From Streptomyces platensis (GTDB lineage Bacteria > Actinomycetota > Actinomycetes > Streptomycetales > Streptomycetaceae): a stretch of DNA of 64,000 bases. Positions 1-64,000 of this stretch are shown here, one piece after another. Location of the stretch: assembly GCF_008704855.1 (NCBI RefSeq), contig NZ_CP023691.1:6448001-6512000 (forward strand). The letters are read 5' to 3'. The notes below the pieces were generated by a model. It ran no database searches. It was given only the letters and a program-made list of their open reading frames with translations, and had not been told where the DNA came from. The number at the start of each line of letters is the position of its first letter. Positions within the stretch are counted from its first letter, which is position 1. Position numbers and translations under genes: made by a program.

Positions 1-1783
1 GGTCTGCTATCTCGTCGACGGCGTCACCAAACTGGAGAAGGTCGACTACGGCGCGGCCGCCGAACCGGAGACCTTCCGCAAGATGCTGGTGGCGACCGGC
101 AACGACGTCCGGGTGATGTCCATCAAGCTCGCCGACCGGCTGCACAACATGCGCACCCTCGGCGTGATGCGCCCCGAGAAGCAGGCCCGGATCGCCAAGG
201 TGACCCGCGATGTGCTGATCCCGCTCGCCGAACGCCTCGGTGTCCAGGCGCTGAAGGCCGAGCTGGAGGACCTGGTCTTCGCGATCCTGCATCCCGAGGA
301 GTACGCCACCACCCGGGCCCTGGTCATGGAGTACGCCTCCCGCTCCGACCCGCTCACCGCCCTCGCCCAGCGGGTGCGCACGGTCCTCGACGAGGCCGGT
401 ATCGACGCCGAAGTCCTCGTCCGGCCCCGGCACTTCGTCTCCGTCCACCGGGTGCGCCTCGCGCGCGGCGCGCTGACCGGCGCGGACCTGGGGCGGCTGC
501 TGGTGCTGGTGGCCGAGGACGCCGACTGCTACGCGGTCCTCGGCGAGCTGCACACCTGCTTCACCCCGGTGATCTCCGAGTTCAAGGACTTCATCGCGGT
601 CCCCAAGTTCAACCTCTACCAGTCGCTGCACACCGCGGTCACCGGCCCGTCCGGCGAGGTCGCCGAGACCCTGATCCGTACGCACCAGATGCACCGGGTC
701 GCCGAGGCCGGGGTGATCGCGCTCGGCAACCCGTACGCGCCGACGGACGGTGTGGACGCCCCCGAGGGCGAGCGGGCCGACCCGACCCGCCCCGGCTGGC
801 TCTCCCGGCTGCTGGAGTGGCAGCGCACCACCCCCGACCCGGACACGTTCTGGACCTCGCTGCGCGACGATCTCGCCCAGGACCGGGAGATCACCGTCTT
901 CTGCACCGACGCCCCGCCGGACGGCTCGTCCGGCGGCACGGGGGGCGTGATCGGTCTGCCCGCCGGGGCGAGTTGCGTGGACGCCGCGTATGAACGGCAC
1001 GGCGAGGGGGCGCACTGTTGCATCGGCGCGCGCGTCAATGGCCGGCTCGCCACCCTCTCCACGGTCCTGCACGACGGCGACAGCCTGGAGCTGCTGAGGG
1101 CACCGGAATCCGCGGCCGGTCCCTCGCCCGAATGGCTGGAGCACGCCCGGACCCCTGCCGCACGGCTTGCGATCACCCGGTGGCTGGCCGGGCCACGGGA
1201 GTCCTGCGCCCGCCCGGCAGCCCCCGGAGAGGGGCACGGCGCGGCGCCCCCCGACCGCCGGGCCGCAGGGCCCGACCACCCCGGAGCGGACCCGGTCGCC
1301 CACGCCTCGGTCCTCGCGGTGGCGGATCTGCCCGGCGCGTCGGTCCGGCTGGCCCGCTGCTGCACCCCGGTGCCGCCGGACGCCGTCACCGGCTTCGCCG
1401 TACGCGGCGGCACGGTCACCGTGCACCGCGCCCTGTGCCCCGTCGTGGCGCGGATGGCGGCCACCGGCCGGCAGCCGGTCGGGGTGCGCTGGCCCGGCGC
1501 CGGCCAAGGGGGCCACGGCTGCCGGGTCACCCTCCTGGCCGAGGCCTTCTGCCGGCCGCAGCTCCTGGCCGACCTCACCGAAGCCATCGCCTCCCAGGGC
1601 GCCGCCGTGGTGTCGGCCGCCGTCGAACCCCCGCACGAACAGCGGGTCCGCCACACCTACACGCTGCATCTGCCGAACGCCGCCGGGCTGCCGTCCCTGA
1701 TGCGTGCCATGCGCCAAGTGCCCGGGGTCTTCGATGTGTTGCGCGCGGGGCGCGCCCGGCAGCCCGCGGCCCTGCGCCCCTGA
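1..1783 (+). CDS. RelA/SpoT-family (p)ppGpp synthetase/hydrolase, 5' end missing
   Basis: This RSH enzyme makes and/or degrades the alarmone (p)ppGpp. The frame is open from base 2, so the gene starts before the window; 593 residues are visible. Residues 1-75 are the end of the HD hydrolase domain (DGVTKL and LADRLHNM at 43-50). About 120-240 is the synthetase domain, with DFIAVPK, YQSLHT and LIRTHQMH. A TGS domain starts near 296 and a C-terminal ACT domain covers about 504-590. The synthetase is divergent: the usual YSIWRKM-like segment and the AVR motif are poorly kept (HRVRLARG, GRLLVLV), although the aspartate before it, the YQSLHT block and the glutamate before LIRT remain. The position next to hflX fits S. 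coelicolor rshA. The family call is firm; how active the synthetase is cannot be read from the sequence. Confidence 0.9.
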   Translation, partial: VCYLVDGVTKLEKVDYGAAAEPETFRKMLVATGNDVRVMSIKLADRLHNMRTLGVMRPEKQARIAKVTRDVLIPLAERLGVQALKAELEDLVFAILHPEEYATTRALVMEYASRSDPLTALAQRVRTVLDEAGIDAEVLVRPRHFVSVHRVRLARGALTGADLGRLLVLVAEDADCYAVLGELHTCFTPVISEFKDFIAVPKFNLYQSLHTAVTGPSGEVAETLIRTHQMHRVAEAGVIALGNPYAPTDGVDAPEGERADPTRPGWLSRLLEWQRTTPDPDTFWTSLRDDLAQDREITVFCTDAPPDGSSGGTGGVIGLPAGASCVDAAYERHGEGAHCCIGARVNGRLATLSTVLHDGDSLELLRAPESAAGPSPEWLEHARTPAARLAITRWLAGPRESCARPAAPGEGHGAAPPDRRAAGPDHPGADPVAHASVLAVADLPGASVRLARCCTPVPPDAVTGFAVRGGTVTVHRALCPVVARMAATGRQPVGVRWPGAGQGGHGCRVTLLAEAFCRPQLLADLTEAIASQGAAVVSAAVEPPHEQRVRHTYTLHLPNAAGLPSLMRAMRQVPGVFDVLRAGRARQPAALRP

Positions 1784-1926
1784 AGGGCCCGGGGGACCGG
1801 AAGCTGACGCCCCGTCGGACGCTCCTCCGTCCGGCGGCGTAAGACGGGTGGACGATCCGCCGCCCGTTCGGGTGCCGTTTGCCCCGTCACCCGCGGGGGA
1901 GGGGGCCGCGTTGGTAGCCGTAGTGC

Positions 1927-3555
1927 ATGTCCCTTCCCTTGCGCCGCCCGTCCCGCGACCCCGACCGCCCCGTCCCCGTCCTGCCCCGTGGCCCGAGCGG
2001 GCGGGGCCGGCGGACCGGTCTGCGGGCCGCCGCCCTTGGGCTGGCCGCGCTGGCCACCCTCGGTGTGGCCGAGCCGCCGGCCGTGGGGCCGCAGGGCCTC
2101 GGTGACCGACTCTTCCCCACCCTCGGCAACACCGGCTACGACGTCACGTCCTATGACGTCTCCCTGGACTACTCCGGCCACAACGACCGGCCGCTGAACG
2201 TCACCACCCAGATCACCGCCCGCGCCACCGATGAGCTCGATCACCTCAACCTCGACTTCGCCCGCGGCGCCGTACGCTCCGTGAAGATCGGCGGCCTGGC
2301 CGCCCGGCACGAGCAGCACGGCGAGGACCTCGTGCTCACCCCGGCCTTCCACATCTCCCGGGGGCAGGATCTGAAGATCACCATCGAGCACACCAGCGAC
2401 CCCGGCGGCAAGGGCGACGGCGGCTGGATCCGCACCGCCGACGGGCTGGCGATGGCCAACCAGGCCGACGCCGCACACCGGGTCTTCCCCTGCAACGACC
2501 ACCCCTCCGACAAGGCCCTCTTCACCTTCCACATCACCGCGCCCCAGCAGCTGACCGCCGTCGCCAACGGGCTGCCGCTGCGCCCCGGCGCCCGCGCGGG
2601 GCGCCGCACCTGGACCTACCGCACGGACCACCCCATGGCCACCGAGCTGGCGCAGGTCTCCATCGGGAAGTCCAGCGTGCTGCTGCGCCACGGGCCGCAC
2701 GGCCTGCCGATCCGCGATGTCGTACCGACCGCGGACCGGGCCGCCCTCGCGCACTGGCTGGCCAAGACCCCCGGCCACGTGACCTGGATGGAGCGCAAGG
2801 TCGGTCCCTACCCCTTCGAGGCGTACGGGGTGCTGATCGCCAACGCCAGGACCGGCTTCGAGCTGGAGACCCAGACCCTGTCGCTCTTCGAGAAGGCCCT
2901 GTTCACCGCCGGTCAGCTGCCCGACTGGTACGTCGAGTCCGTGATGGTGCACGAGCTGGCCCACCAGTGGTTCGGCAACAGCGTCAGCCCGCGCCGCTGG
3001 TCCGACGTCTGGCTCAACGAGGCCCATGCCACCTGGTACGAGGCCCTCTTCGCCCAGGAGAAGGGCGACCGCCGGGCCTCGCTGGAGGCCCGTATGCGGC
3101 ACGCCTACGAGCAGTCCGACGGCTGGCGCGCCGAGGGCGGACCGCCCGCCGCGCCCAAGGCCCCCAGCCCGGGGGAGAAGATCAGCATCTTCCGCCCGGT
3201 CGTCTACGACGGCAGTGCGCTGGTCCTCTACGCCCTGCGGCAGAAGATCGGCCCCGCCGCCTTCGACCGGATCGAACGCGAGTGGGTGTCCCGGCACCGC
3301 GACGGGGTGGCCGACACCGCCGACTTCGTCCAGCTGGCCTCCCAGGTGTCCGGGCAGGACCTCACCGCCTTCTTCCAGGGGTGGCTCTACGGCGAGCGGA
3401 CCCCGCCGATGCCCGGGCACCCGCAGTGGCAGCCCAGGAAGGGCGCGGACAAGCCCGGCGCCAAGGGAGCCGCCCCCGGCCCCGGTGCCAAGAAGCCCGC
3501 TCCGACCCCCGGCGGACCCAAGGCGGCCGCCGGCAGCCCCGGTAAACCCGCGTGA
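1927..3555 (+). CDS. Secreted or membrane-anchored M1-family zinc metallopeptidase
   Basis: This is an aminopeptidase-N-like (M1) zinc peptidase of 542 residues. The zinc site is complete: HELAH at 342-346 and the third ligand Glu365 in LNEAH, exactly 18 residues after the second histidine. The GAMEN-type substrate loop is not in consensus form (region NARTGFELETQ). Residues 1-50 hold an Arg-rich start followed by a hydrophobic LRAAALGLAALATLG stretch, consistent with a signal peptide or anchor. The last ~50 residues are a Pro/Ala/Gly/Lys-rich tail. ATG 1927 is the first start in frame after two in-frame stops, but no good ribosome site lies at the usual distance. At 542 residues it is shorter than full PepN, lacking the large C-terminal helical domain. 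Confidence 0.88.
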   Translation: MSLPLRRPSRDPDRPVPVLPRGPSGRGRRTGLRAAALGLAALATLGVAEPPAVGPQGLGDRLFPTLGNTGYDVTSYDVSLDYSGHNDRPLNVTTQITARATDELDHLNLDFARGAVRSVKIGGLAARHEQHGEDLVLTPAFHISRGQDLKITIEHTSDPGGKGDGGWIRTADGLAMANQADAAHRVFPCNDHPSDKALFTFHITAPQQLTAVANGLPLRPGARAGRRTWTYRTDHPMATELAQVSIGKSSVLLRHGPHGLPIRDVVPTADRAALAHWLAKTPGHVTWMERKVGPYPFEAYGVLIANARTGFELETQTLSLFEKALFTAGQLPDWYVESVMVHELAHQWFGNSVSPRRWSDVWLNEAHATWYEALFAQEKGDRRASLEARMRHAYEQSDGWRAEGGPPAAPKAPSPGEKISIFRPVVYDGSALVLYALRQKIGPAAFDRIEREWVSRHRDGVADTADFVQLASQVSGQDLTAFFQGWLYGERTPPMPGHPQWQPRKGADKPGAKGAAPGPGAKKPAPTPGGPKAAAGSPGKPA

Positions 3556-3736
3556 CGGCCCTCTCCGGCCGTGGGACCATCGTCAGGTCGGCTCCGGCCC
3601 GGCCGGGGAATCTCCCGGACGGCTCGGACGTTGACATCAGCGACGGTCGCGGCATCACCGCGGCGGTCGCCATGACGACAGTCCCGGAGGGGCCGCCAGG
3701 TCCCCGTGAGGGCTTCCCAACGACGCGAAGGATCAA

Positions 3737-5224
3737 ATGACCTCCTCTTCTTCCCTTCCACAGGACCGGCAGCGCCTCCCCGAGAGCCTTCGGGCGAACG
3801 CCCTGATGGAAGAGGACGTCGCCTGGAGCCACGAGATCGACGGGGAGCGGGACGGCGACCAGTACGACCGCTCGGCACGCGCCGCACTACGCCGGGTAGC
3901 GGGCCTTTCCACCGAGCTCGAGGACGTCACCGAGGTCGAGTACCGACAGCTCCGCCTGGAGCGCGTGGTGCTCGTCGGTGTCTGGACCACGGGCACGGTC
4001 CAGGAGGCGGAGAACTCGCTCGCCGAGCTCGCCGCCCTCGCCGAGACCGCCGGCGCGATGGTGCTCGACGGCGTCATCCAGCGCCGGGACAAGCCCGACC
4101 CGGCCACCTACATCGGCTCGGGCAAGGCCCTGGAGCTGCGGGACATCGTGCTCGAATCCGGGGCGGACACCGTGGTGTGTGACGGTGAGCTCTCCCCGGG
4201 CCAGCTGATCCACCTGGAGGATGTCGTCAAGGTCAAGGTGGTCGACCGGACCGCCCTGATCCTCGACATCTTCGCCCAGCACGCCAAGTCCCGGGAGGGT
4301 AAGGCGCAGGTCTCGCTGGCGCAGATGCAGTACATGCTCCCCCGCCTCCGTGGCTGGGGTCAGTCGCTCTCCCGGCAGATGGGTGGCGGTGGCTCCGGTT
4401 CGGCGGGCGGCGGTATGGCCACCCGTGGTCCCGGTGAGACCAAGATCGAGACGGACCGGCGGCGGATCCGCGAGAAGATGGCGAAGATGCGCCGGGAGAT
4501 CGCGGAGATGAAGACCGGCCGGGACATCAAGCGCCAGGAGCGCCGGCGCAACAAGGTCCCCTCGGTCGCCATCGCCGGCTACACCAACGCCGGTAAGTCG
4601 TCCCTGCTCAACCGCCTGACCGGGGCCGGCGTCCTGGTGGAGAACGCCCTGTTCGCCACCCTGGACCCGACCGTCCGGCGGGCCGAGACCCCCAGCGGAC
4701 GGCTCTACACCCTCGCCGACACCGTCGGCTTCGTCCGCCACCTCCCGCACCACCTCGTCGAGGCCTTCCGCTCCACGATGGAGGAGGTCGGCGAGTCCGA
4801 TCTCATCCTGCATGTGGTCGACGGCTCGCACCCGGTGCCCGAGGAGCAGCTGGCCGCGGTACGCGAGGTGATCCGCGACGTGGGCGCGACGGACGTGCCC
4901 GAGATCGTGGTGGTCAACAAGGCCGACGCGGCCGATCCGCTGGTGCTCCAGCGACTGCTGCGCAACGAGAAGCACGCCCTCGCGGTCTCGGCCCGTACGG
5001 GCCAGGGCATGGCGGAGCTGCTGGAACTGCTCGACGAGGAACTGCCCCGGCCGCAGGTCGAGATCGATGTCCTGGTGCCGTACACCCAGGGCGCCCTGGT
5101 CTCGCGGGCGCACGCCGAGGGCGAGGTCATCTCCGAGGAGCACACCGCCGAGGGCACGGTCCTCAAGGCACGGGTGCACGCGGAACTGGCCGCCGAGTTC
5201 GAGCCTTTCGTGCCGGCTGCCTGA
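3737..5224 (+). CDS. hflX: GTPase HflX, ribosome-associated
   Basis: HflX is a GTPase that binds the 50S subunit and rescues or splits stalled ribosomes. The 495-residue protein has the HflX N-terminal domain (GxGKALELRD near 130), a basic coiled-coil linker (about 235-270, rich in RRRIREKMAKMRREI) and the G domain. G1 is GYTNAGKSSLL near 280, followed by the DTVGF G3 and NKAD G4 motifs. A Gly/Ser-rich insert (GGGGSGSAGGG) precedes the conserved TRGPGETKIE. The start is set by GAAGGA about 5 nt before ATG 3737. It is single, followed at once by a strong terminator. Confidence 0.97.
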   Translation: MTSSSSLPQDRQRLPESLRANALMEEDVAWSHEIDGERDGDQYDRSARAALRRVAGLSTELEDVTEVEYRQLRLERVVLVGVWTTGTVQEAENSLAELAALAETAGAMVLDGVIQRRDKPDPATYIGSGKALELRDIVLESGADTVVCDGELSPGQLIHLEDVVKVKVVDRTALILDIFAQHAKSREGKAQVSLAQMQYMLPRLRGWGQSLSRQMGGGGSGSAGGGMATRGPGETKIETDRRRIREKMAKMRREIAEMKTGRDIKRQERRRNKVPSVAIAGYTNAGKSSLLNRLTGAGVLVENALFATLDPTVRRAETPSGRLYTLADTVGFVRHLPHHLVEAFRSTMEEVGESDLILHVVDGSHPVPEEQLAAVREVIRDVGATDVPEIVVVNKADAADPLVLQRLLRNEKHALAVSARTGQGMAELLELLDEELPRPQVEIDVLVPYTQGALVSRAHAEGEVISEEHTAEGTVLKARVHAELAAEFEPFVPAA

Positions 5225-5250
5225 CGCGCCCGCAGTAGTACAGAGCGACA

Positions 5251-5286
5251 GAAGGCCCGCCCCCGGGAGACCGGGGGCGGGCCTTC
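5251..5286. terminator. Intrinsic terminator between hflX and the convergent peptidase gene
   Basis: Perfect 16-bp inverted repeat (arms 5251-5266 and 5271-5286) with a GAGA loop. It lies 26 bp after the hflX stop and before the convergent gene ending at 5343, so it can serve both. There is no long U-tract, as is normal in Streptomyces. Confidence 0.9.
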
Positions 5287-5342
5287 GTCCTGTTCACGGG
5301 CGGAGCGGGTGGTGCCGTCCGGGCACCACCCGCCTCAGGCGA

Positions 5343-6530
5343 CTACTGCTTGCTCGCCCACTTCTTGCTCATGTTGTCGAAGAGGGTCTTGGCCTCGGGG
5401 CCCAGGTGCGGACCGGCCGACCAGCGGGCCGGACGCGGCCCCATCGACATGTTGGAGATCAGCACCTGCTTGCCGCTCGCGTCCTTGGCGAACCAGGGGC
5501 CACCGGAGGAACCACCGGTCATGGTGCAGCCGATCCGGTACATGGTCGGCTTCTTGGCGTCCATCGACAGCCGGGTCGGCTTGTCGGTGCACTGCTGCTG
5601 CGCCGCACCGTCGAACGGCGGCTCGGCCGGGTAGCCCTGTGCGGTCAGGCTCGGGATCTTGGCCATCGCCGGGGCGTTGAAGTCGACCTCGTAGGCGCCG
5701 CCGGCCATCTCCTCCAGCGACTTGCCGCCGGTGCCCTGCTCGGACTTCACATGCATCAGCGCGTAGTCGTACGGAGCCATCGGGACACCCGGAACCGCGC
5801 CGCCGGCCTTGATCCACTGCTGGGACGTCGCCATGTCGTCCGCCCACCACTTGCCCGAGGGGACCCGGTCCTCGAAGGGCTTGCCCTTCAACTCAGCGGC
5901 GGAACCACCGGTCTTGTTGAAGTTCGGCACGAACATCATGTTGCGGTACCAGCCGCCGTTCTTGCCGGCGTGCACACAGTGCGCCGCGGTCCACACCAGG
6001 TTGGACTTACCGGGGTGCGCCGGGTCCTTGACGACGGTGGCGGAGCAGCGCGAATCGCCCTCGGGGGTGCTGAAGAGCAGCAGGCCCACGCCGGGGGCGG
6101 TGGAGGTGTACGGGGTCTTGACGGCCTGCGCCGGGACGGCGGACGGCTCGGGGTCGGTCTTCCCCTGGTCCTCGGAGATGTCCTCAGGCTTGCTGGGGTC
6201 CTGGGGCGGCTTGACCTTGTCGATCTTGTCCTTGTCCCAGAAGTCCTTGATGATCGGGTTGATGAACTCCCCGGCTTCCCGGAGCCACTTGTCCCGGTCC
6301 CAGTTCTTCCACTCGCCGTTCTTCCACTTGTCCAGGTCGACGCCGTGTTCCCTGAGCTTGTCCTGGATGTCCTGAGGGATCTTGAAGTCACCCCCGCCCG
6401 CTTCCTGGCCGGCGGCCTGGGTGGGCTTGGCGTCCGCGTTGTCGCCTTCCGGCCCGCAGCCGGTGGCGGTCAGCGCCAGGACGGCGGTGAGAGCGGCGGC
6501 GGCCAGGACTGGCCGACGTATGGATCGCAT
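5343..6530 (-). CDS. Exported trypsin-fold serine peptidase, probable lipoprotein
   Basis: A 395-residue peptidase of the trypsin/V8 superfamily. Residues 1-25 form a signal sequence ending in a lipobox-like TATGC, so Cys25 is a probable lipidation site. A charged linker (about 30-140, with several WK/DKDK repeats) leads to the catalytic domain. The triad is visible as His in TAAHCVHAG, Asp in YDYALMHV and Ser in GGSSGGPWF. ATG 6530 follows an AGGGGG ribosome site. It is convergent with hflX and divergent from the siderophore operon. Its substrate is unknown. Confidence 0.88.
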   Translation of the reverse strand: MRSIRRPVLAAAALTAVLALTATGCGPEGDNADAKPTQAAGQEAGGGDFKIPQDIQDKLREHGVDLDKWKNGEWKNWDRDKWLREAGEFINPIIKDFWDKDKIDKVKPPQDPSKPEDISEDQGKTDPEPSAVPAQAVKTPYTSTAPGVGLLLFSTPEGDSRCSATVVKDPAHPGKSNLVWTAAHCVHAGKNGGWYRNMMFVPNFNKTGGSAAELKGKPFEDRVPSGKWWADDMATSQQWIKAGGAVPGVPMAPYDYALMHVKSEQGTGGKSLEEMAGGAYEVDFNAPAMAKIPSLTAQGYPAEPPFDGAAQQQCTDKPTRLSMDAKKPTMYRIGCTMTGGSSGGPWFAKDASGKQVLISNMSMGPRPARWSAGPHLGPEAKTLFDNMSKKWASKQ

Positions 6531-6811
6531 GGGTGAGTTCCCCCTGGTGAATCGGACTGAGCCGGTGTGACGTGAGCTGATCTTGCGCCGGTTCCTTCTT
6601 TGTCATGAACCTCAAGATCCCGGTGCAACACCCCACTATGCCGGTGACGATGGGGACGGCGGTACTCGGGTACCCGGTTCCACGCCGCCAAGGATCTTGG
6701 CGACAACCGTGATCCCACGTCGCCGCCGTCGTTGGTACGGACGGGGAACGGCCGGGCCGCCCGCAGGGCCCGCGGCCTTCCGCAGCTCACCAGCAGGAGG
6801 ACACAACTGCC

Positions 6812-8200
6812 GTGGCGTTGACCGAAACCGTGCCGGCCGCGCCGGCCCACGAGGGGATCCTGCGCCGGCAGTCCCTGCGTGAGTCCGCCGCCCGCACCTA
6901 CGCGCGCTCGCTGCCCATCGTCCCGGTACGCGCCCGCGGGCTCACCATCGAGGGCGCCGACGGCAGGCGCTATCTCGACTGTCTCTCCGGCGCCGGCACC
7001 CTGGCGCTCGGCCACAACCACCCCGTGGTGCTCGAAGCGATCCGCAGCGTCCTCGATTCCGGTGCACCGCTGCACGTCCTCGACCTGGCCACACCCGTCA
7101 AGGACGCCTTCACCACCGAGCTCTTCGCCACGCTGCCCGGAGAGTTGGCCGAAAAGGCGCGCATCCAGTTCTGTGGCCCGGCCGGCACGGACGCCGTCGA
7201 GGCCGCCTTCAAACTCGTCCGCACCGCGACCGGCCGGGACGGCCTGATGGCCTTCTCCGGCGCCTACCACGGCATGACCTCGGAGGCGCTGGCCGCCTCC
7301 GGGGGAGCGCAGCACACCAGCGTGGTCCGGCTGCCCTACCCGTACGACTACCGCTGCCCCTTCGGGACCGGCGGCGAGCGCGGAGCCGAACTCGCCGCGC
7401 GCTGGACCCAGAACCTCCTCGACGACCACAAGAGCGGGGTGCCCAGCCCGGCCGGGATGATCCTGGAACCCGTCCAGGGCGAGGGCGGGGTGATCCCCGC
7501 ACCGGACGGCTGGCTGCGGCGGATGCGGGAGATCACCGCCGCCCGGCAGATCCCGCTGATCGTGGACGAGGTGCAGACCGGGGTCGGCCGCACCGGCGCC
7601 TTCTGGGCGGTGGACCACAGCGGCATCGTGCCCGACGTGATCGTGCTGTCGAAGGCGATCGGCGGCAGCCTGCCGCTCGCCGTGATCGTCTACCGCGAGG
7701 AACTGGACGCCTGGCAGCCCGGCGCGCACGCCGGCACGTTCCGCGGCAATCAGCTCGCCATGGCCGCCGGCGCCGCCACCCTCGCCTATGTCCGCGCGAA
7801 CGGCCTCGACCGGCGGGCCGGGGAGCTCGGCGCCCGGATGCTCGCCCGGCTCACCTCCCTCGCCGCCGCTCATGACTGCATCGGCGACGTCCGCGGCCGC
7901 GGCCTGATGCTCGGTGTCGAACTCGTCGACCGCGACGCCGACGCCGATGCCACCGGCGGCCGCCCCGCCGCCCCCGAGCTCGCCGCCGCCGTCCGGGACG
8001 CCTGCCTGGACCGCGGCCTGATCGTCGAACTGGGCGGGAGGCACTCCGCCGTCGTCCGGCTGCTGCCACCCCTGACCATCACCGACGAACAGGCGGACGC
8101 CATCCTCGACCGCCTGGCCGACGCCATCACGGCGGCGGTCCGCACCACCCCCGGGCCGATGGGCTCGTCCCCCACGACATTGCGAGGCACCACCCCATGA
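6812..8200 (+). CDS. Diaminobutyrate--2-oxoglutarate-type aminotransferase of the siderophore operon
   Basis: A class III PLP aminotransferase of 462 residues, closest in pattern to DABA aminotransferases (EctB/RhbA/Dat), which convert aspartate-4-semialdehyde to L-2,4-diaminobutyrate. FCGPAGTDAVEAAFKL is the DABA-aminotransferase signature and Lys281 in LSKAIGGS is the PLP lysine. GTG 6812 is chosen because AGGAGG lies 11 nt upstream. The gene overlaps the next by ATGA, so translation is likely coupled. No ectA or ectC is present, so ectoine synthesis is unlikely; beside two NIS synthetases it should supply the amine building block. The exact substrate is inferred from family and context. 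Confidence 0.87.
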   Translation: MALTETVPAAPAHEGILRRQSLRESAARTYARSLPIVPVRARGLTIEGADGRRYLDCLSGAGTLALGHNHPVVLEAIRSVLDSGAPLHVLDLATPVKDAFTTELFATLPGELAEKARIQFCGPAGTDAVEAAFKLVRTATGRDGLMAFSGAYHGMTSEALAASGGAQHTSVVRLPYPYDYRCPFGTGGERGAELAARWTQNLLDDHKSGVPSPAGMILEPVQGEGGVIPAPDGWLRRMREITAARQIPLIVDEVQTGVGRTGAFWAVDHSGIVPDVIVLSKAIGGSLPLAVIVYREELDAWQPGAHAGTFRGNQLAMAAGAATLAYVRANGLDRRAGELGARMLARLTSLAAAHDCIGDVRGRGLMLGVELVDRDADADATGGRPAAPELAAAVRDACLDRGLIVELGGRHSAVVRLLPPLTITDEQADAILDRLADAITAAVRTTPGPMGSSPTTLRGTTP

Positions 8201-10221
8201 ACGAACGCCCCGGCCCCGACGGCGGCCAGCCCGCCGAGCGCATCCCCGCCCACCAGGGCGCGGGCATCATCGAGTCGGTACCGCGCCAGCAGCGGCGGGC
8301 CCCGGACGAGGCCTGCCACCAGCAGTCCTATGAGTCCCCGGACGGACTGGCCGCCCATGGCGGCGCCGCCCCGCACGACCGCGCCCGCGGTGACCACGAC
8401 CCGCTCGACCACCCGGACCCGGCGGTCGCCGCCGACGCCGCGGGCATCGAGCACCTCCTGCGCTGCTGGCTCCGGGAGAGCGGCACCCACCACCCGGCCG
8501 AGGGCCGGCTGCGCCTCCCGCTGCGGGCCGCCGCCGCGAGCGCCCTGATCATCCCCGTCCGCTACTGGTCCCCCACGGGCTGGCACCGCCTGGGCGCCCC
8601 CACCCTCGAAGGCGCCCCGCCCGGTGCCGCCCCGCTGGACGCCGTCACCCTCGCCGCGATGCTGCGCCGGGAGGCCGCGCACGGCGACCGGCGGGCCTCC
8701 GACGGCGGCGAGCACCGGGTGGCGGACGGCGGGGAGCGGCCGGAACCGGACGCCACGCCGCAGCAGGCACCGGACGGCGACGGCACCGAACTCGTCGGCC
8801 GGGTCGCCAACTCCGTCCGCAATGTCGCCGCCTTCCTCACCGACCGGCGCGCCCGGCCCGCCGACGACCACGGCGCCCTCTTCCTCGAAGCCGAACAGTC
8901 CCTCCTCCTCGGCCACCCGCTGCACCCCACACCCAAGAGCCGCGAAGGTCTCTCCGACGCCGAGACCCGCGCCTATTCGCCCGAACTGCGCGGCGCCTTC
9001 CCGCTGCACTGGATGGCCGTGCACCGCTCCGTCCTGGCCGCCGACTCCGCCTGGACCGTACGCGGCAAGCCCGTACCGGCCGACCATCTCACCCGGGAGT
9101 TCGCGGGGAGCGGCTGCCAACTCCCGGACGGCACCGTGCCGTTGCCGCTGCACCCCTGGCAGGCCAGAGAACTCGCCGACCGCTCCGATGTCACCGCCCT
9201 CCGCGAGGCCGGTCTGCTGCACGACCTCGGCGTCCACGGCCCGCTCTGGCACCCCACCTCCTCCGTCCGCACGGTCTACCGCCCCGACGCGGACGCCATG
9301 CTCAAGCTCTCCCTCGGGCTGCGCATCACCAACTCCCGCCGGGAGAACCTCCGTAAGGAACTGGCCCGCGGGGTCGAGGTGCACCGGCTGCTGCGCACCG
9401 GCCTCGCCAAGCAGTGGCAGACCGTCCACCCCGGCTTCGACATCGTCCGCGACCCGGCCTATCTCGCCGTCGACGGCTTCGACGGCGAACCCGTCCAGGG
9501 CCTCGACGTCGTCATCCGCCACAACCCCTTCAGCACCACCGACGACGCCGTCTGCATCGCCGGCCTCACCTCCCTCCGGCCCTGGCCCGGCCGCTCCGGC
9601 GTGCGCTCCCGCCTCGAAGACCTCGTCTCCACGCTCGCCGCCCGCACCGGCCGCCCCCTGGACGCGGTGGCCACCGAGTGGTTCCTGCGCTACCTCGAAG
9701 CGGTCGTACGGCCCGTGCTGTGGCTCGACGGCACGGCCGGCATCGTGCTGGAAGCCCATCAGCAGAACACCGTGGTGCTGCTGGACCCTGACGGCTGGCC
9801 GGTCGGCGGCCGCTACCGCGACAACCAGGGCTACTACTTCCGCACCTCGCGCCGCGCCGAACTGGAACGACGGCTGCCCGGCATCGGCGCGGCCAGCGAC
9901 TCCTTCGTCGCCGACGACGTCACCGACGAACGCTTCGCCTACTACCTCGGCATCAACAACGTCCTCGGCCTCATCGGGGCCTTCGGCTCCCAGCGCCTGG
10001 TCCGCGAGGAGATCCTGCTCGCCGCCTTCCGCCGGTTCCTCGCCGATGCCGCCGCGGCCCCGCGGGCCCACCGCTCGCCGCTCCCGGAGCAGTTGCTCGC
10101 CGCCCGCACCCTGCGCTGCAAGGCCAACCTGGCGACCCGGCTGCACGGCCTGGACGAACTCGTCGGCCCGGTCGAAACCCAGTCCGTCTACGTCACCCTG
10201 CCCAACCCCCTCGCCCCGTAG
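8197..10221 (+). CDS. NRPS-independent siderophore synthetase, IucA/IucC family (first copy)
   Basis: NIS synthetases use ATP to join citrate or a citrate half-amide to an amine. The 674-residue protein carries the family hallmarks: HPLHPTPKSREG near residue 240, LPLHPWQ, a KLSLGLRITNSRREN block and EAHQQNTVV with a following DNQGYYFR. It resembles the IucA/RhbC branch that acts on free citrate. The first ~100 residues, rich in Gly/Asp/His, look poorly conserved. ATG 8197 overlaps the previous stop. In rhizobactin 1021 the equivalent gene follows the aminotransferase and decarboxylase; here the decarboxylase is absent. Confidence 0.92.
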   Translation: MNERPGPDGGQPAERIPAHQGAGIIESVPRQQRRAPDEACHQQSYESPDGLAAHGGAAPHDRARGDHDPLDHPDPAVAADAAGIEHLLRCWLRESGTHHPAEGRLRLPLRAAAASALIIPVRYWSPTGWHRLGAPTLEGAPPGAAPLDAVTLAAMLRREAAHGDRRASDGGEHRVADGGERPEPDATPQQAPDGDGTELVGRVANSVRNVAAFLTDRRARPADDHGALFLEAEQSLLLGHPLHPTPKSREGLSDAETRAYSPELRGAFPLHWMAVHRSVLAADSAWTVRGKPVPADHLTREFAGSGCQLPDGTVPLPLHPWQARELADRSDVTALREAGLLHDLGVHGPLWHPTSSVRTVYRPDADAMLKLSLGLRITNSRRENLRKELARGVEVHRLLRTGLAKQWQTVHPGFDIVRDPAYLAVDGFDGEPVQGLDVVIRHNPFSTTDDAVCIAGLTSLRPWPGRSGVRSRLEDLVSTLAARTGRPLDAVATEWFLRYLEAVVRPVLWLDGTAGIVLEAHQQNTVVLLDPDGWPVGGRYRDNQGYYFRTSRRAELERRLPGIGAASDSFVADDVTDERFAYYLGINNVLGLIGAFGSQRLVREEILLAAFRRFLADAAAAPRAHRSPLPEQLLAARTLRCKANLATRLHGLDELVGPVETQSVYVTLPNPLAP

Positions 10222-10329
10222 CCGCCCACCGCGGCCCCCGACAGCAGACCCCCGCATCCCGTCCCCGGCGCCGGCGCCCCGCGACCCATACGGCCACGCG
10301 GCACGCGGCCACGAGAGGAGAGCGTCGCC

Positions 10330-11025
10330 GTGCCACCCACCGACCCCGGCCTCAGCTCCGCTGACACGCTTGGCCGGCAGCACCCGCCGGAACGCAGCGC
10401 GCGGGCCGACGACGGTCCGCGGCCGGCGATGTCCCCGGACGCCCCGGCCGCCGGGCCGCTGCTCGACAACCTGGCGGGCTGGGGCGCGGCCGAGACACCC
10501 GCCGGGCCGTTCGCGCTCGTGCCCGTCCGGCCGGACCGCGATCTCGACCGGATCACCGGCTGGATGAACGATCCGGCCGTCGCCGCCTTCTGGGAGCTGG
10601 CGGGGCCGCCGGAGACCACCGCCGCCCATCTGCGCGGCCAGCTCGACGGCGACGGCCGCAGCGTGCCCTGCCTGGGGGTGCTGGCCGGGGTCCCGATGAG
10701 CTACTGGGAGATCTACCGCGCCGACCTCGACCCCCTCGCCCGCCACTACGCCGCCCGGCCCCAGGACACCGGTGTCCACCTGCTCATCGGCGGGGCCGGT
10801 GACCGGGGGCGCGGACTGGGCAGCACCCTGCTGCGTGCCACCGCCGGTCTCATCCTCGACCACCGCCCGCAGTGCACCCGGGTCGTCGCCGAGCCCGATC
10901 TGCGCAACACCGCCTCCGTCGCGGCCTTCCTGAGCGCGGGGTTCCGCTGCGCCGACGAGATCGAACTGCCCGCGAAACGCGCGGCGTTGATGGTCCGCGA
11001 CCGCGCCCGCCGCCGCCTGCTCTGA
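10330..11025 (+). CDS. IucB/RhbD-like siderophore acyltransferase (GNAT superfamily)
   Basis: A 231-residue acyl-CoA-dependent acyltransferase of the IucB/AlcB/MbtK group. The group pattern is clear in the last ~170 residues: FWELAG, SYWEIYRAD, HLLIG, GRGLGSTLL and VVAEPDLRN followed by GF. Relatives usually acylate an N-hydroxylated side-chain amine, but no N-hydroxylase is encoded here. An unconserved ~50-residue N-terminus precedes the domain. GTG 10330 has GAGGAG about 10 nt upstream. It lies third in the operon, after a 108-bp spacer. Confidence 0.88.
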   Translation: MPPTDPGLSSADTLGRQHPPERSARADDGPRPAMSPDAPAAGPLLDNLAGWGAAETPAGPFALVPVRPDRDLDRITGWMNDPAVAAFWELAGPPETTAAHLRGQLDGDGRSVPCLGVLAGVPMSYWEIYRADLDPLARHYAARPQDTGVHLLIGGAGDRGRGLGSTLLRATAGLILDHRPQCTRVVAEPDLRNTASVAAFLSAGFRCADEIELPAKRAALMVRDRARRRLL

Positions 11026-11130
11026 CCCCGGGACCGTCCGTCGACGGTCCCGCTCCGGTCCGCCGTCCACCACGCTGCCCCGGTTGTCCCCCGTACGAGC
11101 CGGGGCGGTCCCGCTTCGAGGAGTCCCGCC

Positions 11131-12909
11131 TTGTCTCCTGAGCCCCAGCCCCAGCCCCAGCCCTCGCACCGCGCCTGGCAGCACGCCGCGCGCCGACTGT
11201 TCGCCAAGATCCTGGCGGAGTTCGCCTACGAGGAAGTTTTCACCCCCGAGCCCGACGGCACCGCCCCCGACGGCACCCCGCAATACCGCCTGCCGGTCAC
11301 CGAGGCCCTGGTCTACCGCTTCCGTGCCCGACGCGGCGCCTACGGCCACTGGCGCGTCGACCCCGCTTCGATCACCCCGGACACCGACCCCTTCCACTTC
11401 CTCACGCATGCCCACGACACCGTGCTGGGCCTGTCCGGCGACACCACCGGCCACCTCATCCGCGAACTGACCGCCACCCTCGCCGCCGACACCCGCCTCG
11501 ACGCCACCGCGCTCGGCGCCGCCGAACTCGCCGACCTGGACTACGCCTCCCTCGAAGGCCACCAGACCGGCCACCCCTGGCTCGTCGCGAACAAGGGCCG
11601 GCTCGGCTTCTCCGCCACCGACGCGGCGACCTGGGCCCCCGAGGCCCGCACCGCCCGGCGCCTGCCCTGGCTCGCCGCGCACCACAGCATCGCCCACTAC
11701 CGCGGTATCCCCACCCTGGCCACCCCCGACCGTCTCTACGGCGAGGAACTCACCCCCGCCACCCGGCACGCCTTCGCCCGCACCATCCGCGACGAGGGTT
11801 TCGACCCCGCCGACTACCTCTATCTCCCCGTGCACCCCTGGCAATGGGACGAGACCATCGCCCCGCTCTTCGCCCCGCAACTCGCGGACAGATCCATCAT
11901 CGCGCTGCCCACTGACAACGACCTCCGCCTGCCGCAGCAGTCGATCCGCACCTTCCTCAACCTCAGCCGGCCCGAGGCCCGGACGGTCAAGCTGCCGCTG
12001 TCCATCCTCAACACCCTCGTCTGGCGCGGCCTGCCCACCGAGCGCACCCTCGCCGCGCCCGCCGTCACCCGCTGGGTCCACGGCCTGCGCGACGCCGACC
12101 CGTATCTGCGCGACGAGACCCGGGTGATCCTGCTCGGTGAGACCGCGTCCGTCACTGTCGAGCACCCCCTCTACGACCGGCTGCCCGGCGTCCCGTACCA
12201 GTTCAAGGAGCTGCTCGGCTGTATCTGGCGCGAGCCCGTCAGCGGCCAGCTGGACCCCGGCGAACGCGCCCGCACCCTGGCCGCGCTGTTGCAGACCGAT
12301 TCCCGGGGCCGGGCCCTGACCGCGGAGCTGGTGCGCCGCTCGGGGCTGGCCCCGCGCGCCTGGCTGGCCCGGCTGTTCGCCGCGCTGCTGCCGCCGCTGC
12401 TGCACTTCCTCTACCAATACGGCACGGTCTTCTCCCCGCACGGCGAGAACGCCATCGTCGTCTTCGACGAGCACGACGTCCCCACCCGCCTCGCGGTCAA
12501 GGACTTCGTCGACGACGTCAACACCAGCTCCGTGCCGCTCTCTGAGCACGACTCCATGCCGGACGACGTACGGGCGGTGCTGCTGACCGAACCGCCCGCC
12601 TTCCTCACCCAGTTCATCCACTCCGGCCTGTTCGTCGGCGTCTTCCGCTACCTCGCGCCGCTGTGCGCGGACCAACTGGGCGTGCCCGAGGCCGAGTTCT
12701 GGTCACTCGTACGGGCGGAGATCCTGCGCCACCACGAACGTTTCCCCGCTCTCAAGGAGCGGCACGAGACCTTCGACCTGCTCACCCCGCGGATCGAGCG
12801 GCTGTGTCTGAACCGCAACCGTCTGCATGTGGACGGTTACCGGGACCGCACCGACCGCCCGCACGCGGCCGTGCACGGCACCGTCCCCAATCCGCTCCAC
12901 ATGCCGTGA
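11131..12909 (+). CDS. NRPS-independent siderophore synthetase, DesD/IucC-like (second copy)
   Basis: A second NIS synthetase of 592 residues, matching the usual ~595 of DesD. It has the GHPWLVANKGRLGF block with APEA, PVHPWQW, FSPHGENAIVV and VKDFVDDV, which form the ATP and substrate site. It differs from the first copy in lacking the HPxHPxxK motif, so the two probably do successive condensations, as IucA/IucC or RhbC/RhbF do. TTG 11131 is the likely start, with GAGGAG 7 nt upstream. The ~30-residue proline-rich N-terminus is poorly conserved. Confidence 0.92.
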   Translation: MSPEPQPQPQPSHRAWQHAARRLFAKILAEFAYEEVFTPEPDGTAPDGTPQYRLPVTEALVYRFRARRGAYGHWRVDPASITPDTDPFHFLTHAHDTVLGLSGDTTGHLIRELTATLAADTRLDATALGAAELADLDYASLEGHQTGHPWLVANKGRLGFSATDAATWAPEARTARRLPWLAAHHSIAHYRGIPTLATPDRLYGEELTPATRHAFARTIRDEGFDPADYLYLPVHPWQWDETIAPLFAPQLADRSIIALPTDNDLRLPQQSIRTFLNLSRPEARTVKLPLSILNTLVWRGLPTERTLAAPAVTRWVHGLRDADPYLRDETRVILLGETASVTVEHPLYDRLPGVPYQFKELLGCIWREPVSGQLDPGERARTLAALLQTDSRGRALTAELVRRSGLAPRAWLARLFAALLPPLLHFLYQYGTVFSPHGENAIVVFDEHDVPTRLAVKDFVDDVNTSSVPLSEHDSMPDDVRAVLLTEPPAFLTQFIHSGLFVGVFRYLAPLCADQLGVPEAEFWSLVRAEILRHHERFPALKERHETFDLLTPRIERLCLNRNRLHVDGYRDRTDRPHAAVHGTVPNPLHMP

Positions 12910-12950
12910 CGGACCCGGCTGTCAGTGGTCCCGCGTAGGCTTGCAGCGCT

Positions 12951-14927
12951 ATGACAAAGCCCTCCCTCCCCGATCTGCTGCACGCCGCCGTCACCGCCGT
13001 CGGCGGCACCGAGCGCCCCGGCCAGGTGGCGATGGCCGAGGCCGTCGCCGAGGCCGTGGACGACCAGGCCCACCTGCTGGTGCAGGCCGGCACCGGCACC
13101 GGCAAGTCCCTCGGCTATCTGGTCCCGGCGCTCGCCCATGGCGAGAGAGTGGTGGTCGCCACGGCCACCCTGGCGCTCCAGCGCCAGCTCGTGGAGCGCG
13201 ATCTGCCGCGGACGGTCGAGGCCCTGCATCCGCTGCTGCGCCGCCGCCCGGAATTCGCCATGCTCAAGGGCCGCTCGAACTACCTGTGTCTGCACCGCCT
13301 CCATGAGGGTGTCCCGCAGGAAGAGGAGGACGGCCTCTTCGACGTGTTCGAGCAGGCGACGCCCACCAGCAAGCTCGGCAAGGACCTGCTGCGACTGCGC
13401 GACTGGGCGGACGAGACCGAGACCGGCGACCGCGACGCGCTGACCCCCGGGGTCTCCGACCGCGCCTGGGGCCAGGTCTCGGTCTCCTCCCGGGAGTGCC
13501 TGGGTGCCTCGAAGTGTGCGTACGGGGCGGAGTGCTTCGCCGAGGCCGCCAGGGAGCGCGCCAAGCTCGCCGACGTGGTCGTCACCAACCACGCGCTGCT
13601 CGCCATCGACGCCATCGAGGGCGCCCCGGTCCTCCCGCAGCACGAGGTCCTGATCATCGACGAGGCCCATGAGCTGGTCTCCCGGGTCACCGGCGTCGCC
13701 ACCGGCGAGCTCACCCCCGGCCAGGTCAACCGCGCCGTCCGCCGGGCCGCCAAGCTCGTCAACGAGAAGGCCGCGGACCAGCTCCAGACGGCGTCGGAGA
13801 CCTTCGAACGCCTCATGGAGCTGGCCCTGCCCGGCCGCCTGGAGGAGATCCCCGAGGATCTGGGCTACTGCCTGATGGCGCTGCGGGACGCGGCCCGTAC
13901 GGTCATCTCGGCGCTCGGTTCGACCCGCGACAAGTCGGTCCAGGACGAGGACGCCGTCCGCAAGCAGGCCCTCGCCTCGCTGGAGAACGTCCACGCCGTC
14001 GCCGAGCGCATCGCGAACGGCTCCGAGTACGACGTGGTCTGGTACGAGCGCCATGACCGCTTCGGCGCGTCCCTCCGGGTGGCGCCGCTGTCCGTCTCGG
14101 GCCTGCTGCGCGAGAAGCTCTTCGACGACCGCTCGGTGACCCTCACCTCCGCCACCCTCAAACTGGGCGGCGACTTCAACGGGGTCGCCGCCTCCCTGGG
14201 GCTGGCCCCCGAGGGCACGGAGGGCGAGGACGTCCCGCTCTGGAAGGGCCTCGATGTCGGCTCCCCCTTCGACTACTCGAAGCAGGGCATCCTGTACGTC
14301 GCCAAGCATCTGGCCCAGCCGGGCCGGGAGGGCAGCCGTACGGACATGCTCGATGAGCTCACCGAGCTGATCGAGGCGGCGGGCGGCCGCACCCTCGGCC
14401 TCTTCTCCTCCATGCGCGCCGCCCAGGCCGCCGCGGAGGAGCTGCGCGGCCGGCTGGATCTGCCGATCCTCCTCCAGGGCGAGGAGACCCTCGGCGAGCT
14501 GATCCGCACCTTCGCCGAGGACGCCCGTACCTGCCTGTTCGGCACGCTGTCCCTCTGGCAGGGCGTCGATGTGCCGGGGGCGAACTGCCAGCTGGTGGTG
14601 ATGGACCGGGTGCCGTTCCCGCGTCCGGACGATCCGCTGATGAGCGCCCGGCAGAAGGCCGTGGAGGAGGCCGGCGGCAATGGCTTCATGGCGGTCGCGG
14701 CGACTCATGCGGCCCTGCTGATGGCCCAGGGCGCCGGCCGTCTGGTCCGCGCCACCGGCGACCGCGGGGTGGTCGCCGTTCTCGACCCCAGGGTGGAGCG
14801 GGCCCGCTACGGTTCCTTCCTCCGCAAGTCGATGCCCGAGTTCTGGTACACCACCGACCGCAACCAGGTCCGCCGCTCCCTGGCCGCCATCGACGCAGCA
14901 GCAAAGACCCCACAGGCCGACGCCTAG
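12951..14927 (+). CDS. dinG: DinG/XPD-type ATP-dependent DNA helicase
   Basis: A superfamily 2 Fe-S helicase of 658 residues unwinding DNA 5'-3' in repair. Walker A GTGTGKS is at about 47-53 and DEAH near 237. Cysteines for a 4Fe-4S cluster are Cys in NYLC and three in CLGASKCAYGAEC (about 183-196). The C-terminal RecA-like domain has LWQGVDVPG and QGAGRLVR. ATG 12951 has no Shine-Dalgarno; TAGGCT at 12936-12941 lies 9 nt before it, so a leaderless mRNA is possible. No SOS box was seen upstream, despite lexA being the next gene. Confidence 0.94.
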   Translation: MTKPSLPDLLHAAVTAVGGTERPGQVAMAEAVAEAVDDQAHLLVQAGTGTGKSLGYLVPALAHGERVVVATATLALQRQLVERDLPRTVEALHPLLRRRPEFAMLKGRSNYLCLHRLHEGVPQEEEDGLFDVFEQATPTSKLGKDLLRLRDWADETETGDRDALTPGVSDRAWGQVSVSSRECLGASKCAYGAECFAEAARERAKLADVVVTNHALLAIDAIEGAPVLPQHEVLIIDEAHELVSRVTGVATGELTPGQVNRAVRRAAKLVNEKAADQLQTASETFERLMELALPGRLEEIPEDLGYCLMALRDAARTVISALGSTRDKSVQDEDAVRKQALASLENVHAVAERIANGSEYDVVWYERHDRFGASLRVAPLSVSGLLREKLFDDRSVTLTSATLKLGGDFNGVAASLGLAPEGTEGEDVPLWKGLDVGSPFDYSKQGILYVAKHLAQPGREGSRTDMLDELTELIEAAGGRTLGLFSSMRAAQAAAEELRGRLDLPILLQGEETLGELIRTFAEDARTCLFGTLSLWQGVDVPGANCQLVVMDRVPFPRPDDPLMSARQKAVEEAGGNGFMAVAATHAALLMAQGAGRLVRATGDRGVVAVLDPRVERARYGSFLRKSMPEFWYTTDRNQVRRSLAAIDAAAKTPQADA

Positions 14928-15032
14928 ACGGCGCACCACCCGGGGGGTCTTGCGCCGCAAGCCTCAATTGAGCAACCCCCACCGGACAGCAACCCCATCC
15001 GCGAAAGCGGCGCCGGCTCAGGCGCACAAACA

Positions 15033-15066
15033 GAGCCCCGGAACCGGCGCAGTGGTTCCGGGGCTC
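15033..15066. terminator. Bidirectional terminator between convergent dinG and lexA
   Basis: Perfect 13-bp inverted repeat (15033-15045 / 15054-15066) with an 8-nt loop, 17 bp from the lexA stop. Confidence 0.88.
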
Positions 15067-15082
15067 GGTCGTGAGGGGTGGG

Positions 15083-15880
15083 TCAGACGCGGCGCAGTAC
15101 CGCCACCACCTTGCCGAGGATGGTCGCCTCGTCGCCGGGGATCGGCTGGTACGCGGAGTTGTGCGGCAGCAGCCACACATGGCCGTCCTCGCGCTTGAAG
15201 CGCTTGACGGTGGCTTCGCCGTCCAGCATCGCGGCGACGATGTCACCGTTCTCGGCGACCGGCTGGCGGCGGACCGTGACCCAGTCGCCGTCGCAGATGG
15301 CGGCCTCGATCATGGAGTCGCCGACGACCTTCAGCACGAATAGTTCGCCGTCGCCGACGAGCTGGCGGGGGAGCGGGAAGACGTCCTCGACCGACTCCTC
15401 GGCGAGGATCGGGCCACCGGCGGCGATCCGGCCGACCAGCGGGACATAGGACGCGGCGGGCTTGCCCGCGGTCTCCGTCGCGGCGGTGCTGGTCTGGTCC
15501 GAGCCGCGGACCTCGTACGCCCGGGGGCGGTGCGGGTCGCGCCGCAGGAAGCCCTTGCGTTCGAGCGCCATGAGCTGGTGGGCGACGGACGAGGTGCTGG
15601 ACAGGCCGACGGCCTGGCCGATCTCGCGCATGGACGGCGGGTAGCCGCGCCGCTGCACGGAATCGCGGATCACCTCGATCACCCGGCGCTGGCGGTCGGT
15701 GAGCCCCGAGCTGTCGGCGCGGATCCCTGGGGGCCGGCCGGGCAGGGCGCGGGGGGGCTTTTGCTCTTCGGAGTCCAACGTGGCGTCGTCCATCGGCCGC
15801 TGTGCCTTCTGCGGGTGCTCGAACCGGCTCTGGGAGTGGCTTTGTGCGGTGATGGTCGCGCTGTCTGCGGTGGTGGTCAC
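15083..15880 (-). CDS. lexA: LexA, SOS repressor and self-cleaving S24 peptidase
   Basis: LexA represses DNA-damage genes and cleaves itself when RecA is activated. From GTG 15880 the protein has 265 residues. A ~50-residue variable leader precedes the winged helix ([12 protein letters not shown] ... [14 protein letters not shown]). The cleavage Ala-Gly is in RIAAGG, the nucleophile Ser in GDSMIEAA and the general-base Lys in ATVKRF. The start was chosen over longer in-frame options because GAGAGGGG lies just upstream and the leader [13 protein letters not shown] matches Streptomyces LexA as I recall it. A self-operator lies about 64 bp upstream. It is convergent with dinG. Confidence 0.95.
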
Positions 15881-15942
15881 GTCGGCCCCTCTCGAAATGT
15901 TCTCCCTAGTTAGCCAACGGTAGTTGCTTTCGAAAGGTTGCG

Positions 15943-15958
15943 CCAAACACACGTTCGA
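15943..15958 (-). promoter_or_regulatory. SOS box (LexA operator) of lexA
   Basis: On the minus strand the site reads CGAACGTGTGTTTG. It fits the actinobacterial LexA operator CGAAC-N4-GTTYG exactly, about 64 bp before the lexA start. It supports autoregulation of lexA. Confidence 0.88.
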
Positions 15959-16233
15959 GTGAAATATTCGGCTATTGCCTACCCGGATCGAGTGGCTAGG
16001 TGTATGGCCGAGCGGCATTCCGGTCCCGCAGCGGACTGCGTGCGCCGGGTTTTGCGGCCGGGCGGCGGGCCGGACCGTCGTCTGCGAGGGCGTCGGTGGC
16101 CGGCCGTCCCGACCGGTCGATTCTGTCATCCCGGCCCCGCCGCACCGCCGGCCGGGTGGCTTCCCGTACTCTCATGGGCGACCGCCCGGCCCGCCTCCAC
16201 CGCGACACGCGGTAGGCAGATGTAAGCGGGCCG
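15959..16233. other. Non-coding stretch between the lexA and nrdR promoters
   Basis: Part of the 545-bp divergent lexA/nrdR region (15881-16425). Outside the SOS box and NrdR boxes I see no convincing gene. An open frame at 16000-16215 is Arg/Ser/Pro-rich with no ribosome site and is judged spurious. Confidence 0.5.
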
Positions 16234-16250
16234 ACACCACATCTAGTGGT
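16234..16250. promoter_or_regulatory. NrdR box 1 upstream of nrdRJ
   Basis: ACACCACATCTAGTGGT contains a perfect ACCAC-N5-GTGGT inverted repeat and matches the known NrdR-box form (acaCwAtATaTwGtgt). It lies ~180 bp before nrdR. NrdR with bound dATP/ATP would repress its own operon here. Confidence 0.72.
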
Positions 16251-16265
16251 TGAATGCGTTCGGTC

Positions 16266-16281
16266 ACCCAGAAGTTGTGGT
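16266..16281. promoter_or_regulatory. Probable second, weaker NrdR box
   Basis: ACCCAGAAGTTGTGGT is an imperfect copy centred about 31 bp (three helical turns) after box 1, the typical spacing of tandem NrdR boxes. A TATGCT -10-like hexamer follows at 16312-16317. Confidence 0.5.
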
Positions 16282-16425
16282 GCCTGGTCCCTCAGGGGGT
16301 CGGGAATCGCCTATGCTGGTGACTGCTCCGAAGGGCCCGTACGGACCGGTCAGAGGTCTGTCGCGGTACGCGGGGCTCGTTGGCGTACGTACGTCCGTAT
16401 ATCACAGGGTGAGGAGGGTGGAGCC

Positions 16426-16956
16426 ATGCACTGCCCCTTCTGTAGGCACCCGGACAGCCGGGTCGTCGACAGCCGCACCACCGATGACGGGACGGCGATC
16501 CGTCGGCGCCGCCAGTGCCCCGACTGCTCCCGCCGTTTCACGACCATCGAAACGGCGTCACTGATGGTGATCAAGCGGAGCGGGGTCACCGAGCCCTTCA
16601 GCCGCAACAAGGTCATCGCGGGAGTGCGCAAGGCGTGCCAGGGCCGGCCGGTCACCGAGGACGCCCTCGCCAAGCTCGGCCAGCGGGTCGAGGAGGCGGT
16701 GCGCGCCACCGGCAGTGCCGAGCTGTCCACCCATGACGTCGGGCTCGCCATACTGGGGCCGTTGCAGGAACTCGACCTGGTCGCGTACCTGCGCTTCGCC
16801 TCCGTCTACCGGGCCTTCGACTCGCTTGACGACTTCGAGGCGGCCATCGCCGAGCTGCGGGAGCAGCGCGAGCAGGGGCCGCCCGGGCAGGAATGCGGGA
16901 CCGAGGGGGAGGCCGGCGGCCCGGCCGTCCCCGTGCCCGCCACCGCCGCCGACTGA
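16426..16956 (+). CDS. nrdR: NrdR, ATP-cone repressor of ribonucleotide reductase genes
   Basis: NrdR senses ATP/dATP and represses nrd operons. The 176-residue protein starts with the zinc ribbon (CPFC at 3-6, CPDC near 31-34) followed by the ATP-cone (about 49-139, KRSG...[14 protein letters not shown]). A Pro/Gly/Ala-rich tail of ~25 residues is not conserved. ATG 16426 has GAGGAGG 8 nt upstream; longer in-frame starts lack one. nrdJ follows 124 bp later in the same direction. Confidence 0.97.
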
Positions 16957-17080
16957 GTTCGGCGAACATCCAGGACCTGTACCGGGGCGAGAGCAGGGCG
17001 TCCCGGTCGCTGAAAGACATACACCGTGCCACGGAATGCGTGCGCACATATGGGCGTTTGCCCGTATACAGGGAGGCGGC

Positions 17081-19957
<2,877 letters not shown>

Positions 19958-20025
19958 CCGCGCACGGAACGGCGTCCGACGCGGCCTTGAGCAACTGCCG
20001 CTGAGGGCGCCGCACCGCACCTGAG

Positions 20026-20056
20026 AGAGGGTGTCGACCATCGGTCGGCACCCTCT
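20026..20056. terminator. Terminator between convergent nrdJ and MFS gene
   Basis: Inverted repeat of 14 pairs (20026-20039 / 20043-20056) with one T-G wobble and an ATC loop, 68 bp after the nrdJ stop. Confidence 0.88.
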
Positions 20057-20133
20057 TCGGCGTCTTGCGGCACGGGGACGGGCATGGCCCGAGCGGCCGC
20101 CACCCATTGAGGCAACCTCTCGCCGGTGGCCCT

Positions 20134-21396
20134 CTACGGGAGGACCTGGGCGTCCGGCAGCGGGGCCCGTGGGCATGCCGCGCCGCCGGGGCCCTCCTCC
20201 CGGGGACGGACCAGGGTGTAGAGGAGCGCCGCGGCCAGGTGGACGGCGGCGATCCCGAGCAGCAACAGGGGCGGCGGCAGTGTGGCGGCCGCACCGACGA
20301 GGGTGGCTCCGCAGGCCGCTGCCGTGATCTTGAGGCCCGCCCCCAGGGTGAAGACCTGCGCACGGACCGGCGGCGGGGCGTGCGCGGCCCGCAGGCGCAG
20401 GGTCGCGGTCAGCAGCGGACCGTCGCACAGCCCGGCGAGGACGAACAGCGCCGTGGTGGCCGTCGGCGACACCGGGAGCGCGGCGGCGGCGAGCGCGACA
20501 CCGGTGCCGCACAGGGCAAAGGTGGCCAGGCGCGGATCGGACAGCGGCGGTCGCCATCGGGCCACGGCCAGCGAACCGGCGAGCGCACCCAGCGCGAACG
20601 CGGTCATCAGGATGCCGCCCGCCCCGGGGTGCCCCCGGTGGCCGGCGAGCAGCACCGTGGTGGTGGTCAAGCCGCCCACGCCGACGAAGGCCAGACAGGT
20701 GCCCGCGGTGAGGGCGCGCAGCGCGCGGATGCGCCAGACGGCCGCCAGGCCCGCGGCCAGATCGGCGCGCAGCGTGCCGGCGGGGGCGTTGTCCGCCGCG
20801 GCTGGTTGGGCGCGCCCGTACGACAGTCCGGTGGCCAGTGCCGCCGCGGTGGCCGCCGCCCCGGCGAGCAACAGCATCGCCGCGCCGGGCGACGCCTCCG
20901 CGGCCGCGAGGCCGGCCACGGCGGGACCCGCCACCGACGCGGCGTTGTAGACCGCCGCATCCAGTGCGTAGGCACGCTCACGCGGTCCGCCCGCCGGCAG
21001 CAACCCGGTGATCAGGCTGGACAGTCCTCCGGAGACCACCGGCCCGAAACTGCCGCCGACCAGGGCGACGGCGAGGGTTACCGGTGCGGGCGCCCGCACC
21101 ACACTCGTCGCCAGCACGGCGATGGCTACGGCAAATCCGCCCAGGGCGCCGAGGTAGCAGAGCCGGGGACGCCGCATACGGGAGACGAGGGTGCCGACCA
21201 GGGGAGCGGCGATCACGTGCGGCGCCATCCAGGCGGTGAGGACGAACGCGCCCTGCCCCGCGCTCCCGGAGCGCTGCAAGGCCAGCAGCACCACCGCCAC
21301 GGCCATGCCCTCCTCTGCCAGGCGGGCGCAGAAGGCCGTGGCCAGATAGAGCGGTAATCCTGAGCGTGTCCCTGGTGTGGCTGGGCGTCGCGGCAT
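20134..21396 (-). CDS. MFS transporter, 12-TM type, probable drug exporter
   Basis: A major facilitator superfamily protein of 420 residues made of repeated Ala/Leu/Val-rich helices. A basic loop RMRRPR between TM2 and TM3 fits the MFS motif A position. The start is placed at the second ATG (21396), because GGAG abuts the first ATG (21402) but sits 6 nt before the second. It is divergent from a CGNR zinc-finger gene across a strong palindrome, which suggests local control. Substrate unknown. Confidence 0.82.
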   Translation of the reverse strand: MPRRPATPGTRSGLPLYLATAFCARLAEEGMAVAVVLLALQRSGSAGQGAFVLTAWMAPHVIAAPLVGTLVSRMRRPRLCYLGALGGFAVAIAVLATSVVRAPAPVTLAVALVGGSFGPVVSGGLSSLITGLLPAGGPRERAYALDAAVYNAASVAGPAVAGLAAAEASPGAAMLLLAGAAATAAALATGLSYGRAQPAAADNAPAGTLRADLAAGLAAVWRIRALRALTAGTCLAFVGVGGLTTTTVLLAGHRGHPGAGGILMTAFALGALAGSLAVARWRPPLSDPRLATFALCGTGVALAAAALPVSPTATTALFVLAGLCDGPLLTATLRLRAAHAPPPVRAQVFTLGAGLKITAAACGATLVGAAATLPPPLLLLGIAAVHLAAALLYTLVRPREEGPGGAACPRAPLPDAQVLP

Positions 21397-21424
21397 ACGC
21401 ATCTCCGGAAGGACGGGCAGAGCC

Positions 21425-21452
21425 GTAACGGCTTATTTAGATAAGACGTTAC
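21425..21452. promoter_or_regulatory. 28-bp palindromic operator between MFS and CGNR genes
   Basis: Arms GTAACG (21425-21430) and CGTTAC (21447-21452) surround inner arms CTTAT (21432-21436) and ATAAG (21441-21445). In all 24 of 28 positions are symmetric. It is AT-rich against its surroundings and lies 29 bp from the MFS start and 56 bp from the regulator start. Confidence 0.78.
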
Positions 21453-21507
21453 TCTGTTGTGGAGAGTGCGTGGCCCATGGGCAACGGGGCGCGAAGAGAG
21501 GCCGGTT

Positions 21508-22071
21508 GTGAAGGATGAGACGCTGCCGCGGCGCGGCTTTCGGCCCGCTGAGCGGCTGATCGAGCTGGCGAACGCGGTGCGTGCGGACCCCGGTCTTCCG
21601 CGGGGCGCACTGGCCGAGCTGCTCGCGCGCCATGGGGAGAGCCCGGAAGACCTTACGGAGCAGGCGTTTTCGCCGGACGATGCCGTGCGCCTGCGGGCGG
21701 CCGCCGCCCGGCTGGCCGCGCTCCTGGCCGAGTCCGATACGGACCTGGCCGCCCACGCCATCAATGCGCTGCTGGCGGAGTGCGGCGCCCGTCCGCACCT
21801 GTCACGGCACGGCGGGCACGCCTGGCATCTCCATGTCGACCGTGGTGACGACGCCGACTGGGCGGACTGGTTCCTGGCGTCCGGTGCCCTGGCGCTGGCC
21901 CAGATTCTCACCACATACGGCCGGGCCCCCTGGGGGGAGTGCGCGTCCGCCCGCTGCGGCACGCTCTATCTGGGCACCGGCCCCGGGAGCGCCCGCCGTT
22001 ACTGCTCGACGGCCTGTGCCACGCGGGAGCGGGTGGCGGCGCACCGCCGCCGCAAACGGGCGGGCGACTGA
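21508..22071 (+). CDS. CGNR zinc-finger (ABATE-domain) putative regulator
   Basis: A 187-residue protein with an N-terminal ABATE-like helical domain and a C-terminal CGNR zinc finger. The zinc site is C-x4-C in CASARC and the later CSTAC, ending in a basic RRRKR tail that may bind DNA. GTG 21508 follows GAGAGG at a good distance. Function is not established for the family in general; the divergent MFS gene and shared palindrome suggest a ligand-responsive regulator of that transporter (inference). Confidence 0.78.
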   Translation: MKDETLPRRGFRPAERLIELANAVRADPGLPRGALAELLARHGESPEDLTEQAFSPDDAVRLRAAAARLAALLAESDTDLAAHAINALLAECGARPHLSRHGGHAWHLHVDRGDDADWADWFLASGALALAQILTTYGRAPWGECASARCGTLYLGTGPGSARRYCSTACATRERVAAHRRRKRAGD

Positions 22072-22089
22072 CGGCGCGGGCATGGCAAC

Positions 22090-22118
22090 GGGGGAGGCGG
22101 CACCTGGCCACCTCCCCC
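22090..22118. terminator. Terminator between convergent CGNR and TerD genes
   Basis: Perfect 8-bp stem GGGGGAGG / CCTCCCCC (22090-22097 / 22111-22118) with a 13-nt loop. Confidence 0.7.
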
Positions 22119-22164
22119 TCGCTGCTGCCCTCGGGCTCAGCGCCGTCCGCGCGCCGTTTGCCCG

Positions 22165-22686
22165 TCAGCGGCCCATTTCCGAGGTGAACGCGTGGGGGTC
22201 GGTGTCGAACCCCCGGAGGCCCGAGCGGAAGCGCCACTGCCCTCCCTCGTCCCGGGTGAATTCGGCGACCGTCGCCGCAGTTGCCCCCGCGACCTCGGTG
22301 AAGTCGTGCTCCGTCAGATCGGTGTACCCCTCGCGGATCCGGACGGCGGTGTTCGCGATATCGCCGAAGACCTTGCGGCCCTCGGCCTGCTGGATGGCCA
22401 CCCCCACGATCACCCGGGTGTAGGTCTCGGCCAGCCGGTCCAGCTCCAGCGTCATGATCTCGTCGAAGCCGAACCCCTGGCCGGTCCTGCTGTCCCGGTT
22501 GAGGGTGATGGTCCCGTCCGGCGACCGGCTGTCGAAGTGCACCAGATAGGCGGGCTCGCCGTGCGGCGCGTCGGCCGTATAGGTGGCCGCGACGATGTCG
22601 AGATCATTGTCCGGCGTCCCGAGGGGGCTCGGGTCCCACTTGAGCGTTACCTCGACCTTCTCGATTCCTTTGCTGAGCGTGCTCAC
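22165..22686 (-). CDS. TerD-family stress protein
   Basis: A 173-residue TerD-domain protein. Family members bind calcium and occur in tellurite-resistance and stress loci. Visible hallmarks are KVEVTLKWDP, the acidic NDLDIVA loop, VHFDSRSPDGTI and the GFDE ... LELDRL segment. It is a stand-alone gene without other ter genes nearby. A role in tellurite resistance should not be assumed; Streptomyces has many copies. Confidence 0.87.
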   Translation of the reverse strand: MSTLSKGIEKVEVTLKWDPSPLGTPDNDLDIVAATYTADAPHGEPAYLVHFDSRSPDGTITLNRDSRTGQGFGFDEIMTLELDRLAETYTRVIVGVAIQQAEGRKVFGDIANTAVRIREGYTDLTEHDFTEVAGATAATVAEFTRDEGGQWRFRSGLRGFDTDPHAFTSEMGR

Positions 22687-22890
22687 CGGACTTCCCTCCC
22701 GTCATCTCCCGGGGGCGTGGCGTGGCCTGCGCGGGCAGGCGGGCGACTCCCCAGGGCTTCCCGTTGGCTGTCCATCGTGCCACGCCTCACGGCCCGTGGG
22801 CGGGGTGAACTGCCCCTGGTCATCCGTGGTTTGTCTCCGGCTCGGGTGGCTGGAAAGTGCCGTCCGGCCAATGGGGTCGTCGGATGCGGC

Positions 22891-23478
22891 TCAGCTTGTC
22901 CGTTCGTCCCAGAGGCTGTTGAGCTGACCGTCCAGTACGTCCAGCGCCTCGGCGGGGGAGAGGTGGCCGATCAGGACATGGGTGGTGAGGCCGTCGGCCA
23001 GGGCGAGGAGGGTGCGGGCCGCGCGGTCCGGGCCGGGGGTGTCGGAGGCCTCGGCGATCAGCCCTGCGAACACCGTCTGTAGATCGGCGTAGTTGGTACG
23101 CAGAATTCCGGCCAGGGGCGGACTGACGGCGGCCTGCGCCACGAAGGCCAGCCAGACCCGCGCCTCGGCGCGATGTTCCTCCTGGAGGAGTGACACCTCC
23201 GTCGTGGCGTGCCCCAGCGCCGTGCGGGCCGACTGGGCGGGCGAGGCGGCCAGCCGGGCCGAGACCCGGGCGGTGACCCGTTCGCCGATGTGGCCGAGCG
23301 CGAAGACCAGCATCTCCTCCTTGGTGCGGAAGCAGCGCTGGACGGCGCCCATGGAGACCTGCGCGCGGGCCGCCACATCGCGGAGCGTGACGCCCTCCAG
23401 GCCGCTCTCGTCGGCGAGTTGGCACACCGCCTCGGCGATCTGGCGGCGCCGGCTCTCGTGGTCGACCTGTTTGGGCAT
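22891..23478 (-). CDS. TetR-family repressor, divergent from the amidase
   Basis: A 195-residue TetR regulator. The N-terminal HTH is clear (RRRQIAEAV ... LEGVTLRDVAARAQVSMGAVQRCFRTKEEML), with a ligand-binding helical domain after residue 60. ATG 23478 is chosen because GGAG lies 8 nt upstream; the frame stays open further but without a ribosome site. It faces the amidase gene across a perfect 18-bp palindrome and probably represses that gene and itself. Confidence 0.9.
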   Translation of the reverse strand: MPKQVDHESRRRQIAEAVCQLADESGLEGVTLRDVAARAQVSMGAVQRCFRTKEEMLVFALGHIGERVTARVSARLAASPAQSARTALGHATTEVSLLQEEHRAEARVWLAFVAQAAVSPPLAGILRTNYADLQTVFAGLIAEASDTPGPDRAARTLLALADGLTTHVLIGHLSPAEALDVLDGQLNSLWDERTS

Positions 23479-23535
23479 GCCCCGTACTCCAGTTATTCGA
23501 TGCGTGTGTATCGGCAACAAGGCTACGATGCCGAA

Positions 23536-23553
23536 CCGATGCAACTGCATCGG
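23536..23553. promoter_or_regulatory. TetR operator in the TetR/amidase divergent promoter
   Basis: Perfect inverted repeat CCGATGCA-AC-TGCATCGG. A TACGAT -10-like box for the amidase lies just before it (23525-23530), so a bound TetR dimer would cover the transcription start. Confidence 0.8.
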
Positions 23554-23617
23554 AACGATCGGGAACGGTCCTGGCGGCCCACGGGAGGGCCGGCTGAGGC
23601 CACGGGAAGGGGAGGAC

Positions 23618-25030
23618 ATGCGCGACGCGCTGTGGAAGATGACGGCCCGCGCCCAGGCGGCGGCGGTACGCACCGGTGAGGTGTCGGCGGTGGAGCTGGT
23701 CGAGGCGCATCTGGAGCGGATCGCCGAGGTCAACCCGGCCGTCAATGCCGTCACCCAGCTGCTCGCCGAACGGGCGCGGGGCGAGGCGGCGGAGGTCGAC
23801 CGCGGGCGGGCGGCGGGTGTGGAGCTGGGGCCGCTGGCCGGGGTGCCGTTCACCGTCAAGGAGACCACGGCCATCGAAGGGGTGCCCACGACCTACGGCG
23901 TGGAGCACTTCCGTGACTTTGTCGCGCACTCCGATGCGCCCCCGGTGGCGCGTCTGCGCGCGGCGGGCGGTATCCCCGTGGGGCACAGCAACATGCCGAC
24001 GCTCATCCTGGCCGGCATCCATACCCGCAGTGAGTTGTTCGGCGACACCGTGAACCCCTGGAGTGCCGCGGTCACTCCGGGCGGCAGTAGTGGCGGCGAC
24101 GGCGCGGCCGTGGCGAGCGGCATGGCCCCGCTCGGACTCGGCAACGACTCCGGGGGCTCGGTCCGCATACCCGCGTCCTTCTGTGGCGTCGCGGGTCTGC
24201 AGCCGACCTACGGGCGGTTCGCCGCCGATCACCGCATCGGCCCGGACGACCCCTCCCTCGCCGCCCAGTTCCTCGTGGTCGACGGCCCGCTGGCCCGTAC
24301 GGTCGATGATCTGCGGCTCGCGTACGAGGTGCTGGCCGGGGCCGATCCGCGCGACCCGCGGGCTGTGCCGGTGCCGCCCTATGGGGCGCCGCCGGGGCGT
24401 CGCCTCAAGGTGGCGATGGTGGCTGATCCCGGAGGTGGCGGGGTGCATCCCGCGGTGCGCCGGGCCGTGGAGAGCGCGGCGGACGCACTGCGGGAGGCGG
24501 GGTACGAGGTGCGCGAAGTGGCGGACGTACCGCGGCTGGACGACGCCCTCGACGTCTACGCCCGGATGACGCTCACGGAGTTCGCCACCACCTGGCCCGC
24601 CGTCAAACCGCTGCTCGGGGAGGGCGGCCATCGCTATGTCGAGTGGGGGATGGCGAGGTCGGCGCCCGTGGAGCTGCCGGAGTATCTGCGGCTGACCGGG
24701 GTGCGGCTGGGCATCCAGCGGGACTGGGCGGCCTTTCTGGACGAGTATCCGCTGGTCCTGGGGCCGGTGTTCACCGATCCGCCGTTCGCTCCGGGGGAGG
24801 AGCTACGGGACGAGGAGAGCCATCGGCGGGTGCAGCACGCGATGCGGCTGTGCACCGCGACCAGCTTCGTCGGGGTGCCCGCGGTGGCCGTCCCCACCGG
24901 GGTGGCGGACGGGCTCCCGTACGGAGTGCAACTGATCGGGCGCTCCTACCGGGAGGACCTGTGCCTGGCGGCGGCCGAGGCCGTGGAGCGGCGGCTCGGT
25001 GTCCGCACGCCCATCGATCCGCGCCCGTAA
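23618..25030 (+). CDS. Amidase-signature family hydrolase
   Basis: A 470-residue amidase-signature enzyme that hydrolyses an amide to acid and ammonia. The Ser-cisSer-Lys triad is present: Lys in FTVKETTA near 83, cis-Ser in GGSSGGDGAA and nucleophile Ser in NDSGGSVR. It is not GatA in context (no gatB or gatC). ATG 23618 follows GGAAGGGGAGG. Control by the divergent TetR suggests an inducible catabolic or detoxifying role; the substrate is unknown. Confidence 0.88.
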   Translation: MRDALWKMTARAQAAAVRTGEVSAVELVEAHLERIAEVNPAVNAVTQLLAERARGEAAEVDRGRAAGVELGPLAGVPFTVKETTAIEGVPTTYGVEHFRDFVAHSDAPPVARLRAAGGIPVGHSNMPTLILAGIHTRSELFGDTVNPWSAAVTPGGSSGGDGAAVASGMAPLGLGNDSGGSVRIPASFCGVAGLQPTYGRFAADHRIGPDDPSLAAQFLVVDGPLARTVDDLRLAYEVLAGADPRDPRAVPVPPYGAPPGRRLKVAMVADPGGGGVHPAVRRAVESAADALREAGYEVREVADVPRLDDALDVYARMTLTEFATTWPAVKPLLGEGGHRYVEWGMARSAPVELPEYLRLTGVRLGIQRDWAAFLDEYPLVLGPVFTDPPFAPGEELRDEESHRRVQHAMRLCTATSFVGVPAVAVPTGVADGLPYGVQLIGRSYREDLCLAAAEAVERRLGVRTPIDPRP

Positions 25031-25087
25031 GGAAGTTCGGGGTGGTGCGAATGTGACGCGCAGTGATCCCGGTCCGTCCTTGGGCCG

Positions 25088-25093
25088 TACGAT
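25088..25093 (+). promoter_or_regulatory. -10 box of a probable leaderless promoter
   Basis: TACGAT ends 6 nt before GTG 25100, so transcription should start at or next to the start codon. A weak -35 (GTGATC, 25063-25068) lies 19 bp upstream. No Shine-Dalgarno is present. Confidence 0.6.
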
Positions 25094-25099
25094 GGCGCG

Positions 25100-25705
25100 G
25101 TGCTGGTCAAGTGGATTCGCCTCACCGTCGTGGACCGTCGAGGGTTCGAGCGGGGGCAGCGGAAATGGGCGGGGCTGCTGGGTGAGCCGGGGTTCCGAGG
25201 GCAGGGCGGGGGGTGGAGCCGGGGGCGGCCGGGCGTCGCGCATCTGGTCGCCTTCTGGGAGAGCCGGGCGTTCTACGACTCCTTCATGGCGCGCTCGCAC
25301 GACCGGCTGGCGGCTTCCCAGGTCGGCACGTACAAGGACGCCCAAGTCCGGCTGTTCGAGCACGAGTTTGATGTGAAGGTGGGCTTCCGCCCGTCGTTCG
25401 GCGATGTGGATGTCCTGCGGCTGGCACACTGCCAGGTGCGCCAGGACCGGGTGGATCACTTCATGCTGATGCAGGAGAAGGTCTGGAACCCGGCGATGGC
25501 GGGTTCGCCGGGCATGCTGCGGGGGATGCTGGGGCGGGCACCGGGGGAGGAGTTCCTGGTGCTGTCGATGTGGCAGTCGGCGGCCGAGCGGGGGAAGTAC
25601 CGGCCCGAGCGGGTGGAGCGGCTGGCGCTCCGTGCCCAGATAGCCGCGGATGTCCGGGCCATCGCGGGGGATGTGGTGCAGCTCGAACCGTCGTGGACGG
25701 TGTGA
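25100..25705 (+). CDS. YdbC-like / DUF4937 domain protein
   Basis: A 201-residue cytosolic protein resembling the YdbC/DUF4937 group of small ferredoxin-like-fold (dimeric alpha-beta barrel) proteins. The N-terminal half has VKWIRLTV, AGLLGEPGFRGQGGGW and AFWESRAFYDSFM...HDRL. The second half (LRLAHCQVRQDRVDHFMLMQEKVW, EEFLVLSMWQSA) looks like a repeat of that fold. No catalytic motif is visible. GTG 25100 is set by the adjacent -10 box. It is convergent with the TetR gene ending at 25718, only 12 bp away. Confidence 0.68.
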   Translation: MLVKWIRLTVVDRRGFERGQRKWAGLLGEPGFRGQGGGWSRGRPGVAHLVAFWESRAFYDSFMARSHDRLAASQVGTYKDAQVRLFEHEFDVKVGFRPSFGDVDVLRLAHCQVRQDRVDHFMLMQEKVWNPAMAGSPGMLRGMLGRAPGEEFLVLSMWQSAAERGKYRPERVERLALRAQIAADVRAIAGDVVQLEPSWTV

Positions 25706-25717
25706 GGGTCGGCGCGG

Positions 25718-26440
25718 TCAGGAGCTTGCTCCGGAGGAGGCGTCCGCCCGGCCGGCGACCGTGAACGCCCCGGCGTGGGCGGCCGCCAGTGTGGCCGCCA
25801 CGGCCTGCTCGGCGACGGTGTCGTCGACCGGCTCCCGGGTGATGAACAGGCGGAAGAACAACGGCGCGGAGACGGAGCGGACGAGCGCTCCGGCGTCGAT
25901 GCCGCAGTGGGCGGCGCCGGCTTCCGCGGCGGCGTCCGGGTCCGCTGCCAACTCCCCGCGTCGCACGGCGCGTTCGACGAGGGCCTCGCAGCGCGCGAAC
26001 CGCTCGGTGTAGTAGTCGCGCAGGGCGTCGGCCGCCCGCTCCGACTGAAAGGCGGCGGCGATCATCGCGGAGCCCGACGCGGCCACCGCCGGGTCGGTGA
26101 ACGAAACGACGACCTCTTGGGCCAGGGCACGCAGATCGCCCTCCAGGGACCCGGTGTCGGGCGGGACCCAGCTGTCTTCGCCCGCAAGATCCAGAGCGTC
26201 CGCCACCAGGCCCTCGATGTCCTTCCAGCGCCGGTAGAGCGTGGTCTTGTGCACGCCGGAGTGGGCGGCGACATATTCGACGGTCAGGCCGGGATAGCCG
26301 TGCTCGGTGAGGCCGGCCAGCACGGCGTCGCGGACGGCGGCGCGGGTGCGGGCGGTGCGGCCGCCGGGGCGGCGGGTGCCGGGGGAGGGTGCGGTACCGC
26401 CGCTCTCGCGACCGCGGTCGGGCACCGTCTCGTCAGACAA
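25718..26440 (-). CDS. TetR-family regulator, divergent from the ABC-F gene
   Basis: A 240-residue TetR protein with a disordered Pro/Arg-rich leader of ~30 residues, then an HTH (RAAVRDAVLAGLTEHGYPGLTVEYVAAHSGVHKTTLYRRWKDIEGLV). TTG 26440 is supported by GGAG 6 nt upstream. The start lies 84 bp from the ABC-F start, with a shared AT-rich segment between. By position it should control the resistance-type ABC-F gene. Confidence 0.88.
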   Translation of the reverse strand: MSDETVPDRGRESGGTAPSPGTRRPGGRTARTRAAVRDAVLAGLTEHGYPGLTVEYVAAHSGVHKTTLYRRWKDIEGLVADALDLAGEDSWVPPDTGSLEGDLRALAQEVVVSFTDPAVAASGSAMIAAAFQSERAADALRDYYTERFARCEALVERAVRRGELAADPDAAAEAGAAHCGIDAGALVRSVSAPLFFRLFITREPVDDTVAEQAVAATLAAAHAGAFTVAGRADASSGASS

Positions 26441-26484
26441 TTGCTACTCCAGTTGCGTTAGCGGATTCCGTCTGTCATCATCAT

Positions 26485-26511
26485 CGTAATGCGACGAAGG
26501 TTGCATTTACT
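26485..26511. promoter_or_regulatory. Candidate TetR operator before the ABC-F gene
   Basis: An imperfect inverted repeat (AATGC, 10-nt spacer, GCATT; flanked by GTA and TAC) in the most AT-rich part of the 84-bp divergent gap. A partly matching GTTGCGTTA lies at 26452-26460. Weaker than the other two divergent operators in this window. Confidence 0.45.
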
Positions 26512-26523
26512 TCGGGGGGATGT

Positions 26524-28143
26524 GTGACCACTCAGATTTCCTTGCATGACATCACCCAGTCCTACGGTGACCACGTGCTGCTCGACGGCGTCTCTTTGTC
26601 GGTGCGCCCCGGCGAACGCGTCGGGATCGTGGGGGAGAACGGTGCCGGGAAGTCGACACTGCTCCGCATCGTCGCAGGTGCCGAGCAGCCCGATGAAGGC
26701 CAGGTGGTGCTCCGGGCCGACGGTGGCATCGGCTACCTGGGCCAGACCCCGGACCTTCCGCCGGACCGCACCGTCCAGGATGCGATCGACGCCGCTCTGG
26801 CGGACCTCAGGGATATGGAGCGCCGACTCCGCTCCCTGGAGCGCGGGCTCGACCGGGCCACGCCCAGCGGGCTGGAGGAGTACGGCGATCTGCTCACCCT
26901 CTTCGAGCTGCGCGGCGGCTATGAAGCCGACGCCCGCGTCGTCCGGGCACTGCACGCCCTGGGGCTGGCGCAGCTGGGTCACGACCGGCTGCTCGGCAGT
27001 CTCTCCGGGGGCGAGCAGGCCCGGCTGGGGATTGCCTGCCTGATCGCCGCGGCCCCCGAGGTCATGCTTCTCGACGAACCCACCAACCACCTCGACGTCA
27101 CCGCCCTGGACTGGCTGGAAGGCGCCCTGCTCGCCCACCGGGGCACGGTCCTCGCCGTCTCGCACGACCGGCTCTTCCTCCAGCGCATCGCCACGGCACT
27201 GGTCGAGGTCGATGCCGACCGACGGACCCTGGTCCGCTACGGCGGCGGTTACGGCACCTTCCTCGCGGCCCAGGCCGCCGCCCGCCGGCGCTGGGAGCAG
27301 GACCATGCCCAGTGGTGCGCACAGATCGCACAGCTCACCGACTTCGCCGGGGGCGCGGCGCGGAACGTCGCTCAGGGCCGAGCCATGAAGGACGGCAACA
27401 AGATGGCGTGCGACCGGGCCAAGGGCCGTGTCCAGGCCTCTGTGGCCGGCCGGGTGCGCAACGCCCGGGAACGGCTGCGCAGGCTCCGGGAAGAGCCCGT
27501 TCCCAGGCCTCCCGACCCGCTCCGGTTCCGTGCCGTGCCTGACGCCGGCGAGGCCGAGGGCACCCTCGTCCGGCTCGACGGAGTGCGGGTGGGGGACCGG
27601 CTCGCGGTGGACTCCCTCACCGTTGCCGCCGGCGAACGTGTGCTGATCCACGGTGCCAACGGAGCGGGCAAGACCACGCTGCTCCGGGTGCTGGCGGGGG
27701 TCACCACACCGGACAGCGGTACGGTGCGGCGCCGAGGCCGGACCAGCTATCTCGCGCAGGAAATACCGGTCTCCCGCCCCGCCGAACCGCTGCTCTCGGC
27801 GTTCCGCCGTGGGCTGGCCGGGGACGTGGAGGAGCACACCGCCCTGCTGCTGTCCTTCGGCCTGTTCCGCGAACGCGACCTCGATGTCCCCGTGGGGGCG
27901 CTCTCCGCCGGGCAGCGGCGCCGGCTCGCGCTGGCCCGGCTGCTGGCCCGCCCGGCGGACCTGCTGCTGCTCGATGAACCCACCAACCACCTGGCGCTCG
28001 GCCTCGTCGAAGAGCTCGAAGCCGCGCTGGCGGCATGGCCCGGCGCCCTGGTCGTCGTCTCCCACGACCGGCTGCTGCGGCGACGCTTCGGCGGCCGCTC
28101 CTACGAGTTACGCGACGGCCGCCCGGCCCTGGCCGCCCTCTGA
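26524..28143 (+). CDS. ABC-F family ATPase, possible antibiotic-resistance (ribosome protection) type
   Basis: A 539-residue protein with two ABC domains and no membrane segments. Walker A motifs are GENGAGKST (near 40) and GANGAGKTT (near 380); signatures are LSGGEQARLG and LSAGQRRRLA; both Walker B motifs are followed by DEPTNHL. Between the domains is a long charged linker, the P-site tRNA-interaction arm of ABC-F proteins (NVAQGRAMKDGNKMA ... RVRNARERLRRLRE). The linker style and a dedicated divergent TetR suggest a Msr/VarM-like resistance factor rather than a housekeeping EttA (inference). GTG 26524 follows GGGGGGA. Confidence 0.86.
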   Translation: MTTQISLHDITQSYGDHVLLDGVSLSVRPGERVGIVGENGAGKSTLLRIVAGAEQPDEGQVVLRADGGIGYLGQTPDLPPDRTVQDAIDAALADLRDMERRLRSLERGLDRATPSGLEEYGDLLTLFELRGGYEADARVVRALHALGLAQLGHDRLLGSLSGGEQARLGIACLIAAAPEVMLLDEPTNHLDVTALDWLEGALLAHRGTVLAVSHDRLFLQRIATALVEVDADRRTLVRYGGGYGTFLAAQAAARRRWEQDHAQWCAQIAQLTDFAGGAARNVAQGRAMKDGNKMACDRAKGRVQASVAGRVRNARERLRRLREEPVPRPPDPLRFRAVPDAGEAEGTLVRLDGVRVGDRLAVDSLTVAAGERVLIHGANGAGKTTLLRVLAGVTTPDSGTVRRRGRTSYLAQEIPVSRPAEPLLSAFRRGLAGDVEEHTALLLSFGLFRERDLDVPVGALSAGQRRRLALARLLARPADLLLLDEPTNHLALGLVEELEAALAAWPGALVVVSHDRLLRRRFGGRSYELRDGRPALAAL

Positions 28144-28402
28144 CCGGCGCTCCTTGATCCGGTACGCCCGACGGCCCGGCGTGGCCTCCGCGCAGCCGCT
28201 GCCTCCGGACATCGACGCCGACCTCGCCCCGGGCAGCGGACATCCGACGGGGACGACCACCAGGATTCCGTACGCAAGGGCGTCGACGGGTCTACGGCCA
28301 CGGCCCCCCGACACCCGAACCCACGCCTGGCTCGGAAACGCGCAGAAAGGAGACCGGAAGGTGACAGATGGACACTCGACCGGGCCGCGACCATGACAGC
28401 GT

Positions 28403-28432
28403 GCGACATGCACAAGCCACCCGATCTAGGCT
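28403..28432 (+). promoter_or_regulatory. Leaderless promoter of the phosphatase gene
   Basis: -35 GCGACA (28403-28408), 18-bp spacer, -10 TAGGCT (28427-28432), then 6 nt to ATG 28439. No Shine-Dalgarno precedes the ATG. Confidence 0.65.
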
Positions 28433-28438
28433 GGCGGC

Positions 28439-29098
28439 ATGGCTCGGCCCCGACGCATCGTCCTCATCCGCCACGGAGAGTCGGAGGGGAATGTCGACGA
28501 CACCGTGTACGAGCGGGAACCCGATCACGCGCTCGCCCTTACCGGGGCCGGGCTGCGGCAGGCGACGGAGGCCGGCGGCGCGGTGCGGGAGATGTTCGGC
28601 GACGAGCGGGTCTCCGCGTATGTCTCGCCGTACCGCCGCACCCACCAGACCTTCCGCGAACTCCGCCTCGACCCCGCCCGGGTCCGCGTACGCGAGGAAC
28701 CCCGGCTGCGCGAGCAGGACTGGGGCAACTGGCAGGACCGCGAGGACGTCCGCCGGCAGAAGGCCTATCGGGACGCCTACGGCCACTTCTTCTACCGCTT
28801 CGCCCAGGGCGAGTCCGGAGCCGATGTCTACGACCGGGTCGGGGCCTTCCTGGAGAGCCTGTGGCGCAGCTTCGAGGACCCCCAGCACCCGCCGAACGTC
28901 CTGATCGTCACGCACGGGCTCACCATGCGGCTGTTCTGCATGCGCTGGTTCCACTGGACGGTGGCGGACTTCGAGTCGCTGTCCAACCCCGGCAATGCGG
29001 AGTGGCGCACTTTGCTGCTCGGCCCGGACGGCCGCTACACCCTCGACCGGCCCTTCGAGCGCTGGTGTGAACCCGTTCCTTATGGGGCCACCGGTTAG
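28439..29098 (+). CDS. Histidine phosphatase superfamily (phosphoglycerate mutase-like) protein
   Basis: A 219-residue histidine phosphatase. The catalytic RHGES is at about 11-15 (VLIRHGESEGN) and the second catalytic His is in VTHGLTMRLF. The acidic EQDWGNWQ segment lies between. Substrate cannot be told; the pattern fits a broad phosphatase rather than a glycolytic mutase. The start is set by the adjacent leaderless-type promoter. The ADP-ribosylglycohydrolase gene follows 11 bp later. Confidence 0.88.
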   Translation: MARPRRIVLIRHGESEGNVDDTVYEREPDHALALTGAGLRQATEAGGAVREMFGDERVSAYVSPYRRTHQTFRELRLDPARVRVREEPRLREQDWGNWQDREDVRRQKAYRDAYGHFFYRFAQGESGADVYDRVGAFLESLWRSFEDPQHPPNVLIVTHGLTMRLFCMRWFHWTVADFESLSNPGNAEWRTLLLGPDGRYTLDRPFERWCEPVPYGATG

Positions 29099-29109
29099 AG
29101 TGCACACCG

Positions 29110-30021
29110 ATGACCCTCGACCACCGTGACGCAGACCGCCGTGAGCGGGCTCTGGCGAGCCTGCGCGGACTGTCCGTGGGTGATGCCCTCGGATCCCAGT
29201 TCTTCGTCCCCGCGAACTACCCCTCCCTCAAGCGCCGTGAGCCGCCGCCCGCCCCCTGGCAGTGGACCGACGACACCGAGATGGCCTGCTCCGTCCTGGC
29301 CGTCCTCACCGCTCACGGACGGATCGACCAGGACGACCTCGCCCGCTCCTTCGCCGACCACCACGACTTCGACCGCGGCTACGGTCCGGCCGTCAACCGC
29401 ATGCTGCGGCTGATCCGCGAGGGCGGCGACTGGCGCGAGCTGGCATCCGGGCTCTTCAACGGCCAGGGCTCGTGGGGCAACGGCGCCGCGATGCGCATCG
29501 CTCCCCTCGGCGCCTGGTACGCCGATGACCCCGAGCAGGCCACCCACCAGGCGGAGATCTCCGCTTACACCACCCATCAGCACCGCGAGGCCGTCGTCGG
29601 CGCCATGGCCGTCGCCGCCGCGGCCGCCCTGGTGGCCGACCCGACCCGCGACAACGGCCCCGAGCAGCTGCTCGACGGGGTCCTGGAGCTGATCCCGCGC
29701 AGCGCCGTACAGGCCGGGCTGCGCCGGGCCCGCGACATGCTCGACTACGCCGACTCCGGCACCGTCGCCGCCGTCCTGGGCTGCGGACGACGCACCAGCG
29801 CACATGACACCGTGCCCTTCGCCCTGTGGGCCGCCGCCCAGCATCTCGGCAACTACGAGCGGGCGTTCTGGACCACGGTTCAGGCGGGCGGCGACGTCGA
29901 CACCACCTGCGCCATCGTCGGCGGCATCGTTGCCGCAGCCGGTCCCGCCGGCGCCCCGCCCGAGGCATGGCTGGAGGGCACCGAGCCCCTCCCGTCGTGG
30001 GCCCCCGCCCTCGCCGACTGA
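29110..30021 (+). CDS. ADP-ribosylglycohydrolase family protein
   Basis: A 303-residue DraG/ARH-type hydrolase that removes ADP-ribose from proteins, nucleic acids or small molecules. Metal-binding motifs are WTDDTEMAC near 56-64 and the C-terminal GGDVDTTCAIVGGI near 258-271. GDALGSQF near the start and GSWGNGAAMRI near 120 also fit the family. TAGAGT overlapping the previous stop codon lies 8 nt before ATG 29110, so a second leaderless mRNA may start here, though read-through from the phosphatase gene is also likely. Confidence 0.92.
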   Translation: MTLDHRDADRRERALASLRGLSVGDALGSQFFVPANYPSLKRREPPPAPWQWTDDTEMACSVLAVLTAHGRIDQDDLARSFADHHDFDRGYGPAVNRMLRLIREGGDWRELASGLFNGQGSWGNGAAMRIAPLGAWYADDPEQATHQAEISAYTTHQHREAVVGAMAVAAAAALVADPTRDNGPEQLLDGVLELIPRSAVQAGLRRARDMLDYADSGTVAAVLGCGRRTSAHDTVPFALWAAAQHLGNYERAFWTTVQAGGDVDTTCAIVGGIVAAAGPAGAPPEAWLEGTEPLPSWAPALAD

Positions 30022-30331
30022 TCACCGCCGTACCGCCCCACCTCTTGTCCTTCCGGGTCCCTCGTAGCCCGATCGTCCGCTCCTGCGTTCGTGCCGTGCG
30101 GTGCCGTGCAACAGGCAGCGCCGCACGGTGAGTTCGCCTCCGTACGGCTGCATGCGAGGAGGCGGAACAGCGGCGTCCGCATGCCGGCCCCCGCCCACCT
30201 GCGCCCGCTTCGTCATACCCGTCGGTAGCGGCACCGCCCGGCCCCTCTCGCAGGTTCGCCGAGACCGTTTGCCGCCAGGTTCGGATCCGATGCGGACGGC
30301 TGGGCCGAATAGGCGTAACCTTGCTGGCGCC
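30022..30331. other. Intergenic stretch before rnhB, no feature recognised
   Basis: 310 bp of GC-rich sequence. I see no gene, tRNA or convincing hairpin. TAACCT at 30316-30321 is a possible -10 box, 10 nt before the rnhB ATG. Confidence 0.4.
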
Positions 30332-31033
30332 ATGCCGTACGAGCCCCCCACACATTCCGTCGAGCGATCATTGCGCGCCACGACGGGCGCCAAGATCGTT
30401 GCAGGTATCGACGAGGTCGGACGCGGAGCGTGGGCCGGTCCGGTCAGCGTCTGCGCAGCCATCACCGGTCTGCGCCGGCCACCCGACGGACTCACCGATT
30501 CCAAGCTGCTGACCCCCAAGCGCCGCACCGAACTGTGCGATGTGCTCGGTGAGTGGGTCACGTCGTATGCCCTGGGGCACTCCTCACCGGAGGAGATCGA
30601 CGAGCTGGGCATGACCGCTGCCCTGCGGCTCGCGGCCGTACGCGCCCTGGAGGCGCTGCCGGTCCGGCCGGACGCGATCATCCTCGACGGCAAGCACAAC
30701 TACCTGGGCGCGCCCTGGCGCGTCCGCACGGTCATCAAGGGCGACCAGTCCTGCATCGCGGTTGCTGCCGCGTCCGTGATCGCCAAGGTGCGGCGCGACG
30801 CGATGATGGCCGAACTGGGCCTGGCCTACGCCGACTTCGACTTCGCGGCCAACGCCGGCTACCCCTCTCCGACCCATCGCATCGCCCTGGAGGAGTACGG
30901 TCCTACGCCGCACCACCGAGTGTCGTGGTCCTACATGGACGCTCTGCCCCGGTGGCGGCATCTGAAGAAGGTGCGCATCACCCCCGAAGCAGCCGCTCTG
31001 CAAGCCGGTGGCCAACTCGGCTTCGACTTCTGA
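30332..31033 (+). CDS. rnhB: Ribonuclease HII
   Basis: RNase HII cuts RNA in RNA-DNA hybrids and single ribonucleotides in DNA. The 233-residue protein has the catalytic [13 protein letters not shown] near 24-36, DSKLL, the aspartate in ILDGKHNYL and the C-terminal [11 protein letters not shown] 30332 is chosen by the fit of the family N-terminus ([20 protein letters not shown]). No clear Shine-Dalgarno is visible. Confidence 0.95.
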
Positions 31034-31099
31034 GCGGTGCGGACATGAATTCGGTACCCGATGACGTGTTCCGCACTTACGTTTGATAGACATCCCTTT

Positions 31100-31747
31100 A
31101 TGCCTCTCATCCCCGAGGAGCCTCAGATTCACGAGAGTGTCCCGGGTCCCCGCGCAACTCCGGCCGCCGGCCGTACCGCGCAGACCCCCCGCCCCGTTCC
31201 TGGCCCCGGTCCCCGCCCCGCGCCTCCGCGTGGCGCGCCCGCGTCCAGTGTCCGTCCGGGCAAGCCCGGACCTGCTGCCCCGCCGCGTGGGCCTGTCGCC
31301 GCCCCGCCGGCGCAGCGCACCAACTCCCCGCAGCCTGCCGGTGATCCCGGCACCGCCGCGGGAGCGCAGCTCCAGCTGATCCCGGCCCCCGCCGACGGCG
31401 CCGTCGACGCCGCCGACGAGGCCGTCGACCTGCTGCTGGACTCCGGACGTGCACCGGGCGAAATCCTGGTGCTGACCACCGGCGAAACCCACCCGTGGGC
31501 CGTGCATGAACGGTCCTTCGGTGAGGCGTCCTACTGGGCCCAACACGACGCCGCGGACGATGTGTTCTACGCGGACGCCACGGCCGAGCGCGCCACCGGC
31601 CGGCCCGTCGTGGTCGTCGCCGTCAATGGTGGTTCGGACGAGGTCACCGGGCGGGCGCTGCCCGCGGCGATGGCCCGTGCCGGCACGCTGCTGATCGTCT
31701 GCGGTGACCCGCAGCGGATCAACGCCGTGCTCGGCGCCCCCGCCTGA
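31100..31747 (+). CDS. Hypothetical protein: proline-rich leader plus a solitary UvrD-like helicase C-terminal-type domain
   Basis: A 215-residue protein. Residues 1-95 are Pro/Ala/Arg-rich and probably disordered. Residues ~100-215 resemble the second RecA-like lobe of superfamily 1 (UvrD/PcrA) helicases: a helix, GEILVLTTGETHPW, an acidic DDVFYADA segment, RPVVVVAVNG and a closing helix. No Walker A motif or first lobe is present, so it cannot be a helicase alone. ATG 31100 is preceded by AT-rich GATAGACAT, compatible with a leaderless start. It follows rnhB by 66 bp. The domain assignment is a pattern judgement. Confidence 0.55.
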   Translation: MPLIPEEPQIHESVPGPRATPAAGRTAQTPRPVPGPGPRPAPPRGAPASSVRPGKPGPAAPPRGPVAAPPAQRTNSPQPAGDPGTAAGAQLQLIPAPADGAVDAADEAVDLLLDSGRAPGEILVLTTGETHPWAVHERSFGEASYWAQHDAADDVFYADATAERATGRPVVVVAVNGGSDEVTGRALPAAMARAGTLLIVCGDPQRINAVLGAPA

Positions 31748-31765
31748 CCGCTGCCGGTTCGCAAC

Positions 31766-31794
31766 AGCCCGTCGGCCCTGGAGGCCGTCGGGCT
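31766..31794. terminator. Terminator between convergent genes at 31.8 kb
   Basis: 12-position inverted repeat (31766-31777 / 31783-31794) with one T-T mismatch and a 5-nt loop, followed by CGTTTG. Confidence 0.72.
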
Positions 31795-31900
31795 CGTTTG
31801 CGTACCCGACAGTTGAGGCCCGGACGGTACGCCGATGCCGAGTGAGGGCGGCCCGCTGCTCCCGCGCTGCACGGGAACCCGGGACGCCCGCCCGCTCCGC

Positions 31901-32602
31901 TCAGCGCGCCGCGGTGTGCCGATGGGCTTCCGGTGCGCCGCCGCCGGTGCGCCGCGGCATGGACCGGTTCTGCGCGGGAATACCCATGGCCGTGTACGGG
32001 GCATCCGGAAGTGAAGCCGTCGTGCGACGCATCACCCGGCGGCTCCCCCCGGTCGGTTCTCCGGGCGGTTCATTCATCGGGGACTGCCTGGGGCGGCGCC
32101 CGCCCCGGCCCTCTCCCAGTACCTGCCAGCGGTCCGGGGTCAGCGTGATGTACGCCCCGCAGCGCAGCCCGTGCAGAAGGCAGGCATCGCGCAGTCCCCA
32201 CATCCACGCCCCGTCCGTCTCTGTCCAACGGGGCTCGCCCTCGCGGCAGTAGAGCAGCACGGCGGTGCGCACCGGGGCACGCAGCCGCAGGTCGTGCGGG
32301 ATGACCCGGCGCAGATGCGCCAGCAGCACATTGCGGAACCCCCAGCCGTCGGGAGCGGCCGCGAGCTCGGTGAACGAAGCGCTGGCCGTCACCCGATCCT
32401 GCGCATCGAGCACCGCGACGATGGCCGTTGACGGCCCCGGGCGATGGCGATCGTGCAGGTCGGCGACGACCTCACGGGGGTTGCGCAGCAACGGGATTCC
32501 GGCCGAGGCCCATTCGGCGGGCTCCAGCATCCGTCCCAGTCGGGCGGAATCGGCGGACGCGGGCGGGGGCACATGCGAGGGCGAGGCGAAGCCGAAGGTC
32601 AC
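31901..32602 (-). CDS. Conserved hypothetical protein, function not recognised
   Basis: A 233-residue protein from GTG 32602, which has GGGAGG 5 nt upstream. The middle part (PLLRNPREVVADLHDRH, IVAVLDAQDRVTASASF, NVLLAHLRRVIPHDL, WMWGLRDACLLHGLRCGAYITLT) looks like a compact alpha/beta fold. It recalls RadC/JAB proteins in its PREV...LDAQ segment but lacks the HxH-x10-D metal motif, so I do not call it that. The C-terminal ~60 residues are low in complexity. It lies downstream of recQ, 213 bp away. Confidence 0.55.
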   Translation of the reverse strand: MTFGFASPSHVPPPASADSARLGRMLEPAEWASAGIPLLRNPREVVADLHDRHRPGPSTAIVAVLDAQDRVTASASFTELAAAPDGWGFRNVLLAHLRRVIPHDLRLRAPVRTAVLLYCREGEPRWTETDGAWMWGLRDACLLHGLRCGAYITLTPDRWQVLGEGRGGRRPRQSPMNEPPGEPTGGSRRVMRRTTASLPDAPYTAMGIPAQNRSMPRRTGGGAPEAHRHTAAR

Positions 32603-32815
32603 GTTCCTCCCTTCGTCTACGCGTCCGCATGTCGGGCGGCCGGGCACCGTACGCACCACGACATGGCCCTGCCTGACCACGGACGGCCGGTAAGGGGAAG
32701 CACCTCCAATTCTCGCGGTCGTACACGCATGCGGCAACGAGCAATTTCCGCCCATGACCGGAATCGCCGCAGGTATCCCAAATATCCCTGCGCGCCGCCG
32801 CAGGTCGTCCCGCGC

Positions 32816-34981
32816 TCAGCCCTGTACGGCGAGGACCAGCGGAAACACCTCTTCTGCTCCCGCCCGGCGCAGCAGCCGGGCGGCCACGGCCAGAGTCCAG
32901 CCGGTGTCGGCGTAGTCGTCCACCAGCAGCACCGGGCCACCTGCCGCGGCAAGGGCCTGCGCCAGCTCCGGCGGCACACCCAGCGAACCGTGCAGGGCCC
33001 GCAGCCGCTGGGCGCTGTTGCTGCGCGGAATCCTGCCTTCGGCATCGTCGTCCGACGAGGTCACCGTGCCGAGGAACGGCATCCGGCCGACCGTGGCGAT
33101 CCGCTCGGCCAGCGACCGGATCAGTTGCGGCCGGCTGCGCGAGGAGAGCGCGACGACGCCCACCGGGCGGGCCGGCGCCTCCGCCGTCCCCGAGGCCCAA
33201 CCGCCCGGCCCCTTGGCCCAGTCGGCGAGAACCGTGACCACCGCGGCCGCCACATCGTCCGGGACCGGACCGTCCGCGGCCTGCGGGGTGAGCATCGGAC
33301 GCAGCCGGTTGCCCCACCCGATGTCGGAGAGCCGCCCCAGGGCACGGCCGGTCGCTGCCAGCTCACCGGCAGGGATACGCCCCTTGAGATCGACACCGAC
33401 GGCCGGCAGCCCCGTCGGCCACATCCGGCGCGGCTCGACCTCCACGCCCGGCCGCCCCAGCTCACCCCGCGCCGCGTCCAGCGAGGCCGCGGACACCTCG
33501 GTGGTGAACCGCGCCCCGGCGCAGTTGTCACAGCGGCCGCACGCCACCGCCGCCTCGTCGTCCAACTGCCGCCGCAGGAACTCCATCCGGCAGCCCGTCG
33601 TGGTGGCGTACTCCCGCATCGCCTGCTGTTCGGCCTCGCGCTGACGGGACACCCACGCATAGCGCTCGGCGTCGTACGCCCACGGCCGGCCGGTGGAGGT
33701 CCAGCCCCCCTTGACGCGCTGCACGGCGCCGTCCACATCCAGGACCTTGAGCATGATCTCCAGGCGCGAGCGGCGCAGTTCGACCTGGGGCTCCAGGGCC
33801 GGCAGCGACACCGGTCGGCCGGCGGCCGCCAGGACGTCCAGGGTGCGCCGCACCTGCTCCTCGGGCGGGAAGGCCAGCGAAGCGAAGTACTTCCAGATCG
33901 CCTCGTCCTCCCGCCCGGGCAGTAGCAGCACCTCGGCGTGCTCGACCCCACGGCCGGCCCGGCCCACCTGCTGGTAGTAGGCGATGGGGGACGATGGCGA
34001 ACCCAGATGCACCACGAACCCCAGGTCGGGCTTGTCGAAGCCCATGCCCAGCGCCGAGGTCGCCACCAGCGCCTTGACCCGGTTGGCGAGCAGGTCGTCC
34101 TCGGCCTGCTGGCGGTCCGCGTTCTCCGTCTTGCCGGTGTACGAGGAAACCGTGTGCCCCCGGTGACGGAGGAACGCCGTGATCTCCTCGGCCGCGGCGA
34201 CGGTGAGTGTGTAGATGATCCCCGAGCCCGGCAGCTCGTGCAGATGGTCCGCGAGCCAGGCCAGCCGGTGCGCGGCATCCGGCAACGGGAGCACCCCCAG
34301 GCTCAGACTCTCCCGGTCCAGCGGCCCGCGCAGCACCAGCGCCTCCGTGGAGCCCTCGCCCGTGCCGAGCTGTTCGGCGACATCGGCGGTCACCCGCGCG
34401 TTGGCCGTCGCGGTGGTGGCGAGCACCGGCACATCGGGCGGGAGATCGGCGAGCATCGTGCGCAGCCGTCGGTAGTCCGGCCGGAAATCGTGGCCCCAGT
34501 CGGAGATGCAGTGTGCCTCGTCGACCACCAGCAGCCCTGTCGTCGCGGCGAGCTTGGGCAGCACCTGATCGCGGAAATCGGGATTGTTGAGCCGCTCGGG
34601 GCTCACCAGCAGGACATCCACGTCACCGGCCGCCACCTCGGCCTGGACGGTGTCCCACTCCTCGGTGTTGGCGGAATTGATCGTGCGCGCGCGGATCCCG
34701 GCGCGCGCGGCCGCCTCGACCTGGTTGCGCATCAGGGCGAGCAGCGGGGAGACGATCACGGTCGGGCCGCTGCCGCGCTCGCGCAGCAGCGCCGTCGCGA
34801 CGAAATAGACCGCGGACTTGCCCCAGCCCGTGCGCTGCACGACCAGGGCGCGGCGGTGGTCGGCGACCAGGGCCTCGATCGCGCGCCACTGATCCTCACG
34901 CAGCCTGACGTCGCCGCCGGGGTCTCCGACGAGGCGGGTCAGGACGGCATCGGCTGCGGCACGCAGATCTTCGTTGCTCAT
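32816..34981 (-). CDS. recQ: RecQ-family DNA helicase fused to a phosphoribosyltransferase-like domain
   Basis: A 721-residue DEAH helicase that unwinds DNA 3'-5'. Helicase motifs: RTGWGKSAVYF (Walker A variant, near 49), VDEAHCISDWGHDFRPDY, TATANARV, and QQVGRAGRG. The zinc module is complete (Cys in GCRMEF, then CGRCDNC). There is no HRDC domain; instead the last ~130 residues end in VLLVDDYADTGWTL, the PRPP-binding loop of type I phosphoribosyltransferases. ATG 34981 is chosen from the helicase start; upstream frame is non-coding in character. It is divergent from the DUF4192 gene across inverted DnaA boxes. Confidence 0.9.
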   Translation of the reverse strand: MSNEDLRAAADAVLTRLVGDPGGDVRLREDQWRAIEALVADHRRALVVQRTGWGKSAVYFVATALLRERGSGPTVIVSPLLALMRNQVEAAARAGIRARTINSANTEEWDTVQAEVAAGDVDVLLVSPERLNNPDFRDQVLPKLAATTGLLVVDEAHCISDWGHDFRPDYRRLRTMLADLPPDVPVLATTATANARVTADVAEQLGTGEGSTEALVLRGPLDRESLSLGVLPLPDAAHRLAWLADHLHELPGSGIIYTLTVAAAEEITAFLRHRGHTVSSYTGKTENADRQQAEDDLLANRVKALVATSALGMGFDKPDLGFVVHLGSPSSPIAYYQQVGRAGRGVEHAEVLLLPGREDEAIWKYFASLAFPPEEQVRRTLDVLAAAGRPVSLPALEPQVELRRSRLEIMLKVLDVDGAVQRVKGGWTSTGRPWAYDAERYAWVSRQREAEQQAMREYATTTGCRMEFLRRQLDDEAAVACGRCDNCAGARFTTEVSAASLDAARGELGRPGVEVEPRRMWPTGLPAVGVDLKGRIPAGELAATGRALGRLSDIGWGNRLRPMLTPQAADGPVPDDVAAAVVTVLADWAKGPGGWASGTAEAPARPVGVVALSSRSRPQLIRSLAERIATVGRMPFLGTVTSSDDDAEGRIPRSNSAQRLRALHGSLGVPPELAQALAAAGGPVLLVDDYADTGWTLAVAARLLRRAGAEEVFPLVLAVQG

Positions 34982-35031
34982 GCCCCCATGCAACCCGATG
35001 CCACTGACATCGCGCGAACCCCCCGCCCGAA

Positions 35032-35069
35032 CCTGTGGATAACCTCGTCGCCCGCGAGTTATCCACAGG
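35032..35069. repeat. Inverted pair of perfect DnaA boxes between recQ and the DUF4192 gene
   Basis: A perfect 12-bp inverted repeat (35032-35043 / 35058-35069) with a 14-nt spacer. Each arm contains the exact DnaA-box nonamer TTATCCACA. It lies 51 bp from the recQ start and 39 bp from the other start, so it overlaps both promoters. Confidence 0.85.
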
Positions 35070-35107
35070 GGTCGCGGCGCAGCGGCCGGTCGCGGGATCT
35101 TCGAGTC

Positions 35108-36736
35108 ATGAATCCGCACAGCGAACCGAGCAAGCGCACCGACGACAGCAACTCCGCCGCCACCCCCTCTCATTCGTCCGCCCCTACCCCCTCGAACTCC
35201 CCCCGCCCGCCCAAGCCGTCGCCCCCTGCCAACCCGCCGAACATCACCAGGCCCTCCCGCCCCATCACACCGAGTGGCCCCACTGACCCCACCAGCGCCG
35301 CAGAACCGGCCGGTCCGGCCGCCCCCGCGCACACCGCCACCCCTTCCGCGCTCTCCAACCCCGCCTACATCGCCGGCTCCGCGAGCCCGCCCGACTCCTC
35401 CCACTCCTCCTCCGCCCCCGCTGATGGGGACACTGCGCCGTCCGCCGACGCCCAGGTCACCCTGCGCAGCCCGGCCGAGCTCGCCGACGCCTTGCCGTAT
35501 TTTTTGGGTTTCTATCCGGACGACAGCGTCGTGATGGTCGCTTTGCACGGCGAGCGCGGCCGGTTCGGCGGCCGGGTCAGGCTCGGCATTCCGACCGACA
35601 CCGCGCAGTGGCCCGATGTCGCCGACGAGCTCGCAGACTGTCTGATCTCGGCAGGTAAGGAGCGTGGCGACCGGCCTGCGGCGATCATCGTCTACCTCTG
35701 CCAGGAGCCCGCGGCGGGAGAGAGCGGCAAGGACGTCAAGGACCGGCTGCGCCCGCTCGCCCAGCGGCTGCGTACCGCCTGCGGAGCTCTCGACGTACCG
35801 GTCCTGGAAGCCCTCTGTCTCTCCAACGGCCGCTTCTGGTCCTACTGCTGTCCCGACTTCCGCTGCTGCCCCGCCGAGGGCACACCCATGGTCATGCCCG
35901 GGACGTCCGTAATGGCCGCGGCCGCCGCATATGCGGGAATGCAGGTGCGCGGCTCCCTCAAAGAGATGGAGGCCAGGCTGAGGCCCCGCACCGGACCGCG
36001 GGCCGCCGAACAGGAGAAGGCGCTGGACGCGGCGGCCGGTGCGCTGGTGCCGCACATGCTCCGGCGGGACGGGGCGACGGCCGTCCGCCGGGAAACCCTC
36101 GATCGGGCCGGCGCCATGATCCGCCGGTTCCGTCTGGACACCCCCTCGGGCAGCAACCGGGCCAGGGACGCCTGCGACGACGCATTGATCACCGACTCCG
36201 AGGCCGCCGCTCTCATCCTCGGCCTCCAGGACCGGGTCACCCGTGACCGGGCGGCGGAGTGGATGGACGGCCCCGCCGCGGCGCCGGCCCTCCGGCTCTG
36301 GCGCGCCCTCGCCCGCCGCTGCGTCGGCGGCTACGCCGAACACGCGGTGGCACCGCTCACCCTGGCCGGCTGGGTGTGCTGGTCCACCGAGGACGGACCT
36401 TCGGCACGCGTCGCCCTCAGCTGTGCCCTGGCCCTCGACCCCGACTACACCTTCGCCCAGCTGCTGTACCGCGCCATCAACGAAGGCCTCGATCCGGAGC
36501 CGCTGCGCCGCTGTCTGCGCGAGCAGCACCAGGAGGCCGGGTCCGACACCGAGGCGCCCACGTCTTCCACCGCTCCGGCCGCCAAGGAAACACCGCGGCC
36601 CAGGAAGCGCTCCGGGCCGCCCCGCTCGGGATCCGCAGGCCGTCCCCGGGGGCCGCGCGGAGCCACGGGCCCGGGCAGCCGTACGACCGACGGGCGCGGC
36701 AGGCGCCGGGCCGGCCGGGACGGGAGCCGACGGTGA
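35108..36736 (+). CDS. DUF4192 domain-containing protein
   Basis: A 542-residue protein. Residues 1-115 are a low-complexity Ser/Pro/Thr/Ala leader whose codons are less GC-biased than the neighbours. The DUF4192 domain follows (LRSPAELADALPYFLGFYPDDSVVMVAL near 119-147) and runs to about residue 480, with Cys clusters in WSYCCPDFRCCP. The C-terminus is a basic Pro/Arg/Gly tail (about 60 residues) that might bind nucleic acid. The family has no known function. ATG 35108 is the first start after the DnaA boxes. Its shared regulatory region with recQ suggests a link to DNA metabolism (inference). Confidence 0.82.
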   Translation: MNPHSEPSKRTDDSNSAATPSHSSAPTPSNSPRPPKPSPPANPPNITRPSRPITPSGPTDPTSAAEPAGPAAPAHTATPSALSNPAYIAGSASPPDSSHSSSAPADGDTAPSADAQVTLRSPAELADALPYFLGFYPDDSVVMVALHGERGRFGGRVRLGIPTDTAQWPDVADELADCLISAGKERGDRPAAIIVYLCQEPAAGESGKDVKDRLRPLAQRLRTACGALDVPVLEALCLSNGRFWSYCCPDFRCCPAEGTPMVMPGTSVMAAAAAYAGMQVRGSLKEMEARLRPRTGPRAAEQEKALDAAAGALVPHMLRRDGATAVRRETLDRAGAMIRRFRLDTPSGSNRARDACDDALITDSEAAALILGLQDRVTRDRAAEWMDGPAAAPALRLWRALARRCVGGYAEHAVAPLTLAGWVCWSTEDGPSARVALSCALALDPDYTFAQLLYRAINEGLDPEPLRRCLREQHQEAGSDTEAPTSSTAPAAKETPRPRKRSGPPRSGSAGRPRGPRGATGPGSRTTDGRGRRRAGRDGSRR

Positions 36737-36840
36737 CCGGGCCGCTGCTGAGAGGCCGGCGTGACCTGGGAGCCGGCCGGCGCGTTCACCCGAGTGGCGT
36801 AACCCGTACGGACCCCCGACCTCACCAGGGAGCACAGCGC

Positions 36841-38955
36841 GTGCCAGGCCTCGTCCCCACAGCTCAGCCGGCCCGCCGGCTGCCCGGAGCGCGCCGCCCG
36901 GCACCGCCCCGGGCCCCACAACCGCAGCCCGTCCACTCCGCACTCGTCTGTGTGGCCCTCCCGTCCCTCGCCGTCTCCCCGGTGTCGGGACAGCTGACCG
37001 GCCAGGGCATGGACGGCTACTACCGCGACGGCCGGCGGGTCCTGTCCCGTTGCGAACTGCTGGTCGCGGGCGAGGAACCGCTCGTCGTCCAGGGGCGGCT
37101 GACCGGAGCGGACCGTGCCCGGTTCGTCGGGACGATGCGCAAGATCGGCGAGCGCGGGCCGGATCCGGAGGTCCACATGGAGCGGCTGCGGTCCGCCGAC
37201 GGCACCGAGCAGATCACATTCCGCAGCAGCGCCACCCGGCCCCTCCGGCTTCCGGTCGAGCTCCGGCTGGGCACGGATCTCGCGGAGCTCGGGTCCGTCG
37301 CCGCCGGGTTCCCGGGCCCCGGCCTGCAAGCGACGGTCCACGGCTCCGGACTCCGCTGGTCCGGGCCCGGTGTGCACGCGGTGGTGTCCGCGACGCCCGG
37401 TCCCGCGGACGCACTGGCATTGGCTGGCTTGCTGCGCTGGGAACTGGATCTGCCGCCAGGTGCCTGCCGCACCATCGAACTGCGCGCCGGACTGGAAAGA
37501 GACAACGGCGGCCCGGGAGGCGCTCCGGGCAACCACCGGCTCCCCGGTGAAGCCCGCATCCCTGGTCCCCGCACCGGACCGGTCGCCCCGCGCACGCGTG
37601 GCGACGGGCCACCGCGTCCCTGGTCGGCGGCCCGGCTGGAGTGCGACGACCATCGGGCCGACGCGCTCCTGGCCGGCAGTCTCGACGATCTCCACGGCCT
37701 GCTGATGCGCGACCCGGCGGCCGCTGCGGATCTCTATCTCGCCGGCGGGTTCCCCTGGCGTTGCGGCCTGGCACCGGTCGAGGCGCTGTGGGCCGCCCGG
37801 ATGCTGCTTCCCCTGGGCACCCGGCTCGCCGCCGGCACGCTCCGCGCCCTCGCCCGAGGTCAACAAGCCGCTCCAGGGACGGATTTCGGCCGAATCCCCG
37901 GCTCTCTCAGGGATGCCGGACCGCACGCTCCACCGAGCTGCACCGGCATCGAGGCCACCCTGCTGTTCCCCGTGGTGCTCGCGGAGGCCCGCCGCTGGGG
38001 CCTGCCCGATCGGGAGACGGAGCGGCTGCTCCCCGCCGCTGAGCGCTGTCTGCGGTGGCTGATGATCATCACCGACCCACGGGGCAGCAGCCCCAGGGGC
38101 TACGTCCCCGACCCCGCGCCCGGCGGACCGTACCGCTGCGAGACCCAGGCCCACGCCCATCGCGCCGCCTTGCTGGGCGCCGATCTCCTCGATGCCTTCG
38201 GATCCTTTGACGCGGCAGCTTTACGGGACTGGGCCGATGACCTGCGCACCCGTTTCCGTACGGACTTCTGGCCGGACGACGGCGCAGGTGGCCGCCCCGC
38301 CGCCCTGCTCACCGCCGACGGACGCCCCGTCCCGCACCTCGCCTCCACCACCGCCTCACTCCTCGACACCGGCCTGCTCGGCGGCGGCGCTCTCGCCCCC
38401 GGCCTGCTGGACGCGGCCCAGACCGACCAACTGGCCCGGCTGCTGGGCAGCCCAGCCATGGACTCCGGGTGGGGCCTACGGGGGCTCAGCGCCAAGGAGA
38501 GCGGCTACAACCCCTTCGGCCACCGCAGCGGCGCGGTCCGCGTCCACGAAACGGCCATTGCCGCTGCCGGATTGGCCGCGGCCGGCCATGAGCGGACAGC
38601 CGGTGTCCTGACCAAGGGGGTTCTCGCTGCCGCGGAAAGCTTCGGCTACCGCCTCCCCGAGATGTACGCGGGGGAGCAGCGCACCGCCGCCAGTGCCCCC
38701 GTGCCGCATCCGGCGGCCTGCCGCCCCGCTGCCGTGGCGGCCGCCGGCGCGGTGCACATACTGGTCGCGCTCGCCGGCCTGCGCCCCGATGTCCCCGCCA
38801 AGACGGTGTCCGTCCGGCCGCCCGGTACGGCCCCGCTCGGCGCACTTCAGCTCACCGGTCTGAGCGTCGCGGAGCAACCGTTCGCCGTACGGATCAGCAG
38901 ACTCGGGACGGGGGTGGTGGAAACGGCGGCGGACGGTCTGCGGCTGGGTTCGTGA
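36841..38955 (+). CDS. Glycogen-debranching-like (amylo-alpha-1,6-glucosidase family) protein
   Basis: A 704-residue protein with the N-terminal beta domain of glycogen debranching-type proteins (YYRDGRRVLSRCELLVAGEEPLVVQ near 60-84) and a C-terminal (alpha/alpha)6 glycosidase region (AGGFPWRCGLAPVEALWAARMLLPLG, GYVPDPAPGG, GLRGLSAKESGYNP). Family members act on sugar chains or trehalose-type substrates; the exact activity is unknown. GTG 36841 follows AGGGAG about 8 nt upstream. It is co-directional with the DUF4192 gene, 104 bp away. Confidence 0.8.
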   Translation: MPGLVPTAQPARRLPGARRPAPPRAPQPQPVHSALVCVALPSLAVSPVSGQLTGQGMDGYYRDGRRVLSRCELLVAGEEPLVVQGRLTGADRARFVGTMRKIGERGPDPEVHMERLRSADGTEQITFRSSATRPLRLPVELRLGTDLAELGSVAAGFPGPGLQATVHGSGLRWSGPGVHAVVSATPGPADALALAGLLRWELDLPPGACRTIELRAGLERDNGGPGGAPGNHRLPGEARIPGPRTGPVAPRTRGDGPPRPWSAARLECDDHRADALLAGSLDDLHGLLMRDPAAAADLYLAGGFPWRCGLAPVEALWAARMLLPLGTRLAAGTLRALARGQQAAPGTDFGRIPGSLRDAGPHAPPSCTGIEATLLFPVVLAEARRWGLPDRETERLLPAAERCLRWLMIITDPRGSSPRGYVPDPAPGGPYRCETQAHAHRAALLGADLLDAFGSFDAAALRDWADDLRTRFRTDFWPDDGAGGRPAALLTADGRPVPHLASTTASLLDTGLLGGGALAPGLLDAAQTDQLARLLGSPAMDSGWGLRGLSAKESGYNPFGHRSGAVRVHETAIAAAGLAAAGHERTAGVLTKGVLAAAESFGYRLPEMYAGEQRTAASAPVPHPAACRPAAVAAAGAVHILVALAGLRPDVPAKTVSVRPPGTAPLGALQLTGLSVAEQPFAVRISRLGTGVVETAADGLRLGS

Positions 38956-38966
38956 GGTGCTTCGGG

Positions 38967-38996
38967 CCTGTTTATCGTCAGGCGGACGACTATGAT
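38967..38996 (+). promoter_or_regulatory. Promoter with possible self-operator before the NUDIX gene
   Basis: -10 TATGAT (38991-38996) lies 7 nt before ATG 39004. Just upstream ATCGTC-AGGCG-GACGAC (38974-38990) is an inverted repeat with one mismatch, so it could be an operator. The -35 is poor. Confidence 0.45.
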
Positions 38997-39003
38997 CACG
39001 CCC

Positions 39004-39765
39004 ATGCCTCCCTACGACCCGTCGGCCTTCCCGCCCTTCGCTGTCACCGTCGACCTGGTCGTGCTCACCGTGCGCCGCCACGCCCTGTGCGCGCTGGCCG
39101 TGCGCCGCGGTGAGCCGCCGTTCCAGGGCCGCTGGGCGCTGCCCGGTGGATTCGTCCGGGCCGATGAGGACCTCGAGGCCGCGGCCGCCCGGGAGCTCAC
39201 CGAGGAGACCGGTCTGCAAGCCCAGACCCCGGCAGGCGCGTCGCCGATCTACGGCGCGCACCTGGAGCAGCTCGCCACGTACGGCGACCCCAAGCGGGAC
39301 CCCCGGATGCGGGTCGTCAGCGTCGCCCACCTGGTCCTCGCCCCCGACCTGCCCGCTCCCCGGGCCGGCGGCGACGCCCACAGCGCACGCTGGGCACCGG
39401 TCGAGACCCTCCTGGAGCAGGACGACACCACCCGCGAAGGCGAGCTCGCGGCCCCACTCGCCTTCGATCACGCCCGGATCCTCGGCGACGGCGTGGAGCG
39501 CGCCCGCTCGAAGATCGAGTACTCCTCGCTGGCCACGGCCTTCTGCCCGCCGGAATTCACCGTCGGCGAGCTGCGCCGCGTGTACGAGGCGGTCTGGGGC
39601 GTCGCGCTCGACCCCCGCAACTTCCACCGCAAGGTCACCGGCACCCCGGGCTTCCTGGTGCCCACGGGCGGCACGACGACGCGTCAGGGCGGCCGTCCCG
39701 CACAGCTGTTCAGAGCCGGCGGGGCGACGCTGCTCAACCCGCCGATGCTGCGCCCGGAGGTCTGA
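39004..39765 (+). CDS. NUDIX domain protein with winged-helix tail, NrtR-like regulator
   Basis: A 253-residue NUDIX protein. The Nudix box is complete (G-x5-E-x7-REL-x-EE-x-GL near 44-66). The C-terminal ~100 residues form the winged helix of NrtR-type regulators (SSLATAFCPPEFTVGELRRVYEAVWG ... NFHRKVTGTPGFL). NrtR proteins sense ADP-ribose and repress NAD-related genes. ATG 39004 is preferred over 38992 because TATGAT (38991-38996) ends 7 nt before it, indicating a leaderless mRNA. The intact box may mean residual hydrolase activity. Its targets are not evident here. Confidence 0.85.
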   Translation: MPPYDPSAFPPFAVTVDLVVLTVRRHALCALAVRRGEPPFQGRWALPGGFVRADEDLEAAAARELTEETGLQAQTPAGASPIYGAHLEQLATYGDPKRDPRMRVVSVAHLVLAPDLPAPRAGGDAHSARWAPVETLLEQDDTTREGELAAPLAFDHARILGDGVERARSKIEYSSLATAFCPPEFTVGELRRVYEAVWGVALDPRNFHRKVTGTPGFLVPTGGTTTRQGGRPAQLFRAGGATLLNPPMLRPEV

Positions 39766-40612
39766 GTCCGGGGCGCAGCCCAGTCATCGTGGGGCCGAAG
39801 TTCACCCGCGGTGACACGGCGAGCCATCAAGATCGATCAATTACGAGAAAATAGGACATATCGCGCTACCTTGGTCGGGTGAGTCCTCTCGTATCTCCCG
39901 TAGCTCCCGACCGGCCTCACGCCCCACCAGGGGTGCGACGCCTCGCGCTGCCGGGTCGCCCGGCGGCCCCTACGGCGTGCATTCCGCCGCCGTCGGCACC
40001 CCCGGTCGCCCGGCGCCGCTCGGCCGGGGCGCCACCTCGCTAGCGCGGCCCGCCCCGTCCGGTCCGCACGAACCGTTCCCAGCGCCCTGCCCGGTCAGCC
40101 GCTCACCCACGTTCCGCCTCCCCACCACGGTCCGACGCCGGCCACGGGCGCCCTTCATCGCCACTGCCGCCGAGTGGCCTTTTCGCGGCCCCAGTTGGGC
40201 GGCCTGTCGCAGAATTTGCCTGGGCGGAGGTTTGAGACATCGGCGCATTTCCTTCCCTCGCAATGGGATTGTCCGCGGCACCTCTCATTACGCCTCGACC
40301 GGGGTCGTCCTGTCGTTCAGTCGCCTCGTCAAGGGCTCGTTCGGAACCGACCAAGGTGCCTCTGTTCGTGATGTGCTTCACGCGCCAACCCGCAAGCGGG
40401 GCAACGGTGTTGCCGTCGACCGGCCTGGTCTGCGGTGATGTGTCCACCGGGTCGGACGGCTTCAGTCGCTGATCGAGTAATGCATATGTTTTGGCGTCCT
40501 GTTGTTGTGGGCGCTGTCCACAACTCGCCTGGGAGAGCGCATTTCTTTCCGATAAAGCGTCAATTCAGGGATGGGGGGCGATCACCCTTTCGTGTGCTTT
40601 TCACCAAAGACC
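39766..40612. other. Long non-coding region upstream of whiH
   Basis: About 850 bp with no convincing gene and lower GC than the surroundings in several patches (39836-39870, 40470-40600). A 54-codon frame at 39879-40043 has a TACCTT -10-like box 6 nt before its GTG, but its third positions are only about 70% GC, so it is probably not a gene. A perfect inverted repeat GTTGTGG-N7-CCACAAC lies at 40504-40524; it contains a near DnaA box and could bind a regulator. The region may hold an untranslated RNA or an extended whiH control region. Confidence 0.45.
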
Positions 40613-40640
40613 TCAAGGGTGTTCAGGGTGTCGCCGACAA
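40613..40640 (+). promoter_or_regulatory. Sigma-WhiG-type promoter of whiH
   Basis: TCAA (40613-40616), 16-bp spacer, GCCGACAA (40633-40640). This fits the sigma-28/WhiG consensus (TAAA-N15/16-GCCGATAA). It is known that whiH depends on sigma-WhiG in S. coelicolor. The -10 element ends 7 nt before GTG 40648. Confidence 0.82.
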
Positions 40641-40647
40641 AAGATGC

Positions 40648-41595
40648 GTGAGTACCCTTGCGCACACCATGATGACCGCGGCTCGCCCCGGCGACACCGG
40701 CCTCGCAGGCCCGGGCGAGCTTGACCGCTACCCCTACGCCAACGCGGCCAACGCCGCGAACGCCAACAACGCAGCCGGCCAGGACCGTGCCGAGCGGGTT
40801 TCGCAGGTCTGGGACAGCCCCGAAGCAGACATCGGCCGGGTCGGCCGTCGCGCGGCCGGCAGTCGAGGCAGAGGCCTGCACGGCCAACTCGTCCAGCAGC
40901 TGGGCCAGATGATCGTCTCCGGCGATCTCGGTGCCGACCGCCCGCTCGTCCCCGAGGAGATCGGCCAGCGCTTCGAGGTCTCCCGCACCGTCGTCCGTGA
41001 GTCGCTGCGAGTCCTCGAGGCCAAGGGCCTCGTCAGTGCCCGCCCGAACGTGGGCACCCGAGTGCGACCGGTCAGCGACTGGAACCTCCTCGACCCCGAC
41101 ATCATCGAATGGCGGGCCTACGGGCCACAGCGTGACGACCAGCGCCGTGAGCTGTGTGAGCTCCGCTGGACGATCGAGCCCCTCGCCGCCCGCCTCGCCG
41201 CCGGCCACGGCCGTGAGGACATCCAGCAGCGGCTGGCGGACATGGTCGAGATCATGGGCCACTCCGCGGCCCAGGGCGACACCATGACCTTCTCCCGCGC
41301 CGACGCCGAGTTCCACTCGCTGCTGCTCCAGCTCGCCGGCAACCGCATGCTCGAGCACCTCTCGGGCATCGTCTCCGCCGCCCTGCACGTCTCGGGTGGC
41401 GCCGCCGGCGGCTGTGAGCGACCGGTCGAGACGTCCGTGGGGCAGCACATGAGGGTCGTCGACGCCATCGGCTCCGGCGACGCCACGGCCGCCGAATCCG
41501 CGATGCGGCAGCTCCTCGCCGCCCACAGCGAGGTCGTCGGCCAGGGCCCCGGGACGCCCGCGGACCACGTCGTCCCCGCGCCCCGCGAGCACTGA
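40648..41595 (+). CDS. whiH: WhiH, GntR-family sporulation regulator
   Basis: WhiH is a developmental GntR (FadR-like) regulator needed for sporulation septation in aerial hyphae. The 315-residue protein has a low-complexity leader (Ala/Asn repeats near 28-40), a winged helix (LHGQLVQQLGQMIVSGDL ... GQRFEVSRTVVRESLRVLEAKGLV) and an FCD ligand domain with DAEFHSLLLQLAGN. GTG 40648 is chosen over ATG 40669/40672 because the WhiG-type -10 ends 7 nt before it, giving a leaderless transcript; none of the starts has a ribosome site. The position directly upstream of hrdB matches whiH in other Streptomyces. Confidence 0.93.
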   Translation: MSTLAHTMMTAARPGDTGLAGPGELDRYPYANAANAANANNAAGQDRAERVSQVWDSPEADIGRVGRRAAGSRGRGLHGQLVQQLGQMIVSGDLGADRPLVPEEIGQRFEVSRTVVRESLRVLEAKGLVSARPNVGTRVRPVSDWNLLDPDIIEWRAYGPQRDDQRRELCELRWTIEPLAARLAAGHGREDIQQRLADMVEIMGHSAAQGDTMTFSRADAEFHSLLLQLAGNRMLEHLSGIVSAALHVSGGAAGGCERPVETSVGQHMRVVDAIGSGDATAAESAMRQLLAAHSEVVGQGPGTPADHVVPAPREH

Positions 41596-41641
41596 AGGGC
41601 CGTACCCGAGCGCGTACGGACAGTAGGCGCCGCGCGGCACC

Positions 41642-41730
41642 CGTGCCCTGCACACCCCTCCGGGCAGGGCACGCCGTACGCGGCGATGGCGCACGAGATC
41701 GCCGGATCCGGGTCGTCGACCGGATCCGGC
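41642..41730. terminator. Two tandem hairpins after whiH
   Basis: Hairpin 1: 10-bp perfect stem 41642-41651 / 41664-41673. Hairpin 2: 11-bp perfect stem 41701-41711 / 41720-41730. Together they should insulate hrdB from whiH. Confidence 0.78.
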
Positions 41731-41999
41731 GAGAGACCTTGGGAGGGTTGCATGTCATATGACTGGGAATGGGTCGTTATGGGGTGTGACTCGGGCCACG
41801 CAGATTGGGCGTAACGCTCTTCAGGGAAGCGCGATGACTTAAGAGGTGATAGCCGAGGAGGGAATACGAGCGGCGTTCGTGACGCTGTTCAACTCCCCGG
41901 TTGCCCCTGCGCCGTCGGTCCATCCCTACCGGCGGTCGTCGGCTCCGATCCACAGAGGACGGGGTCGGAAGCCGTTTCCATCGTTCCGAGAGGTTGTTC
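41731..41999 (+). other. hrdB upstream region
   Basis: 270 bp between the whiH hairpins and hrdB. Promoters must lie here, but I cannot place one with confidence. A GGAAT at 41861-41865 has no GTT at the 18-19 bp expected for sigma-R (nearest fit is 21 bp). GAGAGG sits 6 nt before GTG 42000 as ribosome site. Confidence 0.4.
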
Positions 42000-43553
42000 G
42001 TGTCGGCCAGCACATCCCGTACGCTCCCGCCGGAGATCGCCGAGTCCGAATCTGTGATGGCGCTCATCGAGCGGGGAAAGGCAGATGGGCAGATCGCCGG
42101 CGATGACGTGCGTCGGGCCTTCGAGGCTGACCAGATTCCGCCAACCCAGTGGAAGAACGTTCTGCGCAGCCTCAACCAGATCCTCGACGAGGAGGGTGTG
42201 ACGCTGATGGTCAGTGCCGCAGAGGCGCCCAAGCGCACCCGCAAGAGCGTCGCAGCGAAGAGTCCGGCGAAGCGCACCGCCACCAAGACCGTCGCGGCGA
42301 AGGCCGCCACGGTCAAGAAGACCACCGCAGCCGCGGCCCCCGCCTCCATGGGGGACCCGTCGGCCGGTGAGTCCGAGTCCGCGCCTGCGAAGAAGGCCGC
42401 GGCGAAGAAGGCGACTGCCAAGAAGACGGTCGCGAAGAAGACCACGGCCAAGAAGGCCACCGCAAAGAAGACCGCGTCCAAGAAGGACGTCGACGAGCTG
42501 CTCGACGAGGACGTGACCGAGGAGACCCCGGCGCCCGGTAAGGGTGACGCCCCCGAGGCCGCCGAGGGTACGGAGAACGCCGGCTTCGTTCTGTCCGACG
42601 ACGACGAGGACGACGCCCCGGCCCAGCAGGTCGCCGCGGCCGGCGCCACCGCCGACCCGGTCAAGGACTACCTCAAGCAGATCGGCAAGGTCCCGCTCCT
42701 CAACGCCGAGCAGGAGGTCGAGCTCGCCAAGCGCATCGAGGCCGGCCTGTTCGCCGAGGACAAGCTGGCGAACTCCGACAAGCTCGCTCCGAAGCTCAAG
42801 CGCGAGCTGGAGATCATCGCTGAGGACGGCCGCCGGGCGAAGAATCACCTCCTGGAGGCCAACCTCCGTCTGGTCGTCTCCCTGGCCAAGCGGTACACGG
42901 GCCGCGGCATGCTCTTCCTGGACCTGATCCAGGAGGGCAACCTCGGTCTGATCCGTGCGGTCGAGAAGTTCGACTACACCAAGGGCTACAAGTTCTCGAC
43001 CTACGCGACGTGGTGGATCCGTCAGGCCATCACCCGCGCCATGGCCGACCAGGCCCGTACGATCCGTATCCCCGTCCACATGGTCGAGGTCATCAATAAG
43101 CTCGCGCGCGTCCAGCGCCAGATGCTCCAGGACCTGGGCCGTGAGCCCACCCCGGAGGAGCTGGCCAAGGAGCTCGACATGACCCCTGAAAAGGTCATCG
43201 AGGTCCAGAAGTATGGCCGTGAGCCGATCTCGCTGCACACTCCGCTCGGCGAGGACGGCGACAGTGAGTTCGGTGACCTCATCGAGGACTCCGAGGCAGT
43301 CGTCCCGGCCGACGCAGTCAGCTTCACGCTTCTCCAGGAGCAGCTGCACTCGGTGCTGGACACCCTCTCCGAGCGTGAGGCCGGCGTCGTGTCCATGCGC
43401 TTCGGCCTCACCGACGGCCAGCCCAAGACGCTGGACGAGATCGGCAAGGTCTACGGGGTCACGCGTGAGCGGATCCGCCAGATCGAGTCGAAGACGATGT
43501 CGAAGCTGCGGCACCCGTCGCGCTCCCAGGTGCTGCGCGACTACCTCGACTAG
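42000..43553 (+). CDS. hrdB: HrdB, principal RNA polymerase sigma factor (sigma-70 group 1)
   Basis: HrdB directs transcription of housekeeping genes. From GTG 42000 it is 517 residues; the N-terminal residues [16 protein letters not shown] match HrdB as I know it. Residues about 5-65 are region 1.1. About 75-165 is a Lys/Ala/Thr-rich repetitive segment ([12 protein letters not shown]-type), then an acidic stretch ([11 protein letters not shown]). Regions 1.2-4.2 follow: [47 protein letters not shown] (2.1-2.2), [12 protein letters not shown] (2.4), and [20 protein letters not shown] (4.2). The gene is single and followed by a terminator. Confidence 0.98.
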
Positions 43554-43576
43554 TCCCACCCGTCCGGACGGCATCA

Positions 43577-43611
43577 CGAGCCCGGTCCTCCTAGCCGGAG
43601 GGCCGGGCTCG
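43577..43611. terminator. hrdB terminator
   Basis: 15-pair stem (43577-43591 / 43597-43611) with one T-G wobble and a 5-nt loop, 24 bp after the stop. Confidence 0.88.
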
Positions 43612-43639
43612 CGCCCGTCCGGGTGCGCCGGGCGGCCGA

Positions 43640-43668
43640 TTGACTCACTCTGGGTATGCGTGTACTGC
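43640..43668 (+). promoter_or_regulatory. Promoter of the secreted trypsin gene
   Basis: -35 TTGACT (43640-43645), 17-bp spacer, -10 TACTGC (43663-43668), about 20 bp before the start codon. Confidence 0.6.
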
Positions 43669-43687
43669 CCCAGAGTCAGGAGTCCGA

Positions 43688-44497
43688 ATGCGTCCGACCG
43701 TCCACGCCGCCCTCGGAGCCCTCGCGCTGCTCCTCGCCCTGCCGACGCCGGCGGCCGCGGACGAGTCGGTGATCGGCGGGAAGCCCGCACCGCTGGCGCA
43801 CAGCCCCTGGGCGGTGGCGCTGGCCTCTCACGAGCGTTTCGGGGCCCAGCGCTCCGGACAGTTCTGCGGCGGCGTGCTCGTCGGGCATTCGACGGTGGTG
43901 ACGGCGGCGCACTGCCTGAGCAGGGAGGTCCTGGGCGTCCCCTGGCGGCAGGTGCGGGACCTGAGGATCGTCGTCGGGCGCGACAACCTCTCCGCCGGCG
44001 GCGGACAGGAGCTCAAGCCCGCGAAGATCTGGGTCAACCCGCGCTACAACAGCTGGACCAACGACGGCGACATGGCCGTCCTCACGCTCGACAAGCCGCT
44101 CCCGAATCAGCCCCTCCCGATAGCGGGACGGAACGACAGCGCCTACCGGCCGGGCAATGCGGCCACGGTCTACGGCTGGGGTGACACCACAGGCGGCGGC
44201 AGCTACGCGTCACACCTGCGGGCGGCGCACGTCAATGTGCTGCGGGACGCGGTCTGTGCGCGGGCCTATCCGGGCAGTGCCGACGGCAAGTACAGAGCGC
44301 AGTCGATGCTGTGCGCGGGGGAGCCGGCCGGGGGCCGGGATGCCTGTCAGGGGGACAGTGGCGGGCCGCTGGTCGTGCGCGGCCGGCTGGTGGGCCTGGT
44401 GTCGTGGGGGACCGGCTGTGGTCAGGCAGGCAGGCCCGGGGTCTATACGCGCGCCTCTGCGTTGTTCCCGGCCGTGGCTGCCCACGGGGCCGACTGA
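43688..44497 (+). CDS. Secreted trypsin-like serine protease (S1)
   Basis: A 269-residue chymotrypsin-family protease. Residues 1-24 are a signal peptide ([17 protein letters not shown]) and the mature enzyme begins near VIGGKPA, a trypsin-like activation site. The triad is His in TAAHC, Asp in DGDMAVL and Ser in GDSGGPL. CQGDSGG preceded by DA places Asp in the S1 pocket, so cleavage after Lys/Arg is expected. Six cysteines can form three disulfides. ATG 43688 has AGGAG about 5 nt upstream. It was probably inserted between hrdB and parE, as core neighbours on both sides are unrelated. Confidence 0.94.
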
Positions 44498-44620
44498 GCG
44501 GCGTGGGGAGCTGTCAGCCATGGATGAGGGCACGAGTGCGGGCGGCCTCCCCGGTGGTGTCGGGGAAGCCGCCCGCGGTACGGCCCTGGGCCGCTGCTCG
44601 CTCGTCGTGGATGCGAAGTG

Positions 44621-44851
44621 TCAGCGTTCCTCTTCGGACGCGGACGCCGGAGAAGCGGTCAGCCGCTCCGTCTCGTCCTGTATTTCCGCGGCGATCTTCT
44701 TGAGTTCTGGCTCGAACTTGCGACCGTGGTGGGCGCAGAAGAGCAGTTCTCCGCCGGACATCAGGACGACGCGCAGGTATGCCTGGGCGCCGCAGCGGTC
44801 GCAGCGGTCAGCGGCCGTCAGCGGGCTCGCGGGTGTCAGAACAGTAGTCAC
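44621..44851 (-). CDS. DUF7455 small zinc-binding protein
   Basis: A 76-residue protein with CDRCGAQAY near 17-25 and FCAHHGRKF near 38-46, a probable zinc knuckle, ending in an acidic helical tail. It is a conserved companion of hrdB/parE in Streptomyces (from memory). Function unknown. GTG 44851 follows GAAGAGG. Confidence 0.82.
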   Translation of the reverse strand: MTTVLTPASPLTAADRCDRCGAQAYLRVVLMSGGELLFCAHHGRKFEPELKKIAAEIQDETERLTASPASASEEER

Positions 44852-45293
44852 GTCGCCTCTTCTCTAGCTCGACGAGCTGTCGTACCAGGGTCAACATCCA
44901 ACCAGGCCGAAAACGTTCCCGCTCGTGCCTTTTCCTCGAAAAATTTCTTCGAGGGGGCCGGGTGCTGCCGGGTGGCGGCGAATGAGCCGTATTGCTTGGT
45001 GGTCTGATTCACGTTGGTTGTTGGTCTGTCCCCCCGGCTGGCTTGCCGGTTGTTGATGAGGACGTGCCCGGAGCCTAAATGGTTCATGCCTCGAAGGGAA
45101 CGTGATGTGCACGTCACTCGGACGTCACCCCAACGGGGGATCGAACGTACGAGCGAAATTCTACTACCATGGCCATGCTTACGGGTGGCGTCACATCGGC
45201 TCTACCAGGCCTCGGTACCCTCTGACCGGCGACACCGCCACAACCGAGTCCGCGGAATGCGGACTGCCAGAAATTCAGCGAGGAGCGAACCGC
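44852..45293. other. Divergent region between the DUF7455 gene and parE
   Basis: 442 bp with AT-rich patches and no gene recognised. It holds a perfect hairpin CCTCGAA-N7-TTCGAGG (44934-44954) and a near-perfect palindrome GTGATGTGCACGTCAC (45102-45117, one mismatched pair). Either could be a regulator site for parE. AGGAG at 45281-45285 is the parE ribosome site. Confidence 0.5.
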
Positions 45294-47414
45294 GTGACCG
45301 CCGAGATGTCCGTGCCGTCCACCGCAGTGCTGACCGGGGCAGACCGGGACGGTTCCAACTACACCGCGCGGCATCTGCTCGTCCTCGAGGGGCTCGAAGC
45401 CGTCCGCAAGCGCCCCGGCATGTATATCGGCTCGACGGACAGCCGGGGGTTGATGCACTGCCTCTGGGAGATCATCGACAACTCCGTCGACGAGGCACTG
45501 GGCGGCTACTGCGATCACATCGAGGTGATCCTCCACGACGACGGGTCGGTGGAGGTCAGGGACAACGGCCGGGGCATCCCCGTCGATGTCGAGCCCAAGA
45601 CCGGCCTCAGCGGCGTCGAGGTCGTGATGACCAAGCTGCACGCCGGCGGAAAGTTCGGCGGCGGCTCGTACGCGGCCTCCGGCGGCCTGCACGGCGTCGG
45701 CGCCTCGGTCGTCAACGCGCTGTCCGCCCGGCTGGACGTCGAGGTGGACCGCAACAGCAAGACGCATTCGATCAGCTTCCGCCGCGGCGTCCCCGGGATC
45801 TTCACCGAATCCGGTCCCGACGCCCCCTTCGATCCGGGCAACGGCCTGCTCAAGGGCAAGCGGATCGCCAAGACGAAGACCGGCACCCGGGTGCGCTACT
45901 GGGCCGACCGGCAGATCTTCCTCAAGGACGCCAAGCTCTCCCTGGAGACGCTGCACGCCCGCGCCCGCCAGACGGCCTTCCTCGTGCCGGGCCTGACCCT
46001 TGTGGTCCGTGACGAGCGCGGCATCGACGGCGCCGGAAAGACCGAAGAGACGTTCCGCTACGACGGCGGCATCAGCGAATTCTGCGAGTACCTCGCGCAG
46101 GACAAGGCCGTCTGCGACGTGCTCCGGCTGACCGGCCAGGGGACCTTCAAGGAGACCGTGCCGGTCCTCGACGACCGTGGTCACATGACGCCGACCGAGG
46201 TCACCCGGGAACTGGGCGTCGATGTCGCGCTCCGCTGGGGTACCGGCTACGACGCGACGGTCAAGTCGTTCGTCAACATCATCGCGACGCCCAAGGGCGG
46301 CACCCACGTCTCCGGTTTCGAGCGGTCGGTCGCGAAGACCGTCAACGAGGTGCTGCGGTCGAGCAAACTGCTCCGGGTCGCTGAGGACGATGTCGTCAAG
46401 GACGACGCCATAGAGGGCCTCACCGCCGTCGTGACCGTACGGCTCGCGGAGCCGCAGTTCGAAGGGCAGACCAAGGAGGTGCTCGGCACCTCCGCCGCCG
46501 CGCGGATCGTTGCCCAGGTGGTGAGCCGGGAACTCAAGGCGTTCCTGACCTCCACGAAGCGGGACGACAAGCAGCAGGCGCGCGCCGTCCTGGAGAAGAT
46601 CGTCGCCGCGGCCCGGACACGCATCGCCGCCCGTCAGCACAAGGAGGCCCAGCGGCGGAAGACGGCGCTGGAATCCTCCTCGCTGCCGGCCAAGCTCGCG
46701 GACTGCCGGAGCGACGACGTCGACCGCAGTGAGCTGTTCATCGTCGAGGGAGACTCGGCGCTGGGCACCGCCAAGCTGGCGCGCAATTCGGAGTTCCAGG
46801 CCCTGCTGCCGATCCGCGGCAAGATTCTGAATGTCCAGAAGTCATCGGTTTCGGACATGCTCAAGAACGCCGAGTGCGGCGCCATCATCCAGGTCATAGG
46901 GGCCGGCTCGGGCCGTACGTTCGACATCGACACCGCCCGCTACGGCAAGGTCATCTTCCTGGCCGACGCGGACGTCGACGGCGCCCACATCCGCTGCCTG
47001 CTGCTGACCCTCTTCCAGCGCTACATGCGCCCGATGGTCGAACAGGGCCGGGTGTTCTCCGCCGTCCCGCCGCTCCACCGCGTCGAGCTGATCAACCCCA
47101 AAAAGGGCCAGGAAAAGTACATCTACACGTACTCGGACAACGAGCTGCGCCAGACCCTGCTCGAACTCCAGCGCAAGAAGGTCCGCTACAAGGACAGCAT
47201 CCAGCGCTACAAGGGCCTGGGTGAGATGGACGCCGACCAGCTCGCCGAGACGACCATGGACCCGCGCCACCGCACCCTGCGTCGCATCAACATCAGCGAC
47301 CTCGAAGCGGCGGAGAAGGCCTTCGATCTCCTCATGGGCAACGAAGTCGCCCCCCGTAAGGAGTTCATCACCAACTCCGCGTCCACTCTGGACCGTTCGC
47401 GCATCGATACCTAA
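45294..47414 (+). CDS. parE: DNA topoisomerase IV subunit B
   Basis: ParE is the ATPase subunit of topoisomerase IV, which decatenates replicated chromosomes. The 706-residue protein has the GHKL ATPase (EIIDNSVDEALGG, DNGRGIPVD, GGLHGVGASVVNALS), a transducer domain and TOPRIM (FIVEGDSALGTAK, DADVDGAHIRCLLL). It is ParE, not GyrB, by position and its partner at 60.7-63.2 kb. GTG 45294 is chosen for AGGAG 8 nt upstream and the family-like N-terminus. Confidence 0.95.
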   Translation: MTAEMSVPSTAVLTGADRDGSNYTARHLLVLEGLEAVRKRPGMYIGSTDSRGLMHCLWEIIDNSVDEALGGYCDHIEVILHDDGSVEVRDNGRGIPVDVEPKTGLSGVEVVMTKLHAGGKFGGGSYAASGGLHGVGASVVNALSARLDVEVDRNSKTHSISFRRGVPGIFTESGPDAPFDPGNGLLKGKRIAKTKTGTRVRYWADRQIFLKDAKLSLETLHARARQTAFLVPGLTLVVRDERGIDGAGKTEETFRYDGGISEFCEYLAQDKAVCDVLRLTGQGTFKETVPVLDDRGHMTPTEVTRELGVDVALRWGTGYDATVKSFVNIIATPKGGTHVSGFERSVAKTVNEVLRSSKLLRVAEDDVVKDDAIEGLTAVVTVRLAEPQFEGQTKEVLGTSAAARIVAQVVSRELKAFLTSTKRDDKQQARAVLEKIVAAARTRIAARQHKEAQRRKTALESSSLPAKLADCRSDDVDRSELFIVEGDSALGTAKLARNSEFQALLPIRGKILNVQKSSVSDMLKNAECGAIIQVIGAGSGRTFDIDTARYGKVIFLADADVDGAHIRCLLLTLFQRYMRPMVEQGRVFSAVPPLHRVELINPKKGQEKYIYTYSDNELRQTLLELQRKKVRYKDSIQRYKGLGEMDADQLAETTMDPRHRTLRRINISDLEAAEKAFDLLMGNEVAPRKEFITNSASTLDRSRIDT

Positions 47415-47429
47415 GGGGGCCACAGCTCC

Positions 47430-47471
47430 CGACGGGCGCCTCTCCACCCCTGGGTGGACAGGCGCCCGTCG
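47430..47471. terminator. parE terminator
   Basis: 12-bp perfect outer stem (47430-47441 / 47460-47471) with an inner CCACCC/GGGTGG stem, 15 bp after the stop. Confidence 0.88.
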
Positions 47472-47570
47472 CCGTTTCCACCCGAGGCCCACCCTGGCTC
47501 CGATCCGGGCGGCAGCGCCGCTCCGTAGCGTCGGGACGGTCGAATTCCCCGTCCCCAGGAGGGCCAGGTC

Positions 47571-48059
47571 ATGAGCGGTTTGCTCAACATCGTTGTGATC
47601 ACCGCGGCTGTTGCGCTGGTGTTCGCCCGTCAGTTCAAGGCGCAACGTGTCACTTCGGAGAGCAAGACGTGGTGGCTGATACCGCTCGTCCTGACGGTCA
47701 TGGCGGTGCGGGAGCCAGGCCTTCTGGACCCCGTACACCACACGGCGTCCGCCGCCCTGCTCGGTGTGGAGGTCTTGATCGGGCTGGCCTGCGGCGTGGG
47801 CTGGGCCCGGACGACGCGCATCTGGACCGACGCGGACGGTGTCGTGTGGACCAAGGGCGGCTGGGCGGCGGCCGGCGTGTGGCTCTGCGGTCTGCTGCTG
47901 CGCCTCGGCCTCCTGGGCATCGCCGCGGCCATGGGCGTCCACCAGGGCAGCGCGACCACCATGCTCTCCGTGGCCGCAATGCTGCTGACCCGTGGAGGGG
48001 CCACCCTGTGGCGGGCCCAAGCGGCGCAGCAGAAGTACCGTGTCCCCGTCGCGGGCTGA
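47571..48059 (+). CDS. Membrane protein, DUF1453/CcdC-like
   Basis: A 162-residue protein with about four hydrophobic segments (LLNIVVITAAVALVFA, TWWLIPLVLTVMAV, LLGVEVLIGLACGVGW, GVWLCGLLLRLGLLGIAAAMG). It resembles the CcdC/DUF1453 group. ATG 47571 follows AGGAGG. It is 30 bp before a sensor kinase gene, so these probably form an operon and the protein may be a partner of that kinase. Confidence 0.65.
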   Translation: MSGLLNIVVITAAVALVFARQFKAQRVTSESKTWWLIPLVLTVMAVREPGLLDPVHHTASAALLGVEVLIGLACGVGWARTTRIWTDADGVVWTKGGWAAAGVWLCGLLLRLGLLGIAAAMGVHQGSATTMLSVAAMLLTRGGATLWRAQAAQQKYRVPVAG

Positions 48060-48089
48060 GGCCGTGAGCACGCCGGGGAAGGACCGTAC

Positions 48090-49256
48090 GTGTTGCTGAA
48101 CTCCTGGACGAGCTGGCCACTGCGGGAGTCGCTGTCCCCCGAAGGGATGACCGGCGCCCGGATGTGGATCCGCCGGGCGGTGCGTGCCGTCGTGGTCGTG
48201 GTCCTGATGTGGACCACCCTGGCAGGGCGGGCGTTCACCGGCTGGGGTCTGGCAGCGGCGGGCGTCGGCATGGTCGGCACCGTCCTGGCCTTCCGCGCCC
48301 TCTATCGCACCACACTGGCGCGCCGTCTGTGGCCGTCCATCGGCTTGTTCGCCCTCTTGGAGGCCGCGGCCTTCGGCTTCGACCTCGCCGGGGCGCGGGT
48401 GCCCGCGATCGTCCTGTGGTGCGCCTGCGCCATCACCGCCATGGAGCGGCTGCCACTGAATGTCGCCCTGCCGTTCTCCGCCGCCGCCCTGGGTGCGTAC
48501 GCGGCGATGAACAACGGCGGCTGGGTGGCGACCACCGCCGCCACCGTGGGCCTGGCGCTGGCGGGCTACGTCATGCGGCTGGACGCCGAGGCGCGCGGCA
48601 ATGCCCAGCGGCTGCTGGCCCAGGAACGGGCGGCCCACAAGGCGGAGGCCGAATCGGCGGCGCTCACCGAACGCGGGCGGATCGCACGGGAGATCCACGA
48701 CGTGCTCGCCCACAGCCTCAGCGCCCAACTGGTGCACCTGGAGGCGGTACGGCTGCTCATCCAGCACAGCGCTGACCTCGAGGCCGACCGTGACCAGCTC
48801 CTGGAGCGGGTCACGGCGTGCCGGGGGATGGCCCGAGAAGGGCTGGAAGGCACCCGTGAGGCGCTTTCCGCGCTGCGTGGGGAGATGATCCCGGTCGAGG
48901 ACTTCCTGAGCCGCCTGACCGCCGCTGAGGGCGCTCAGCTGAAAGTGACGGGTGAGGCCCGCACCGTGCCGGCCGAAGCGGGCCTCGCGGTCCGCAGGGT
49001 CGCCCAGGAGGCGCTGACGAACGTGCGCAAGCATGCTCCGGGAGCCCGGGTGAGCGTGCGGCTGGAGTACCGAACCGGCGACGTGGGACTTGAGGTGCGC
49101 GACTTCGGTGGCCCTGGCAAGCCCGGTGAGCTCGCCAAGAGCGGCTCCGGGTACGGTCTGCCCGGAATGCGGGAGCGCGCGGAACTCCTCGGTGGAACGC
49201 TGGAGTCCGGCCCTGATGGAGACGGTTTCGTGGTGAGGTTGCGGGTGCCGGCATGA
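48090..49256 (+). CDS. NarL-type sensor histidine kinase
   Basis: A 388-residue membrane kinase. Five or six hydrophobic segments fill residues 25-150. A coiled-coil leads to the HisKA_3 box with phospho-His in REIHDVLAHSL near 205, then an HATPase domain (QEALTNVRKHAPGA, GSGYGLPGMRERAELLGG). GTG 48090 follows GGGAAGGA. It overlaps the response regulator by ATGA. No extracytoplasmic sensor domain is visible, so it may sense a membrane signal. Confidence 0.92.
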   Translation: MLLNSWTSWPLRESLSPEGMTGARMWIRRAVRAVVVVVLMWTTLAGRAFTGWGLAAAGVGMVGTVLAFRALYRTTLARRLWPSIGLFALLEAAAFGFDLAGARVPAIVLWCACAITAMERLPLNVALPFSAAALGAYAAMNNGGWVATTAATVGLALAGYVMRLDAEARGNAQRLLAQERAAHKAEAESAALTERGRIAREIHDVLAHSLSAQLVHLEAVRLLIQHSADLEADRDQLLERVTACRGMAREGLEGTREALSALRGEMIPVEDFLSRLTAAEGAQLKVTGEARTVPAEAGLAVRRVAQEALTNVRKHAPGARVSVRLEYRTGDVGLEVRDFGGPGKPGELAKSGSGYGLPGMRERAELLGGTLESGPDGDGFVVRLRVPA

Positions 49257-49927
49257 CGGAGCGCACGGTGACACGGGTCGTGGTCGCCGACGACCAGACG
49301 GTGGTGCGCGAGGGAATCGTGATGCTGCTGGGGCTGCTGCCGGGTATCGAGGTCGTCGGATCGGCCGCGGACGGCGCGGAAGCGATCTGCCTCGTCGCGG
49401 ACCTCGCCCCCGACGTCGTCCTGATGGATCTGCGGATGCCACGCTGCGACGGCGTCGAGGCCACCCGACGCATCCGTCTCGAGCACCCCGGTACCCAGGT
49501 CGTGGTGCTCACCACCTATGCGGACGACGAGTCGCTCTTTCCCGCTCTCCAGGCCGGTGCGCGCGGCTACCTGACCAAGGACGCCGACGGTGATGAGATC
49601 GTCCGTGCCATCGACGATGTGCTCTCAGGCGAGGCCGGCCTGTCGCCCAAGATCCAGCGCAGGCTCCTGGAGCGCTTCACAGAACCCGTGAGTCCCTGGG
49701 CGCGTCCGCCGGACGAGCCGCCTGACGGGCTGACCGCCCGTGAGGTGGAGGTGCTGCGGCTGATCGCCGCGGGACACTCCAATCCCGAGATCGCGCGCAC
49801 GCTTCACGTTTCCACGGCGACCGTGAAGACCCACATCAACAATCTCTTCGCCAAAGCGGGGCTACGCGGCCGGGCCCAGGCCATCCACTACGCCTACCGC
49901 CAAGGTCTCGCACTGCCGCCCGGGTGA
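49253..49927 (+). CDS. NarL/LuxR-type response regulator
   Basis: A 224-residue regulator. The receiver domain has acidic DD near 12-13, phospho-Asp in VLMDLRMP near 60 and the Lys in LTKDADG. The C-terminal LuxR HTH is complete (LTAREVEVLRLIAAGHSNPEIARTLHVSTATVKTHINNLFAKAG). It is translationally coupled to the kinase before it. It may control the DUF485/symporter operon 107 bp downstream (inference). Confidence 0.95.
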   Translation: MTERTVTRVVVADDQTVVREGIVMLLGLLPGIEVVGSAADGAEAICLVADLAPDVVLMDLRMPRCDGVEATRRIRLEHPGTQVVVLTTYADDESLFPALQAGARGYLTKDADGDEIVRAIDDVLSGEAGLSPKIQRRLLERFTEPVSPWARPPDEPPDGLTAREVEVLRLIAAGHSNPEIARTLHVSTATVKTHINNLFAKAGLRGRAQAIHYAYRQGLALPPG

Positions 49928-50034
49928 CTCCTCACCTGATGGGGTGAAGGATTCGCAATGAAGCATCCCGGATCTCCCTTTCTGTCCACCCTTGGGCCGC
50001 ACGGACAACAGCCCCGTGCATCAAGGAGAGTTCG

Positions 50035-50532
50035 GTGGACAAGCAGGACGGCCGCTCGGTCGGTGACCCAGGGGCCCTACGGCTCGACGACCCCTGGTAC
50101 GACACTCTCGCCTCCGGGTGGGGCGAACTGGACGACGCGGCGGAGACAACGGACGGGTGGGGTGGCACGCAGCCACCGCCACCGGTACCGGGATCGCGGT
50201 CAGCGCCGCATGACGAGGTCTACCTGGCGGTGCAGCGAAGCGCGGCCTTCCAAGAGGTGCGTCGCCGCTACCGGCGCTTCGTCCTGCCGGGCACGGTGGT
50301 CTTCCTGGCTTGGTACCTCGCCTACGTGATCGCGGCGATCGCCGCGCCGGATCTCATGGCCCACCGCGTCGCAGGCGCCCTGAACGTCGCGATGCTCGCC
50401 GGACTCGGCCAGTTCGCCACCACCTTCCTGCTCACCTGGGCGTACGCGCGCCATGCGCGGCTGCGCAGGGACAGTGCGGCGCTCGACATCCGCTGGGAAA
50501 CCCAGGAACTGACCGGAGGGAACACCCGGTGA
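50035..50532 (+). CDS. DUF485 membrane protein, partner of the symporter
   Basis: A 165-residue protein with a hydrophilic leader of ~75 residues and two membrane helices (VVFLAWYLAYVIAAIAAP and MLAGLGQFATTFLLTWAY). DUF485 proteins are the standard upstream partners of ActP-type symporters. GTG 50035 has AAGGAGAG. Its stop overlaps the symporter GTG by 4 nt. Confidence 0.9.
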   Translation: MDKQDGRSVGDPGALRLDDPWYDTLASGWGELDDAAETTDGWGGTQPPPPVPGSRSAPHDEVYLAVQRSAAFQEVRRRYRRFVLPGTVVFLAWYLAYVIAAIAAPDLMAHRVAGALNVAMLAGLGQFATTFLLTWAYARHARLRRDSAALDIRWETQELTGGNTR

Positions 50533-52133
50533 CCGGTGACCACCAGACCCTCGCGCTGCTCTTGTTCAGCGTGTTCATCGCCGTCACCCTGGCGATCACC
50601 ACCTGGGTGAGCCGCCGCAGGCGCGGTTCCACCGAGGAGTTCTACGCGGGCGGAAGACTCTTCTCACCCATGGAGAACGGATTCGCCATCGCGGGGGACT
50701 ACATGTCCGCCGCATCCTTCCTCGGCATCTCCGGACTCATCGCCCTCTTCGGATACGACGGCCTGCTGTACTCGGTCGGCTTTCTCGTCGCCTGGCTCAT
50801 CGTCCTGTTTCTCGTGGCCGAACTGGTCCGCAACTGCGGCAGGTTCACTCTTGCCGATGTGGTCGCCGCCCGGATGCGGGAACGCCCCGTCCGTGTCGCG
50901 GCCGGCGCTGCCTCCGTCACCGTGTCCGTGCTCTACCTGGTGGCGCAGATGGTCGGTGCCGGCAGTCTGGTCGCGCTGCTCGTGGGGAGCGCGGGCCAGC
51001 AGGCCCGTACCTGGATGGTGATCGGGGTCGGGGCCCTGATGGTGGTCTACGTCGCCTTTGGCGGTATGCGGGCCACGACCTGGATCCAGGTCGTCAAAGC
51101 CGTGCTCCTCATGGGAGGAGCGGTCGCACTGACCGTCCTGGTACTGGTCCGCTTCCACGGCGACATCAACGCACTGCTGAACACCGCCGCCGAACGCAGC
51201 GGCCACGGCCGCGACTTCCTCGCGCCCGGTCTCAAATACGGTGGCGACTGGACCTCGCGGCTCGACTTCATCAGCCTGGGCATCGCACTCGTCCTGGGCA
51301 CGGCCGGGCTGCCGCACATCCTCTCCCGCTTCTACACCGTGCCCACGGCGCGCTCCGCTCGTCGCTCCGTCGTATGGTCCATCGGTCTGATCGGTGGCTT
51401 CTACCTGATGACCATCGTGCTCGGGTTCGGTGCCGCCGCAGTACTTGGCAGTGACGCCGTCCGCGCGTCCAATTCGGCAGGCAACACCGCTGTCCCGCTG
51501 CTCGCCCTCGACCTGGGGGGCGGCGCCGGTTCTACCGGAGGGACGGTGCTCTTCGCCGTGGTGGCCGCGGTCGCGTTCGCCACCATCCTGGCCGTGGTCG
51601 CCGGCATCACACTTGCGTCGTCGGCCTCCGTAGCGCACGACCTGTATGCCGCCCTACGACGCCCGCGTGACACGGCACAGGACGCCCAGCGCGCCGAGGT
51701 GGCCGTTGCGCGCATCGCGGCGGTGGCCGTTGGCGCGGTCGCCATCGGCCTCGCCCTGCTCGCCCAGGACTTGAACGTGGCCTTCCTGGTGGGGCTGGCA
51801 TTCGCCGTCGCCGCGTCGGCCAACCTGCCTGTCTTGCTGTTCACCCTCTTCTGGCGACGCTTCACGACCCGGGGCGCGGTGTGGTCCGTATATGGCGGTC
51901 TGATCCCTGCGATCACCCTGGTCATCCTCTCGCCGGTGGTCTCAGGAAGCCCGGAGGCCCTCTTCCCCGGACTGGACTTCGCCGTCTTCCCGCTCGACAA
52001 CCCCGGTGTTGTGTCGATCCCGCTGGGCTTCCTGATGGGCTGGCTGGGGACGGTGCTCTCCCCAGAGGCCGCCGACGCGGCACGGCACGCGGAGACGGAG
52101 GTACGGGCGCTCACGGGGGCGGGGGCGGCTTAG
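50529..52133 (+). CDS. Solute:sodium symporter, acetate/monocarboxylate (ActP-like) type
   Basis: A 534-residue SSS-family transporter with about 13 helices. Family motifs are EEFYAGGRLFSPMENGFAIAGDYMSAASFLG near 32-62 and GTAGLPHILSRFYTVP near 255-270. Such transporters import acetate, pyruvate or propionate with sodium or protons; the substrate here is not fixed by sequence. GTG 50529 overlaps the DUF485 stop and has GGAGGG just upstream. It lies between two two-component systems, either of which might control it. Confidence 0.92.
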   Translation: MTGDHQTLALLLFSVFIAVTLAITTWVSRRRRGSTEEFYAGGRLFSPMENGFAIAGDYMSAASFLGISGLIALFGYDGLLYSVGFLVAWLIVLFLVAELVRNCGRFTLADVVAARMRERPVRVAAGAASVTVSVLYLVAQMVGAGSLVALLVGSAGQQARTWMVIGVGALMVVYVAFGGMRATTWIQVVKAVLLMGGAVALTVLVLVRFHGDINALLNTAAERSGHGRDFLAPGLKYGGDWTSRLDFISLGIALVLGTAGLPHILSRFYTVPTARSARRSVVWSIGLIGGFYLMTIVLGFGAAAVLGSDAVRASNSAGNTAVPLLALDLGGGAGSTGGTVLFAVVAAVAFATILAVVAGITLASSASVAHDLYAALRRPRDTAQDAQRAEVAVARIAAVAVGAVAIGLALLAQDLNVAFLVGLAFAVAASANLPVLLFTLFWRRFTTRGAVWSVYGGLIPAITLVILSPVVSGSPEALFPGLDFAVFPLDNPGVVSIPLGFLMGWLGTVLSPEAADAARHAETEVRALTGAGAA

Positions 52134-52247
52134 GGCGTTCCCGGTGGGGCAGCGGCGGACATGCCCGCCAAGGGAGGGTCGGATGGGGCGGGGCAAGTGC
52201 CTCTCCCAGGGGCCGTCGCCCCGCCTTCGTATGGCCCTGGTGAAGGC

Positions 52248-52922
52248 CTAGACCCACTCGTAGCGGTGCTCGGGGCGACCGGTCTCGCCGTACCTGAGTG
52301 TGAGGCGCACCCGCCCGGCGCGTTCCAAGAGTTTGAGGTAGCGCTGGGCGGTCTGCCGACTCAGGCTGGCCTGTAGGGCGACGTCTTGCGCGGACAGCGG
52401 GGCGTCCGCGGAGCGCAGCACCAAGCGGACGCGGTCGGCGGTGGCGGTGGAGTGCCCCTTCGGCAATTCGGCGGAGCCGGCGTTGGCGGCTCCCAACGCC
52501 CCGAAGATCCGGTCCACTTCGGACTGCTCCGCCTGCCCGCCGCCCGCAAACGTGCGGTGCAGTGCCGCGTAACCCTCCAACTTGGAGCGCAGGCCCGCGA
52601 AGGTGAATGGCTTGACGAGGTACTGCAACGCCCCGTGGCGCATCGCTGCCTGCACAGTGGCGATATCGCGCGCCGCAGTCACCATGATCACGTCGGTGAG
52701 CAGACCGCGACGCCGCAGCTCGCTGACCAGTTGAAGGCCCGTTCTGTCGGGGAGGTAGTGGTCCAGGAGGATCAGGTCGACAGGGTGCGTCTCGAGGGCG
52801 GTGAGGGCTTCCGCAGCGGTGTGCGCGAGGCAACTGACACGGAACCCCTCGATTTTGGCGACGTATGCCGCATTGATCTTCGCGACGTGCACATCGTCGT
52901 CCACGACCAGTACGTCGATCAT
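52248..52922 (-). CDS. CitB/DcuR-type response regulator
   Basis: A 224-residue regulator. The receiver has DVLVVDDD at 3-10, phospho-Asp in LILLDHYLPD near 54 and Lys in LVKPFTF near 104. The C-terminal HTH (DAPLSAQDVALQASLSRQTAQRYLKLLERAGRV) is of CitB/DcuR/DctR type. The gene overlaps its kinase by ATGA. Homologues activate citrate or C4-dicarboxylate uptake genes. Confidence 0.93.
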   Translation of the reverse strand: MIDVLVVDDDVHVAKINAAYVAKIEGFRVSCLAHTAAEALTALETHPVDLILLDHYLPDRTGLQLVSELRRRGLLTDVIMVTAARDIATVQAAMRHGALQYLVKPFTFAGLRSKLEGYAALHRTFAGGGQAEQSEVDRIFGALGAANAGSAELPKGHSTATADRVRLVLRSADAPLSAQDVALQASLSRQTAQRYLKLLERAGRVRLTLRYGETGRPEHRYEWV

Positions 52923-54820
52923 CGGCCCGCCTCCGTGGCATCTTCGGGGCGGCGAGAGCGTGCTACAGCCCATCTGGTGGCGTGGGTGTCCCGGGTTGCA
53001 TTCTGCGGGGCTGTTTCACGGGGCTCGGGAAGCTCCTCGGACAGTGCGTCGGGGACCGTCACGGTGAATACCGCACCGCCACCGGGGCGCTCGCCGACCT
53101 CGGCGCTGCCTCCGTAGCGCTCGGCGAGTCTGCGAACGAGCGCCAGGCCGATGCCGCGCTGCCCGTGGGCGGGTGGCTCCTTGGTCGTCCATCCCTCGGT
53201 GAAGATTTCCGCGCGACGTTCCTCGGGCACGCCCGGTCCGTTGTCGCTGACACGCACCACAGCGGTCCGGCCGTCAGCGCGGATCTCCGCCTCCAGTTGG
53301 GCGTCGCGCTCACCCGATGTGGCGTCCAAGGCGTTGTCGACGAGGTTCCCAAGGATGGTGACCAGGCTGGGCGGGTCGACCAGACGGTCGGGCAGGTGGG
53401 TATCGGGAGAGACGCTCAAGGAGACGCCGCGCTCGGTGGCGACGGTGGCCTTGCCCACCAGGAGGGCGGCGAGCAGCGGATCGTGGACGCGCTCGGTGAC
53501 CTGCTCGGCGGTCACGCGATGCACCCCCACAGCCTGTGTCACAAACTCGACGGCTTCCTCATGCAGCCCGAGTTCGAGCAGACCGAGCAAGGTGTGCAGC
53601 CGGTTGGCGTGCTCGTGGTCCTGGGCGCGGAGAGCGTCGATGAGGCCACGGGTGCCGTCCAGCTCGCGCCCCAGCCGCTCCAGTTCGGTGCGGTCGCGCA
53701 GGGTGACCACAGCACCGCCGTCATCGGTCGGCATGCGGTTCGCCACCAGGACTCGCTGCCCACTGACGGCCAGCAGGTCCGCCCCCGACACCCGACCGGC
53801 CAGAACATCGGTGGTGCGGCCCGGCGGCAGGGCTGCTTCCAGGGAGCGTCCGGTGTCCTCGGCGCGGAGATCCAGGAGGCGCTGCGCCTCGTCATTCATG
53901 AGACGGATGCGCCCGTGCTTGTCGAGCGCGAGGAACCCCTCACGGATGCCGTGCAGCATCGCCTCCCGCTCGGCCAGCAACGCGGAGATGTCAGAGAAGG
54001 CCAGGTCATGGGTGCGGCGCTGGAGGCGGCGGGAAACGAGATAGGCGGCGAGAGCGCCCACGGCGAGTGTCCCTCCCGCGTAGGCGAGCAGCTGGGGAAC
54101 GGTGGAGAGCAGCCGTTCCTGCACGCTTTCGTACGCGATGCCGACGGAGACGGCTCCCACGACCTTGCCGTCCTCGTCGCGGAGCGGGACCTTTCCGCGC
54201 GCGGACCGGCCGAGGGTGCCCTCGTCGATCTGCATGACGTCCTGGCCGGAGAGCGCGGCGCTCGGATCAGTCGAGACATGCCGCCCGATCTCGTCAGGGT
54301 CGGTGTGGGACCAGCGCACACCCCGCTTGTCCATGATCACCACGTACTCGGCGCCGGTGGCGGCGCGAATCCGCTCTGCCTCGTTCTGCACAGGTCCATG
54401 GCGCGTCGGGCGGGAGGACTCCAGGGCGTCGTCGAGGTGTGTCTCAGCCGCGGTGGTCTGCGCTATCGCGAGAGCGCGGCGCATCGCCTGGTCGTCGAGC
54501 TGCGCACTGAGCGGGGCAAGGAACAGGCCGGTTGCCAGTGCGGTGACACCGGCAGCGATGGCTAGCTGAACCATCAGGACCTGGGAGAACACCCGCCGCG
54601 GCCAGCCCAGCCGTGGCCGGGTACGGCGCGGCCTCGGGGCGGCCGGCTCTTGGTTGACCGAGGCCGTGGTCTCAGCGGCCGGTCGTCTGTCGGCCGCATC
54701 TGGGGCTCTGCCTGGTCTGTCGGTAGTCGTGCCGGGGCCTGGCGTGGCGGTGGGAAACGGTGCGAAACCCGAGGGCTCTGCACCGCTCGGGCGTGGAACC
54801 GAGTCTCCCTTTTCGCCCAT
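52919..54820 (-). CDS. CitA/DcuS-type sensor histidine kinase
   Basis: A 633-residue kinase. A ~75-residue Pro/Arg-rich cytoplasmic leader is unusual. TM1 is near 83-105, then an extracytoplasmic PAS-like sensor (about 106-235, with GAEYVVIMDKRGVRWSHTDPDEIG and GSVPLRDEDG-like blocks), TM2 near 240-260, a cytoplasmic PAS, and the SpoOB-like H-box RAQDHEHANRLHTLLGLLELG near 415. The ATPase domain follows (GNLVDNALDA, GIGLALVRRLAERYGG). ATG 54820 has no ribosome site; TACTGT lies 8 nt before it. Homologues sense citrate or C4-dicarboxylates. Confidence 0.92.
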   Translation of the reverse strand: MGEKGDSVPRPSGAEPSGFAPFPTATPGPGTTTDRPGRAPDAADRRPAAETTASVNQEPAAPRPRRTRPRLGWPRRVFSQVLMVQLAIAAGVTALATGLFLAPLSAQLDDQAMRRALAIAQTTAAETHLDDALESSRPTRHGPVQNEAERIRAATGAEYVVIMDKRGVRWSHTDPDEIGRHVSTDPSAALSGQDVMQIDEGTLGRSARGKVPLRDEDGKVVGAVSVGIAYESVQERLLSTVPQLLAYAGGTLAVGALAAYLVSRRLQRRTHDLAFSDISALLAEREAMLHGIREGFLALDKHGRIRLMNDEAQRLLDLRAEDTGRSLEAALPPGRTTDVLAGRVSGADLLAVSGQRVLVANRMPTDDGGAVVTLRDRTELERLGRELDGTRGLIDALRAQDHEHANRLHTLLGLLELGLHEEAVEFVTQAVGVHRVTAEQVTERVHDPLLAALLVGKATVATERGVSLSVSPDTHLPDRLVDPPSLVTILGNLVDNALDATSGERDAQLEAEIRADGRTAVVRVSDNGPGVPEERRAEIFTEGWTTKEPPAHGQRGIGLALVRRLAERYGGSAEVGERPGGGAVFTVTVPDALSEELPEPRETAPQNATRDTHATRWAVARSRRPEDATEAGR

Positions 54821-55694
54821 ACGAACGAACAGTAAGCGCGGCGGTGGTCGCGTGGGTAATACCTGATGGAGGGAATTCGGAGGGTGTCCGGGCGGCGACT
54901 GGGATGTGACATCTCCGCTCCCGAGCCTGGGGCCAGGGTCGGATGCGTGCCTCGCCGCGCTGTCGCCTAACCAAGGCGAACACCAAGATCCCCCGTGTCA
55001 TCACGATCGCCCATGCCATGACGCCAGCGGCCACACGAGGACGATGGCGCGACTCACGGCTGCCATGGTCGGCTCGTCCTGCTTGTGGCTTTTAGCCTCC
55101 GGTTCATCCAGGCGCCCCCCAGCAGGAGGCTACCGATGTGTCGGCGTCGTCTCGGCCGGCTGCTTGCCCGGCGACTGCCCGTCGGGCGGAAGGCGCAGGT
55201 CAGGTGTGCGTAGGCAAGGCCGGAGGAGCGCTGGGAGGAGTTATCCACAGGCCTTTCGGGTGCGGAGTGTGCGCGCTTAGCCTCGCGTGGTGAGGCCTAT
55301 TGGGGCCTTGTGTGGGGCGGTCAGGACCGCCAAGACGAGGGTGAGGCGCGCGGGTGCGTAGGAGGGAGCGGCGATGAGGTCGGCGGGGGATGGCTGCGGT
55401 GCATGGCGGCAGCGGTGGAAGGGGGTAAGCGGCGTACGGTTCAGCCGCCGAGGCGGGGCTTTGCGGGCTCGACACAGTTGGTCAGTGCGTTTCGTCTGCC
55501 GCTTCACCTGGTCCTGGGGGAACTCTGCGCTACCGGGGGACGGCACTGACGAGCCGGGCCCGGCGTCAGGTGGCCGGGGCAGCCGGCCCACACATGACCA
55601 TCGGCCCGGCAAGCGCGAAGCCCCGCACCTCGCGCGGGTGGGGGAAGCAAAGGCTGTTGGAGGGCTTGCGGACTGTCAGGGCAAGCCGGCGAGA
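54821..55694. other. Long intergenic region with a solitary DnaA box
   Basis: 874 bp with no convincing gene. At 54970-55060 on the minus strand, two overlapping frames encode hydrophobic fragments (SRAIVLVWPLAS, then AAGVMAWAIVMTRGILVFALVRRQ), which could be a decayed small membrane gene. A perfect DnaA nonamer lies at 55241-55249. The rest shows no structure I can name. Confidence 0.45.
55238..55251. promoter_or_regulatory. Solitary DnaA box
   Basis: GAGTTATCCACAGG, a 14-base exact copy of the right arm of the inverted pair near 35.06 kb, containing TTATCCACA. Confidence 0.65.
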
Positions 55695-56696
55695 TCACCT
55701 ACTGGCGGCGGCCTGGGGCGTCCCGTGAAGCATGCTGTTCGCCGCAGTGATGGAGACAACCGCCATACGCGCCGGTGGACCGAGCGGCGCACCACAGCTA
55801 GCGGGCGCCGCAGCGCCGTCGGCGCGCTGTTCGACGGCCACCTGCCAGGCACGCCCGTCGGAGTGCGCGACAGTAACGACCCAGGCAGGGGAGGCTCCCC
55901 CGACCGTCGCGCTGCTGGGCGTCCGGCTGTCGGCCGACTTGGGTTCGGGCCACATCGGGTCGGTCCGTACGACGTCGAGTGCGTCCGCCCGGTCCTCCCC
56001 GATCAGCCCGCGGACGGCAAGGTCAGCGGCCTGGCCCGGCCGGTCCCAGGCCGAGCGACCGCGGCAGTGATCGCTCGTGATCCGTCCGTCGCGCGCCGCC
56101 TCCACGGCCTCCTTGACCAAGGGCGCCGAGGCTCGTCCGTAGGCGTAGCCATAGGGGAGGACGAAGAGGGTGGGGGAGAAGCGGTGGCCACCGATGTGGG
56201 TGACCTCCCAGACCTCGGACCCGTCGGCGGCGAGCTCGGCCGCGAGCGGGCGGCCGAGCAGGGCACAGCAGCGGTCCCGCTTGCCGTTGGTGCAGACGAG
56301 AACCAGCGGCTCACCGATGTACGGCTCCCACAGACCGCGATGCTCTCCCCCACCCAGGGCCGAGAAGTCCAGGTCGAGGGCGGCCCGTGGGTCGGTGACG
56401 GTGGTCGTGCGGATCCAGGAGCGTCCCGGGGCGGTGTGGGCGAGGAACATTCGCCGCCGGGAGGTTTCGTGGCAGTCGGCGTGGCGTCCCGGCCGCCGGA
56501 TAAGGGCGACGCGTACGCCTGTCCCCTCAGCCGCGGCTTCGAGGGCCCGGCCGACATCAGGATCCAGGTGACTGTTCGTCAGTGCATGGGCGCCCCAGGG
56601 TCCTGTTTGCTCGATGAGCAGCCAGGTCCGGGCAGGCGCCGCGGTTCCGGCGAGCGATTCGGCCGATTCACGGGAAGCGGTGGCGCAGGTACTCAC
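55695..56696 (-). CDS. Sucrase/ferredoxin-like family protein, iron-regulated
   Basis: A 333-residue Suc_Fer-like protein, a thioredoxin-like ferredoxin family. Hallmarks are CATASRESAESLAGTA near 4-20, VLVCTNGKRDRCCALLG near 140-155 and THIGGHRFSPTLFVLPYGYAYGR near 172-195. GTG 56696 is chosen because an iron box carrying the -10 element lies immediately upstream; longer frames would translate through it. Without a leader the mRNA should be leaderless. Function: probably iron-sulphur redox, exact role unknown. Confidence 0.85.
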   Translation of the reverse strand: MSTCATASRESAESLAGTAAPARTWLLIEQTGPWGAHALTNSHLDPDVGRALEAAAEGTGVRVALIRRPGRHADCHETSRRRMFLAHTAPGRSWIRTTTVTDPRAALDLDFSALGGGEHRGLWEPYIGEPLVLVCTNGKRDRCCALLGRPLAAELAADGSEVWEVTHIGGHRFSPTLFVLPYGYAYGRASAPLVKEAVEAARDGRITSDHCRGRSAWDRPGQAADLAVRGLIGEDRADALDVVRTDPMWPEPKSADSRTPSSATVGGASPAWVVTVAHSDGRAWQVAVEQRADGAAAPASCGAPLGPPARMAVVSITAANSMLHGTPQAAASR

Positions 56697-56715
56697 ATAG
56701 GTGAGCCTAACCTCA
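56697..56715 (-). promoter_or_regulatory. Iron box (DmdR1/IdeR operator) with embedded -10
   Basis: 17 of 19 bases match the actinobacterial iron box TTAGGTTAGGCTCACCTAA (minus strand). The -10 TAGGCT (56709-56704) is inside the box and 7 nt from the GTG start codon. With iron replete, bound DmdR1 would block polymerase directly. Confidence 0.88.
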
Positions 56716-56889
56716 TCCGCCGCGAGTCGGCTCTCGGGTGGGCATCCAGGGGACGAGAGCGAGCGGAAGGGCCCAAGCGTTAGCGGGTGTCCCACCGCGT
56801 GAGTTCCGGCGATGCCAATATCGACGCCCACGCGTTTCGCTGGTGGCGTCAGGGTCGGCACTGCCCGGTACCTCACTCGCGGCTGCCTG

Positions 56890-58137
56890 TCACGGCAACG
56901 GTTGTGGCGGGCGGGGACCGTGGTACTGGCCGCTGGGGCGCATGCGGAGAGGGCGTTCGGCGTATTCCTCCAGGGCGTGGGCGATCCAGCCGGCCGTGCG
57001 GGAGATGGCGAAGATGGTTTCGCCTGCCTCGGTCGGCATGCCCGTCGAGACGGTCAGTACGGCCAAGGCCAGGTCGACGTTGGCGTGCAAGTCCGTGTGC
57101 CGGGCCGTTGTGGTGATCACTTGGTGGGCGGCCTCCAAGGCGAGGCGGGCCCGGGGCACGTCTTCCAGGAGCTCGAAGAGGGTGCGGGCCCGTGGGTCCT
57201 CGCTGTTGTAGAGGGGGTGGCCGAGGCCCGGTACCCGGCGGCCGGCCCGTAGGTGGTCGGCGACGACGGCAGCCGCGCTGCCGCGGTCCAGCACCTCCAG
57301 CAGCATCCGGTGGGCGAGCCCGCTCGCCGCGCCGTGCAGCACGCCGTCCAGGGCCCCGTAGCCGGCCGAGACGATCGCGTACGGATGGGCACGGGCCGAG
57401 GCGGCGACCCGGACCGCGCAGGTCGAGGCGGCGAGGTCGTGGTCGATGAGCAGGACGAGGGCGGCGTCCAAGACGCGGAGTGCCGCGGCGTCGGCCGGCT
57501 CGGTGGTCAGCCGTGACCAGAGGCGAGGCGCGAGTGAGTCGGCAGTGCATTGCTTCGGGGTGTGTGACGGCAAGGCGTCGACAAGGGTCGGGATGAGGGT
57601 GCGGGCGGTCTCCACGACAGTGTCCTCGGACAGGTCGAAGCGCAGGGGGTCGGCGGCCGCGGCGGCGATCACGGCGACCCGTAGCCGGTCCATCGGTCCG
57701 CTGTGGGCCGGCAGTGCCTGGACGGCTCGTTGGGCGGCGGCCAGGGCGTCCTGCGGTGCTGTGAAGCGAATGCCGGGCCGCAGCTCGCCGGTCCACAGCC
57801 ATTCGGCGACTTCCTCGTAGCGGTAGTGGGCGGCGAGTTCCGAGGTGTCGACGCCACGGAAGTAGCAGTGGTCGCGGTCGATCAGTGTGATGCCTGTACG
57901 GACCGCCAACTCGCCACCGGAGGAAGGAGGTTCGCGGCGTCCGGCACGGCGGGCGAGCGCGTCGACCTCCTTCGCGTCGAACGTGCTGCCGCGGCTGCCC
58001 GGCTCGCGGCGGCTGGTCAGCTGGCCGCGACTGACGTAGGCATACACCGTCTCCGGCTTCACGCCGAGCCGGTCGGCCGCCTCCCGGGTGCTCAGTCGCT
58101 GCCCGCCGGCATCCTGTGCTGCTTCTCGATCCGCCAT
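56890..58137 (-). CDS. Citrate synthase-like protein with N-terminal DNA-binding HTH
   Basis: A 415-residue fusion. Residues ~12-60 are an excisionase/MerR-type HTH (STREAADRLGVKPETVYAYVSRGQLTSRREPGS). Residues ~75-410 are a citrate synthase fold: DHDLAASTCAVRVA, GVLHGAAS, GLGHPLYNSEDPRA and NVDLAL with Asp355, so the catalytic His and Asp positions are kept. ATG 58137 is preferred to the TTG at 58173, which lies inside a palindrome. It is divergent from a second citrate synthase; the HTH suggests that it binds the shared promoter and senses oxaloacetate, acyl-CoA or citrate (inference). Confidence 0.88.
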   Translation of the reverse strand: MADREAAQDAGGQRLSTREAADRLGVKPETVYAYVSRGQLTSRREPGSRGSTFDAKEVDALARRAGRREPPSSGGELAVRTGITLIDRDHCYFRGVDTSELAAHYRYEEVAEWLWTGELRPGIRFTAPQDALAAAQRAVQALPAHSGPMDRLRVAVIAAAAADPLRFDLSEDTVVETARTLIPTLVDALPSHTPKQCTADSLAPRLWSRLTTEPADAAALRVLDAALVLLIDHDLAASTCAVRVAASARAHPYAIVSAGYGALDGVLHGAASGLAHRMLLEVLDRGSAAAVVADHLRAGRRVPGLGHPLYNSEDPRARTLFELLEDVPRARLALEAAHQVITTTARHTDLHANVDLALAVLTVSTGMPTEAGETIFAISRTAGWIAHALEEYAERPLRMRPSGQYHGPRPPQPLP

Positions 58138-58164
58138 GAGGTCACCGTATCCAGACCATCCATA

Positions 58165-58207
58165 TTGATTCAATCAACATTGACAAGTGTTGAGTCAAGC
58201 ATAGACA
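58165..58207. promoter_or_regulatory. Divergent citrate synthase promoters with clustered TTGA/TCAA half-sites
   Basis: An AT-rich segment with TTGATT-C-AATCAA (58165-58177) and TTGAC-N9-GTCAA (58180-58198). Six TTGA or TCAA words occur in 34 bp, with a seventh at 58214. TTGACA (58180-58185) plus TAGACA (58202-58207), 16 bp apart, form the rightward promoter; on the minus strand TTGTCA and TATGGA, 16 bp apart, form the leftward one. The palindromes overlap both. Confidence 0.75.
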
Positions 58208-58249
58208 GTCGGATCAATATTCGGGTGAGGAAGAGCAAGGAGAGCAGCC

Positions 58250-59419
58250 ATGCCGACCGCTGAGGTGAACGCACCGATCGACGCTCCCCGGGGGCTTGCG
58301 GGCGTCATCGTCACCGAGACCCAACTGGGCGACGTACGGGGCACCGAGGGCTTCTACCACTACCGCCAGTACTCCGCCGTCGAGCTGGCCACCGCCCGCA
58401 GCTTCGAGGACGTCTGGTACCTGATGTTCCACGGGGAGCTGCCCGACGCCGCGCAGCTGGCGGCGTTCAAGGCCGAGACCGCCGCGCTGCGCACGCTGCC
58501 CGCGGCCGTGCGGGACGCGCTGCCCGCCCTCGCCCATGCCGGTGCGCTCTCCGGTCCGCTCGCCGGGCTCCGCACCGCGCTGTCGCTGCTCGGCGCGACG
58601 GCGGGCTTCCGGCCGCTGTACGACCTCGACGCCGGCCGCCGCCGTGCTGACGCGCTTGCCGCCTGCGCCGCCGTCCCGACCCTGATCACCGCGCTGCACC
58701 GCCTCGGCCAGGGCCTGGCGCCCGTCGAGCCGCGCGCGGACCTCGGCCACGCGGCCAACTACCTCTACATGCTCACCGGTGACGAGCCGGAGCCGGAGCA
58801 GGTGCGGGCCATCGAGGCGTATCTGATCTCCACCATCGACCACGGCTTCAACGCCTCGACCTTCACCGCACGTGTCATCACCTCCACCGGTGCCGACCTC
58901 GCGGCCTGTCTCGTCGGCGCCGTCGGTGCGCTCTCCGGACCGTTGCACGGCGGCGCGCCCAGCCGCGCCCTGGACATGCTCGACGCCATCGGCACCCCCG
59001 ACCGCATCGATGCATGGATCCGTGACCGCGTGCAGCGTGGCGACCGGATCATGGGGTTCGGCCACTCCGTCTACCGCACCGAGGACCCGCGCTCCCGGAT
59101 GCTGCGAGGCATCGCCGAGCGGTTCGGTGGCCCGCTGGTGGAATTCGCCGTCCAGGTGGAGGCGAGGGTCGAAGAGCTGCTGGCCGAGCTCAAGCCCGGC
59201 CGTGAGCTGCACATCAATGTGGAGCTCTACGCGGGGGTCGTCATGGAGCTGTGCGGGCTGCCGCGCGAGATGTTCACACCCACCTTCTGCGCGGCCAGGG
59301 TGGTCGGCTGGAGCGCCAACATCCTGGAGCAGGCCCAGGATTCGAAGATCATCCGACCCGCGGCCCGGTATGTCGGGCCGCCCCCGCCGCAGCCGGTGCC
59401 CGGCGTCGTACCCCGCTAG
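58250..59419 (+). CDS. Citrate synthase (or 2-methylcitrate synthase)-like enzyme, catalytic Asp replaced by Glu
   Basis: A 389-residue citrate synthase-family protein without HTH. It has DHGFNASTFTARV near 200, GPLHGGAPS near 225, MGFGHSVYRTEDPRSRML near 265 and TPTFCAARVVGWSANILEQ near 345. The usual NVDFYS motif reads NVELYAG, so the catalytic Asp is Glu325. This might alter activity or specificity. ATG 58250 follows AAGGAGAG. Divergent from the HTH-fused paralogue, and the two may form a mixed complex or a regulated pair. Confidence 0.88.
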   Translation: MPTAEVNAPIDAPRGLAGVIVTETQLGDVRGTEGFYHYRQYSAVELATARSFEDVWYLMFHGELPDAAQLAAFKAETAALRTLPAAVRDALPALAHAGALSGPLAGLRTALSLLGATAGFRPLYDLDAGRRRADALAACAAVPTLITALHRLGQGLAPVEPRADLGHAANYLYMLTGDEPEPEQVRAIEAYLISTIDHGFNASTFTARVITSTGADLAACLVGAVGALSGPLHGGAPSRALDMLDAIGTPDRIDAWIRDRVQRGDRIMGFGHSVYRTEDPRSRMLRGIAERFGGPLVEFAVQVEARVEELLAELKPGRELHINVELYAGVVMELCGLPREMFTPTFCAARVVGWSANILEQAQDSKIIRPAARYVGPPPPQPVPGVVPR

Positions 59420-59534
59420 CGGGCGAGGCGGCAGGGGGCCGAGCCGGGCCCGCGGCGCCGACGGTCCGTTACGATCGACAGCTCGTCCGCCGCCGGTCCG
59501 CGCGGCCCGCCACCCGCACCATGGAGGCGCTCCC

Positions 59535-60659
59535 TTGGCCACGCAACAGATCCCGGTCGTCGTGCTCGCGGGCTTCCTGGGGTCGGGCAAGACCACCCTC
59601 CTCAACCACCTGCTGGGCAACGGTGACGGCACCCGGATCGGGGCGATCGTCAATGACTTCGGCAGCATCGAGATCGATGCCATGACTGTCGCCGGGCAGG
59701 TCGACTCGATGGTCTCGCTCGGCAACGGCTGTCTGTGCTGTGCGGTCGACACCAGCGAGCTGGACACCTACCTGGAGCGGCTGGCCCGCCCCGCCGCCCG
59801 TATCGATGTGATCGTCATCGAGGCCAGCGGACTGGCCGAGCCGCAGGAACTCATCCGGATGATCCTGGCCAGCGACAACGACCGGATCGTCTACGGCGGG
59901 CTGATCGAGGTCGTCGACGCCGCGGAGTTCGACGACACCCGGGCCCGGCATCCCGAACTGGACCGGCATGTGGCCATCGCCGACATCGTGGTGCTCAACA
60001 AGGCCGATCGCATCGGCGACGCGGCGCGGCGGTCACTCATGGACACGCTTGCCGACCTGGCTCCCGGCCGCCCGGTGATCAGCACCGCATACGGGAGGGT
60101 CGATCCCGAGCTGTTCTTCGACCGCGGACCGGGTGAGGACCTCGACGCGGCCGTTCGCCAGCTGTCCTTCGAGGACCTGCTGCGCGAGGCCGCGGCGAAC
60201 GGGGCTCCCGCCGATGACTCCGACGACCACTGCGGACACCCCGGTGAGTGCGGCCACCCCGGCCACACACACCACGCAGGTCACCTGCACGCCGCCTACG
60301 AAAGCGTGGAGTTCACCTCCGCCGAGCCGATGCACCCGCGCCGCCTCATGGGCTTCCTCGACAGCCGCCCGGCCGGCCTGTACCGCATCAAGGGCTTCGT
60401 CCACTTCGACGTCCCGGAGAACCGCCAGAAGTTCACGGTGCACGCCGTCGGGGACTTCCTGCGCTTCTACCCCGCGCCGTGGCCGAAGGGCGAGGAGCGG
60501 TGCACCCAGCTCGTCATGATCGGCAGCGGTATCGACGCCCCGGCCCTGCGCAAGGAGCTGGAGAGCTGCCGGGACAGCGCACCCTCGGAAGCCGATCCGA
60601 ACAGCATGTGGGGTGTGCTGCGGTACGTGGCAGCAGACGAGGAAGCCGAAGACGCGTGA
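59535..60659 (+). CDS. COG0523 (CobW-like) GTP-dependent metallochaperone
   Basis: A 374-residue G3E-family GTPase. Walker A is GFLGSGKTTLL near 13-23, the metal motif CLCC is near 67-70 (GNGCLCCAVDTSE), and NKAD is near 156. A His/Cys-rich linker (about 228-252, DDHCGHPGECGHPGHTHH) would bind zinc or cobalt. The C-terminal CobW_C domain follows. TTG 59535 has GGAGG 7 nt upstream. Proteins of this family deliver zinc or insert cobalt; no cobalamin genes or clear Zur box are nearby, so zinc is the better guess. Confidence 0.88.
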   Translation: MATQQIPVVVLAGFLGSGKTTLLNHLLGNGDGTRIGAIVNDFGSIEIDAMTVAGQVDSMVSLGNGCLCCAVDTSELDTYLERLARPAARIDVIVIEASGLAEPQELIRMILASDNDRIVYGGLIEVVDAAEFDDTRARHPELDRHVAIADIVVLNKADRIGDAARRSLMDTLADLAPGRPVISTAYGRVDPELFFDRGPGEDLDAAVRQLSFEDLLREAAANGAPADDSDDHCGHPGECGHPGHTHHAGHLHAAYESVEFTSAEPMHPRRLMGFLDSRPAGLYRIKGFVHFDVPENRQKFTVHAVGDFLRFYPAPWPKGEERCTQLVMIGSGIDAPALRKELESCRDSAPSEADPNSMWGVLRYVAADEEAEDA

Positions 60660-60662
60660 CGC

Positions 60663-60694
60663 CGCCGGGCCGGTTCTCCACCGGCCCGACGGCG
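60663..60694. terminator. Bidirectional terminator between the CobW-like gene and parC
   Basis: GGGCCGG and CCGGCCC, 7-bp perfect core with a 7-nt loop, extended by imperfect CGCC/GGCG pairing. Confidence 0.75.
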
Positions 60695-60723
60695 TCGGCC
60701 ACGTCTGCCCTCGCGGCTAGCGG

Positions 60724-63171
60724 TTACACCGGCCCCGCCAGCGCCGCCACCGACTTCGTCAGCGGCACTCCCGAGCCGTCCCGGCGCGGATCCACCTCCG
60801 GCAGCTCCACCGGACTGCCCTTGGCGTCCGCGGCCCGTACCGGAGCGGGCACCGCCCACGCCTGGGTCAGACAGTCCTCGCCCTTCAGGAACCGCTGACA
60901 GCGCACCCCGCCGGTCGCCCGGCCCTTGCGCGGGTACTGGTCGAACGGGGTGAGCTTGGCCGTCGCCACTGAGTCGTCCAGCGTGCCGTGCGAGCCGGCG
61001 ATCGTGAACACCATGGCGTCGGTGGCCGGGTCGACCGCGGCGAACGAGATCACCTTCGCGCCCTCGCCCAGCTTGATGCCCGTCATACCGCCCGCCGGGC
61101 GGCCCTGCGGCCGCACCTGTGACGCCGGATAGCGCAGCAGCTGCGCCTCGTTGGTGATGAAGACCAGGTCCTCGTCACCGGTGCGCAGCTCGACCGCGCC
61201 GACGATGCGGTCGCCCTCCCTGAGGGTGATGACCTCCAACTCCTCCTTGTTGGCGGGGTAGTCGGGCACCATCCGCTTGACGACGCCCTGTTCCGTGCCG
61301 AGCGCCAGGCCCGGTGAAGACTCGTCCAGCGTGGTCAGACAGACCAGCTCCTCGCCGTCCTCCAGAGTGAGGAACTCCGAAAGCTGCGCGCCACCGGAGA
61401 GGCTCGGCGCCGCCGCGGTCTCCGGGAGCTGCGGCAGGTCGATCACCGAGATCCGCAGCAGTCGGCCCAGGGACGTCACCGCCCCCACCTCGCCACGGGT
61501 CGTCGCCGGCACCGCCGAAACGATCACATCGTGCTTGACGCGCTTGGCGTCGACGTCGAAGGTCATGTCCCCGGTGACCGTGCGCGCCAGCAGCCCGGTC
61601 GAGGAGAGCAGCACCCGGCACGGGTCGTCGGAGACCTCCAGCGGCACCGCCCCGACCGCGGGGCCCGCCGACTCCAGCAGGACCGTCCGCCGGTCCGTGC
61701 CGTACTTCTTCGCGACCGCGGCCAGCTCGTTGGAGACCAGCTTGCGCAGCTCGGTGTCCGACTCCAGGATCACCGTCAGCTTCTCGATCTCGTCCTGAAG
61801 CCGGTCACGCTCCGACTCCAGCTCGATACGGTCGAACTTGGTCAGCCGGCGCAGCGGGGTGTCGAGGATGTACTGCGTCTGGATGTCGCTCAGCGAGAAG
61901 CGCTCGATCAGCCGCTCCTTGGCCTGTGCGCTGTTCTCGCTGGAGCGGATGAGGCGGATGACCTCATCGATGTCCACCAGGGCCGTCAGCAGGCCCTCGA
62001 CCAGGTGGAGACGGTCGCGCCGCTTGGTCCGCCGGAACTCGCTGCGCCGGCGCACCACATTGAAGCGGTGGTCGACATAGACCTCCAGCAGTTCCTTGAG
62101 GCCCAGCGTCAGCGGCTGGCCGTCCACCAGCGCGACGTTGTTGATGCCGAAGGACTCCTCCATCGGCGTGAGCTTGTAGAGCTGCTCCAATACGGCCTCG
62201 GGGTTGAAGCCGTTCTTGACCTCGATCACCAGCCGCAGGCCGTGTTCGCGGTCGGTGAGGTCCTTGACGTCGGCGATGCCCTGGAGCTTCTTCGACCCGA
62301 CCAGGTCCTTGATCTTGGAGATGACCTTCTCGGGGCCGACGGTGAAGGGGAGTTCGGTGACGACCAGGCCCTTGCGGCGGGCGGTGACGTTCTCCACGGT
62401 GACCGTCGCACGGATCTTGAACGTGCCTCGGCCCTTCTCGTACGCGTCCCGTACGCCGCCGAGACCCACGATCCGGCCGCCCGTGGGCAGATCGGGACCC
62501 GGCACGAAGCGCATCAGGGTGTCGAGATCGGCGTTGGGGTGCTTGATCAGATGCCGGGCCGCGGCGATGACTTCGCCGAGGTTGTGCGGCGGCATGTTCG
62601 TCGCCATACCGACGGCGATGCCGGAGGCGCCGTTGACCAGGAGGTTCGGGTACGCGGCGGGGAGGGCTGCCGGTTCCTGCTCCTGGCCGTCGTAGTTCGG
62701 CGAGAAGTCGACGGTGTCCTCGTCGATGGACTCCGTCATCAGGGACGTGGCGGAGGCCATCCGGCACTCGGTGTACCGCATCGCGGCGGGCGGGTCGTCA
62801 TTGCCCAGGGAACCGAAGTTGCCGTGGCCGTCCACCAGCGGCAGCCGCATGGAGAACGGCTGCGCCATGCGCACCAGCGCGTCGTAGATCGATGCGTCAC
62901 CGTGCGGGTGGAGCTTACCCATCACCTCGCCGACGACGCGGGCGCACTTGACGTAGCCGCGGTCGGGGCGCAGCCCCATTTCGTTCATCTGGTACAGAAT
63001 GCGGCGGTGCACGGGCTTGAGACCGTCGCGGGCGTCCGGCAAGGCGCGCGAGTAGATGACCGAATACGCGTACTCAAGGAAGGAACCCTGCATCTCGTCG
63101 ACGACGTCGATGTCGAGGATCCTCTCCTCGAAGTCGTCCGGCGGCGGGGTCTTCGTGCTGCGGCGGGCCAT
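60724..63171 (-). CDS. parC: DNA topoisomerase IV subunit A
   Basis: ParC cuts and rejoins DNA in topoisomerase IV. The 815-residue protein has the winged-helix catalytic domain with Tyr133 (RYTECR), [13 protein letters not shown] near 87-99, and a C-terminal beta-propeller. The residue matching E. coli GyrA Ser83 is Ala93, as in mycobacterial gyrase, which lowers quinolone sensitivity; Asp97 is retained. ATG 63171 begins [20 protein letters not shown]. Partner parE is at 45.3-47.4 kb. Confidence 0.96.
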
Positions 63172-63454
63172 CGCGGCTGCGGCTCCTTCTGCTGCGTCTA
63201 CTGCCGATGTCGGGAAAGCGTCGGGTCAACCAGTCGGGTCAACCAGCTGGGGGATCGACCCGCGAGTATGTCTGAGTCTGACGCGGACCATTGTGGACCG
63301 CGCCACTGACAACGCCGACCGCGACTCCCCCTTCGGCCCCGCTGGAGCCGAGCGCGGCGTACGTTCGGGGCCGGTCGGACGGGAACTTCGCCAGATGCCG
63401 ACGCGCTTGCATACAGTGACAGAACTTCCTCGCAAGCGGATCGAAGGGACGTAC

Positions 63455-64000
63455 ATGCCCATGGGTCACACGGCCACAGAACAAGCCGGCTCCGGCGGCC
63501 TGACAGCGACCGAGCACCGGCTGGCCAATGGCCTGCGCGTGGTGCTCTCCGAAGACCACCTGACCCCGGTGGCGGCGGTGTGCCTCTGGTACGACGTCGG
63601 CTCCCGCCACGAGGTCAAGGGCCGAACGGGCCTGGCTCACCTCTTCGAGCATCTGATGTTCCAGGGTTCCGCGCAGGTGAAGGGCAACGGCCACTTCGAG
63701 CTGGTGCAGGGCGCCGGCGGTTCGCTCAACGGCACCACGAGCTTCGAGCGCACCAACTACTTCGAGACCATGCCCGCCCATGAGCTGGAGCTCGCGCTCT
63801 GGCTGGAGGCGGACCGGATGGGCTCGCTGCTGACCGCGCTCGACGAAGACTCACTGGAGAACCAGCGCGACGTCGTCAAGAACGAGCGCCGCCAGCGCTA
63901 CGACAACGTCCCCTACGGCACGGCCTTCGAGAAGCTGACGGCCATGGCGTACCCGGAGGGCCACCCGTACCACCACACCCCCATCGGGTCGATGGCCGAT
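63455..64000 (+). CDS. M16-family zinc metallopeptidase, 3' end missing
   Basis: The first 182 residues of a pitrilysin/insulinase-type peptidase. The inverted zinc motif HLFEH is at about 61-65 (RTGLAHLFEHLMFQG), and the downstream Glu is expected in LENQRDVVKNERRQ. ATG 63455 follows GAAGGGA by 5 nt; ATG 63461 and GTG 63416 are alternatives. The gene runs out of the window. In Streptomyces a second M16 gene often follows. Confidence 0.9.
   Translation, partial: MPMGHTATEQAGSGGLTATEHRLANGLRVVLSEDHLTPVAAVCLWYDVGSRHEVKGRTGLAHLFEHLMFQGSAQVKGNGHFELVQGAGGSLNGTTSFERTNYFETMPAHELELALWLEADRMGSLLTALDEDSLENQRDVVKNERRQRYDNVPYGTAFEKLTAMAYPEGHPYHHTPIGSMAD

What the first reader, a model, noticed from the sequence alone, without database searches (positions are those of the whole stretch)
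56890..59419. A DNA-binding citrate synthase paired with a second citrate synthase across a palindromic promoter
One protein fuses an excisionase/MerR-type HTH to a citrate synthase fold with catalytic His and Asp retained. It faces a second citrate synthase gene whose catalytic Asp is Glu325. The 112-bp gap is packed with TTGA/TCAA half-sites covering both promoters. This looks like an enzyme-derived transcription factor that reads oxaloacetate, acyl-CoA or citrate and controls its paralogue. I know of no characterised example.
Basis: partly seen in the sequence, partly recalled or inferred. Interest (0 to 1): 0.82.

Follow-up and report, generated by a model that had tools for sequence, protein, structure and literature searches.

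The report
DNA-binding citrate synthase regulator and operator
A protein made of a DNA-reading head on a citrate-synthase body sits next to a second citrate synthase gene across a short shared promoter, and the same protein, promoter motif and gene pairing recur in at least five bacterial phyla, so it is very probably an uncharacterised gene switch built from a metabolic enzyme.

Summary
HTH-CS (56890-58137, -) is a MerR/BldC-like winged HTH on a complete citrate-synthase fold. CS2 (58250-59419, +) is a citrate synthase with Glu325 in place of the catalytic Asp. The 112-bp gap holds 7 TTGA/TCAA half-sites (1.6 expected). HTH-CS is one ancient clade (100/100). In 44 divergent members from Actinomycetota, Chloroflexota, Myxococcota, Gemmatimonadota and Proteobacteria, TTGAT/ATCAA is the most enriched pentamer upstream (95% vs 15% of controls). 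Natural gene losses link motif and protein: Streptomyces that lost either gene lost the palindrome, and an unlinked CaiB CoA-transferase promoter carries it in 9/16 genomes with HTH-CS and 0/14 without. The divergent gene varies: CS2, prpBC, CaiB, a homocitrate-synthase-like gene, leuB. One half-site is the -35 of the divergent promoter. Best reading: a ligand-responsive regulator, probably a repressor, sensing through the citrate-synthase pocket. DNA binding, ligand and sign of regulation are inferred. I found no paper treating it as a regulator: SCO5831 is called a putative citrate synthase, and the likely Caulobacter orthologue CitC failed to complement gltA while CitB did.

The parts
56890..58137 (-). 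HTH-CS: winged HTH (residues ~14-67, recognition helix TVYAYVSRG), flexible linker (~68-82), citrate-synthase fold (~84-415); orthologue position of SCO5831 / 'citA3'
   Evidence: Pfam HTH_17 + Citrate_synt; AlphaFold2 pLDDT 92.9, linker low; HTH model closest to phage Xis, BldC and SoxR; T30/Y32/Y34-G38 invariant in 44 members
57937..58098 (-). MerR/BldC/excisionase-like winged helix-turn-helix domain (residues 14-67)
   Evidence: all 30 scanned members match HTH_17 and MerR_1; DSSP of the model
58250..59419 (+). CS2: citrate synthase with catalytic Asp replaced by Glu325; orthologue position of SCO5832 / 'citA4'
   Evidence: Pfam Citrate_synt 373 bits; NCBIfam PRK12350 above cut-off; Glu in 30/30 CS2 partners and in B. 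subtilis CitA
58164..58177 (.). operator core palindrome ATTGATTCAATCAA (TTGAT-N3-ATCAA)
   Evidence: conserved in the intergenic alignment of Streptomyces loci; single copy in the genome
58173..58185 (+). overlapping inverted repeat ATCAACATTGACA (ATCAA-N2-TTGAC), the arrangement conserved across phyla
   Evidence: IR ATCAA-N2-TTGA in 36/44 diverse upstream regions vs 3/255 controls
58180..58185 (+). TTGACA: -35 element of CS2 that is also an operator half-site
   Evidence: sequence; where a TANNNT -10 is recognisable in relatives its spacing is 16-18 bp in all 9
58202..58207 (+). TAGACA: likely -10 element of CS2
   Evidence: conserved TRGACAGTC in the Streptomyces alignment; retained in G027, which lost HTH-CS and the palindrome
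58190..58198 (+). secondary half-sites TTGAGTCAA
   Evidence: sequence; TCAA part partly conserved
58213..58220 (+). distal half-site ATCAATAT, complementary to ATATTGAT at 58162-58169
58143..58149 (-). TACGGTG: conserved likely -10 of HTH-CS; the ATG follows within about 12 bp, so the transcript is probably leaderless
   Evidence: CACCGTA conserved across Streptomyces and kept in G013, which lost CS2

Best explanation
HTH-CS is a ligand-responsive transcription factor in which a MerR/BldC-like winged HTH was fused once, anciently, to a citrate-synthase fold. As an assumed CS-type dimer it presents two HTHs to inverted TTGAT half-sites in the shared gap. One half-site is the -35 of the divergent promoter, so binding most likely blocks RNA polymerase at CS2 and probably at its own promoter. 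The intact citrate-synthase pocket acts as the sensor. Oxaloacetate, an acyl-CoA or a tricarboxylate product would change the open/closed state of the fold and the HTH spacing, releasing or strengthening binding. Shown by sequence analysis: fusion, monophyly, conserved recognition helix, conserved operator, co-loss, unlinked target. Inferred: dimer, DNA binding, ligand, allostery, repression.
For: Operator tracks the protein across phyla: ATCAA/TTGAT ranks first of 512 pentamer classes, 42/44 vs 38/255 controls; ATCAA-N2-TTGA 36/44 vs 3/255. Recognition helix T-x-Y-x-YVSRG invariant. Natural losses: G027 lost HTH-CS and the palindrome but kept the CS2 -10; G013 and G251 lost CS2 and the palindrome. 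Unlinked CaiB promoter: palindrome in 9/16 HTH-CS+ vs 0/14 HTH-CS- genomes, P=0.0008 without phylogenetic correction; the same CaiB family is the divergent neighbour of HTH-CS in Dermabacter, Pandoraea, Achromobacter and Paraburkholderia. Presence linked in Streptomyces: 35 of 61 have both genes, 24 neither. -35/half-site overlap with 16-18 bp spacing. Active-site residues kept in 43/44; the exception (L199) lost His233, His268 and Asp355 but keeps HTH and operator. The likely Caulobacter orthologue CitC failed to complement E. coli gltA while CitB did (PMC7083601).
Against: No binding or expression data exist. MtrA binds the same S. coelicolor gap in EMSA (PMC12323332), so other regulators act there. 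Catalytic residues are mostly conserved, so enzyme activity cannot be excluded. Half-site spacing varies (N3, N6, N7), which a rigid dimer must accommodate. Of 86 loci classified, 19 had no recognised divergent partner (some lie at contig ends or were missed by the search), and a few had no motif.
Confidence: 0.8

Rival explanations
1. HTH-CS is a transcriptional activator rather than a repressor, remodelling the CS2 promoter as MerR proteins do.
For: The HTH is MerR-like; MerR proteins often activate (own knowledge).
Against: Half-sites overlap the -35 instead of lying between -35 and -10, and spacing to recognisable -10s is the normal 16-18 bp, so no distortion is needed. G027 lost the -35/operator together with HTH-CS, which could fit either sign.
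Confidence: 0.25
2. HTH-CS is mainly a working citrate or methylcitrate synthase that autoregulates through its HTH (a bifunctional trigger enzyme like PutA or BirA).
For: His233, His268, His307, Arg316, Asp355, Arg380 and Arg400 are kept in 43/44.
Against: L199 lost three of them but keeps HTH and operator; the segment before the catalytic Asp is about 7 residues shorter than in enzymes; the likely orthologue CitC did not complement E. coli gltA (orthology inferred from identity and gene adjacency, not checked in NA1000).
Confidence: 0.3
3. The palindrome belongs to another regulator such as MtrA and HTH-CS is an unrelated neighbour.
For: MtrA shifts the S. coelicolor intergenic probe; the predicted site TTGACTTAACTGTCCA contains a TTGA half-site.
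Against: The motif follows HTH-CS into phyla and gene contexts where the partner gene differs and is lost with HTH-CS inside Streptomyces. The published MtrA site is not in any locus fetched here.
Confidence: 0.07

Closest known systems
Trigger enzymes / enzyme-derived regulators (PutA, BirA)
   Same: metabolic enzyme fold plus DNA-binding function, controlling genes of the same pathway (examples in PMC6978683)
   Different: different enzyme fold, and here an HTH fused to the whole citrate-synthase fold; enzymatic activity unproven
MocR/GabR-type regulators (own knowledge)
   Same: winged HTH fused to a complete enzyme fold used as ligand sensor
   Different: aminotransferase fold and GntR-type HTH instead of citrate synthase and MerR/BldC-type HTH
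B. subtilis citR-citA (own knowledge)
   Same: regulator gene divergent from a citrate synthase; CitA also has Glu at the catalytic Asp (2c6x)
   Different: CitR is a LysR-type regulator, not a citrate-synthase-derived one
Caulobacter CitB/CitC (CCNA_03757/03758, PMC7083601)
   Same: adjacent citrate-synthase-like genes; Caulobacter sp. L193 has an HTH-CS divergent from a Glu-type CS2, and L193 CS2 is 36% identical to B. subtilis CitA (paper: CitB 37%)
   Different: the paper treats CitC as a citrate-synthase-like protein that does not complement; no HTH or regulation is mentioned in the passages read; orthology not checked directly
Caulobacter CitA cell-cycle control (PMC7083601)
   Same: citrate synthase with a regulatory role independent of catalysis
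   Different: an active enzyme acting negatively on CtrA; no HTH fusion is described in the passages read
BldC, SoxR and phage Xis winged HTHs
   Same: fold of the DNA-binding domain
   Different: no enzyme domain

Membership tests
Citrate synthase fold (PF00285) | Pfam model above gathering score and citrate-synthase structure | tested here: met
   220 bits vs cut-off 27; Foldseek E down to 1.6e-15 to citrate synthases
Functional citrate synthase | catalytic His-His-Asp and substrate arginines | tested here: met
   present in HTH-CS and in 43/44 relatives
Functional citrate synthase | membership of a curated NCBIfam synthase family | tested here: not met
   HTH-CS is far below every NCBIfam cut-off, best 168 of 421 bits
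Functional citrate synthase | catalytic activity | not testable with these tools
   assay needed; likely orthologue CitC failed to complement gltA
MerR-type winged HTH superfamily | MerR/HTH_17 wHTH fold | tested here: met
MerR family proper | operator between -35 and -10 with 19-20 bp spacer | tested here: not met
   half-sites overlap the -35; spacers of recognisable promoters are 16-18 bp
Enzyme-derived transcription factor / trigger enzyme | enzyme fold plus DNA-binding domain in one chain | tested here: met
Enzyme-derived transcription factor / trigger enzyme | sequence-specific operator conserved with the protein | tested here: met
Enzyme-derived transcription factor / trigger enzyme | ligand-dependent DNA binding | not testable with these tools
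   EMSA with ligands needed

The most novel reading that the evidence does not exclude
HTH-CS is the founding member of a widespread family of transcription factors that use the citrate-synthase fold as a metabolite sensor, reading oxaloacetate plus acyl-CoA (or their condensation product) to set expression of alternative C-C condensing and acyl-CoA pathways in several phyla.
Probability: 0.65. Interest if true: 0.88.

Novelty: new variant of a known kind. Interest (0 to 1): 0.78.

Why it matters
Citrate synthase sits at the entry of the TCA cycle. A transcription factor built from it could report the oxaloacetate/acyl-CoA state directly to promoters. The family is widespread but labelled as citrate synthase, so its regulatory role seems to be missed in annotation and in work that counts it as a spare enzyme. 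The conserved operator gives a ready prediction of its targets, including prpBC, a CoA-transferase and a homocitrate/Re-citrate-synthase-like enzyme.

Tried and rejected
Close-paralogue or recent-duplication origin of the pair: rejected by the tree. Chance palindrome: rejected by shuffles, genome uniqueness and cross-phylum conservation. MtrA as sole owner of the site: unlikely, see rivals. TTG start at 58173: not preferred, because it would place the start inside the operator, whereas the ATG at 58137 follows a conserved -10. Glu325 as decay: rejected, Glu in 30/30 CS2 partners. Extra TTGATN3ATCAA hits in Streptomyces outside the HTH-CS and CaiB loci look scattered; some were checked for a CaiB gene, the rest were not followed. 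Genomes behind G handles could not be named. A check within the genus Caulobacter failed because the centre must be a G handle. Ten literature searches found no paper that treats an HTH-citrate-synthase fusion as a regulator; the library is open-access only.

Full report
What is there. The window lies in a Streptomyces chromosome (window = 6448001-6512000 of 8.5 Mb). On the minus strand, 56890-58137 encodes a 415-residue protein with an HTH_17/MerR-like domain followed by a complete citrate-synthase domain. On the plus strand, 58250-59419 encodes a 389-residue citrate synthase with Glu325 at the catalytic Asp. The 112-bp gap has 7 TTGA/TCAA tetramers against 1.55 expected, none of 5000 shuffles reaching 7. 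By gene order these are the positions of SCO5831 and SCO5832 in S. coelicolor, called citA3 and citA4 and both described as putative citrate synthases (PMC12323332); the order kinase, sucrase/ferredoxin-like gene, SCO5831 agrees with PMC9739823. I did not read the S. coelicolor sequence itself.

Structure. AlphaFold2 on 44 relatives gives pLDDT 92.9 with a flexible linker around residues 70-74. The body matches solved citrate and methylcitrate synthases. The HTH alone (pLDDT 80.6) is closest to phage Pukovnik Xis, BldC bound to DNA, SoxR and RacA, with Foldseek probability near 1 but E-values above 0.001, as expected for so short a domain. The recognition helix T-x-Y-x-YVSRG is invariant.

Distribution. 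In 61 Streptomyces genomes, 36 have HTH-CS and 36 have CS2; 35 have both and 24 neither. Two of the 35 are rearranged: CS2 is split in G012 and inverted in G032. Across the phylum 39 of 396 genomes hold a close HTH-CS. A scan of GTDB genomes finds the fusion in Actinomycetota including Acidimicrobiia, and in Chloroflexota, Myxococcota, Gemmatimonadota and alpha-, beta- and gamma-proteobacteria. The tree puts all 44 representatives in one clade (100/100), apart from CS2, B. subtilis CitA, Thermus CS and PrpC. Subclades of HTH-CS and CS2 group many of the same taxa (for example Kribbella/Amycolatopsis/Gordonia/Enemella, and f18/Chloroflexi/Gemmatimonadetes), as expected if the pair is inherited together; this was read by eye, not tested.

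Operator. In Streptomyces the gap is otherwise variable but keeps ATTGATTnAATCAAyATTGACA and the two -10 regions. Taking 44 representatives under about 60% identity, an unbiased ranking of 512 pentamer classes in 200 bp upstream of HTH-CS puts ATCAA/TTGAT first: 95% against 15% of 255 control upstream regions in the same loci. The inverted repeat ATCAA-N2-TTGA is in 36/44 against 3/255 (Fisher 4e-35). The upstream regions are more AT-rich than controls (57% vs 67% GC), which explains part of the pentamer difference but not the preferred spacings N2, N3, N6 and N7. In HTH-CS orientation the consensus, read by eye, is GTCAAYRTTGAY-N2..7-RTCAAYAT. Where a TANNNT is recognisable downstream of the divergent -35, the spacing is 16-18 bp in 9 of 9 promoters, so the half-site is the -35 itself.

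Natural knock-outs. G027 keeps CS2 but has lost HTH-CS; its CS2 promoter has no palindrome, while the ATGGACAGTC region remains. G013 and G251 keep HTH-CS but show no CS2; no palindrome remains beside HTH-CS. In G003, G013, G016 and G033 the TTGATTSAATCAA palindrome also lies upstream of an unlinked CaiB-type CoA-transferase. Reading 30 Streptomyces CaiB promoters, TTGAN5TCAA is in 9/16 genomes with HTH-CS and 0/14 without (P=0.0008). Within the close CaiB clade it is 9/11 vs 0/3 (P=0.03). Relatedness is not corrected for. The same CaiB family faces HTH-CS directly in Dermabacter, Pandoraea, Achromobacter and Paraburkholderia. This independent pairing is the strongest argument that the CaiB site is a true target.

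Targets. Of 86 loci classified, the divergent gene is CS2 in 55, CaiB in 5, HMGL-type (homocitrate/isopropylmalate synthase-like, possibly a Re-citrate synthase) in 3, prpB in 3 (with prpC next to it shown in Stenotrophomonas) and leuB followed by CS2 in 1; 19 are other or unknown. The common theme, inferred, is condensation or activation chemistry of C4 acids and acyl-CoA.

Enzyme or sensor. Seven active-site residues are kept in 43/44; Burkholderia L199 lost His233, His268 and Asp355 yet keeps the HTH and operator. HTH-CS has Asp in 43/44 and CS2 has Glu in 30/30; the stretch before the catalytic residue is about 7 residues shorter in HTH-CS. In Caulobacter, CitB complements E. coli gltA and CitC does not (PMC7083601). 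L193 (Caulobacter sp.) has an HTH-CS and CS2 pair whose identities to B. subtilis CitA fit CitC and CitB. If the orthology holds, the Glu-type CS2 is an active synthase and HTH-CS is not an efficient one in vivo.

Mechanism. A ligand-responsive repressor is the best fit because the half-site is the -35. Activation is not excluded. Ligand identity is open; prpBC and CaiB targets make an acyl-CoA or methylcitrate signal as plausible as citrate.

Limits. No binding, expression or enzyme data were produced here. Controls share loci with the test set. The literature library is open-access only.

Noticed in passing
L199:3998-5269 (Burkholderia peredens): HTH-CS with catalytic residues changed (H233N, H268T, D355S) but HTH and operator kept: a candidate for a naturally catalysis-free regulator.
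   Followed up: partly
L121, L122, L072, L074: Divergent gene is an HMGL-family protein (LDVTNRDGVQTAR...) nearest homocitrate/isopropylmalate synthases but far below NCBIfam cut-offs; may be a Re-type citrate synthase.
   Followed up: partly
L092:1541-2944 and 40/61 Streptomyces: CaiB-type CoA-transferase whose N-terminal ~200 residues match no Pfam family; unlinked palindrome-bearing target in some species.
   Followed up: partly
L024/L060/L100 (G032): CS2 inverted relative to HTH-CS, each gene with its own copy of the palindrome; real inversion or assembly error not decided.
   Followed up: no
L034 (G012): CS2 is split by a large rearrangement; residues 10-102 remain beside HTH-CS, the rest lies 4.5 Mb away.
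   Followed up: no
L003 (own genome, 5304020-5305033): Another citrate synthase of the same genome also carries Glu at the catalytic Asp and groups with the divergent partners of the Solirubrobacter and Actinoplanes HTH-CS.
   Followed up: no
window 58138-58249: MtrA binds the equivalent S. coelicolor gap in EMSA (PMC12323332); overlap with the HTH-CS operator would suggest competition.
   Followed up: partly
window 52919-56876 (-): A sensor kinase and a sucrase/ferredoxin-like gene (by the order given for SCO5829-SCO5830) lie downstream of HTH-CS on the same strand; shared regulation not tested.
   Followed up: no
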